Virus record (IMG/VR): IMGVR_UViG_3300047274_000120
Coordinates: 1-32,998 of that record
Strand: one strand, 5' to 3'
Origin: a virus
Length of the DNA: 32,998 nucleotides
In this document: piece by piece, positions 1 through 32,998 of the stretch
How the letters are laid out: each line of letters opens with the position of its first letter
Numbering within the stretch: position 1 is the first letter of the stretch
Made by a program: the position numbers and the translations under genes
Notes under the pieces: generated by a model
The model's database searches: none
Told to the model about the DNA's origin: nothing
Seen by the model: only the letters and a program-made list of their open reading frames with translations

Positions 1-127
1 ACCGATCCCGAACAAGTCCTGACGGATCTTGGCCCAGGGGTTCCACCGCTCCACGATTTCACAAAGATAGCCCTGCTCACGAAGCAAGGCTAAAGATCGC
101 TGTGTCGGAGAAACCGACGAACGGCGT
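1..127. repeat. Left copy of 127-bp terminal direct repeat (circular join)
   Basis: These 127 bases are identical to 32872-32998. One copy is redundant: removing it gives a 32,871-bp circle. An exact 127-base overlap is what de Bruijn assemblers working at k=127 leave on a circular contig, so this is most likely an assembly overlap and not a biological terminal repeat. The nuclease reading frame passes through the join uninterrupted, which supports true circularity. Confidence 0.93.
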
Positions 128-159
128 ATTTTTTTGGTATGAGCGGCGTCTTTTTTCAT
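1..159 (-). CDS. Origin-spanning nuclease-like protein, N-terminal part
   Basis: This is the 5' end of a gene that continues at the right end of the window. The minus-strand ATG is at 159-157 and the frame runs to base 1, then on from 32871 to the stop at 32680, giving 116 residues. The first 24 residues are basic and Ser/Thr-rich (MKKDAAHTKKIRRSSVSP). The frame stays open across the join and restores a natural ATG start, whereas the right-hand part alone would have to start at an internal TTG. The ribosome site is weak (TTAGG, about 9 bases upstream) and lies inside a candidate operator at 164-181. Function is discussed under the right-hand part. Confidence 0.8.
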   Translation of the reverse strand, partial: MKKDAAHTKKIRRSSVSPTQRSLALLREQGYLCEIVERWNPWAKIRQDLFGIG

Positions 160-259
160 GTGATTGATACCTAAGTATTACGTCATGGCTGTTTGTTCAT
201 TTTAAGATTTCTACATGGAACAAACGAACTTATCAACCCGCTCTTCTAAGGAGACTTTC
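160..259. promoter_or_regulatory. Divergent control region of the left early operon
   Basis: This 100-base gap separates the minus-strand nuclease gene from the plus-strand operon. It holds an 8-bp inverted repeat, GTTTGTTC at 191-198 and GAACAAAC at 218-225, with a 19-base spacer containing TAAGAT (203-208) as a poor -10 candidate. It also holds the operator-like copy at 164-181. A promoter for the plus operon must lie here or further back, but no convincing -35/-10 pair is visible, so phage-specific activation is possible. Confidence 0.45.
164..181. promoter_or_regulatory. Candidate operator copy 1 (GTATTAC-type half palindrome)
   Basis: The plus strand reads TTGATACCTAAGTATTAC. The minus strand at 31097-31080 reads GTAATACCAAAGTATTAC, a perfect 7-4-7 palindrome, and the two match at 15 of 18 bases. 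This copy lies directly upstream of the nuclease start codon, in the control gap between the divergent nuclease gene and the left operon. A binding site for a phage regulator is a reasonable inference, but only two copies were noticed by eye. Confidence 0.35.
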
Positions 260-475
260 ATGAGCGATTTCCAAGTTTTTCCACCGCATTTTTCTTCAAC
301 CACTATTACGCTTGTGGCTATGACACAAGACGCTAAAGACCGCATTTGCGGTGGCTTGTCTTGCGAAGTTCGAAAATCTGAGGCCCCTAAGTTTTTCGCA
401 AAACTTGAGGCTGAAGGATTCGCCATTCAATACGCCCCCGCAGCTTACGCACCATTTGGGTATTACGGTCATTGA
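260..475 (+). CDS. Small early protein, 71 aa, unknown function
   Basis: I do not recognise this family. The start is the ATG at 260 because an AAGGAG lies 6 bases upstream; an in-frame ATG at 215 has no ribosome site and overlaps the inverted repeat at 191-225. The product is soluble with no membrane segment or signal peptide. It begins MSDFQVFPPHFSSTTITLV, carries two Cys (in ICGG and LSCEV), and ends in a Tyr/Ala/Pro/Gly-rich tail (AYAPFGYYGH). As the first gene of the early operon it would be among the first proteins made after entry, so a host-takeover or anti-defence role is possible but unproven. Confidence 0.75.
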   Translation: MSDFQVFPPHFSSTTITLVAMTQDAKDRICGGLSCEVRKSEAPKFFAKLEAEGFAIQYAPAAYAPFGYYGH

Positions 476-479
476 ATTT

Positions 480-497
480 TAGGGGCTTCGGCCCCTA
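480..497 (+). promoter_or_regulatory. Stable UUCG-loop hairpin between first two early genes
   Basis: The sequence TAGGGGC-TTCG-GCCCCTA forms a perfect 7-bp stem closed by a C(UUCG)G tetraloop, an exceptionally stable RNA fold. No T-run follows, so it is not a standard intrinsic terminator. It sits between the stop of the 71-aa gene and the ribosome site of the next gene, so RNA stabilisation or tuning of the upstream/downstream ratio is the likely effect. Confidence 0.6.
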
Positions 498-509
498 CCA
501 GGAGCAATC

Positions 510-716
510 ATGGTTAAAACTTTTAAGTTTCACGACTGGTCTGGTCAACAAATAAAGGTTTTGCTTAGAAAAGAAAACGACGAATGGCATTGTGAAATCA
601 ATCCACACAATGATGCTTGGTGGCCTGTTGGATCGGCTGCCAAGCAACAAGAAGCATTGAAGATGGCATTAGATTTTTGGAATGAATACGACTCAACAAA
701 CGGCCTGCACATTTAG
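510..716 (+). CDS. Small early protein, 68 aa, unknown function
   Basis: Family not recognised. The ATG at 510 has an AGGAG about 6 bases upstream. The product is rich in aromatic residues, with several Trp (HDWSGQ, DEWHC, DAWWPVG, LDFWNEYD), and has the look of a compact alpha/beta fold: N-terminal strands followed by a helix (KQQEALKMALDFWNEY). No membrane segment is seen. It lies between the UUCG hairpin and a run of very small genes in the plus-strand operon. Confidence 0.75.
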   Translation: MVKTFKFHDWSGQQIKVLLRKENDEWHCEINPHNDAWWPVGSAAKQQEALKMALDFWNEYDSTNGLHI

Positions 717-724
717 GAAAAAAC

Positions 725-889
725 ATGAAAATTGCACTTACGGAAGAACAAGTAGCAAAAATCCTAGTCGAGTTCTTCGACAGGGAACACAACATCAAGA
801 TCGAGACCACAGCGTTCTCTCGGTCTTATTCCTACAGCTCGGACTTTTGCACCTTAATCACTGACACGGAGAAAAAAGATGAACTATGA
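725..889 (+). CDS. Small early protein, 54 aa, unknown function
   Basis: The ATG at 725 starts 9 bases after the previous stop; GGAAAAAAC lies upstream as a modest ribosome site. The protein opens with a predicted helix (LTEEQVAKILVEFFDREHN) followed by a strand-rich Ser/Tyr segment (TTAFSRSYSYSSDF) and ends KKDEL. Its 3' end overlaps the next gene (ATG at 879), typical of translational coupling. Function unknown. Confidence 0.65.
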   Translation: MKIALTEEQVAKILVEFFDREHNIKIETTAFSRSYSYSSDFCTLITDTEKKDEL

Positions 890-998
890 CTGGTGGCTAG
901 ATCGACAACTTTATCTTTACGACATGGAGCAAGAACGAAATGAACGAATGCAAGAAGAGCTGGAGCAGCAAGAATATGAACAAGACAACGATGATTGA
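879..998 (+). CDS. Acidic micro-protein, 39 aa
   Basis: The ATG at 879 is preceded by GGAG 7 bases upstream and overlaps the previous gene by 11 bases. The product starts MNYDWWLDRQLYLYDME and continues as a single charged helix of Glu, Gln and Arg with an acidic DNDD end. Its overlaps on both sides and good ribosome site argue for a real gene. It may be a peptide that binds a protein partner, but no function can be assigned. Confidence 0.6.
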   Translation: MNYDWWLDRQLYLYDMEQERNERMQEELEQQEYEQDNDD

Positions 999-1059
999 GT
1001 GGGCGCTATGCAGCATATTGGGAATTTACTTCGGCGTGTTGATGTTCCTGTTCATCTGA
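991..1059 (+). CDS. Hydrophobic membrane micro-peptide, 22 aa
   Basis: The frame from ATG 991 to TGA 1057-1059 encodes a peptide that begins MIEW and is then almost wholly hydrophobic (SILGIYFGVLMFLF), long enough for one membrane crossing. It overlaps the end of the 39-aa gene by 8 bases, and its stop lies 11 bases before the GTG start of the ERF gene. There is no strong ribosome site, so translation would depend on coupling. A second peptide starting MIEL, with a similar membrane segment, occurs at 29186-29266. Confidence 0.45.
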   Translation: MIEWALCSILGIYFGVLMFLFI

Positions 1060-1070
1060 AGGAGTCAAAA

Positions 1071-1700
1071 GTGCAAAAGGTTTACGAAGCTATCTCAAAA
1101 GTGATGCTTTCGATTTCAAAGGAAGGCATTTCAAAATCAAGAGTCAACGAAGGCCAAGGTTACAAGTTCAGAGGCATCGATGACGTTTACAATGCAATGG
1201 CTCCGATTCTTGCAGAGCACAAATTATGCGTTCTGCCAAAGGTCACTGACCGGCAAGTAACCGAACGAATCAACAAACACGGCACTGCATTGTTCTATGT
1301 CACCGTGCACATGGACTTCACATTAGTCTCCGGCGAAGATGGTTCAAGCCACGTTATCTCGACGATTGGCGAGGCTATGGACTCCGGTGACAAAGCAACC
1401 AATAAAGCTATGTCAGCCGCTTATAAATACGCACTCATGCAAGCGTTTTGCATTCCGACCGAAGGCGACAATGACTCTGAGAACCAGACGCACGAAGTTC
1501 AGCCTAAGCAAAACAAACAAACGTCTGAGAAGTACATAAACGACGTTAGAAATGCAAAATCAATGGATGATCTAAAGCAACTGTTTACCGAAGGCTATAA
1601 AGCCTTAAAAACAAATGCTGAAGCCATCCGCGAATTAGACATTGCAAAAGAAGCAAGAAAAAAAGAATTGACGGAAATCAATGAACCTAAACAACTTTGA
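1071..1700 (+). CDS. erf: ERF-family single-strand DNA annealing protein
   Basis: This 209-residue protein belongs to the ERF family of phage single-strand annealing recombinases (P22 Erf is the type member). The conserved core is clear: YKFRGIDDVYNAMAPILAEH near residues 31-50 and GEAMDSGDKATNKAMSAAYK near 100-119. The C-terminal third is a charged helical tail. The start is GTG at 1071, with AAGGAG 6 bases upstream; a longer frame from 999 lacks a ribosome site and overlaps the micro-peptide. With the YqaJ-type exonuclease at 2689 it should form a two-part recombination system acting on double-strand ends to build concatemers for packaging. Confidence 0.92.
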   Translation: MQKVYEAISKVMLSISKEGISKSRVNEGQGYKFRGIDDVYNAMAPILAEHKLCVLPKVTDRQVTERINKHGTALFYVTVHMDFTLVSGEDGSSHVISTIGEAMDSGDKATNKAMSAAYKYALMQAFCIPTEGDNDSENQTHEVQPKQNKQTSEKYINDVRNAKSMDDLKQLFTEGYKALKTNAEAIRELDIAKEARKKELTEINEPKQL

Positions 1701-2043
1701 AGAAGGCTTGATCGATCAGATCCAGGCCGAACGATGCAAGAAACTTTTATGGTCGGTTATCAACCTTGCCGTACAAGATGCTTGCTTGGCACCCTACGCA
1801 TCCAAACCATCAACAGATTCGATCACGGCTATTCGGTTTCTGATCGGCAACGAAAAGGAAGCTGGTGTCGATGGTTATCTGATGTGGCTGGACGTTGACG
1901 GACCCGAGTTCAGGCGAAGGCTTGTCGAGGCAATGTTTGCGGAACGACACGATAAGTTTCCAGACATAGCAAGAAGAGCCTTCAGAGCAAACTTTAACTG
2001 GTGGAGAAAGAATCGTGCGAATTATATTGACGACGGAGAATGA
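1681..2043 (+). CDS. Conserved phage protein in recombination operon, 120 aa
   Basis: The gene overlaps the end of erf by 20 bases. The protein is helical with no membrane segment and has a recognisable layout: an N-terminal helix (EEGLIDQIQAERCKKLLWSV), a middle with AIRFLIGNEKEAGVDGYLMWL, and a basic Trp-rich end (RRAFRANFNWWRKNR) that could touch nucleic acid. I cannot name the family with confidence. Its position between erf and ninB suggests a role in DNA metabolism or regulation of this operon. Confidence 0.8.
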   Translation: MNLNNFEEGLIDQIQAERCKKLLWSVINLAVQDACLAPYASKPSTDSITAIRFLIGNEKEAGVDGYLMWLDVDGPEFRRRLVEAMFAERHDKFPDIARRAFRANFNWWRKNRANYIDDGE

Positions 2044-2437
2044 CCGCAGGACGGCTTTAGAGGCCGTGCAAGGCGCAGAACTTGGTCACATGATACAAGT
2101 TACAAAGCCACCTCGATCAGCGGCTCAGAATCGGTTTTACTGGGCTTTGCTTCAGGCTTGTGCAGAGCAACTGGCGGACGCTAAATATGACCGCGACATT
2201 TGGCACGAATGGGCAAAAGGCCGGTACTTGGTCGGTCGCGTGGTTGAACTTCCGTGCGGATCAATCAAAGAACTCGAACCAACCACAACCGATCTGACCG
2301 TGAACGACTTTTCAGATTTCGTGGAGCAAGTCCTAGCCTACGCGCTCGAAAAGGGTTTAGTCTGGACCGAGGAAATGAAGGATGCCGAGCTGGATCTAAG
2401 GAAGATAAAACGTGTACAGAAACAAGAAGCTGCTTGA
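2015..2437 (+). CDS. ninB: NinB-like recombination mediator
   Basis: This 140-residue protein matches the NinB (lambda Orf) family, which binds single-stranded DNA and helps load annealing proteins onto SSB-coated DNA. Telling features are the RSAAQNRFYWALLQACAEQL segment near residues 34-53, the WHEWAKGRYLVG segment, the TTTDLTVNDFSDFVEQVLAY segment near 90-109, and a helical C terminus. The start is GTG at 2015 with GGAG upstream, overlapping the previous gene by 29 bases. It lies between an annealing protein and nucleases, as expected for a member of a recombination module. Confidence 0.88.
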   Translation: MRIILTTENDRRTALEAVQGAELGHMIQVTKPPRSAAQNRFYWALLQACAEQLADAKYDRDIWHEWAKGRYLVGRVVELPCGSIKELEPTTTDLTVNDFSDFVEQVLAYALEKGLVWTEEMKDAELDLRKIKRVQKQEAA

Positions 2438-2705
2438 GGTCTGCCGGTTTATTCCGTGCCAGCACTGCGGCGCAGATGATGGAACGGTGGTCGCAGCTCA
2501 CAGAAACGAAGGCAAAGGGATGGGCTTGAAGGTCTCTGATACTTTAGTTGCGTCTCTTTGTTTCCGATGCCATTCAGAATTAGACCAAGGCGCAAAACTG
2601 ACTAGAGACGAACGGCGAGAACTTTGGGATGCAGCGCACTTGAGAACATTACATACACTGATCGAAAACGGATTTTTAGGGGTTACGAATGGAACAAAGA
2701 AGTGA
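2412..2705 (+). CDS. DUF1364 / YbcO-like HNH-type zinc protein
   Basis: The 97-residue product resembles the DUF1364/YbcO family, compact HNH-type proteins found in lambdoid recombination regions. Putative zinc or active-site residues are visible: C11, C16 and C19 at the front, H30 in VVAAHRNEGKGMG, and C50-x-x-C53-H54 in SLCFRCHSELDQG. The start is GTG with AAGGAAG upstream and overlaps ninB by 26 bases. A nuclease or structure-specific DNA-binding role fits the family and neighbours; actual cleavage activity is inferred. Confidence 0.8.
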   Translation: MYRNKKLLEVCRFIPCQHCGADDGTVVAAHRNEGKGMGLKVSDTLVASLCFRCHSELDQGAKLTRDERRELWDAAHLRTLHTLIENGFLGVTNGTKK

Positions 2706-3285
2706 GGAGTGGTTCAAAGAAAGGCTTGGCCATCTGACTGCAAGTCGGGCCTCGGATGCGATTGCGAAAGTAGGAACCGCAACAAGAAGGAACTACGCGA
2801 TTCAGCTCGTCACCGAAAGGCTGACCAACTTGCAAACCGAATCGTTTACAAATGCGGCTATGCAGTGGGGTACAGAGCAGGAACCCATCGCTAGAGCCGC
2901 TTATGAGGCCCATACGGGCGTTTTTGTGGAGCAGACAGGGTTTCATAAGCACCCAACCATAAAATGGCTTGGAGCGTCTCCTGATGGCTTTGCAGGCAGT
3001 GGCCTGATCGAGATCAAATGCCCCAACTCAAATACCCATGTTGACTATCTTATTTCTAAGGAGGTTCCGGCTAAATACAAACCGCAAATGCTTACGCAGC
3101 TCATCGTTACAGGACGGACTTGGTGCGACTTTGTAAGTTTCGACCCAAGGCTTCCTGACCATCTACAGTTATTCATCGTTCGCTATGAACCGACCCAAGA
3201 AGACCTAAAGACCATCGAGATTCAGTTAGTAACCTTCTTGGCCGAGGTTGACAAAATGGAGCAATCGCTATGTCAAAAGATATGA
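2689..3285 (+). CDS. YqaJ/lambda-type exonuclease of the PD-(D/E)XK fold
   Basis: This 198-residue protein is a YqaJ-family viral recombinase/exonuclease. The family signature WGTEQEP is at residues 60-66, the catalytic Asp is D99 in GASPDGF, and the E-x-K pair is E108/K110 in LIEIKCPN. The N-terminal SEEWFKERLGHLTASRASDA segment is also typical. The start has AGGGG upstream and overlaps the previous gene by 17 bases. It should resect double-stranded ends to give 3' overhangs that the ERF protein coats and anneals, the same division of labour as lambda Exo and Beta. Confidence 0.92.
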   Translation: MEQRSEEWFKERLGHLTASRASDAIAKVGTATRRNYAIQLVTERLTNLQTESFTNAAMQWGTEQEPIARAAYEAHTGVFVEQTGFHKHPTIKWLGASPDGFAGSGLIEIKCPNSNTHVDYLISKEVPAKYKPQMLTQLIVTGRTWCDFVSFDPRLPDHLQLFIVRYEPTQEDLKTIEIQLVTFLAEVDKMEQSLCQKI

Positions 3286-3491
3286 CCGGATCAATTTCCA
3301 AAAACAAGAAAAAGGAAAAAGACTCTCACCCAGATTACAGAGGGTCTTGCACGATAAACGGCGTTCAATATTGGATTTCGTCATGGGTCAATGAAGGTTC
3401 CGACGGAAAGTATTTGTCCCTAAAGTTTCAGCAGAAAGACGAAGCACCGAGACAGTCTGCACTTTCAGATGATGACAATATTCCATTTTGA
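3270..3491 (+). CDS. Small protein with SSB-like acidic C-terminal tip
   Basis: The 73-residue product has a basic N-terminal tail (MTGSISKNKKKEKDSHPDY), a short beta-rich core (GSCTINGVQYWISSWV, then GKYLSLKFQQKD), and ends SDDDNIPF. That ending is the hallmark of bacterial single-stranded DNA-binding proteins, where the DDDIPF tip recruits repair and replication enzymes. The core looks too short for a full OB fold. The start has GGAG 8 bases upstream and overlaps the exonuclease gene by 16 bases. Being next to erf, ninB and the exonuclease, it probably acts at single-stranded DNA or mimics the SSB tip to recruit host enzymes. Confidence 0.8.
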   Translation: MSKDMTGSISKNKKKEKDSHPDYRGSCTINGVQYWISSWVNEGSDGKYLSLKFQQKDEAPRQSALSDDDNIPF

Positions 3492-3501
3492 GGATAGACA
3501 A

Positions 3502-3729
3502 ATGCACTTGAACAAACACCAATCCATGCTTAAACAGGCTCATTTGAAAAGACCGCCAGACTTTGCGCCGAACCTTGTGCTAGAGGAAACAATCAGAAAA
3601 ATCTATTTTGAAAACCCGTCTGCTTTTTTAGATAAAGACGATCTTAAAAACCGTAAGTTCTATCATGCGCCTCGGCCTGGTACAAAGTACGAATCAGCGG
3701 TTCATCCTTGGCCGAAAGGTCGCGTATGA
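3502..3729 (+). CDS. Unknown early protein, 75 aa
   Basis: Family not recognised. The ATG at 3502 is preceded by GAGGAT about 7 bases upstream; a longer frame from 3469 overlaps the previous gene more and has no ribosome site. The protein is basic and hydrophilic, with a helix (NLVLEETIRKIYFENPSAFL) and a Pro/Gly-rich basic end (HPWPKGRV). Its stop overlaps the next start as ATGA, so the two are probably translationally coupled. Confidence 0.7.
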   Translation: MHLNKHQSMLKQAHLKRPPDFAPNLVLEETIRKIYFENPSAFLDKDDLKNRKFYHAPRPGTKYESAVHPWPKGRV

Positions 3730-3911
3730 GCTGGAAAGACCTGATAACAAGCCAAACCAGGAAAGAGCGGTTCCGGCCTGTCGAGAACATCTGGCGAGAA
3801 TACGGCTGGAAGCCTCCATCGACAGAATGCGCGGACACGATGGCAAAACACAAGGCTTTCAGAGAATGGTCGATCCGAAATGTCGTGGCTGAAGATTATC
3901 AAGAAGGTTAA
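3726..3911 (+). CDS. Unknown early protein, 61 aa
   Basis: The ATG at 3726 overlaps the previous TGA (ATGA) and has AAAGG upstream. The product starts MSWKDLITSQTRKERFRPVE and is basic, containing a WREYGWKPPS segment and a helix (ADTMAKHKAFREWSIRNVVAED). No family recognised. It overlaps the following gene by 32 bases, more than usual, but both frames look coding by residue composition and position. Confidence 0.6.
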   Translation: MSWKDLITSQTRKERFRPVENIWREYGWKPPSTECADTMAKHKAFREWSIRNVVAEDYQEG

Positions 3912-4119
3912 ATCTTCGGACTTGGAAGAGATAACGGCAGCGTATGAAAAAGCGCTGCCGTTTGTCATTCAGGATTGGGCGGCATGGATTCTAAGACTGC
4001 CAAAATCTCAAAGAATCCATTTGATCGACAAAATCACCAGGGTGCACGGCGAAGAAACAGGACAAAAGCTAAAAGACGAAATCTTTGCCCAGCACGAACT
4101 TAAACGCTCTCGCCTCTGA
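3880..4119 (+). CDS. Last gene of the left operon, helical protein of 79 aa
   Basis: The product is mainly helical, with a central DWAAWILRLPKSQRIHLID motif of the kind seen in small conserved phage proteins near recombination genes, and a charged C terminus (KLKDEIFAQHELKRSRL). No enzymatic motif is visible. It is the last plus-strand gene and its 3' end overlaps the converging metallophosphoesterase gene by 20 bases. A 10-bp inverted repeat lies within its coding region (3933-3962). Confidence 0.65.
   Translation: MSWLKIIKKVKSSDLEEITAAYEKALPFVIQDWAAWILRLPKSQRIHLIDKITRVHGEETGQKLKDEIFAQHELKRSRL
3933..3962. other. 10-bp perfect inverted repeat near the convergent junction
   Basis: AACGGCAGCG at 3933-3942 pairs with CGCTGCCGTT at 3953-3962 across a 10-base loop. 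It is inside the last plus-strand gene, shortly before the converging minus-strand operon ends. No long T-run follows on either strand, so it is not a classical terminator, but it is the only strong hairpin near the collision point of the two transcription units and might slow polymerase or protect RNA ends. Confidence 0.45.
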
Positions 4120-5029
4120 AGTAAGCAACGCCGTCTATAACTTCGCAAAGTTCTGGCGGCATCAAGATACCATCGTAAAATCTTAAAACAGCAAATCCAG
4201 AGCACCAAGGAACCGGATTGTCTTCGAGATAACGAAATGACGGATTCGCTGGATCTGCAAGCATTCCTGTACTAATGCCGTACCTTCTTCCCGTGTAATC
4301 GCCCCAGCCTTTGACTTCCAACAAATGCGTATGCCCTGAGCATGTTGAAAGTCCTGATTTCAAAACATTGTTATACGAACTATGAATGCCGCTATATTGC
4401 AAGCGGTGTTTTATCATACAGATATCGTTGACCATCACCGACCAAGAAACCGTCCATTCAGGCAAATGATCTTTTAAACAAGTGCCTGCAATGCCTTTGT
4501 ATTCGGGAACCATGCCAGCTAGTTTGCGGTCAAATCGTTGGTCGTGGTTTCCAATCGTTCGATGCAAAATTGTTCCGAAGCCTTTACATGCTTTTGCGAT
4601 CTTCGTCATGTGGTCTTGCACGGCCTCCAGCTCATCGCGCAGAGAGATAGTCGGCGACCAATCCATAGGCCCGAATTTGGAGATACTTCCTGCATCGAGG
4701 ATGTCTCCGTTTGCAATGACTACTTTAGGTTTTAATCGCTTGATGACCTTAATAAGCGCATCGAACGCTGGAGATGTTTCAGGCATAAAATGCGCGTCTG
4801 AAAAAACGACCACATAGCCGTCAACATCCATGATCGCTCTGACACGATCATATTCAATTTTTAATACTTCTTGATTAGGACGAAGCGATAGACTGTAACG
4901 ATCTTCTAAAGCTCTTCTTCGTCTATTTACGCCACGCAAGTGCAGGGAAAAGTGATTGGCAACAGCAGATGCGCTTTTGAAACGCTCCCAAGCGTCCAAA
5001 AACTCTTGATCTGTTATTAACTTTGGCAT
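4100..5029 (-). CDS. Metallophosphoesterase with N-terminal HTH-like region
   Basis: A calcineurin-type phosphoesterase of 309 residues. All metal-binding motifs are present: D-A-H in VVFSDAHF (about 76-81), GDILD (108-112), GNHD (160-163) and GHTH (232-235). Residues 1-60 (from LITDQEFLDAWERFKSASAV on) resemble a helix-turn-helix followed by a basic NRRRRALED helix, suggesting DNA or RNA binding. The ATG at 5029 is chosen for GAGG 5 bases upstream; an earlier GTG at 5068 has no ribosome site. It is the last gene of the minus-strand block, after lysozyme. The substrate, perhaps a nucleic acid or nucleotide phosphate, is unknown. Confidence 0.88.
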   Translation of the reverse strand: MPKLITDQEFLDAWERFKSASAVANHFSLHLRGVNRRRRALEDRYSLSLRPNQEVLKIEYDRVRAIMDVDGYVVVFSDAHFMPETSPAFDALIKVIKRLKPKVVIANGDILDAGSISKFGPMDWSPTISLRDELEAVQDHMTKIAKACKGFGTILHRTIGNHDQRFDRKLAGMVPEYKGIAGTCLKDHLPEWTVSWSVMVNDICMIKHRLQYSGIHSSYNNVLKSGLSTCSGHTHLLEVKGWGDYTGRRYGISTGMLADPANPSFRYLEDNPVPWCSGFAVLRFYDGILMPPELCEVIDGVAYFRGESV

Positions 5030-5072
5030 ATAAGCCTCGTCTAATTTAGACCGGACGGATTGAAACACAAAT

Positions 5073-5540
5073 CTACAGTTTAAGCAAAAGTGCCTCTGCG
5101 TTTCTTCTTCTTGTCAATCCAACAAGAACTCGACCCGATGCTTTATTCCACTTCACGCACTCTTGCGCTGCGCCTTCCCAATCGCCTGCATCGATACGTT
5201 TTTTGAATGTGCTTATCCGGTAATTTCCTAGACCGCAGTTGTAAACCCACGATGTGACAGCCGCAATACGATGCGGAGAGGCTTTAGAAACTGTCGGAGA
5301 AAGTTTACAAATGCCTGCGTAAAAGTATGCAATATGTTCATCGAGCGCAGCTTCACACTGCTCTAGCGTCCATATCGTGCCTTCAGTGATTTCTGGCCCC
5401 GTTGAACCGTATCCTATGGTCCAGGGTTTATGACCCGTTCCTGGGTCTGGATAGGCTTCTACGAAGCCGTCTTTTCTAAGTCTTGCAAGACCCTCGAACG
5501 GCTTGATGAGTGTGTTTTTACTGATCTCAAGCGCATTCAC
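5073..5540 (-). CDS. GH24 phage lysozyme (endolysin)
   Basis: A 155-residue T4/P22-type lysozyme that cleaves the glycan strands of peptidoglycan. The catalytic triad reads E16 (IKPFEG), D32 (AYPDPGTG) and T41 (WTIGYGST). The Glu-to-Asp spacing is a few residues longer than in P22 lysozyme owing to a short insertion (RKDGFV). The family segment AAVTSWVYNCGLGNY and the end ASGRVLVGLTRRRNAEALLL are present. There is no signal-arrest or signal peptide, so export should depend on the adjacent holin, whose stop overlaps this start by 4 bases. Confidence 0.95.
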   Translation of the reverse strand: MNALEISKNTLIKPFEGLARLRKDGFVEAYPDPGTGHKPWTIGYGSTGPEITEGTIWTLEQCEAALDEHIAYFYAGICKLSPTVSKASPHRIAAVTSWVYNCGLGNYRISTFKKRIDAGDWEGAAQECVKWNKASGRVLVGLTRRRNAEALLLKL

Positions 5541-6019
5541 TTCTGGTATTTTTCTATCGACCGCCCGACAAACCAGAACGTGAGCACCATCGTAAAGATA
5601 CTAAAATCATCTTGATCCCAGTTCTGACTCAGAACTTCGTACCACGGTGCATCCGATAGGATTGCCATATAGATCGCACAAACCTTAACGGCTGCATACA
5701 TACCAAATAAACACCAAGTAATGCCTGGGCGCACCAACGCCGAAATCGCAGCCACAAACTTGCCTGCGGATCTTGCTGTTTCTGATTGCTCACGAAATGC
5801 TTCCTTAATTGCGTCTAATTGGGTGATACTGTGGTCGACATACTTTTCTTCTAGTCTAAACTCGCCACGGAGCTTTTCAAGATCGGTTTGAAGTTGAAAC
5901 ATCGCTAGCTCGTGAGCGCGTTCATTCTTACGATCTAAGAGTTTCAGCACTTCCGGTGCAAGCCTGAAGAGACCGCCGAAGATCGAGCCTAAAAGACCGC
6001 CTGATAACAGGTCAAACAT
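5537..6019 (-). CDS. Holin of the 3TM GTA type
   Basis: This 160-residue protein resembles the GTA-type holin family. The N-terminal hydrophobic segment (LLSGGLLGSIFGGLFRLAPEV) is followed by a charged coiled-coil region (DRKNERAHELAMFQLQTDLE), then two C-terminal membrane segments (LVRPGITWCLFGMYAAVKVC and FSIFTMVLTFWFVGRSI). It would open the inner membrane to the lysozyme encoded next. Its ATG overlaps the stop of the upstream ejection-protein gene as TAATG. No separate spanin gene was recognised nearby. Confidence 0.88.
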   Translation of the reverse strand: MFDLLSGGLLGSIFGGLFRLAPEVLKLLDRKNERAHELAMFQLQTDLEKLRGEFRLEEKYVDHSITQLDAIKEAFREQSETARSAGKFVAAISALVRPGITWCLFGMYAAVKVCAIYMAILSDAPWYEVLSQNWDQDDFSIFTMVLTFWFVGRSIEKYQK

Positions 6020-7863
6020 TATCGCAACGCCTCTTCGACTTGCTTGCGAATCTTCTGTTCTTTGATCGTCTTTGTTAAAGACCTAAGAGCTTGAAGAGCT
6101 GGCACAGGAAGCCCTGTTGTTCCGTAGGTCGCCATCGTATCAAGCGCGGTCAATAAAACGCTTGCAGTGTTCGATGTGTTTACTGTCCCTGGTGGAGCGG
6201 TAAACAAAACGCCAACAACATCGTTAAGCGTTCTCAATTGCTCTGCACCTTTCTTGCCATAAACGTACTCTAGCTTTCTTGATCTATCCAGATTCTGAAT
6301 CATGCGATTGAACGCAGCCGGAGATATGAGCCTGTCTCCACGTTCGTTTGTTGTGATGTTTTTATACGCATCATCACGAATCAACTGAAGCACCGCACCA
6401 CGGATTTCGCTTACGGCTTGTTGACCTTCCGGTGTTTTCTTGAGCAGCCCGAACAAATGTCTTGTGCTATCTAATGATGTTGATGGGTCTAAAACAGCGC
6501 GACGAATCACATCCTCATAAGCAATGATGCGATCATTTGAGTTGCGCTTTGTGTTGATTAGATTCTGAACAAGGCCGATGTTTTCAAAGCGATCAGCAAG
6601 ATTCTGCCGTTCTCTTCTGGCGCGTTGATACAGCTCACCACCAGCGCCTTCCGTAATGTCATCAATGACTTTTTTGATTTCAACGCCAACACGCACATCA
6701 TTGGGGTCATTCGACTTAACAAATTTATTAACGGCCTTTCTTAACTCCTCAGCTTGACTCAGCGTTGCTTGCGTTGCGCTAACCGTTCCTTCTGCGAGAC
6801 TTCCACCGCCAACGCCACGAACCTCAAGCTCATTTGCAATCGTCGAAAGTATCGGAGCCGATGTTCTTCCGGCGCGGTTTTCATTCAAGTAAGCTGCTAA
6901 CGGAGCAAGATCGACAAGCGATTGTGTCTCACCGGCCTTTTCTGCCTCTTTGTACAAAGACCTTACTTTGGTTTTGTCTTGCGCTAATTGTGAGCGCAGA
7001 GCCTCGACAACAGTAACACCGGCTTGTCTTATGTCTCTGATTTCTGCGCCTGTTTGGTCGATAAAAGCATCAAGGTTTTGCGCGATTTGTTGTTGTTGCT
7101 GTGCGAGTCGTTCACGGATCGGCGCACCAAGTTCTGGGTTTTTTGCCGTCTCTTGCTCAAATCTTTGTTGCTCAAATGTGCGCTCGCGCTGACCCTTTGT
7201 ATATTGCACCGGAACAGGAAGTTGAGCGGCTGCGGCTTGTCGCATCTCTGCTAACGGAGTGCCAGCAGCACCAACAGCACCGCCAGCAGTCACTGGAGGC
7301 TTTGCACCAGGCACTAAATCCCTAACCGCTTCAACGCCCCTCTCAACGCCACGAACGACAGGCTGAACGGCTGTTTCTGTAACTTCTCGCGCAGCTCTAA
7401 CAGCAGGCCTTACGGTTCCAGCAGGGCCTGCAATTGGAACAAATGGCGGTATCTTCGCGGCTTCCACAGCCTCGACAATCGCACCGACTTGTTCTCTTCC
7501 TGCTTGCGTTCTTGGTTGATATGTGACCGCTTGTGCTCCGCGAGCAGCAGCTTCTTCTACAAGCCTTTGTGCGTCCGGCGTTTGGAATCGACCTTCTAAG
7601 ATGTTTTGAGCAACGCCCCTAGCACCGCCAACAAGTGCGCCTACTGGCCCAAGCAGCGCAGCCGTTCCTGTTGTGAGCGCAGCCTCGCCAGCACCTACGA
7701 TTTGTTCCGTAGGTGAAGGCGGTGGAGGCGCAATTGGTGGAGGCGCAGGCGTTTCTAATTGCTTTGCAATCTCGTAAGCCTGAACGACGGTGTTAAATTC
7801 AGCCGTTCCGCGCTTATCTGGATTGCTGACAATCCACTGAGCATATTCGACCGCCGAGGCCAT
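6019..7863 (-). CDS. Large ejection protein (P22 gp16 position)
   Basis: A 614-residue protein in the position of P22 gp16, the last of three internal proteins that leave the capsid with the DNA and help it cross the cell envelope. It begins with a short helical domain (VEYAQWIVSNPDKRGTAEFN), a Pro-rich stretch (PAPPPIAPPPPSP, near 39-51), a Gly/Ala-rich hydrophobic segment that could insert in membrane (ALTTGTAALLGPVGALVGGA), then long Gln/Arg/Ala-rich helices. Sequence recognition is weak; assignment rests on order, composition and size. Confidence 0.75.
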   Translation of the reverse strand: MASAVEYAQWIVSNPDKRGTAEFNTVVQAYEIAKQLETPAPPPIAPPPPSPTEQIVGAGEAALTTGTAALLGPVGALVGGARGVAQNILEGRFQTPDAQRLVEEAAARGAQAVTYQPRTQAGREQVGAIVEAVEAAKIPPFVPIAGPAGTVRPAVRAAREVTETAVQPVVRGVERGVEAVRDLVPGAKPPVTAGGAVGAAGTPLAEMRQAAAAQLPVPVQYTKGQRERTFEQQRFEQETAKNPELGAPIRERLAQQQQQIAQNLDAFIDQTGAEIRDIRQAGVTVVEALRSQLAQDKTKVRSLYKEAEKAGETQSLVDLAPLAAYLNENRAGRTSAPILSTIANELEVRGVGGGSLAEGTVSATQATLSQAEELRKAVNKFVKSNDPNDVRVGVEIKKVIDDITEGAGGELYQRARRERQNLADRFENIGLVQNLINTKRNSNDRIIAYEDVIRRAVLDPSTSLDSTRHLFGLLKKTPEGQQAVSEIRGAVLQLIRDDAYKNITTNERGDRLISPAAFNRMIQNLDRSRKLEYVYGKKGAEQLRTLNDVVGVLFTAPPGTVNTSNTASVLLTALDTMATYGTTGLPVPALQALRSLTKTIKEQKIRKQVEEALR

Positions 7864-9408
7864 TTATCTTTGTCCTCGAATAATTTGGTCTGCAAGATTC
7901 ATAATATCAACTGAACCAGTTGGAATCTGTGGCCGAGCAGCCGGAGCCGCTGCGCCTGGAATCTGAGAAACAATCCTTTCTGTTTGTTGTGCCTGTGCTT
8001 GCTCAGGAGGCAAATAACGCTTGGAGACTTGATCGGCAATGCGCTTGGTCAAATCAGCAAAAGACTCACCAGCACGGGCTGAAAAGTCGCCTGCAATAAA
8101 GTCTCTTGTTGCTCTTGTCAAAAGACCCTTATTGTTTGCCATCCACTCGCCTCGTGCGCCCTCAACGGCTGACTCTACAGCCTTCATCTTCGCAACACCG
8201 CGCAAGAATGAAGCAATCACTTGAGGATTGCCCGTTTCAGATGGGAAGCCAGCTAAAGCAAGCTGAATATCGCGGTCTGTTGCTGGGCCTGGTGGAAGCG
8301 ACTGAATAGCCGCGCTGTTACGCAGACGGTTATATTCCTGACGTAACTCAGAAACAGCATTTTCGCTACCTGTTGATTTTTTGTACCACTCAGTAAACGA
8401 ATCGAGCTTACCCCAAGCATTACCAATGTTTGTGATTCGATTGGCAAGACTGTTGAACTGTTCTTCTTGACCTTTTGCAGCCGCTGCCGCAACAAAAGCT
8501 TTGTTCATCTCAGGTTGAAGTCCAGCGGGAACTGCGTTTGCAATCTCACCGATTCTTGCGAAACGCTCAAGAACCTCTGCCTGAACCTTTGGTCCCTCAA
8601 GTTTTAACCTAGCCACTCTATCATTTATTTGGCTGTTTAGATTGTTTATATTTGCACGATCTAAATTTATTTTCGATCTATTTAATTGGTCTGCAAATCT
8701 TGCATCACTATCAGCTTTTAGCGCTTCTGCTTCTGCCTTATTAAGTGAAGCCAAAGATTTTGACCAAGCAAAAGCAGCATCAACACCAGCCGTTTCTGCT
8801 TCTGAGCGAGCCTTATCGGCTTCTGATTCAGCTTTGCGAAGTTCGACCGGAGCCTTTCCGACTTTAATTGAGTTTTCGACAATCTTTTCGCCACCAGGAA
8901 GAACAGCAAGATAAGTCCCAATGGTTGCAAATCCAGTTTTTGGATCTAATTCAATAAACCGAGCGGAGTCTTCATACATCTTTGCCTGCGCTTGATTACC
9001 GCTGTTTCGCTCGGCTTCCGCTCTCTGCTTTAAAAGATTGACAGCCTCCGGTGCTTGATTAGCCGCCAAAGCAGAAAGCACTTGACCACCGAATTTAAGT
9101 TCGCTTTGTTGCCTATCTTTATTTAATACGTCAAAAGACTGACGCACTGATTCAGCCTGTTCTTTTGGAAGCAAAAGCGAATAATTGATAAAGTCTCTAG
9201 CCGATGGATTGGGATTAGCAAGCAACTTTGCGCCTTCAGCGCGTACCAATTCAGCTTGTCGCAAAGCCTGCGCTCGTTGCTCTTGCTGGAATTGCCGCTC
9301 TTGTTGCGCTGCCTGTATGTCTGCAATTCCGGCTCCGAACTTCAAGCCGCTAATAACAGATGCAAACGGGTCTACAGGCGCTACGCCGTAATCATAAGGT
9401 GCTGGCAT
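7864..9408 (-). CDS. Ejection protein (P22 gp20 position)
   Basis: This 514-residue protein occupies the P22 gp20 position. It is highly helical, with an N-terminal Gln/Arg/Ala-rich stretch (IQAAQQERQFQQEQRAQALR) and a central coiled coil (LRKAESEADKARSEAETAG through KAEAEALKADSDARFADQLN). No enzyme motif is visible. It would be packaged inside the head and expelled with the genome to form part of the trans-envelope channel. The start overlaps the upstream stop as TAATG, and the gene abuts the gp16-like gene. Confidence 0.75.
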   Translation of the reverse strand: MPAPYDYGVAPVDPFASVISGLKFGAGIADIQAAQQERQFQQEQRAQALRQAELVRAEGAKLLANPNPSARDFINYSLLLPKEQAESVRQSFDVLNKDRQQSELKFGGQVLSALAANQAPEAVNLLKQRAEAERNSGNQAQAKMYEDSARFIELDPKTGFATIGTYLAVLPGGEKIVENSIKVGKAPVELRKAESEADKARSEAETAGVDAAFAWSKSLASLNKAEAEALKADSDARFADQLNRSKINLDRANINNLNSQINDRVARLKLEGPKVQAEVLERFARIGEIANAVPAGLQPEMNKAFVAAAAAKGQEEQFNSLANRITNIGNAWGKLDSFTEWYKKSTGSENAVSELRQEYNRLRNSAAIQSLPPGPATDRDIQLALAGFPSETGNPQVIASFLRGVAKMKAVESAVEGARGEWMANNKGLLTRATRDFIAGDFSARAGESFADLTKRIADQVSKRYLPPEQAQAQQTERIVSQIPGAAAPAARPQIPTGSVDIMNLADQIIRGQR

Positions 9409-10229
9409 TATGCAGTCCCTCCTGGTAATCCAAATGTAGCTGGAATTTCTGTGGCAGACGGCAAATATGTTGATCTATCAATAATAGGCGCAGGAGTTTG
9501 TTGACCGAATATCGAACCAAAACTCGGAACCTGTCCCATACCCATTTGATAACCAACGTATTGGCCTGGGAGGTTAAACAACGAACTTATAGCCCGACCC
9601 TGTGCGATTTCCGCTCCTGCGCGAGCAGCTCCTTGTTGGCCCAGCAAACCAGTGATGCTTTCGCCTAATCCCATGCCAGCAGCCGCTTGTCTTGCAGCCG
9701 AAGCCTGACCGATACCCGTCAGATATTGTTGTACGCCAGCTCCAGCCGCTGATAAACCCCCAAGTCTTCCGTATTGGCTTTCAATCTCTCTTGCCAGCAT
9801 CGCCGGACGAAACTGAGCCAATGCAGCCTGAATATTCCCGCCTCGCAACCCTCCGGTTGCAGATGCTCTCTGAAGTAACGCCTCTTCGCCCTGTCTTACT
9901 TGAGCTTGAAACGCAGGCCGCTGTTCTAGAGCAGCAATAGCCGCTTGTTCAGCCTCTGGCCCTCTTAGACCTAATAAAGCCTGTTGTTGCTCGAAAGCTC
10001 GCTCACCGGCTTGTGCGTATGGCGCAAGACCAGCTATTGCAGGACCGCCTGCTTGGACATACGGAGACAGCAGTTTTGTCATCTCATCAAACTGCCTGCG
10101 CTGCTCCTCGATACCCATTTGCGCGGCTTCTGTCTGCGCTCCAGCAGCCTTGCTCGCTGCACGCGACTGCATTGCTGAACCGACTAACTGCGATCCAGCG
10201 ACAACCAGTGCTGTTGTTGGTTCAGGCAT
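9408..10229 (-). CDS. Ejection protein (P22 gp7 / DNA-transfer type)
   Basis: A 273-residue Gly/Ala/Gln-rich protein of the type often annotated as DNA-transfer protein. The start PEPTTALVVAGSQLVGSAMQ carries a short hydrophobic helix, followed by a helix (EEQRRQFDEMTKLLSPYVQAG), then repeating Ala/Gly/Gln helices including REIESQYGRLGGLSAAGAGV and a Gly-rich membrane-active stretch. It is the first of three consecutive ejection genes in the 7-20-16 order of P22. Overlap with the upstream gene is 8 bases. Confidence 0.8.
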   Translation of the reverse strand: MPEPTTALVVAGSQLVGSAMQSRAASKAAGAQTEAAQMGIEEQRRQFDEMTKLLSPYVQAGGPAIAGLAPYAQAGERAFEQQQALLGLRGPEAEQAAIAALEQRPAFQAQVRQGEEALLQRASATGGLRGGNIQAALAQFRPAMLAREIESQYGRLGGLSAAGAGVQQYLTGIGQASAARQAAAGMGLGESITGLLGQQGAARAGAEIAQGRAISSLFNLPGQYVGYQMGMGQVPSFGSIFGQQTPAPIIDRSTYLPSATEIPATFGLPGGTA

Positions 10230-10653
10230 GATGAAACTCCTTGATGTAATCCTTAAAGTCTTCTCCGTAAAGGCGCATGATTTTTTCTGAGATTTCCGTG
10301 GTTTTTAACGATCCATGAGTCAGCAAAACCGCCATTAAAACTAAATCGTAATATCCTGCTCGCCACATATAGGCTCGCTCATCTGCGCGACCATCTCTTT
10401 CTGCTTGATCCGATGCCTGCCATTTTAATATAGCCATTGCCACAACAGGCAAAAGCATGTTTGCATGACGCATAAAGAACTCATTAGCAGGCAATGCAAC
10501 TAATGTATTCCAAATCATCGCATCGAGGTCTTTGCGCTCAACTTCAGCCCCATCAGCATAATCATCCATCGTCTGGATGACGCTGAACATTGTCATGAGC
10601 CATTCAACTGCTGGCTCAGGCAATAAAGCCTCTAGATTTTCACGCAGGCTCAT
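10222..10653 (-). CDS. Virion-region protein, 143 aa (P22 gp14 position)
   Basis: The product is helical and acidic at the N terminus (EVERKDLDAMIWNTLVALPA), with a middle hydrophobic region (NMLLPVVAMAILKWQASDQA) and a second (RAGYYDLVLMAVLLTHGSL) that look amphipathic rather than clear membrane spans. It lies between the tail-needle group and the gp7-like ejection gene, the position of P22 gene 14, whose product assists head assembly. I do not recognise direct sequence similarity, so the comparison is positional only. Confidence 0.65.
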   Translation of the reverse strand: MSLRENLEALLPEPAVEWLMTMFSVIQTMDDYADGAEVERKDLDAMIWNTLVALPANEFFMRHANMLLPVVAMAILKWQASDQAERDGRADERAYMWRAGYYDLVLMAVLLTHGSLKTTEISEKIMRLYGEDFKDYIKEFHHA

Positions 10654-11029
10654 ATTCTTCCCACGCCTGACACGATCTCATGTCGTGGCAAATGAAATCA
10701 AATTTCATGCAATAACCGCGATACCCAGCATCCTTATCCCAAGCGTTTACAGGAATGCGCTCCATCTTGATCTGCATATCTGGTGAGTTATCGTAATACT
10801 CACAGTTTGAACATCTACGGCGGCGAGCCTCGGCTTCATCCACTTGCATTGCCTTGGCTAAAGCCAACCAATAAGGCTTATTCGCTCCGCGCTCATTAGA
10901 CGGATTCTCAGGCCCAAGCATCCAGTCCTCGATAACCATTTCTGTGTTATCTCGGTTCTCAGTGGTCGTGATGAACTTCTCATCTGGAATACCAGAGAGA
11001 ATAAAGGTTGGCATCTTTGCGTCCATCAT
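10640..11029 (-). CDS. Four-cysteine protein of the virion region, 129 aa
   Basis: The C-terminal half contains RRRCSNCEYYDN, then GYCMKFDFICHDMRSCQAWE: a C-x2-C pair followed by three more Cys and a His. This spacing suggests a zinc or iron-sulphur site. The N-terminal half is acidic. The ATG at 11029 overlaps the upstream TGA (ATGA), with GGGAGG before it. It is located between small structural genes and the gp7-like gene, so a virion or assembly role is likely, but the family is unknown to me. Confidence 0.75.
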   Translation of the reverse strand: MMDAKMPTFILSGIPDEKFITTTENRDNTEMVIEDWMLGPENPSNERGANKPYWLALAKAMQVDEAEARRRRCSNCEYYDNSPDMQIKMERIPVNAWDKDAGYRGYCMKFDFICHDMRSCQAWEEYEPA

Positions 11030-11361
11030 GTGATTTCCCTCCCTGATACGCGAAGCGTAAGAGCCGTCGCTGCACTTGCAATCGTGCTGATAAACGCACC
11101 TGGATCAAGTTCTTGGCCCACCAATTCAGGACACCGATAGGTCTCACCAGGAACCACAGTTCGATCATCAATAATTAAATTAGCATTGCCTGGGCTTCCA
11201 CCGGATTGCACCAAATTCACGCTGAATGAACGGTTAACAGTATCCGTATTCGTAACCGTTGCCTTATCAATCAAAGCCTTGGCTGCGGTTGCCGTGTACT
11301 GTGTGGTTTGTACAGCCTGCATTTGCAGAGGCGGCACTAAAGTTTTTACGGTAACAGTCAC
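11026..11361 (-). CDS. Small beta-rich virion-region protein, 111 aa
   Basis: The sequence is strand-rich, with Thr/Val/Ala patterns such as NRSFSVNLVQSGG and NLIIDDRTVVPGETYRCPEL and a Thr-rich end, consistent with a beta-sandwich of a decoration or tail accessory protein. Translation starts at GTG 11361 with GGAGG 6 bases upstream, overlapping the needle-gene stop as GTGA. Comparable small proteins follow tail genes in many podoviruses. No domain name can be assigned. Confidence 0.7.
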   Translation of the reverse strand: MTVTVKTLVPPLQMQAVQTTQYTATAAKALIDKATVTNTDTVNRSFSVNLVQSGGSPGNANLIIDDRTVVPGETYRCPELVGQELDPGAFISTIASAATALTLRVSGREIT

Positions 11362-12221
11362 TGGATACCTCCGATATTGTTTGCCACAGTAAGAATGATA
11401 GACGGAATGCCTGGATGTGGAGCCGCTGCCGCAACCGCTAAAAGCTCAACACTTAAATCAGTTACGGAAAACATCACTTCAATGTAATCGTTTGCTTTCA
11501 GATCAAAAAAGTAATTGAGCGCCGAAAAAATCTCTGCGTTGTTACCTTGGATTCTTATCTGGCTCGCAGAATCAGGAACATCAACACCGTTCACACGAAA
11601 CCAGATGTAAAACGCTTCAGCGCCGCCCGTTGTTTTATCTAACTGGATTGAAATCTGTACATTGTAAATCCCTTCCGTATCAACATAAACCCTTGATGTC
11701 GGAGTGCCAAGATATACACCGTGACTTAGGTCGGTTGTGTTGAAAGTGATCGCCGTCGCTGTATTGATGACCGCCGCCGTTTGTGTAGTCGTGTCATAAA
11801 ACGACCCGTAACGGCTGCGCTTAAACTCTCGTGGAGGCGGCGCCATTTGTAAACCCTCTACAGCCACCGAAAGTCTTTCAAGCAATGCCAAGGCTTGATT
11901 CGCTTTGTTCTCTGCGGATGCAATATTGACAGAGGTTTCTTGCGCTAATTGTGCAATCTGGTCTAAGGCCTGAGTTGCTTTTACATCGCTTATTGAACAG
12001 TGGATCGCAGCATCTTGGGCAAGTGCTGCGATCATGCCTAGAGCCTGAACTGCCTTTTGATCCGCATTTCCTGCGGCAATCGTAGTGGCCTGCACCACGT
12101 CAGGGGCTATGTCACCAACAACCGCAAACAGGTTCTCGAATTGTTTTATCTGCTCGAAATCATCTAAAAACGCTGCAAGCTGATCTCTTGTTAACCCAAG
12201 CGGAGGAACTGGTCGGACCAT
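11358..12221 (-). CDS. Tail needle: coiled-coil shaft with C1q/TNF-like knob (gp26-like)
   Basis: This 287-residue protein lies directly after the gp10-like gene, where P22 encodes its gp26 tail needle. Residues about 41-124 contain three related helical repeats (KAVQALGMIAALAQDAA, KATQALDQIAQLAQETS, KANQALALLERLSVAVE), spaced 25-26 residues apart, predicting a trimeric coiled coil. Residues 135-287 form a C1q/TNF-like jelly roll (SRYGSFYDTTTQTAAVINTA through LDKTTGGAEAFYIWFRVNG). The Sf6 needle also ends in a TNF-like knob, which supports the assignment. It would plug the portal channel and first touch the cell envelope. Confidence 0.82.
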   Translation of the reverse strand: MVRPVPPLGLTRDQLAAFLDDFEQIKQFENLFAVVGDIAPDVVQATTIAAGNADQKAVQALGMIAALAQDAAIHCSISDVKATQALDQIAQLAQETSVNIASAENKANQALALLERLSVAVEGLQMAPPPREFKRSRYGSFYDTTTQTAAVINTATAITFNTTDLSHGVYLGTPTSRVYVDTEGIYNVQISIQLDKTTGGAEAFYIWFRVNGVDVPDSASQIRIQGNNAEIFSALNYFFDLKANDYIEVMFSVTDLSVELLAVAAAAPHPGIPSIILTVANNIGGIQ

Positions 12222-12222
12222 C

Positions 12223-13626
12223 TCATGCCGCCAGTGGCTCGATCTGAGCCTCTAATCGAGCAATAGAGATATGCGCGTCTGTATCGCCTCTGAATCGCTG
12301 GATACGCCAATTTCTCATATTGCCCATCTGAAACCATGTGATCCGCTTTTGCGTCGCTCCGGTGGTTCCTACGCTCGTAAACCTATCTTGGCTCCACGAC
12401 ATTCCGTCTTTGGAATACGACGTAGAGATTTGCGGATTAAGTCCGACTTGTACGCGACCCGTAAGACTGACCAACTCCATCTGGTGGAAGATCGCGCCTA
12501 GACTTTGGTTGTAGACGATGATTGTTGAGAACTCCCAACGTACTTTCTGGCCCCAATGACTTCCGATGGTGTTATCAAAGTACCCAATGCTTGATGATTG
12601 TGGATCTCCAACGAGCCATTTGTCGTATGCCCAGACGAAATTTCGCGCACGATACTCAGAAAATCCGACGACCGTACTCGTGAGCGTGAACCAGACCAAC
12701 GATTTGAGTTCTCTCGATGCTTGTTCATCAAACACAATCGTTCTATCGGGCAGATGGACATAGAGGTGTTGATGCGCTCTGTCATTTCGAGCCTCTAGTA
12801 TTACCAAGGCAAGCTGCGCCTCGGTATAAGTCAGCAAGAGCATGTCGATCTCCTGCGAGCTGATCTTTTCAGTCGTTGCGTTTGCTGCCAAATAAATACC
12901 AGGTGCTTCGTTTCTTCCTGATCCTAAAAACGCAATCCTTTGCACAAACTCGCAGCAAGCAAAAGTTCCGACCACGCCCTTCTGAATCTGCGCTCCGTCG
13001 ATCCGTTGAAACGGGAAGAACTCACCGCCGACATTATCAAAAACCTCGATAGTGTTTCTATTCAGCGCATAAACTTCATTGCGAAGTTTGATGAGCGCAA
13101 CCACCGGATCAGGGTCAACTTCGGATGATCCGTATTTCAGAGGATTAACCTGAGTCGGATCAGATAACTCCGTAACAACCAAACTTGTTCCATCGGTCGT
13201 CATAAAATAACCGTCAATCCAGCACATATCCAAAACAATACCAAGATCAGGGTCAGTAACTTGTGTGAGCACTCCGTTCCAATAATAGAGCCTTGTTCCT
13301 GAAACAATCGCCAAACGATCAAAACTATAGTCAAAAGTCACTAACGTATTTGTTGGTCCACCAACATCGCCAAGAATCGTGATGGCTCCATTGGATGCCA
13401 CAATCACCAATTTAGTTCCCATGACGCGATAACAGATACCATTCCAGTTGATGCCACCACGATCAACGCCTGGGCCTGTGCCGTTCGCCACAATGCCATC
13501 CGCAGGGCGAAGATACTCTGAGCTGATCCCAGAGCCTTTCGGCGTTGGAACTAAATTGACCGGATAGGCCGTGCGTATATCTGGGCCGTTATCGGTGTAG
13601 ATTCCCGAAAGAATAGGGATTTGCAT
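12223..13626 (-). CDS. Packaged-DNA stabilisation / tail hub protein (P22 gp10-like)
   Basis: A 467-residue protein resembling P22 gp10. Recognisable elements are the opening PILSGIYTDNGPDIRTAYPV with NLVPTPKG shortly after, the propeller-like repeats (CYRVMGTKLVIVASNGAI, DRLAIVSGTRLYYWNG), the ALIKLRNEVYALNRNTIEVF strand pair, and the C-terminal GNMRNWRIQRFRGD resembling the RRLIGFKLR end of gp10. In P22, gp10 hexamers sit below gp4 and carry tailspikes and needle. Here the gp4-like gene is about 5 kb upstream, separated by a receptor-binding cassette. Confidence 0.85.
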   Translation of the reverse strand: MQIPILSGIYTDNGPDIRTAYPVNLVPTPKGSGISSEYLRPADGIVANGTGPGVDRGGINWNGICYRVMGTKLVIVASNGAITILGDVGGPTNTLVTFDYSFDRLAIVSGTRLYYWNGVLTQVTDPDLGIVLDMCWIDGYFMTTDGTSLVVTELSDPTQVNPLKYGSSEVDPDPVVALIKLRNEVYALNRNTIEVFDNVGGEFFPFQRIDGAQIQKGVVGTFACCEFVQRIAFLGSGRNEAPGIYLAANATTEKISSQEIDMLLLTYTEAQLALVILEARNDRAHQHLYVHLPDRTIVFDEQASRELKSLVWFTLTSTVVGFSEYRARNFVWAYDKWLVGDPQSSSIGYFDNTIGSHWGQKVRWEFSTIIVYNQSLGAIFHQMELVSLTGRVQVGLNPQISTSYSKDGMSWSQDRFTSVGTTGATQKRITWFQMGNMRNWRIQRFRGDTDAHISIARLEAQIEPLAA

Positions 13627-13905
13627 TTACCACTTTTCCTTCGCCGCCCAAAATGCTGCGCTTAACTTACCTTTGGCGATATTTTTAGCGTGACGAGCCA
13701 TGAATGACTTTCTTCTTGCTGTGTCCGCTTTAGACTCGCCTTCACGTTTTGGTGAGCCTGTTACACCTTGCTGACCGAAGCGAATCGTCTTGATCTCGTC
13801 TCCAACCTTAGCCACTACGACATGACTTTTAGTAGGATGGCTCGGTGTTTTCTTCGGCTTGTTGTAGCCAGTGACACCAGCACGCGCAAGCCTTGGGTCT
13901 TTCAT
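13627..13905 (-). CDS. Small basic DUF6321-like protein, 92 aa
   Basis: A strongly basic protein with Lys/Arg/Gly-rich composition: DPRLARAGVTGYNKPKKTPS at the start, HVVVAKVGDEIKTIRFGQQG in the middle, and KSFMARHAKNIAKGKLSAAF at the end. The layout resembles a small family seen widely in phage and large-virus genomes that I believe is DUF6321. Its charge suggests contact with nucleic acid or with the virion interior, but no function is established. It overlaps the end of the preceding membrane-protein gene by 4 bases. Confidence 0.75.
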   Translation of the reverse strand: MKDPRLARAGVTGYNKPKKTPSHPTKSHVVVAKVGDEIKTIRFGQQGVTGSPKREGESKADTARRKSFMARHAKNIAKGKLSAAFWAAKEKW

Positions 13906-14117
13906 AGCCCTAAAAGTTTCTTAAAGAAGATTGCAGCCGCACCAGGGCCAAGCAAGACAGCAAACATCACCGCATAAAGAATGTACTCAAGCCGCTTCAT
14001 CTTTGCAGAGCCATCATCAAAACGATTTTCGACACGCTGGAACGATTCCTCAATTGACTTATATCTTTCAGCGCAAACCGCTTCGTGAACCGATAATCGC
14101 GTGTCGACATCGATCAT
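13902..14117 (-). CDS. XhlA/holin-like single-pass membrane protein, 71 aa
   Basis: The true start is taken as ATG 14117, immediately after the previous stop; an upstream in-frame start would overlap that gene by 68 bases. The protein has an N-terminal amphipathic/coiled-coil part (HEAVCAERYKSIEESFQRVE), a linker, and one C-terminal membrane segment (ILYAVMFAVLLGPGAAAIFF) with a short basic end. This plan is shared with XhlA-like small membrane proteins. It may help lysis or anchor at the membrane; it is far from the main holin-lysozyme pair, so the role is open. Confidence 0.7.
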   Translation of the reverse strand: MIDVDTRLSVHEAVCAERYKSIEESFQRVENRFDDGSAKMKRLEYILYAVMFAVLLGPGAAAIFFKKLLGL

Positions 14118-14118
14118 T

Positions 14119-14469
14119 TTATAGCCCCTGACCTGGAGTGATGTATACATCAGCCGCAGCAGCGGCATAACCAGTAAACCAAGCATTGTTGTTCAACCTT
14201 AAAACCTCAACAGCACCAGGAACCAGCACAATCGTATTTTGAGGCGTGCCTACAACGATTGTTGCCGCCCTTGCGGTTGCTTGAGCTGCTGTTGCGCCAA
14301 CACCTAAAAACACTGTCTCGGCAGAATTGTTGATAATTCGATACTGCCCATATCCCTGTGTTGTCTCGTCTACCAGAACCTGAACAGGGGAAGGAGGGGC
14401 TACGTTCGCAACGATTAGAGATGTCGGGCCTAGCGGCTGAAATGCAAATTGTGAGGCTGCGTTACTCAT
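14119..14469 (-). CDS. Small beta-rich structural protein, 116 aa
   Basis: The protein starts MSNAASQFAFQPLGPTSLIV and is rich in Val, Ala and Thr (QYRIINNSAETVFLGVGATA, then TIVVGTPQNTIVLVPGAVEV), indicating an immunoglobulin-like or other beta-sandwich. No catalytic motif is visible. AAGGA lies before the ATG. Directly upstream is a 17-codon frame whose product resembles this protein's first residues, so this may be the surviving copy of a tandem duplication. A minor capsid or tail accessory role is likely from position. Confidence 0.72.
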   Translation of the reverse strand: MSNAASQFAFQPLGPTSLIVANVAPPSPVQVLVDETTQGYGQYRIINNSAETVFLGVGATAAQATARAATIVVGTPQNTIVLVPGAVEVLRLNNNAWFTGYAAAAADVYITPGQGL

Positions 14470-14478
14470 TTTTAATCC

Positions 14479-14532
14479 TTAAGCGATGGTCTCGCCTTGC
14501 GGGTTGAATGCGATTTGACTGTTCGTTGTCAT
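14479..14532 (-). pseudogene. Vestigial N-terminal fragment of a duplicated structural gene
   Basis: The frame has an excellent ribosome site (AGGAG, 7 bases before ATG 14532) but encodes only 17 residues, MTTNSQIAFNPQGETIA, before TAA. The residues SQIAFNPQG align with SQFAFQPLG near the start of the next gene's product. The simplest explanation is a tandem copy reduced to its first codons, with the strong ribosome site retained. It may still be translated, either as a leader peptide or to bring ribosomes to the next gene. Confidence 0.55.
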
Positions 14533-14550
14533 GATTTTCTCCTGTGTGAA

Positions 14551-14850
14551 TTACTTCTGCCAAGGCGTGCCAGTTACAACTGAAGGCGCTTTGAGTTCAG
14601 AGAGTTGATTGGTGAGTTTGGTTTGCAGAGCTTGCAGATCAATGACACCAGCAACCCACTGCCCTGCAAGTTGTGGAGTGATGTCCTCGAAAGAAACAAA
14701 GTCCGGGTCTGACGGGTCTTTGAATGGGACATCTACAACACCAGAGTCGTCAGCCTGCAAGGATTCATCTTTGACAAATGCAAACCATGAAATGGTCTTC
14801 ACCATTCCAGTCTTCGCATCTCGTTGCATGTCTGTAATTTTCAGTTCCAT
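14551..14850 (-). CDS. Small acidic protein of receptor-binding cassette, 99 aa
   Basis: The sequence alternates charged strands and loops: ITDMQRDAKTGMVKTISWFA, DDSGVVDVPFKDPSDPDFVS, then FEDITPQLAGQWVAGVIDLQ and a final helix. The arrangement (a VKTISW strand, a later F-E-D-I-T-P, then W-V) recalls a small DUF7936-like family found beside fibre genes in aquatic phages, though I cannot verify this. It lies directly after the tail-fibre gene, and a fibre-associated or assembly role is inferred. Confidence 0.65.
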   Translation of the reverse strand: MELKITDMQRDAKTGMVKTISWFAFVKDESLQADDSGVVDVPFKDPSDPDFVSFEDITPQLAGQWVAGVIDLQALQTKLTNQLSELKAPSVVTGTPWQK

Positions 14851-14860
14851 TGTCTTCTCC

Positions 14861-16033
14861 TTATGACAGCTTCACATATGCGTGCATGATCATGAGCTTG
14901 GTGTAGCGCAAATCTTTTGTCGATGCTGCACGAACTCCAAGCTGGAAAACTGCAGGCACGTTGTCATCGGTCGTTTTCAATGCTTGCCAAGGTCCAACAA
15001 TCACATATCGTTGTCCCCAGAAGTTGTGATAGTAAGATGTCCTGAACTGCCAATCAGTCCATGTGCCACCATTGTTGATCGACTGGCGCATCAAGACAGC
15101 AGTTGCACTGGCGTCTCCAGTTGTTGCTTCATCGCCAACAATGATGATGCGCACTGCAGTGCTGTAGCCAGTTGGGCACTGACGCAAAACAGAAGATGCA
15201 TATTCAGCCTGGATGCTGGATTCGGTGCGAACAATGCCTACGTTGGCAAGTGTGATATCTGTGCCAGCAGCGAGCGTCAGCGCATTGTTTGGGTTGCTGG
15301 TCGCCACAGCAAGAGACGCTGCGTCAGCGTCTTTGACCGTCATCACGCTGATCGGATAAAAAACGTCGAACGAGCTGCCAACAGAGCCGTCTCGTTTGTA
15401 GCTGGATGCCAGCGACAAAGGCGAGTCAGGCGTGGCTGTGTTCAGACCGTTCTTCGAGCCAAGCTGTGTGGCACCAGTTCCATTGGGTGCAATGATCACA
15501 TTGCCATTGGTGTTGGTGCTGCTGATCGTGTTGCCATTGATGTTGAGGTTGTCGACCTGGGCCTCTGTCACTGGAGAGTTCGTGCCAAGAGTCACTGCAT
15601 CAATGGCACCACCATCAATGTCTACTTTCGGCAGGTTGACTTCACCAGTGCCCTTTGGCGTGATGTCGATGTCAATGTTGGCATCGATGCCATCTGCCAC
15701 GATGTCGTTGTTGCTGATCGTCAGGCCAGCAACAGTATTGCTGGTCTCATAAGTAGGACCAGATGCAGTGCCGGTGAACGTCAAATTCACGCCATTGAGG
15801 TCTGCACCACCTTCGACGCGCTGCCAGGCGCTTCCATTGAAAACAGCCCAGTCACCGACACCCCAGTTGCTGATGCCATCCAGGGCCGTGTTGCCTGCGA
15901 CACTGACGACATAGTAGTCGCCCTTGGTGCCCACACCAGACGCCAGCGTAGGCGTGTTGGTGCTGGCATTCCAGGTGCCTTTGTAGTTCAGAGCGCCGAT
16001 GGCGTTCGTGATTGAGGAAACGGTTTTTAACAT
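14861..16033 (-). CDS. Tail fibre protein, 390 aa
   Basis: The N-terminal part contains a module common in phage fibres (LNYKGTWNASTNTPTLASGV, then GDYYVVSVAG, NWGVGDWAVFNGSAWQRVEG). The middle is repetitive and Asn/Gly/Thr-rich (LTISNNDIVADGIDANIDID, NINGNTISSTNTNGNVIIAP), typical of an elongated trimeric beta structure. The C-terminal 150 residues are different and contain SINNGGTWTDWQFRTSYYHN, probably the receptor-contact domain. It lies downstream of the tailspike and its chaperone. A long opposite-strand frame inside it is a shadow. Confidence 0.82.
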   Translation of the reverse strand: MLKTVSSITNAIGALNYKGTWNASTNTPTLASGVGTKGDYYVVSVAGNTALDGISNWGVGDWAVFNGSAWQRVEGGADLNGVNLTFTGTASGPTYETSNTVAGLTISNNDIVADGIDANIDIDITPKGTGEVNLPKVDIDGGAIDAVTLGTNSPVTEAQVDNLNINGNTISSTNTNGNVIIAPNGTGATQLGSKNGLNTATPDSPLSLASSYKRDGSVGSSFDVFYPISVMTVKDADAASLAVATSNPNNALTLAAGTDITLANVGIVRTESSIQAEYASSVLRQCPTGYSTAVRIIIVGDEATTGDASATAVLMRQSINNGGTWTDWQFRTSYYHNFWGQRYVIVGPWQALKTTDDNVPAVFQLGVRAASTKDLRYTKLMIMHAYVKLS

Positions 16034-16043
16034 TTTGGACTCC

Positions 16044-16349
16044 TTACGCGCCAGGCAGTTTTGGCCACACCACTTGATCTGGCGATGTGTATGTCTTCGT
16101 CAGATCGCGCAGCTCTTGTCGATAGGTTTGCCATGCCTGCTTTTGTGCATCACTCAAAGGCGCATCCACAGCTTGCGTCCAGTCACAAAGACCGAGCAGT
16201 CGGTTGCGCTCGGCACGAATGCCAGCTATCGGATCATCGATTTTGTGAATCAAATATGAGGCATCTTCGCTTTGCACAACAACAGTGGACGTGACGCCAG
16301 AGTTGAGCATGTCAAGCATTTTTGCTTCGGGCAGTTTTTTCTCTTCCAT
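16044..16349 (-). CDS. Tail fibre assembly chaperone
   Basis: The ATG at 16349 is chosen because AAGGAG lies 6 bases upstream; a longer frame runs back into the tailspike gene and starts without a ribosome site. The 101-residue product ends with the pattern typical of phage tail assembly chaperones (KQAWQTYRQELRDLTKTY, then VVWPKLPGA). The middle DPIAGIRAERNRLLGLCDWT is also usual. It lies between tailspike and fibre genes and should help trimerise one or both. Confidence 0.88.
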   Translation of the reverse strand: MEEKKLPEAKMLDMLNSGVTSTVVVQSEDASYLIHKIDDPIAGIRAERNRLLGLCDWTQAVDAPLSDAQKQAWQTYRQELRDLTKTYTSPDQVVWPKLPGA

Positions 16350-16359
16350 TTTTATCTCC

Positions 16360-18219
16360 TTACAGTACGCGAATGCCGCCAAGAACCTGGATCGGGCTGG
16401 CCACTGAGAAACCAGAAAGCACAATCCTGTAGAAGCCTGCATTGTTGGATGCAACTACAGTTTGAGCATTGGCGTCATCTCGATAGACAGTCGTTCCAAG
16501 AATCCAGCCAGACAGTCTGCGTGTCGTCGTGTTGTCCAAAACAGTCAGGTCAAACCTGATGCCTGCCTCGTACTGGTCGTAGTTGATTTTCGTATCAATC
16601 GTCGCATCGCCCAAAACACTAAGCACGTCTTGTGTGCAGTACGGAAGCAAATAAGTGAGCTTGCTGCTTCCCTTGAAATGTCGAGGAACGATCAGACCGT
16701 TGCCGCCAATGTAGTTTTCAGCAAGACCGTAGCGCACATTGGATGGGCCGCTGGCAGCAACATAGCGAGTCTCTTGGACGTGAACCACAACAGATGCGTT
16801 CAGATTCCAGTTGGCTGGAATGGTGTTGCTCGCATACTCGACTGGAGCATTGACTTCTCCAGATGCCCTCGGAGGCCAGATGTGGAACTGGTTCAGACCT
16901 TCGCTGGCGTCGATCGAGCCGCCGCTGTAGTTGAACATGTTCTTGCCGAACTCACCGCTGCGCCAAGTTTCTGCGTACAGCAAGTCAGCAGATGTGCACC
17001 AGAAGCCATCGATGGTTAGGCAGTCTTTGCCATTGCCGTCGCTCACCTCGATGTCGCGGTCGTTGCCTTCCAGGTACCAGCCGTAAAACAAAGCGCCGTA
17101 CACAGCACCAGTGATCACAAGACCCTTGCGGCACGACTCGGCAGAGTTGTTTGCCGACATCAATCCAGACATGCCAGAAGCAAAGTAGAAGCCTGTCTTG
17201 CCGCGCACCACGCTGTTGCCGTCGATGTTCTGGACGTTTACAAAACCAGCGAAACGATACACCGCATCTTCATCTGTGTAGTCTCCTGGATTGTTGTACG
17301 TCAGAGCAGAGCCACCACGGTTGTTCACGAAGTCCCCGTAGAAGCTGCGCTCTGCATTGATGAACGTCACAAGATCGTATCCAGAGCAGTTCTGAACTCG
17401 GCAACCTTCCAAGAAGTTGTACAGCTTGAGAGCTGTGTGGCAGTTCTGGAAGTAGAAGCCCTCAATGATTTGACCATAGTGCAAGTACGACTCTGGGAAT
17501 CCCCAGTTGGTGGAAGCGCCTGTGGAGTAGGTTTGTGCCCCTGTCTCAAAGATGACGCCGGAGCCTTCTCCGGCACCTTTGATCGTTGCGCCATAGCCTG
17601 TCATGATCAGACCACCGCTGCGTCCACCACCGCTGCGCGGGATGAACACGGTGGATGGAACATAGTAAGTTCCAGGAGGGAAATACAACTGACACTGTTT
17701 TCCCAACGAAAAAGCATAGTCCAGAGCCAGTCGGATTTTTGCAGAAACGTCAACCAGACCAGCGTTGGACTGAACATCTGTGATTTCTGCAGCAGTCATG
17801 AAGTCGAAGACGCTGATTGTCTGGCGCATCTTCTGTTGCGCATTGGTCTCTTGTGCGCCTGTTCCGGCTGGGTCATAGATCACTTCGCTGGCGTTCATGC
17901 TGCTGAGCACGACATTGTTGTAACGCTCAGTTGCAGACGGTGCGCTGTAGACGGCGCTTCCGTTTTTGTTCATCACGCGGATGCTGTAGTCGCTGTTGAC
18001 GTATAGGCGTGCAGGCGTGCCGCTGTTGGCCGGATAACCAGCCAGAGTTCGAATCGGCTGGCCTGCAGGAATCGTCAGAGCAGCGTCCCAGAAGACGTTG
18101 ATGGGGTTGACCTGAGGGTCAAGATTGGCAGTTCCAATCCAGATGTAGCCGTCTTCCAAGGGCTGACCATCGATATCCGTAAAAATCGGATAAGTTGGCT
18201 GAATTGAAAGTGCGCTCAT
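16360..18219 (-). CDS. Tailspike with P22-like head-binding domain and beta-helix
   Basis: A 619-residue receptor-binding protein. The first ~110 residues resemble the P22 tailspike head-binding domain (PIFTDIDGQPLEDGYIWIGT, PINVFWDAALTIPAGQPIRT, then RLYVNSDYSIRV). A helical neck (SVFDFMTAAEITDVQS) leads to a pectate-lyase type right-handed beta-helix beginning with QLYFPPGTYYVPSTVFIP and many short turns with Gly/Asn. A separate C-terminal domain ends in SPIQVLGGIRVL. It probably binds, and perhaps cleaves, surface polysaccharide; the active-site acids cannot be assigned by eye. The gene lies before gp10, unlike P22 gene 9. Confidence 0.88.
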   Translation of the reverse strand: MSALSIQPTYPIFTDIDGQPLEDGYIWIGTANLDPQVNPINVFWDAALTIPAGQPIRTLAGYPANSGTPARLYVNSDYSIRVMNKNGSAVYSAPSATERYNNVVLSSMNASEVIYDPAGTGAQETNAQQKMRQTISVFDFMTAAEITDVQSNAGLVDVSAKIRLALDYAFSLGKQCQLYFPPGTYYVPSTVFIPRSGGGRSGGLIMTGYGATIKGAGEGSGVIFETGAQTYSTGASTNWGFPESYLHYGQIIEGFYFQNCHTALKLYNFLEGCRVQNCSGYDLVTFINAERSFYGDFVNNRGGSALTYNNPGDYTDEDAVYRFAGFVNVQNIDGNSVVRGKTGFYFASGMSGLMSANNSAESCRKGLVITGAVYGALFYGWYLEGNDRDIEVSDGNGKDCLTIDGFWCTSADLLYAETWRSGEFGKNMFNYSGGSIDASEGLNQFHIWPPRASGEVNAPVEYASNTIPANWNLNASVVVHVQETRYVAASGPSNVRYGLAENYIGGNGLIVPRHFKGSSKLTYLLPYCTQDVLSVLGDATIDTKINYDQYEAGIRFDLTVLDNTTTRRLSGWILGTTVYRDDANAQTVVASNNAGFYRIVLSGFSVASPIQVLGGIRVL

Positions 18220-18470
18220 TGTCTTGCCTCTATTTCCATAGGGTTATTTTGATATCCATATCGGACTTGATACCACAAATAGGTTAGATAAAAGTTAACC
18301 AAACCCATTTTTTTATATTGTTCCCAATGCACTAATTCGTGCTTATATAAAGCAGATTTTTCGTCCCATTGGTTTACAAAAAACACACCAATCGGTGGCA
18401 AAGTAATCGCTAAAAAGCCAAACTTTTTAAGCAGCCAAGCAAACCATCGCGGTGCAATATAGGGTTTCAT
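18216..18470 (-). CDS. Small HELVH-motif putative metalloprotein, 84 aa
   Basis: The product carries HELVH (residues 44-48), a classic HExxH zinc-peptidase motif, followed by Trp-Glu-Gln and, 30-odd residues later, NPMEIEAR, where E79 or E81 could be the third ligand. A hydrophobic segment (WLLKKFGFLAITLPPIGVFF) near residues 12-31 may insert in or lie along the membrane. ATG 18470 is chosen over an upstream TTG. My count over 18241-18480 gives about 36% GC, well below its neighbours (58% at 17041-17100), suggesting separate origin. Peptidase activity is inferred from the motif alone. Confidence 0.72.
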   Translation of the reverse strand: MKPYIAPRWFAWLLKKFGFLAITLPPIGVFFVNQWDEKSALYKHELVHWEQYKKMGLVNFYLTYLWYQVRYGYQNNPMEIEARQ

Positions 18471-18471
18471 T

Positions 18472-18930
18472 TTATGCAATCCGATACCATGAATTAGTCG
18501 CCTGATAAAAACGAATGCGAAACTGATCGCCAGCAGCTAATGCGCTTAATCCGTTTCCATAAACAGCCGTCGCTCCATTTAGACCAAGCGTAAACGCTAC
18601 GATCTGCTGCGTTGTTGTAACTAAAACCTCTGTTCCATCTGGTGTCGATGTATTCAGCGGAAGCGTTACAGTCCCCGTTGCTAACCCAGTTGCTGGTTGC
18701 AATAAAATCCACTGTTGTTGCGAAACGGGCGTTGGCACAGCGATATTAAAACCAGTGCCTGGTGTGTATAAGTTCGTTGCTAACGTCGGAGCCGCAAATG
18801 TCTGCTGAAAATAAGCAAGCAGCGCAGAAACCGGAAGTCTCCTAGAGTCTCCGTTATTAGGCGTGAACAGCACAAACTGATCGCCAGCAGAGACCTGAGA
18901 AAGCAAGGGAAGTTGATTGATATATGGCAT
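18472..18930 (-). CDS. Tail-associated structural protein, 152 aa
   Basis: A 152-residue protein opening with INQLPLLSQVSAGDQFVLFT and PNNGDSRRLPVSALLAYFQQ, a pattern common at the N terminus of phage tail and fibre-attachment proteins. The rest is beta-rich and Thr-rich (GLATGTVTLPLNTSTPDGTE, EVLVTTTQQIVAFTLG), ending RIRFYQATNSWYRIA. It lies between the gp4-like adaptor and the tailspike, so an adaptor role for receptor-binding proteins is reasonable. Confidence 0.75.
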   Translation of the reverse strand: MPYINQLPLLSQVSAGDQFVLFTPNNGDSRRLPVSALLAYFQQTFAAPTLATNLYTPGTGFNIAVPTPVSQQQWILLQPATGLATGTVTLPLNTSTPDGTEVLVTTTQQIVAFTLGLNGATAVYGNGLSALAAGDQFRIRFYQATNSWYRIA

Positions 18931-18937
18931 AGCAGCC

Positions 18938-19435
18938 TCAGTAATATCGATTTGTCATGATTGGCAACAGCGGACCCTCTGGCCCTGTTAACACTGGATC
19001 AACCGGAGGAGCAACAAACGGATCATCAACGCGCCAAGGTTTATTGCCGGCTCCAGCGGGCATAGTGGCAGGAAGTTGTTTCTCAAGCGGATAAGCGGCT
19101 CTTTGGAGTAATACATCGAACGCAGCCTTTGCCGCCGCCTTTGTTTCTGCCGCTACAGCCTTGCCAAATGCAGGGCCGATCCTGATACCCAAATTGGTAT
19201 AAATCGCCTCATTCGCGGAATCAGGCACGAACGTCTCTTCATCAAGATCCGAGTTTTGTGGATAGACCGGCAGCGGATAACCAAGCCTGATGCCCATGCC
19301 GTTCCATGTCGCCATCATCGAATCGAGACGGCGCAAAGCAGATTGGAGTTGCTCTGGCGTTAGATCAAAAACGTATGAGGCAAGACCAATCTCCTCAAAC
19401 GCTTGAATGACAAACTGTCGCTTAGTCCACGCCAT
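18938..19435 (-). CDS. Head-tail adaptor / tail accessory factor (P22 gp4-like)
   Basis: The 165-residue protein resembles P22 gp4, which binds below the portal as the first tail-machine part. Features are the helical start (KRQFVIQAFEEIGLASYVFD), LTPEQLQSALRRLDSMMATW, then GIRLGYPLP, a loop, and a helix (SANEAIYTNLGIRIGPAFGK followed by KAAFDVLLQRA). P22 gp4 also has muramidase activity; I cannot identify a catalytic residue here. It overlaps the upstream gene by 14 bases. Confidence 0.88.
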   Translation of the reverse strand: MAWTKRQFVIQAFEEIGLASYVFDLTPEQLQSALRRLDSMMATWNGMGIRLGYPLPVYPQNSDLDEETFVPDSANEAIYTNLGIRIGPAFGKAVAAETKAAAKAAFDVLLQRAAYPLEKQLPATMPAGAGNKPWRVDDPFVAPPVDPVLTGPEGPLLPIMTNRYY

Positions 19436-19721
19436 GCCCCAGCTCCTCGCTAATCATTTGCAGCAACCTCTTATCAGATGTTCTGCCATCGAACTTGATT
19501 TTAAGCGAGTTTGCTTTCTCTTCAAGTTCTTGCCGAGTCGGTGGAGCGTTGTCTGCGGGAGCGCGAGGCTTAAGCGCCTCAGCCTTAGTCAAAAACCAGC
19601 CTTCAGATAAAGCCTTGTCAAGCTCGGCTTCATCATAAACTGATTTTAATCCCCAAGATGGCCCATTCTTCCCGCGACGGTATCGGCCTGGAGACTTAAA
19701 AACATGGCGTGGATAGATCAT
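19422..19721 (-). CDS. Small protein with SAP/HeH-like C terminus, 99 aa
   Basis: The N-terminal half is basic with aromatic residues (MIYPRHVFKSPGRYRRGKNG, then WGLKSVYDEAELDKALSEGW), and the C-terminal half (TRQELEEKANSLKIKFDGRT, SDKRLLQMISEEL) has the two-helix spacing of SAP/HeH-like nucleic-acid binding motifs. Its place between the coat region and gp4-like gene suggests a minor head or completion protein that contacts DNA. Both ends overlap neighbours by 4-14 bases. Confidence 0.78.
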   Translation of the reverse strand: MIYPRHVFKSPGRYRRGKNGPSWGLKSVYDEAELDKALSEGWFLTKAEALKPRAPADNAPPTRQELEEKANSLKIKFDGRTSDKRLLQMISEELGHGVD

Positions 19722-20089
19722 GTGTATTTCGCTGTTTTCTTTGCAATTTTAACAGGTTGTTTCACCGTTTTGCCAACACCACCACCAGCTCGTTTTGCTC
19801 GCGTGGTTGCTGCGTATTCTGCAGGACTTAGAGCCTTTATCGCCTTAGCAGGCAGATAACGCTCTCCGGTCTCTTTGCTTGGCTTGCCAGACTTCGTGCG
19901 CCAATCTTGTTTTGTCCACTGTGTAAGTGCGTTAGAAGGCGATTTCTCGCCTTTGTATCCACCGCCTTTTTCTTTGTAAATCTTTACCGCTAATTGCATG
20001 GCCCTTGCAGAATGCCCACCCATTTTAGAAACCGCCTGCTTCTTTGCGGCCTCCCAAAGTTTGGGCTTAGTCTTTATGGCCTCACTCAT
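19718..20089 (-). CDS. DUF5872-like basic protein, 123 aa
   Basis: A strongly basic protein matching the pattern of the DUF5872 family: KTKPKLWEAAKKQAVSKMGG, then SARAMQLAVKIYKEKGGGYK, LTQWTKQDWRTKSGKPSKET, GERYLPAKAIKALSPAEYAA and a Lys-rich tail. Members are known from phages and algal viruses, but the function is not known to me; high charge and virion-gene context suggest DNA or capsid association. The start overlaps the preceding small gene's stop as TAATG. Confidence 0.85.
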   Translation of the reverse strand: MSEAIKTKPKLWEAAKKQAVSKMGGHSARAMQLAVKIYKEKGGGYKGEKSPSNALTQWTKQDWRTKSGKPSKETGERYLPAKAIKALSPAEYAATTRAKRAGGGVGKTVKQPVKIAKKTAKYT

Positions 20090-20265
20090 TACATCTTTTT
20101 CTTGGCTGACTTTGGAGCTTTAGAAGGCTTGCCTGCTTTCATCGCAGCTTCACGCGCTACGTTAAGAGCAATTGCAACGGCTTGCTTTTTAGGACGGCCT
20201 GCTTTCTCTTCCATCTTGATGTTCTCGCCGATACTTGTGCGAGAGTAACCTTTCTTGAGCGGCAT
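20089..20265 (-). CDS. Small basic phage protein, 58 aa
   Basis: A 58-residue frame starting MPLKKGYSRTSIGENIKMEE, continuing KAGRPKKQAVAIALNVARE and ending in a Lys/Pro/Ala-rich basic tail. Short proteins of this plan (MPLKKG, then KAGxPxKQAVAIAL) occur widely in phages next to the head genes, though the function is unknown. The ATG follows a weak AAGGAAAGAGAC site. It comes directly after the terminator hairpin of the coat unit and overlaps the next gene by one base. Confidence 0.8.
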   Translation of the reverse strand: MPLKKGYSRTSIGENIKMEEKAGRPKKQAVAIALNVAREAAMKAGKPSKAPKSAKKKM

Positions 20266-20276
20266 GTCTCTTTCCT

Positions 20277-20301
20277 TAAAAAAGCCTGGGTTTCCCCAGG
20301 C
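20277..20301 (-). terminator. Rho-independent terminator after the coat/decoration genes
   Basis: Reading the minus strand, GCCTGGG-GAAA-CCCAGGC forms a perfect 7-bp GC-rich stem with a 4-base loop, followed at once by TTTTTT. It lies 7 bases beyond the stop of the 203-aa gene and before the 58-aa gene. It should partly terminate transcripts so that coat and decoration proteins are made in excess over the minor head and tail proteins downstream. Confidence 0.9.
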
Positions 20302-20308
20302 CTTAGAC

Positions 20309-20920
20309 TTACGTACGATAGGTTGTAAATGTCGCCGCAGCGGTTTTGACCGTCAGGAACGAGCCAGAGGTCGTCGTTGCAACAGCACCCGCACCTGAAA
20401 GCGTATTGCCAGAGCCTGCCGAGCTTACAGTCGCCGTGTTCGGGCCTGTATTCACAACAGTCCACTGGATTGCATCGCCAACATTCAACTCAAGCGCAGC
20501 ATCCAAGGTCGCGCCCGTAGGCAGAACCAAAGCAACAGCGGCAGCAGTTGTCGTGGTGATAACGCCGTCCAGAATCGCGCCGATCATCGCAGCATCGGTC
20601 GCAGCGGCTGTGGTGTTCAGAGCCACAGCAGCTGTGCCAGCACGAACGCCTGTCAACTCAGGAATCGTTGGATCTGTTCCTGCGTTGTAAAGCAATGCCG
20701 TAGCGCCTGCGCTGAACTGAATGGTTGCGCCTGAAGCAAACGGACCGTAAACGGTGATCGTATTGCCAGAAGGCGTACCAAGCAGATCCTGCTGATACGG
20801 GAAGTTGGGGAAGCCAACAAGCTGATAAACCTGGGCTTCAGCGATAGTCGCAACCGCAATGCTCTGACCAGCGGTCAGGGTTACGGTTGCATCGCCAAAC
20901 GGATAAACAATCTGAGACAT
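20309..20920 (-). CDS. Probable capsid decoration protein, 203 aa
   Basis: A Thr/Ala/Gly-rich, beta-type protein: SQIVYPFGDATVTLTAGQSI at the start, then NTITVYGPFASGATIQF, a central Ala/Thr-rich part (AVALNTTAAATDAAMIGAIL), and GDAIQWTVVNTGPNTATVSS at the end. It follows the coat gene by 17 bases and precedes a strong terminator, so it is made at coat-like levels, which favours a major virion component such as a decoration or spike protein. Not recognised as a named family. Confidence 0.72.
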   Translation of the reverse strand: MSQIVYPFGDATVTLTAGQSIAVATIAEAQVYQLVGFPNFPYQQDLLGTPSGNTITVYGPFASGATIQFSAGATALLYNAGTDPTIPELTGVRAGTAAVALNTTAAATDAAMIGAILDGVITTTTAAAVALVLPTGATLDAALELNVGDAIQWTVVNTGPNTATVSSAGSGNTLSGAGAVATTTSGSFLTVKTAAATFTTYRT

Positions 20921-20937
20921 TTTTTAATCCTTTCCAA

Positions 20938-22239
20938 TTATGGCTGGTTGAACAGGATGATCCCGCTCATCTCAGGCTGCTTGTTGACCACACCGAACAA
21001 GGTGTCAAGACGGAACTTGATCTTCATCGTGTTGATGTCGTAGAACTTCTGCATCACTAACTCGATGCCCTGATCGGTCGTGCCGCGCATTACCGCAGTG
21101 CCAGCATCCGAAGGAACAGCAAAACGTCCAGGGAGGATCTCCAGAGCGTCTTTCTGCCAGAACGGATTGATCGCCGAATCACCTGTATTGATGTAGTTGA
21201 TAGCGGCAGTTGCAGAAGGCGTAACCTCTACGTTCTGATACTGAGCCGAAGCATCGCTACCATCAAGACCTGAAATGATCGGAGGCGAAATCACTAACGA
21301 CGTTGCGCTGAGAACCTGGATCACACGGAAGGTCTTGGGCTGACCCGTTGACTGCTTCGTGATGTGGTGAACAGCATCAACACCGTCGATGGTAAAGCAG
21401 TCGCCTGCAACCACGCCCGTCGTATTACTGACGGTCACGGTCTGGAAGCGGTTATCGACGTTTGAAACTTCACCCGTTGCTGCAACCGAAGTGGCTTGCG
21501 GAACGTAGTTGTTACCACCAGCCAAAGTCGTGTTGATCGTATCACCAGCTCCAGCAGCCGCAGCAATACGATTTGCATAATCAAGCTTATAAGTCTCGAA
21601 GTTTGCAACGCGACCAACATAAGCACGCTCGTAAGCGATATTGGTTTTGTTGCCTGCAAACGAACGCTGTGCGATACCAACAGCAGCGGCAGTCGCGCCT
21701 TGGAGGTTCGATGCCATGTTGTTGTAATCACGGCTCGAAAGCGCAGCGTAGCGGTCAAACATCTGAACGCCTTGCTCGTTCATGATCGCATCAGCTTCTG
21801 CAAGATCATCGAAACCCGTTGCAGATCCGGTGCGAGTTACAACCAGCGTACCCTGTGCAGCAGCAACATTCATGATCTGGATGTTGATGTCTGAAGCAAG
21901 TTTCTGCTTTGCGGCTTCGCCAAGACGCTGCTCTTGGAGTGCGTCGCGCAGTTCGATTGCGGACATGATCCAAGGCACGGAACGGTTGAAACCAATCGTT
22001 GAAGGCACGGATAACTGTGTGTAGTCCTTGAAGTTTCCGGTCATGTCGAGGGTAAACGAACCGCCGAAAGACTGAGAAATGTAAGGCTGCGGTCTCCACA
22101 CGACGTTGTTAGTCCGCTCCATCATAGTTTGGTCTGTGTTGTAAATCGATACGTTGCGCGATAGCACAAGCGCATCGTTGAAGCCTTCGAGGATGTCCTC
22201 GAAAGCAACGATTTCCTCTTTACTAAATGCGTTAGACAC
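20938..22239 (-). CDS. Major capsid (coat) protein, P22 gp5-like
   Basis: A 433-residue coat protein of the P22 type. Similar segments include the N-terminal NVVWRPQPYISQSFGGSF strand, the central AKQKLASDINIQIMNVAAAQ helix with GTLVVTR, and especially VDNRFQTVTVSNTTGVVAGD with CFTIDGVDAVHHITKQSTGQ and RVIQVLSATSLVISPPIISG, matching the region around the inserted domain of P22 coat. The start is GTG at 22239 with AAAGGAG 7 bases upstream. Scaffold precedes it and a decoration-like gene plus terminator follow. Confidence 0.92.
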   Translation of the reverse strand: MSNAFSKEEIVAFEDILEGFNDALVLSRNVSIYNTDQTMMERTNNVVWRPQPYISQSFGGSFTLDMTGNFKDYTQLSVPSTIGFNRSVPWIMSAIELRDALQEQRLGEAAKQKLASDINIQIMNVAAAQGTLVVTRTGSATGFDDLAEADAIMNEQGVQMFDRYAALSSRDYNNMASNLQGATAAAVGIAQRSFAGNKTNIAYERAYVGRVANFETYKLDYANRIAAAAGAGDTINTTLAGGNNYVPQATSVAATGEVSNVDNRFQTVTVSNTTGVVAGDCFTIDGVDAVHHITKQSTGQPKTFRVIQVLSATSLVISPPIISGLDGSDASAQYQNVEVTPSATAAINYINTGDSAINPFWQKDALEILPGRFAVPSDAGTAVMRGTTDQGIELVMQKFYDINTMKIKFRLDTLFGVVNKQPEMSGIILFNQP

Positions 22240-22251
22240 TTTAAAGCTCCT

Positions 22252-23052
22252 TTAAGTTTTTTGCCGAAGCTGCTGCTTATATTTGAAGACCTTGCTCATA
22301 TCGCCGGTCCTTGCAGCCTCTTCACGCAGACGATCCAATGTTGAGTCCACCGACCCACTGACAGGCCCAGTTCCACTTACGGTCTTCATCACAGGCGGCG
22401 GTGTTTTACGATTTACTTTCAATTGCGTCTCCAATTTGGCGACGGCAAATGCAAACTTCACAGGGTCTGAAATTGCTGCGAGTTCCTTTGCCTTCTTCGG
22501 GTTCTTTCCTAATGCGTACACAACTAATGCTGGATTCTCACATCCCGCGATCAACACGCCTTGCTGTGTGACCGAAAGCATTTCCTGTGCTATTGCCTCT
22601 GCGTCCTCATAATCGTTGACACGGAGCGTGGTTTTCGATTCGTCGTAGGTTCTTAGCTTGTCTGCCCACGCTTTGTGCTGGCTCTCTTCCTCAGCTCTTC
22701 GTGCGGCGTTTATTCGCTCGACCTCATCACGCTTTCGATACCAATCCTCTAGCGCAGTTTCAAACTTATCAGCATCGTAGTCATAATCACTTAGTGTCGG
22801 TTTCTGACCTAAAGCAACTGGTTTTGGCTCAGTCGTCTTTAATCGATCTTCCAACTCTCGGTTCTTGCGCTGCAATTCCCGATGTGATTTACGCAGTTCT
22901 CTAACCCAATCTGGCGCTCGGTTTTCCTCCGGAGGTGGCGATTCCTCCCCAATCGTAACCGTAACCTCTTCTTGTATTTGCTCTTCAACTTGAGGAGCTT
23001 CTGTTTCAAGAACCGGTTCTTCTACAATCGGCGCTACTGCCTCTTCACTCAT
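22252..23052 (-). CDS. Scaffold protein, P22 gp8-like
   Basis: A 266-residue acidic, helical protein. Residues 1-45 are Glu/Pro-rich and disordered; a coiled coil follows (WVRELRKSHRELQRKNRELE), then a middle with DADKFETALEDWYRKRDEVE, and a basic C-terminal segment (GDMSKVFKYKQQLRQKT) like the coat-binding end of P22 scaffold. It is located between portal and coat genes, the scaffold position. It should guide coat assembly and leave the head before or during packaging. Confidence 0.88.
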   Translation of the reverse strand: MSEEAVAPIVEEPVLETEAPQVEEQIQEEVTVTIGEESPPPEENRAPDWVRELRKSHRELQRKNRELEDRLKTTEPKPVALGQKPTLSDYDYDADKFETALEDWYRKRDEVERINAARRAEEESQHKAWADKLRTYDESKTTLRVNDYEDAEAIAQEMLSVTQQGVLIAGCENPALVVYALGKNPKKAKELAAISDPVKFAFAVAKLETQLKVNRKTPPPVMKTVSGTGPVSGSVDSTLDRLREEAARTGDMSKVFKYKQQLRQKT

Positions 23053-23064
23053 TTAAACCCCTTC

Positions 23065-25125
23065 TCACGACATCGGCTGCGTGGTTGCCATTTCAGGCGA
23101 CATCATACTCTGAATCGCCCGTATATTGTCAATATCCTTTCCTGTAGTTTCAGCTTCGGTTTTCGCAAGAGTTTCTATTGTTCTTGCCTGCGATAAATCC
23201 GCATCCGCTAAAACCTTGATCGTATCTGCTCGTGCTCTTGCGGCTTTGGCCTGCGCCTCTTCAGCAGCAGCGGCTAAGAATATCGAGTTCGGATCTTGGC
23301 CTTTACCTTGTAACTCGGCCATGAGTTCTTGCATTTCTTCATCTGTTGGTTTTACAACACCGAGGCGAACAAGTTTCTTGCGGAAGAAATCTCTGACTTC
23401 AGTAATTCCTTCGCCTTCCATATTCATCATCGCCATCGCTTGGAGAACTTGTTGCGTTTCAGGATCAGACGTGATTGCCATCATCCCAGTGAGCGCACGA
23501 ACCGTCGCAGCCCGACGCGAACTCGACGAAGGCCCCACGTCAACCGCCACATCAAACTCCGCTTTCGAAAGATCATTTTCCATCTCCACCGCGCCAGTAG
23601 GCGACAAAACGGGTTTAGAAAGCTGAATCATCTCCATCTCGCCCTGCGAGCCAAGGCCCTTCATCTTGCGGCCTTCTTCGACATAAACATCTTTTGCCAT
23701 AGAAAGCCAAATTTCGCCGCATCTGCGAATCGCTTTTGACATATTCGACATATAAATAAACGTCTGCATGTCCATGCGAGTCTGAATCATCTCGACGGCT
23801 TTGCCGGATATATTCGAGACCATCTTATCGGCTTGCTGTTGGTTGCCGAGAATATCTGCCATATCCTGCTCAGTCACTTGCATCAACCCAGCTAGTGCCG
23901 GAGGAATTGCAGCAGACCTCGTATAAGCCAAAGGCCCAGCGGCTTGCACCTGACCATTCGCATCCGTAAGCGGATTCAAAAGCAAGTAAGGATAATTCCT
24001 GAGATTATCCTCGGCCCACATCACTTGGTGACCAGCGACCTGTTCAGGCATCACAATTGGCTTTTCAATACTTGAATATGCGCTGATCTCTCCGAGTTTC
24101 GAGAGCTGCATATTCTTGAGTCTTTGCGCGTCTTTAGCCAATCTCACATGGCCCATACAACGCTCGACGTTGTCAATGAACCATCTCTTTCCGTAAACAG
24201 GAACCACCGGAATGCAGCGGCCTGGAATCCGTCCCAAGTCCTCAAGAATCCGTGAGCCGGACATAATATAAGCGTGGACTGTTTTCTTTCTGACCCGCTT
24301 TTGCCTTACCTCACGGCTGCCAATCGCAATAAGTCTTGTCTCTAATTCTTCGTCTTGCAGAAAGTCGGATTGTGTATATCTCTCTTCATCGCCTGCAATG
24401 GTTTCGAATATTCTGATCGTTTCGGTTTTATCCTCGACGCGATAATACTCAGCAACATAAACAACATCCGGCGTAGCCCAATCAAACTCGTACTGATGGA
24501 TTTCTTTAGGCCAGGTCGCAGGGTCATCGCCGTATTGATCCTGGTACGCATCGCGTGACATCGCTGTTATGACAAAGCAACGCTTGGCATCGGCCTTGTC
24601 TTGTCGTTTAGCATTCAGGTCGAAGAATACGGAAGAGTCAGCATCGAAGATCGGCTCCATCGCAATTCGCTGCCGCTCGTCTTCGTTGTCCTCTTCGTTC
24701 ACATAAGTCGTTTTAAGCCGCCAAGCCCCGAACCCACCACCGACCGCTTCCTCGAAAGCATTGTCGTATGCTTCTTCAGCTCCTGAGTCTTGCTCATCTG
24801 CGCGGTATAACTTATCGCAAGTGTCTGCAAGTTTGTCGTCTCTGGTTCCGTCTTTGCTGACGAAATCCACCGTGATTCGGTTATTTCGGTATTCGTTCAC
24901 AATCCGCATGACAGCCAACATGATCTTGTTGACCTCGAACTTCGGCTTGTTTGCGTATTGGTCTCGCAGCGGCCCTTCCCACTGCGCTCCTGAGATGGAG
25001 TAAAACCGTCGGTCTTGCAGGCACTGAAGGCGCTCGTCCCTGAGTGCCTCTTGGATTTTATCGAACTCTGCCAGCGCCTCGCCGTGGATTCGCCGCAGTC
25101 GTTCTTCTAAAGTTTCTCGCGCCAT
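23065..25125 (-). CDS. Portal protein, P22 gp1-like
   Basis: The 686-residue product is in the size range of the P22 portal (725). It opens with a helical region (LEERLRRIHGEALAEFDKIQ) and has FEVNKIMLAVMRIVNEYRNN, VGGGFGAWRLKTTYVNEED, YRVEDKTETIRIF, and a long C-terminal helix (EEAQAKAARARADTIKVLAD) like the P22 barrel. The ATG at 25125 is chosen because GGTGAG lies upstream and the longer frame from 25158 overlaps terL by 29 bases. It forms the DNA channel at the packaging vertex. Confidence 0.93.
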   Translation of the reverse strand: MARETLEERLRRIHGEALAEFDKIQEALRDERLQCLQDRRFYSISGAQWEGPLRDQYANKPKFEVNKIMLAVMRIVNEYRNNRITVDFVSKDGTRDDKLADTCDKLYRADEQDSGAEEAYDNAFEEAVGGGFGAWRLKTTYVNEEDNEDERQRIAMEPIFDADSSVFFDLNAKRQDKADAKRCFVITAMSRDAYQDQYGDDPATWPKEIHQYEFDWATPDVVYVAEYYRVEDKTETIRIFETIAGDEERYTQSDFLQDEELETRLIAIGSREVRQKRVRKKTVHAYIMSGSRILEDLGRIPGRCIPVVPVYGKRWFIDNVERCMGHVRLAKDAQRLKNMQLSKLGEISAYSSIEKPIVMPEQVAGHQVMWAEDNLRNYPYLLLNPLTDANGQVQAAGPLAYTRSAAIPPALAGLMQVTEQDMADILGNQQQADKMVSNISGKAVEMIQTRMDMQTFIYMSNMSKAIRRCGEIWLSMAKDVYVEEGRKMKGLGSQGEMEMIQLSKPVLSPTGAVEMENDLSKAEFDVAVDVGPSSSSRRAATVRALTGMMAITSDPETQQVLQAMAMMNMEGEGITEVRDFFRKKLVRLGVVKPTDEEMQELMAELQGKGQDPNSIFLAAAAEEAQAKAARARADTIKVLADADLSQARTIETLAKTEAETTGKDIDNIRAIQSMMSPEMATTQPMS

Positions 25126-25129
25126 TTGC

Positions 25130-26359
25130 TCACCATTTGTTTGTGACGGGCAGAACATCGACCATGACGGGCTTAGTCTTTTGCACTCTTCTCACGCCCT
25201 CGCAAGCGTATCTGAGCGCGTCAATCACATGATTGTTTCTGTCATCCAGCCGAGGCGTTACCTTTTGCGTCAGTGGATCGATTTTATACGAATAATGGGT
25301 TAATTCGTCAATCGTGTGCTGACACCTCGGATGCACAATAATCTCAAACGATTTCAGCCACTCAACGCCTTCCTCAACTGAGTTCGGGCCTTTGACTGCA
25401 GGCATGATTTTCTGAAAGCCGTTTCGCCTCATATAACTGATCGTCTCAGGTCTGCTTGAGTCAGCAACGATAGGCCATTTTTCAGACTCAGGAACCGTTA
25501 AAAATAAACTCGGCGTGTCGGTAATCTCGCAACCAACCATATACGCCTCGTAATCCACGTAGAGCTTTCGGCCTGTGATATGACAGCGAATCAAAACCGT
25601 TGGGTCAATCGCAAATCCCCAATCCGCTCCGAGTCTGTGAACCGCATCATCTGGCGTATCAAACTCCTCGATCCTCCAGTTTTTGAAGACCCTCGATGAG
25701 CTGTTCGCCACATAACCGCCTCGCCAAACATGTGCGTACTTGTCTGGATCTCTGCCTCGGTCGTATTCCATTTCGTGCTTAAGCACATCAGGAAACCACG
25801 GATTGTCTTCAAAGTTCACTTCCACCACAATCGCATCCGGTGGTGGGTTCTCGCCTCTCAGTAAATAGTTCACCGGATCGCTAATATGGTTCGGATTCCA
25901 TGTGAACCAAAGTTCCGACCCAGGCTTGCGGATCGTCGGCCTTAGCAGATCCAAAGACCTTTGGCTTAGACTCTGAGCCTCTTCGACCCAAGCCCTGTCG
26001 TAGCCTTCTAAAGACTTTATGCTGTCAGCCGTGTGATTCTGCATACCTTGGAAAATAATCGCGCCATCGCCTTTCTTGGACTTGATGACGGCTTCCTGCA
26101 CCTCGAAATAAGCACCGGCATTCATCGCCTCGATCTTCAGCTCAAGCAGGCGTTTCACTGATTGCGAAAGCGATTTCTGAACTTCTCGCACACAGACGGA
26201 TCTGCTGGACGGATTTAGAAGATGCTCTTCGACCATCAGCTCTGCAAAGAAATGGCTCTTTCCAGAGCCACGGCCTCCGAAGGCTCCCTTATATCGAGCA
26301 GGCTTGAGTAACGGAGCCGCCCATCTTGGCGTTTCAATCCTTAATGTTGTTTGCGCCAA
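25130..26359 (-). CDS. terL: Terminase large subunit (Sf6 gp2-like)
   Basis: A 409-residue packaging motor of the Terminase_3 type. Walker A is GGRGSGKS (28-35), Walker B is around RAWVEEA (D121, E126/E127), the coupling motif is FTWNP (152-156), and the nuclease acids are likely D246 (GADWGF), D300 (VADSSRPE) and D380 (HVIDALRYA). The N-terminal half closely resembles Sf6 gp2, which packages by headful. The start is a TTG at 26359 inside terS (26-base overlap), with no better start until deep in the ATPase domain. Confidence 0.95.
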   Translation of the reverse strand: MAQTTLRIETPRWAAPLLKPARYKGAFGGRGSGKSHFFAELMVEEHLLNPSSRSVCVREVQKSLSQSVKRLLELKIEAMNAGAYFEVQEAVIKSKKGDGAIIFQGMQNHTADSIKSLEGYDRAWVEEAQSLSQRSLDLLRPTIRKPGSELWFTWNPNHISDPVNYLLRGENPPPDAIVVEVNFEDNPWFPDVLKHEMEYDRGRDPDKYAHVWRGGYVANSSSRVFKNWRIEEFDTPDDAVHRLGADWGFAIDPTVLIRCHITGRKLYVDYEAYMVGCEITDTPSLFLTVPESEKWPIVADSSRPETISYMRRNGFQKIMPAVKGPNSVEEGVEWLKSFEIIVHPRCQHTIDELTHYSYKIDPLTQKVTPRLDDRNNHVIDALRYACEGVRRVQKTKPVMVDVLPVTNKW

Positions 26360-26789
26360 CGATTACTCGCTCGATCTTTTTGAACTCAATGGGCATACCA
26401 TCGATGCCGCTATGCTCGTGACGCTGCACTTCCTTCCAGCCCATTTGACACTTTGACCACCAGATTTGAGCGGTCGTATCGCCTGCCATAGCCTTTTGGA
26501 AGATTCCCTTGCCGACTTGAGCGTTTGCTTTAGCCTTGCCATTCAGCAGTTCGGCAGAAAACTTATCGCGCAGCGTATCAACGTGAATGCCATCTCGAAC
26601 TAGTGCCGCAATCTGCTCAAACGGCACGCCATAGCCAGATAACGCTTCTACTTGTTTGCGCTCTGAATCTGTCGGCTCAAACGGCTTGCGACCAGCACCA
26701 GCTCGTGCGCCACCGTAGTTTCTAGACTCCGTTGCCTCTTTTTTAGGCGCTCGGGTTGATTTTTCAGGATCTGATTTCTTTGTTGTCAT
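26334..26789 (-). CDS. terS: Terminase small subunit
   Basis: A 151-residue DNA-recognition subunit. The N terminus is basic and disordered (TTKKSDPEKSTRAPKKEATE); GGARAGAGRKP leads to a helix-turn-helix (SGYGVPFEQIAALVRDGIHV), then an oligomerisation helix (KANAQVGKGIFQKAMAGDTT, AQIWWSKCQMGW). The start has GGAGG 6 bases before ATG 26789, inside the end of the methyltransferase gene. It should bind a pac site, often within its own gene, and deliver DNA to TerL. Confidence 0.88.
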   Translation of the reverse strand: MTTKKSDPEKSTRAPKKEATESRNYGGARAGAGRKPFEPTDSERKQVEALSGYGVPFEQIAALVRDGIHVDTLRDKFSAELLNGKAKANAQVGKGIFQKAMAGDTTAQIWWSKCQMGWKEVQRHEHSGIDGMPIEFKKIERVIVGANNIKD

Positions 26790-27987
26790 TCATAACCTCC
26801 GCGAAAGGTTTTCCAGTTTCTGCGTGTATTGCTATTTTACCCGTAAAGTCTTGCCATCGCTTGACGATGACATCGCAGTATTTTGGGTCTAGTTCCATCA
26901 TTCGACAAGACCGACCTGTTTTTTCGCAGGCAATCAAAGTGCTGCCGCTGCCGCCAAAAAGATCAATCACGATGTCATCGCTTTTGCTTGAGTTATGCAG
27001 CGCCTTTTCAATTAAAGCGACCGGTTTTGGTGTTGTGTGGCCAACAACTCTTTCTTTATCAAACCTCCAAACACTTACTTGTTTTCTATCGCCATAAAAA
27101 GCGTGAGATCCGTTATTCATCCATCCGTACAAACAAGGCTCGTGTTGACTTTGATAGTCGGTTCTTGAAAGTGTCAAACTATTTTTAGCCCAAATAATCA
27201 TGCTACTAAAATGAAAAAACTCTCTAAACACCAAATGAAAAATATCGGCGCATTTATCTGAATGGAATACATAACATGACGCACCTGATTTGCAAGCGGT
27301 CACATAATTTGCAAACGCTTGTCTTAGCAAATCTTCAAGGCCTGATCGCTCATCATTATTAATTCCTTTGTAATCAACCCCATAAGGTGGATCTGTAAAC
27401 ACCATATCTGCCTTTTGTCCCTGCATTAACTTATCAACCGCATCCACGCTTGTACTATCGCCGCACATAAGCCTATGCTTGCCTAGTATCCAGATGTCTC
27501 CAGGCACAGTTCTCGCATTCTCAGGAATCGGAGGCACATCATCTGGATCAGTCAACCCTTCCGTTCCAACTGGCGCAAGCAACTCTTTTATCTCATCTAA
27601 CTCAAATCCAGTGAGCTCGAGGTCAAAACCAAGTTCCTGCAAATCAGCAAACTCAACCTTCAGCATTTCAGTATCCCAGCCCGAATTGAGTGCAAGCCGA
27701 TTGTCTGCAATCACATACGCTCGCTTTTGCGCTTCCGTAAGATGCTCGAGTCGAATACATGGAACTTCGCCTAATCCAAGCTTGCGAGCGGCAAGCACTC
27801 GTCCGTGGCCGGCAATGATTCCCCCACCCCCATCTATCAGAACCGGATTCGTAAACCCAAACTCTTTGATGCTGGCAGCAATTTGAGCAACTTGAGCATC
27901 TGAATGTGTCCTGCTGTTTCGAGCGTACGGAATCAGATTATCAATCGCCAGCTGCTCAATCTTCTCGGCTGCATGATGTTTCTTCAT
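26764..27987 (-). CDS. ParB-domain DNA methyltransferase fusion
   Basis: A 407-residue fusion. The N-terminal ~110 residues form a ParB/sulfiredoxin-like domain (IDNLIPYARNSRTHSDAQVA, then GGGGIIAGHGRVLAARKLGL). A DNA methylase follows, with DPPYGVDY at 199-206 (catalytic motif IV), the HTTPKPVAL element at 317-325 and the SAM-binding FGGSGST at 344-350. The DPPY-before-FGGSG order is the beta class, probably N6-adenine. Such genes commonly precede terminase; modifying phage DNA to resist restriction or mark DNA for packaging are the usual ideas. The centre of the gene (near 27180-27260) looks AT-rich. Confidence 0.93.
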   Translation of the reverse strand: MKKHHAAEKIEQLAIDNLIPYARNSRTHSDAQVAQIAASIKEFGFTNPVLIDGGGGIIAGHGRVLAARKLGLGEVPCIRLEHLTEAQKRAYVIADNRLALNSGWDTEMLKVEFADLQELGFDLELTGFELDEIKELLAPVGTEGLTDPDDVPPIPENARTVPGDIWILGKHRLMCGDSTSVDAVDKLMQGQKADMVFTDPPYGVDYKGINNDERSGLEDLLRQAFANYVTACKSGASCYVFHSDKCADIFHLVFREFFHFSSMIIWAKNSLTLSRTDYQSQHEPCLYGWMNNGSHAFYGDRKQVSVWRFDKERVVGHTTPKPVALIEKALHNSSKSDDIVIDLFGGSGSTLIACEKTGRSCRMMELDPKYCDVIVKRWQDFTGKIAIHAETGKPFAEVMNDNKEIRS

Positions 27988-27989
27988 GC

Positions 27990-28172
27990 TTACTTCCTGC
28001 TAATAACCGCAAGTAATTCCTCTGCCTGCAATCTCAACTCCACAGACAGCTTATGCAAATCCTTGCTCATATTCACTAATTCTAACGCTCTTGCCTCAAT
28101 CTCGCTTGTTTGCTGCGCTTTTAGAATCACGTCATCAGCCATTGATTTTACCGCGAGAATATTAAGATTCAT
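27990..28172 (-). CDS. Small coiled-coil protein, 60 aa
   Basis: The 60-residue product is almost entirely a heptad-patterned helix (QQTSEIEARALELVNMSKDL, SVELRLQAEELLAV), so it probably forms a dimer or binds a partner. The ATG has AAAGGAA 6 bases upstream. It lies between the DUF3310 gene (overlap 11 bases) and the methyltransferase. No family recognised. Confidence 0.7.
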   Translation of the reverse strand: MNLNILAVKSMADDVILKAQQTSEIEARALELVNMSKDLHKLSVELRLQAEELLAVISRK

Positions 28173-28377
28173 GCTGTTCCTTTACAAGTCTTTGTATTTC
28201 TCGGTCCACATACCATCTTGCTTTCCGCAAGTCCTCTATTTCTTTACCCTTCAGACTTGCTCGCCAAATGTATTTGGTAGCATTTCCTAAATTGAAATTC
28301 ATGTGCTCTGTGATTTCAATACATTCAACACCAGACGGATGACTTGTGTAGTGTTTTGGATGGTTTACGCTGTCCAT
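28162..28377 (-). CDS. DUF3310 protein
   Basis: A clear member of the DUF3310 family, small phage proteins often labelled nucleotide-kinase-like without proof. The signature is complete: VNHPKHYTSHPSGVECIEIT near the start, then MNFNLGNATKYIWRASLKGK and DLRKARWYVDREIQRLV. These 71 residues make the full domain. It overlaps the upstream gene by 13 bases and the 60-aa gene by 11. The biochemical function is not established. Confidence 0.95.
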   Translation of the reverse strand: MDSVNHPKHYTSHPSGVECIEITEHMNFNLGNATKYIWRASLKGKEIEDLRKARWYVDREIQRLVKEQHES

Positions 28378-28691
28378 GATTTCCTTGTGTCGGTTTTATC
28401 TGACCGCTTATCTGTTACAAACGGCGCAGTATGATTGCTCGTCAGCTTCTCCGAAATCTGCCACTCCAGTTCTTTCAGCAGCTCTTCAATCGTGTCGCCG
28501 TGGCCTGTTGCGTAACCGCGCTCCATCATCCATGCGGCGACTTTCTCACGCTCTGCTGCTGCTACAAGTGCGGCGAAACGTACTAGGCTTTCTTCTTTTC
28601 TTCGCATCTGCCACGTTTCAATTGTCGGGCCGATGTCTATTGGCAGCAGCCCCGCCTCTCTCGCCATCTTGATAATGTCGTCTCGTGTCAT
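28365..28691 (-). CDS. Small accessory phage protein, 108 aa
   Basis: The N-terminal part (TRDDIIKMAREAGLLPID, LVRFAALVAAAEREKVAAWM) is a helix pattern very common in small phage accessory proteins of proteobacterial phages, with the C-terminal half more variable (DTIEELLKELEWQISEKLTS). No catalytic motif is visible. It overlaps the preceding gene by 4 bases and DUF3310 by 13. Function unknown; probably not essential. Confidence 0.78.
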   Translation of the reverse strand: MTRDDIIKMAREAGLLPIDIGPTIETWQMRRKEESLVRFAALVAAAEREKVAAWMMERGYATGHGDTIEELLKELEWQISEKLTSNHTAPFVTDKRSDKTDTRKSWTA

Positions 28692-28966
28692 TTCAACCTC
28701 TCCTTCAGTGCGTCTCTTAGTTCTCGATAAGCATCGTCGTTGCCACGCTGTGCCTCGTACTCCAAAGCATCTAAGGATTGCCTCAGCAGCTCTGTATCCT
28801 CGTTATACCTGTCATCAAAAGCCTTCACCGTGTCCCAATCTGGTTTGAAGTCATTCATCCCTGTACTTTTCTCGTAGTCCTCAAAGCACTCTGCGGAGTG
28901 AAGGTTTGGGTTGGTGCTTCCGCAGTTACGCCCAGCGCATGGCTTCATGTTGTGGTCGCCGCTCAT
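28688..28966 (-). CDS. Small Cys-containing accessory protein, 92 aa
   Basis: The start is MSGDHNMKPCAGRNCGSTNP followed by HSAECF, giving C-x4-C and a third Cys with a His, which could hold a metal. The rest is acidic and helical (ALEYEAQRGNDDAYRELRDA). ATG 28966 is favoured by GAGG 5 bases upstream and by ATGA overlap with the previous gene. The DNA coding SGDHNM is part of a 21-bp repeat also found at 29558-29578. Confidence 0.75.
   Translation of the reverse strand: MSGDHNMKPCAGRNCGSTNPNLHSAECFEDYEKSTGMNDFKPDWDTVKAFDDRYNEDTELLRQSLDALEYEAQRGNDDAYRELRDALKERLK
28944..28964. repeat. 21-bp direct repeat, copy A
   Basis: TTCATGTTGTGGTCGCCGCTC on the plus strand matches 29558-29578 at 20 of 21 bases. 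Both encode SGDHNM on the minus strand at or near the start of separate genes. It is probably a recombination footprint joining accessory gene modules. Confidence 0.75.
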
Positions 28967-29184
28967 GCTTGCCTCACTGTTTGCGCGGCGTTCATGCCGC
29001 TGAGAAAGATTGCTGCCAGAGCCTTAGACAACGGCTGTCCTGCATTGCTCATGCTGGTGAAGATGTCGAGCGCTTCCTGCTCGACCATCATGCGAACGTC
29101 ATCCGGCAAACGTGTTGACTCCAGACCTTTTGGCTGGACTCGTTTGCCCACACGGCTGCGATGCGGTGCTTGGAGCGCGGTCAT
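28963..29184 (-). CDS. Small accessory protein, 73 aa
   Basis: A basic N-terminal half (HRSRVGKRVQPKGLESTRLP) leads to a helical C-terminal half (VRMMVEQEALDIFTSMSNAG, QPLSKALAAIFLSGMNAAQT). The pattern of ALDI...MSNAGQP...ALAAIFLSGMNAA occurs in small phage accessory proteins. No catalytic motif or true membrane span. It starts a few bases after the end of the 26-aa membrane micro-peptide and its stop overlaps the next gene as ATGA. Confidence 0.72.
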   Translation of the reverse strand: MTALQAPHRSRVGKRVQPKGLESTRLPDDVRMMVEQEALDIFTSMSNAGQPLSKALAAIFLSGMNAAQTVRQA

Positions 29185-29185
29185 T

Positions 29186-29266
29186 TCACATTCCTCCGAC
29201 TCTATAACCGGCCAAAAAGCACATTAGCCCAATCAGAATTATCGTTGCCCAATGTAATTCAATCAT
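29186..29266 (-). CDS. Membrane micro-peptide, 26 aa
   Basis: The only content of the short gap between 29184 and 29263 is a 26-codon frame. The ATG overlaps the TGA of the upstream gene (ATGA) and GGGAG lies 9 bases before it. The product begins MIELHWATIILIGLMCFLAG, a single membrane segment, then Tyr-Arg-Val-Gly-Gly-Met. It resembles the plan of the 22-aa peptide at 991-1059. Small phage membrane peptides can affect lysis timing, superinfection or host signalling; the role here is unknown. Confidence 0.6.
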   Translation of the reverse strand: MIELHWATIILIGLMCFLAGYRVGGM

Positions 29267-29631
29267 TTCTTCAACTCCCGAATCGAATCGGCAAGCGAGT
29301 CATTGCCCTCACCTGAGGCGTACCGAGCGGCCTCCTCCAACGCAGCATTCCAGACACCAATAGCTAATGCGGTATAAGCGTTATGCGGGCCTTTAGCGCA
29401 TACGTCCATATCGAGGTCAACCAGCTTTAAGTTCTTGTCAATTTTGGCCCAAGCGGTATTCCCTTGACCGTAAATCACGCTGTGCGGCTCATAAGCTGAC
29501 GGGCTAATCAACAATTGAGTGGGTTTGTCATACCGAAAAACTATGTTGTCTTTTTGATTCATGTTGTGATCGCCGCTCTTTTCTGACATAGCTTGGCGTA
29601 GTGCCTCTATTTGGTCTTGCATTAGGCTCAT
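29263..29631 (-). CDS. Accessory protein, 122 aa
   Basis: The N-terminal 24 residues (MSLMQDQIEALRQAMSEKSG) form a helix before a second possible start (MNQKDNIVFRYDKPTQLLIS). The body mixes strands and helices and ends with AYTALAIGVWNAALEEAARY then a charged helix. The segment coding SGDHNM is shared at the DNA level with the gene at 28688-28966, suggesting that this N-terminal extension was gained by recombination. GGGAG lies before the first ATG. Confidence 0.72.
   Translation of the reverse strand: MSLMQDQIEALRQAMSEKSGDHNMNQKDNIVFRYDKPTQLLISPSAYEPHSVIYGQGNTAWAKIDKNLKLVDLDMDVCAKGPHNAYTALAIGVWNAALEEAARYASGEGNDSLADSIRELKK
29558..29578. repeat. 21-bp direct repeat, copy B
   Basis: This copy differs from 28944-28964 at one base (A for G in the middle). 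Here it lies inside the N-terminal extension of the 122-aa gene, just before an internal ATG that may be the ancestral start. Confidence 0.75.
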
Positions 29632-29843
29632 TTCTCATATCTCCCTGATACAACTTCGTGTTGAAGAACACCGGCTTCCCAGTACACTTCCATGTTTGTG
29701 ATGTTGGCAGCGTACTTGCACCGGCTACCATCTTTCTTGCGGACAACCACAATCACCTGCTCGTCAGGCTCAGTCTCATCAAGCGCACAAGACAATGCAG
29801 CGGTAGCAGTCCACTTTGAATTGAATGGCTGAATCTTGCTCAT
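29628..29843 (-). CDS. Small accessory protein, 71 aa
   Basis: A compact, strand-rich protein: IQPFNSKWTATAALSCALDE at the start, DEQVIVVVRKKDGSRCKYAA in the middle, and NITNMEVYWEAGVLQHEVVS at the end. Two Cys residues are present but no motif is clear. The start overlaps the previous stop by ATGA, and AAGGA from the upstream KDKN codons serves as its ribosome site. Function unknown. Confidence 0.75.
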   Translation of the reverse strand: MSKIQPFNSKWTATAALSCALDETEPDEQVIVVVRKKDGSRCKYAANITNMEVYWEAGVLQHEVVSGRYEK

Positions 29844-30313
29844 ATGTTCTTATCCTTTAGTTTGGCTTCGATGGAGATAGCTATTGCTCGGTTTGGAAAC
29901 AACGCATATGAGGCGTAGCTAATTATTTCGTCCCGCTCCTCATCCGTCAGCCCAACCCATTCACGCTGCGGGGCTGCTAGGTAAAGCGGGAAAACATCGC
30001 TGTGATCTTTGAATTCCGCATCAACCTGATTCACTCCATCGTGATAACAAAATGGTTCCTGCCTCTCTGAATATGCAATGACTTCACGCAAATCGTTGAT
30101 CGCTTCCTCTGCAACCTTTTGCGGATAAACCGTAATCATTGGTCCTCCATCTTTTGGCTTTCTGACCTGCCATTTAGCCAACGGGTCTAGGAACCTTTCA
30201 ATAATTTCTAATGCGGTCAAAGCTCGTTTCATTGCTTCAGCATGTCCTTGCTTATTAGCCGGACAGTCTCTGCCTTGATTGCACTTCTGATTGCATGGTG
30301 GGCAAGTGCTCAT
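29840..30313 (-). CDS. Accessory protein with W-GL-TDEE module, 157 aa
   Basis: The N terminus is Cys-rich (MSTCPPCNQKCNQGRDCPAN), with four Cys that could bind a metal, followed by a helix (GHAEAMKRALTALEIIERFL). The C-terminal half carries RQEPFCYHDG, PLYLAAPQREWVGLTDEERD and IEAKLKDKN, the same pattern as in the neighbouring 96-aa gene. Such modules are frequent in phage accessory proteins but lack a known function. The two genes probably arose by duplication. Confidence 0.75.
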   Translation of the reverse strand: MSTCPPCNQKCNQGRDCPANKQGHAEAMKRALTALEIIERFLDPLAKWQVRKPKDGGPMITVYPQKVAEEAINDLREVIAYSERQEPFCYHDGVNQVDAEFKDHSDVFPLYLAAPQREWVGLTDEERDEIISYASYALFPNRAIAISIEAKLKDKNI

Positions 30314-30600
30314 TGATTCTTATCCTTCAACTTAGCTTCAACGTACTTGTAAAAAGCCTTACACCAGCCTTCTGGGTCTTCGTCCCAACTATAAGGAGTT
30401 TCGTATTCTGCATGGCAAAAGGCTTGATGCACTTCATCGTCATCTAACCCAGACCATTTGCGGGAAGCATAAAGCGGCTGGCTTTCCGGTTTTGTTTTAG
30501 TCATGGTGTAATGCCATTCTGGTCGCTCAGGATTTAATCTAGGAACCGCATATCTATAAGCCACCGGTTCTTGTACGTTTTTAACCAGCTCTTTGCTCAT
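30310..30600 (-). CDS. Accessory protein, 96 aa, paralogue of next gene's C-terminal half
   Basis: The protein reads QEPVAYRYAVPRL, then SQPLYASRKWSGLDDDEVHQ and VEAKLKDKN at the end, aligning with the C-terminal half of the 157-aa product. It lacks that protein's Cys-rich front. Codons for the final KDKN read AAGGATAAGAA and provide the ribosome site for the following gene, which starts in an ATGA overlap. Function unknown. Confidence 0.75.
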   Translation of the reverse strand: MSKELVKNVQEPVAYRYAVPRLNPERPEWHYTMTKTKPESQPLYASRKWSGLDDDEVHQAFCHAEYETPYSWDEDPEGWCKAFYKYVEAKLKDKNQ

Positions 30601-30869
30601 TGCCTAATTGCAAATGGATTGTGATATTCGACCTTATGCCGTTTTTGTCCGACCTTTAGACGTTTATTCACCGCATTGTAAAAGTTAGCCATCGACTTTT
30701 TACCGCTGATTGATGACTGCTGCATTCTCTTTTCTGATGTAACAAAACCTTGCTCGACAAGTCGTTTTGCATGTTTTGTCACCCAGTTATCGCTACGCTT
30801 GAAAATGCGACAAAGCTCGGCAGTGCTGACAGGCGTTTTCCTTCGCTCCAGGTAATCAAGCAACGTCAT
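30597..30869 (-). CDS. Winged helix-turn-helix protein, 90 aa
   Basis: The first 60 residues form a winged-helix: TLLDYLERRKTPVSTAELCR, IFKRSDNWVTKHAKRLVEQG (recognition helix), then FVTSEKRMQQSS as the wing. The C-terminal 30 residues are basic (NKRLKVGQKRHKVEYHNPFA). This is the only clear transcription-factor-like protein in the genome, and candidate operator palindromes at 164-181, 31080-31097 and 32446-32458 lack another obvious partner. It could regulate early or replication genes; a role in replication initiation is the alternative. Confidence 0.8.
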   Translation of the reverse strand: MTLLDYLERRKTPVSTAELCRIFKRSDNWVTKHAKRLVEQGFVTSEKRMQQSSISGKKSMANFYNAVNKRLKVGQKRHKVEYHNPFAIRQ

Positions 30870-31030
30870 GCCATCTCCTTACTCAAATCCAAATAAACCT
30901 GTTTAAGCGTCTCTTTAGACAGCTTTACGTCTTCAAGAAGTATCCTCAGCTCATACGGATGCACGATCACCATGTCATCTCGCTTGCTAAGTTCCCACAA
31001 TAGTTTGTAAACCCGTTCTTTCTCAGTCAT
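30866..31030 (-). CDS. Small helical protein, 54 aa
   Basis: The start is ATG 31030 because GGAGG lies 4 bases before it; a longer frame from 31069 has no such site. The product is helical (TEKERVYKLLWELSKRDDMV, IVHPYELRILLEDVKLSKET, LKQVYLDLSKEMA) with mixed charge and no membrane segment. It overlaps the winged-helix gene by 4 bases and may be its partner or an accessory to replication. No family recognised. Confidence 0.72.
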   Translation of the reverse strand: MTEKERVYKLLWELSKRDDMVIVHPYELRILLEDVKLSKETLKQVYLDLSKEMA

Positions 31031-31065
31031 AAAACCTCCAGTTGAAAACATCATCTTCCAACATT

Positions 31066-31647
31066 TCACGGCCCGATCTGTAATACTTTGGTATTACCAG
31101 CGAAAACTAATTTCGCCATTTCTTGATTGCCGATCAACACCGGAGTCGGCAGCGGCAACCCTTTGCGGTGATACTCATCGTCTGGAGACCTAGCACCTCG
31201 AAGCAGTTTCGGGTATTCGCGCGGAGATTTTGCAAATGATTGGTAGGTCTGCATGAACCGATGTTGCGTATAACTGATCTCGTCCATCTCAACATTGGCA
31301 ATCTTGACCCATCCGCCCATGACCTCGATCACAGCATGAATCGTAGGGTCATCAAACACAACATCTTTCCAAGGCCCAGCTCGTCCAATCGCAGCATAGA
31401 CCTTCGCCCAGGCATCTTGCGCTCGATCTGTCGGAGTGCCGGATAAGATGCGAACGATATCAGCGACCTTTGGCGCAAACTGACCTCGCTCTGGATCTGT
31501 AGCGTGTTGCGTTAAGGCCTTTTGAACTTGCTCGAAATCGTAGACCTGACAAGCCGACCACCAGATATCGACCACGAACGGCGAGCAGTCCTGCCGGTAA
31601 TAGGCCATAACCGAGGAAAGCAATTCAGCAAATTTCGCTTGACTCAT
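31066..31647 (-). CDS. DUF6475-like replication partner (helicase-loader candidate)
   Basis: A 193-residue helical protein resembling DUF6475, found after phage replication initiators. Signature-like segments are KFAELLSSVMAYYRQDCSPF, VVDIWWSACQVYDFEQVQKA, GQFAPKVADIVRILSG, and FDDPTIHAVIEVMGGWVKIA. The ATG at 31647 is used, with AAGGAG 6 bases before it, overlapping the DUF1376 stop as ATGA. In lambda the equivalent position holds P, which delivers DnaB helicase to O at the origin; the same job is inferred here. No Walker motif is visible. Confidence 0.82.
   Translation of the reverse strand: MSQAKFAELLSSVMAYYRQDCSPFVVDIWWSACQVYDFEQVQKALTQHATDPERGQFAPKVADIVRILSGTPTDRAQDAWAKVYAAIGRAGPWKDVVFDDPTIHAVIEVMGGWVKIANVEMDEISYTQHRFMQTYQSFAKSPREYPKLLRGARSPDDEYHRKGLPLPTPVLIGNQEMAKLVFAGNTKVLQIGP
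31080..31097. promoter_or_regulatory. Candidate operator copy 2 (perfect GTAATAC/GTATTAC palindrome)
   Basis: On the minus strand the sequence is GTAATACCAAAGTATTAC, a perfect 7-4-7 inverted repeat at the very end of the DUF6475 gene and about 50 bases before the start of the 54-aa gene. The related copy at 164-181 lies in a true control region. A regulator-binding site or a small RNA hairpin are both possible. Confidence 0.35.
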
Positions 31648-32366
31648 GCTTTGCTCCTTGCCCATTCCAACGCAATCGCTCGATTTCGCTCCTCTAGCGC
31701 AATCTGCTTGTTCACCGGAGCTTCAGAGTACCAATCCGCTTTGAACCCTTGCCATCCACGTTCAGCGCAGACTTTCAGGGCATCGTTCAGCGACAAGCCT
31801 GCTTTGCCTGCCTCTCGCTCGATACCGTCCAGTGCGATCTGCGTGATTGGCGAACGCTTGGCTTTTCTGATGGCTTGAAATGCTTGCCAAACATCATCAT
31901 CGACTTGTGGTGGCTTAAATATATAAAGCCCTTTAGGGCTTTTCTTTGGTTCTTGGTTATTGGTTATTGGTTGTTGGTTATTGGTTGGTTGCACGGTCGT
32001 TGAACGGTCGTTGAACGCTTGTTCAACATCTGTTGAACCCTTGTTCATCGAACGTTTAGCAGCCGATGCTTTTCCGGCTTTAGAAGCCTTTTCAAGCTGT
32101 TGCTGATAGTGCTGGATTTCTTTGTCGCATCGTTTGTGATGCCACTTTCCGTCCTCCAGAACGAAGAACATCTCTAGCAAGCCGGAAATGACATCCTCGT
32201 TCTCTCGTGCGTTCACTTTCATTGAAAGTTCAAACATCGAGTTCGGCAACGGTTTTTCGGTGTCGTAGTAGAGCCAGAGCAACTTCATGTAAATCCCGAC
32301 CTCTTCGTTGGTCAGAAATGAAGTGTCTTTTATAAAGTCACCAATATGGTGCTGGTAATAGTGCAT
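31644..32366 (-). CDS. DUF1376 (YdaU-like) replication initiator
   Basis: A 240-residue protein with an N-terminal DUF1376 domain (HHIGDFIKDTSFLTNEEVGI, YMKLLWLYYDTEKPLPNS), common in prophage replication regions. Residues 106-140 form an unstructured Asn/Gln/Pro/Thr linker (QPTNNQQPITNNQEP) whose DNA holds the repeat array described as a candidate origin. The C-terminal part (VDDDVWQAFQAIRKAKRSPI, LKVCAERGWQGFKADWY) is a separate helical domain. The design parallels lambda O, with the origin inside the gene. It is the first gene after the control region at 32.4 kb. Confidence 0.85.
   Translation of the reverse strand: MHYYQHHIGDFIKDTSFLTNEEVGIYMKLLWLYYDTEKPLPNSMFELSMKVNARENEDVISGLLEMFFVLEDGKWHHKRCDKEIQHYQQQLEKASKAGKASAAKRSMNKGSTDVEQAFNDRSTTVQPTNNQQPITNNQEPKKSPKGLYIFKPPQVDDDVWQAFQAIRKAKRSPITQIALDGIEREAGKAGLSLNDALKVCAERGWQGFKADWYSEAPVNKQIALEERNRAIALEWARSKA
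31915..32055. other. Candidate replication origin inside the initiator gene
   Basis: Three elements are adjacent. At 31947-31988 there are six tandem 7-mers (TGGTTCT, TGGTTAT twice, TGGTTGT, TGGTTAT, TGGTTGG). At 31995-32016 GGTCGTTGAAC occurs twice in tandem, and 32021-32038 is GTTCAAC-ATCT-GTTGAAC, a perfect palindrome. On the other side, AAAGCCC-TTTA-GGGCTTT (31925-31942) forms a hairpin beside an AT-rich run. Repeats, a hairpin and AT-rich DNA inside the linker-coding part of an initiator are the layout of the lambda origin. Functional use is inferred. Confidence 0.6.
31947..31988. repeat. Six tandem 7-bp TGGTTNN repeats (iteron-like)
   Basis: Six consecutive heptamers share TGGTT, with the last two bases varying (CT, AT, AT, GT, AT, GG). 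They encode the Asn/Gln-rich linker on the minus strand. Because 7 is not a multiple of 3, three reading phases are used across the array, so the repeat is kept at the DNA level and not as a peptide repeat. Confidence 0.85.
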
Positions 32367-32445
32367 ATCAAAACCCCATCAAGGCTGTCATCACTGGTTG
32401 GCGCAGTGGCAGGCGGGTGATGAGGCCGCTTTTCGGGAGCTACCC

Positions 32446-32468
32446 TAGCCATTGGCTACCCCATTATA
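32446..32468 (-). promoter_or_regulatory. Promoter with operator palindrome for replication operon
   Basis: The minus strand carries a perfect TATAAT at 32468-32463. About 5 bases further on is TAGCCA-A-TGGCTA (32458-32446), a perfect 6-1-6 palindrome covering the expected start site, an ideal position for a repressor. No good TTGACA-like -35 is seen at 17 bases; CATTGG and TTGGAA lie near. It is about 80 bases ahead of the DUF1376 start and is the best promoter candidate in the window. Confidence 0.6.
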
Positions 32469-32536
32469 ACCCAATTTTCATGTTTCCAATGCAAAATGGC
32501 TCGGCATCATCCCGATGCGATCAACTGGAGGATTTC

Positions 32537-32683
32537 ATGGAAAACGCATTTGTGACAATCGAGCTGTCCGAGGACGAGTACGATCAAGTCCTGGAATGGC
32601 TCGGATCTGAAGAGATCAGCACTGGCCTCGGTGAACTGTACGCCCGTCTCCTGGCAGCAGCAGAGACCCGCGACGAAGACTAA
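32537..32683 (+). CDS. Small acidic protein, 48 aa
   Basis: The start is ATG 32537 with GGAGG 6 bases upstream; a longer frame from 32417 runs through the promoter and palindrome and is unlikely to be coding. The product is acidic (ENAFVTIELSEDEYDQVLEW, then GSEEISTGLGELYARLLAAA) and ends ETRDED. It is isolated on the plus strand between the replication control region and the converging nuclease gene. Small acidic phage proteins sometimes mimic DNA, but that is only a suggestion. Confidence 0.68.
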   Translation: MENAFVTIELSEDEYDQVLEWLGSEEISTGLGELYARLLAAAETRDED

Positions 32684-32998
32684 AACTCAAAGGTTTTACA
32701 GTCCCAGCCGCTCACCAGCTCCCCCCATCCGTGAACCTGAACTCTCCATCCGGCTCTTAGGATGACGGGGAGCACCTCACTCTCTGAAATCTTCTTCACC
32801 CGTGCATTAACATTGCTTCTGCTGGTTGTCTGAACCATTAGCGTCTCATTGTCCTTGATCGCAAGGATGTCACCGATCCCGAACAAGTCCTGACGGATCT
32901 TGGCCCAGGGGTTCCACCGCTCCACGATTTCACAAAGATAGCCCTGCTCACGAAGCAAGGCTAAAGATCGCTGTGTCGGAGAAACCGACGAACGGCGT
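32680..32998 (-). CDS. Origin-spanning PD-(D/E)XK-like nuclease, C-terminal part
   Basis: This is the 3' portion of the gene whose start is at 159 across the join; the complete protein has 116 residues. It contains SLALLREQGYLCEIVERWNP, then RQDLFGIGDILAIKDNETLM and VQTTSRSNVNARVKKI. The order Glu, Gly-Asp-Ile-Leu-Ala, then Val-Gln-x-Thr resembles small restriction-like or resolvase-like nucleases in which Gln replaces the usual Glu of E-x-K. Activity is therefore uncertain. It could be a Holliday-junction or repair nuclease, since no other resolvase is evident. It converges on the 48-aa gene with a 4-base overlap. Confidence 0.72.
   Translation of the reverse strand, partial: RRSSVSPTQRSLALLREQGYLCEIVERWNPWAKIRQDLFGIGDILAIKDNETLMVQTTSRSNVNARVKKISESEVLPVILRAGWRVQVHGWGELVSGWDCKTFEF
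32872..32998. repeat. Right copy of 127-bp terminal direct repeat (circular join)
   Basis: Identical to bases 1-127. See the left copy; these bases are redundant in the circular genome. Confidence 0.93.

Follow-up and report, generated by a model that had tools for sequence, protein, structure and literature searches.

A candidate replication origin with an ori-lambda-like layout inside the DUF1376 initiator gene of a phage

The linker-coding segment of a DUF1376 gene, located in a 32,998-base virus record (IMGVR_UViG_3300047274_000120, analysed in its entirety and referred to here as the window), is very probably a theta-type phage origin that lies inside the gene of its own initiator and works like ori-lambda, a reading of the sequence and its relatives to which we assign a probability of about 85%. 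The gene has the lambda-type layout, with iterons between the two initiator domains, an adjacent element of low stability and a helicase-loader-like gene next door (Table 1), and both lambda and the iteron plasmids likewise pair iterons with an unwinding element (PMC5043065; PMC3985674). This origin-in-initiator layout appears to recur across the large DUF1376 family, whose function was previously unnamed, and suggests that the lambda design arose or spread in an initiator family without detectable relation to O. The reading would assign both function and mechanism to a family that is widespread and mostly annotated as hypothetical or "primosomal", and would make the exact origin of many phages and prophages predictable from sequence. 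In the openly available literature, full-text searching for DUF1376 returned no origin paper, as judged by titles and the opening of abstracts.

Table 1. Positions of the DUF1376 gene, its candidate origin elements and the adjoining gene in the window.
Feature	Position	Strand	Basis
DUF1376 replication initiator gene (proposed lambda-O-like role)	31644..32366	-	240 aa; Pfam and PHROGs matches
N-terminal domain (DUF1376), a predicted winged helix that would bind the iterons	32082..32366	-	AlphaFold pLDDT 91.8
Disordered linker coding region, holds candidate origin	31902..32054	-	low pLDDT; repeats of homologues confined there
Six iteron units, exact 11-bp spacing, core GTTSAAC	31988..32049	-	read from sequence
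Iteron core GATGAAC	first base 32049	-	gene-strand reading
Iteron core GTTCAAC	first base 32038	-	gene-strand reading
Iteron core GTTGAAC	first base 32027	-	gene-strand reading
Iteron core GTTCAAC	first base 32016	-	gene-strand reading
Iteron core GTTCAAC	first base 32005	-	gene-strand reading
Iteron core GTGCAAC	first base 31994	-	gene-strand reading
Heptamer array, (CCAANAA)x5 and one degenerate unit; proposed unwinding/helicase-loading element	31943..31984	-	repeat, shuffle and codon tests
Hairpin AAAGCCCT-TT-AGGGCTTT, directly after the heptamers	31925..31942		perfect 8-bp arms
AT-rich stretch TTAAATATATAAA	31915..31927		read from sequence
Next gene, DUF6475; proposed lambda-P-like partner	31066..31665	-	Pfam DUF6475; PHROG helicase loader

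The protein matches DUF1376 (PF07120) at its N-terminus with 87.4 bits against a Pfam gathering cut-off of 30.1 (E=8e-25), and its PHROGs matches are to "primosomal protein" (E=1e-35) and "replication initiation O-like" (E=2e-15), the C-terminal half being akin to the primosomal and O-like initiation families. As the linker blurred full-length Foldseek searches, the N-terminal domain was folded with AlphaFold and searched alone. The model has a helix-helix-helix-hairpin-helix topology of the winged-helix type, and its top Foldseek match was the DnaD N-terminal domain, weak and non-significant (E=0.17, probability 0.84); a PDB sequence search with the DUF1376 domain found no relative and no DnaD sequence match. 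The predicted fold thus weakly resembles known DNA-binding winged helices. The C-terminus is predicted with confidence to be helical, and between the two lies the linker, whose disorder the preliminary description had proposed and AlphaFold bears out (pLDDT 45-63 over about residues 111-150, lowest at residues 118-127). The DNA repeats presumably dictate the peptide of the linker, which would account for its disorder.

Read in the direction of the gene, the segment runs from six 11-bp-spaced cores through the heptamers and the hairpin to TTTATATATTTAA. The preliminary description had counted six tandem 7-bp repeats, of which five are exact (gene strand 31984-31950: CCAATAA, CCAACAA, CCAATAA, CCAATAA and CCAAGAA) and the sixth is a degenerate CCAAAGA; Tandem Repeats Finder reports period 7 and 5.9 copies at 31946-31986. 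Its scores for the linker arrays (68-75) are the maximum for the window and do not exceed 39 elsewhere in it, and the pattern CCAANAACCAANAACCAANAACC has three matches in the window against none in 100 dinucleotide shuffles. One strand of the array is C/A-rich and the other G/T-rich. The two tandem 11-bp repeats noted earlier were an undercount, as the gene strand carries six cores exactly 11 bp apart, four of them exact GTTSAAC and two with one mismatch, and the lag-11 autocorrelation of this stretch (z=3.8) was equalled by none of 300 synonymous shuffles. Two neighbouring 11-bp units form the perfect palindrome that had been reported (GTTCAACA-2 nt-TGTTGAAC, 32038-32021), and the hairpin and the AT-rich stretch are likewise where they had been placed. 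The excess of folding after the array is modest in homologues (mean z -0.9), so the hairpin is listed and carries no weight in the argument.

Selection on these repeats acts on the DNA, as codon and shuffle tests across the family prove. We gathered 128 non-redundant complete DUF1376 genes by scans with the N-terminal domain only, and shuffled synonymous codons inside each gene. CCAANAA occurred 322 times in the real genes and 126±9 times in 200 shuffles (highest 151), a 2.6-fold excess, and three or more heptamers per 30 nt were present in 59 of the 128 genes compared with a shuffle mean of 2.8 (maximum 6). Counting against the reading, 50 of the 128 members have fewer than two CCAANAA units. 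Clusters of three heptamers within 30 nt were found in 0 of 423 other open-reading frames of the same loci. The homologue comparison proposed in the preliminary description came out in its favour: the heptamers persist in homologues, where they lie 40-60% of the way along the gene and use every codon phase. That description had also inferred selection on DNA from a unit length not divisible by three; the selection is real, but whichever frame a 7-bp unit is read in, the cyclic heptapeptide is the same, which makes the divisibility argument alone no more than suggestive.

Codon use speaks to the opposite arrangement, in which an Asn/Gln/Pro linker is needed by the protein and the DNA repeats merely follow. 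Most members do share a PxTxNQx peptide. Within the motif NQ[EQK]PxT, however, synonymous codons are near-invariant, with CCA for P at 97% (36% in the remaining gene), ACC for T at 98% (35%), AAC for N at 100% (59%), CAA for Q at 99% (54%) and GAA for E at 100% (57%); together with the excess over synonymous shuffles this makes selection on the peptide an extremely unlikely explanation. Homologues in which the peptide was retained while codons varied freely were not seen at scale, nor did the case named beforehand as adverse, a conserved linker peptide without DNA repeats, turn up among them, the codons being near-fixed in the motif and mixed in the gene. All three codon phases are likewise represented among the 11-bp units, which encode unrelated dipeptides by frame (VQ, FN, ST). 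Linker autocorrelation rose far above that of synonymous shuffles at lags 11 (z=21.8), 22 (z=17.5), 7 (z=15.3) and 33 (z=6.7), whilst in the 3'-terminal 240 nt of these genes lags 7, 11 and 22 did not rise above the shuffles (z=-0.2 at lag 11) and z peaked at 4.5 over all lags. Genes with at most one CCAANAA retain the lag-11 signal (z 9.5).

Cyanobacteria, Bacteroidota and others also carry the heptamer in tandem arrays, as would be expected if it were a generic simple-sequence repeat spread by slippage through a permissive linker. The chromosomal arrays differ in kind, being homogeneous in 101 of the 120 listed compared with 18 of the 120 listed for viruses, and a long sense open-reading frame holds 32 of the 120 chromosomal arrays listed whereas 116 of the 120 viral arrays listed are coding. 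Slippage also fails to explain the recurrence in one gene family, the lack of clusters in neighbouring reading frames and the adjacent, independent 11-bp repeats; a slippage origin of the heptamers is strongly disfavoured, and we regard it as very improbable. When viral contigs were searched with the heptamer pattern only, at least 120 stretches matched; a DUF1376 protein is encoded by 105 of the 120 listed, and contig edges truncate several of the remaining ones. Among whole viral contigs the pattern was found in 39 of 40, in a single place each, and the segment holds a unique position in these genomes. Arrays without a recognisable DUF1376 gene were seen in viral contigs L011, L087, L091, L113 and L119, and also in L030 and L069, several of which resemble the chromosomal repeat type. 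The bacterial contigs (L203-L322) carry homogeneous (CCAANAA)n arrays that reach 38 units and for the most part lie outside long sense open-reading frames.

The spacing of 11 bp is shared between groups whilst the sequence of the unit is specific to each (GTTSAAC; GCAWWGC; GCGAACGC; CCCAGT-like), and heptamers accompany every iteron class. The type of iteron goes with the N-terminal domain: pairs of genes with similar N-terminal and different C-terminal parts shared 0.30 of their iteron 7-mers (3,100 pairs), pairs with different N-terminal and similar C-terminal parts 0.033 (150 pairs), against a background of 0.052. In naturally recombined genes the iteron sequence tracks the N-terminal and not the C-terminal domain, strong though not conclusive evidence that this domain reads the iterons, because physical closeness adds to the co-variation. 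A column-by-class comparison of N-terminal domains, ignoring phylogeny, revealed no clear recognition residues. On this pattern the 11-mers look like lineage-specific iterons, and the 7-mers like a shared unwinding element and not like specific binding sites. The family also offers a natural data set in which a DNA-binding domain co-varies with its cognate iterons.

Some pairs of genes have near-identical C-terminal parts and different N-terminal parts and iterons, with the switch at the array. For example, the window gene (31644-32366) and locus L156 form a natural chimera of this kind. The heptamers could accordingly be seen mainly as a joint at which phages swap the two domains, but this would leave the 11-bp units and the local minimum of stability unexplained, and swaps at a conserved functional repeat are expected anyway; we consider such a joint a very unlikely account of the array. 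It is possible, though somewhat less likely than even, that CCAANAA is an initiator-independent signal for unwinding or helicase loading, serving many unrelated iteron specificities in very many phages, and that DUF1376 is a modular kit. Such a kit would comprise a swappable DNA-binding domain with matching 11-bp iterons, a common heptamer joint and swappable helicase-recruiting domains, and the heptamer junction would also serve as a recombination point. Named relatives in which the exact array is missing (L664, L202, L665 and L663) have different short repeats at the corresponding position: Pseudomonas AH02 and Rac carry GATACA, Vibrio 1.052 carries CCCAATA and Bordetella IFTN2 carries AACCAG. 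A C/G-rich hairpin follows the substitute repeats in several relatives, e.g. CCCCCGCAAGCGGGGG in Bordetella phage IFTN2.

In homologues the mean stacking energy reaches its minimum at the array (-1.22, compared with -1.29 in synonymous shuffles and about -1.41 in the flanks), and GC-rich DNA comes after this minimum. At the lambda origin an easily melted element adjoins the iterons, and origin unwinding elements are sequence-specific, depending on more than AT-richness (PMC5043065). What we infer is that the segment is bound and unwound, is a site of helicase loading and acts as an origin. The N-terminal winged helix would bind the 11-bp-spaced iterons, which at one per helical turn would place the units on one face of the DNA; the iteron-bound assembly would destabilise the neighbouring CCAANAA heptamers, and the helical C-terminal domain would recruit the helicase loader from the next gene, which would in turn place DnaB on the opened strand. 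The candidate origin put forward in the preliminary description is thus supported at the level of sequence in an amended form, the iterons being the six 11-mers and the 7-mers the shared unwinding element. A predicted winged helix and iterons that travel with the N-terminal domain would be equally expected if the protein bound its own gene as an operator, repressing or tuning transcription, with replication starting elsewhere. Yet 40-60% of gene length is an unusual place for an operator, the family names and neighbours are those of replication proteins, and low-stability heptamers next to iterons are the layout of an origin, which together render an operator improbable.

The closest parallel to the proposed origin is ori-lambda, where iterons also lie inside the initiator gene, between the N- and C-terminal parts, at a relative position of 0.39-0.48 (nt 349-433 of 900) compared with 0.4-0.6 in DUF1376 genes, and where the helicase loader gene also adjoins the initiator gene. 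Lambda O, a proven case, gave a signal of similar size at its known iteron spacing in the same autocorrelation test. In contrast to the six 11-bp-spaced units of the window gene, lambda has four iterons of ~19 bp at a spacing of 20-24 bp, with a purine-skewed AT-rich element instead of a C/A-skewed heptamer array. The initiator families are unrelated by sequence, in keeping with what had been proposed: the DUF1376 protein matches neither PF04492 nor TIGR01610, both of which lambda O itself matches, and hhalign gave a probability of 0.2%. As sequence homology to lambda O is absent, the claim is of an origin that works like ori-lambda and not of a lambda O protein. Iteron plasmid origins and oriC also pair initiator-specific repeats (DnaA boxes or iterons) with a low-stability element made of repeats (13-mers), but these origins are non-coding, whereas in the window gene both repeat types lie in an open-reading frame and constrain a peptide. 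The Rac prophage of E. coli has an active origin, oriJ (PMC3945230). In Rac of E. coli K-12 the DUF1376 protein gene ydaU is followed by that of the ATP-binding protein YdaV, and the Rac stretches examined carry no annotated rep_origin feature. The ydaU linker has GTTCAA-type repeats with signals at lags 23 and 11, and GATACA/GATAAA-like repeats in place of the CCAANAA array.

The neighbourhood of the gene is one of replication functions. The DUF6475 product is weakly helicase-loader-like (PHROG helicase loader E=1e-8 over residues 7-76), relatives have DnaB-like helicases, primase/helicases and DnaC-like and P-like loaders as neighbours, and in named phages these are annotated as "replication protein P", "helicase loader" or "replicative DNA helicase". 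GC skew across the window is uninformative, since it tracks the direction of the genes and only 1 kb separates the array from the end of the contig. Over genomes that include relatives, GC3 skew in genes of both strands was higher downstream of the array than upstream (p=0.0019), and also when centres 2-4 kb upstream were taken; the switch has the expected direction and lies at the array or up to about 4 kb upstream, without being sharp. Elsewhere in the window, positions 26764-27987 encode in one gene a ParB-type N-terminal domain fused to an N4/N6 DNA methyltransferase, and a recombination module on the plus strand (999-3491) comprises an Erf-like annealing protein, NinB/Orf, a RecE-like exonuclease and a single-strand binding protein.
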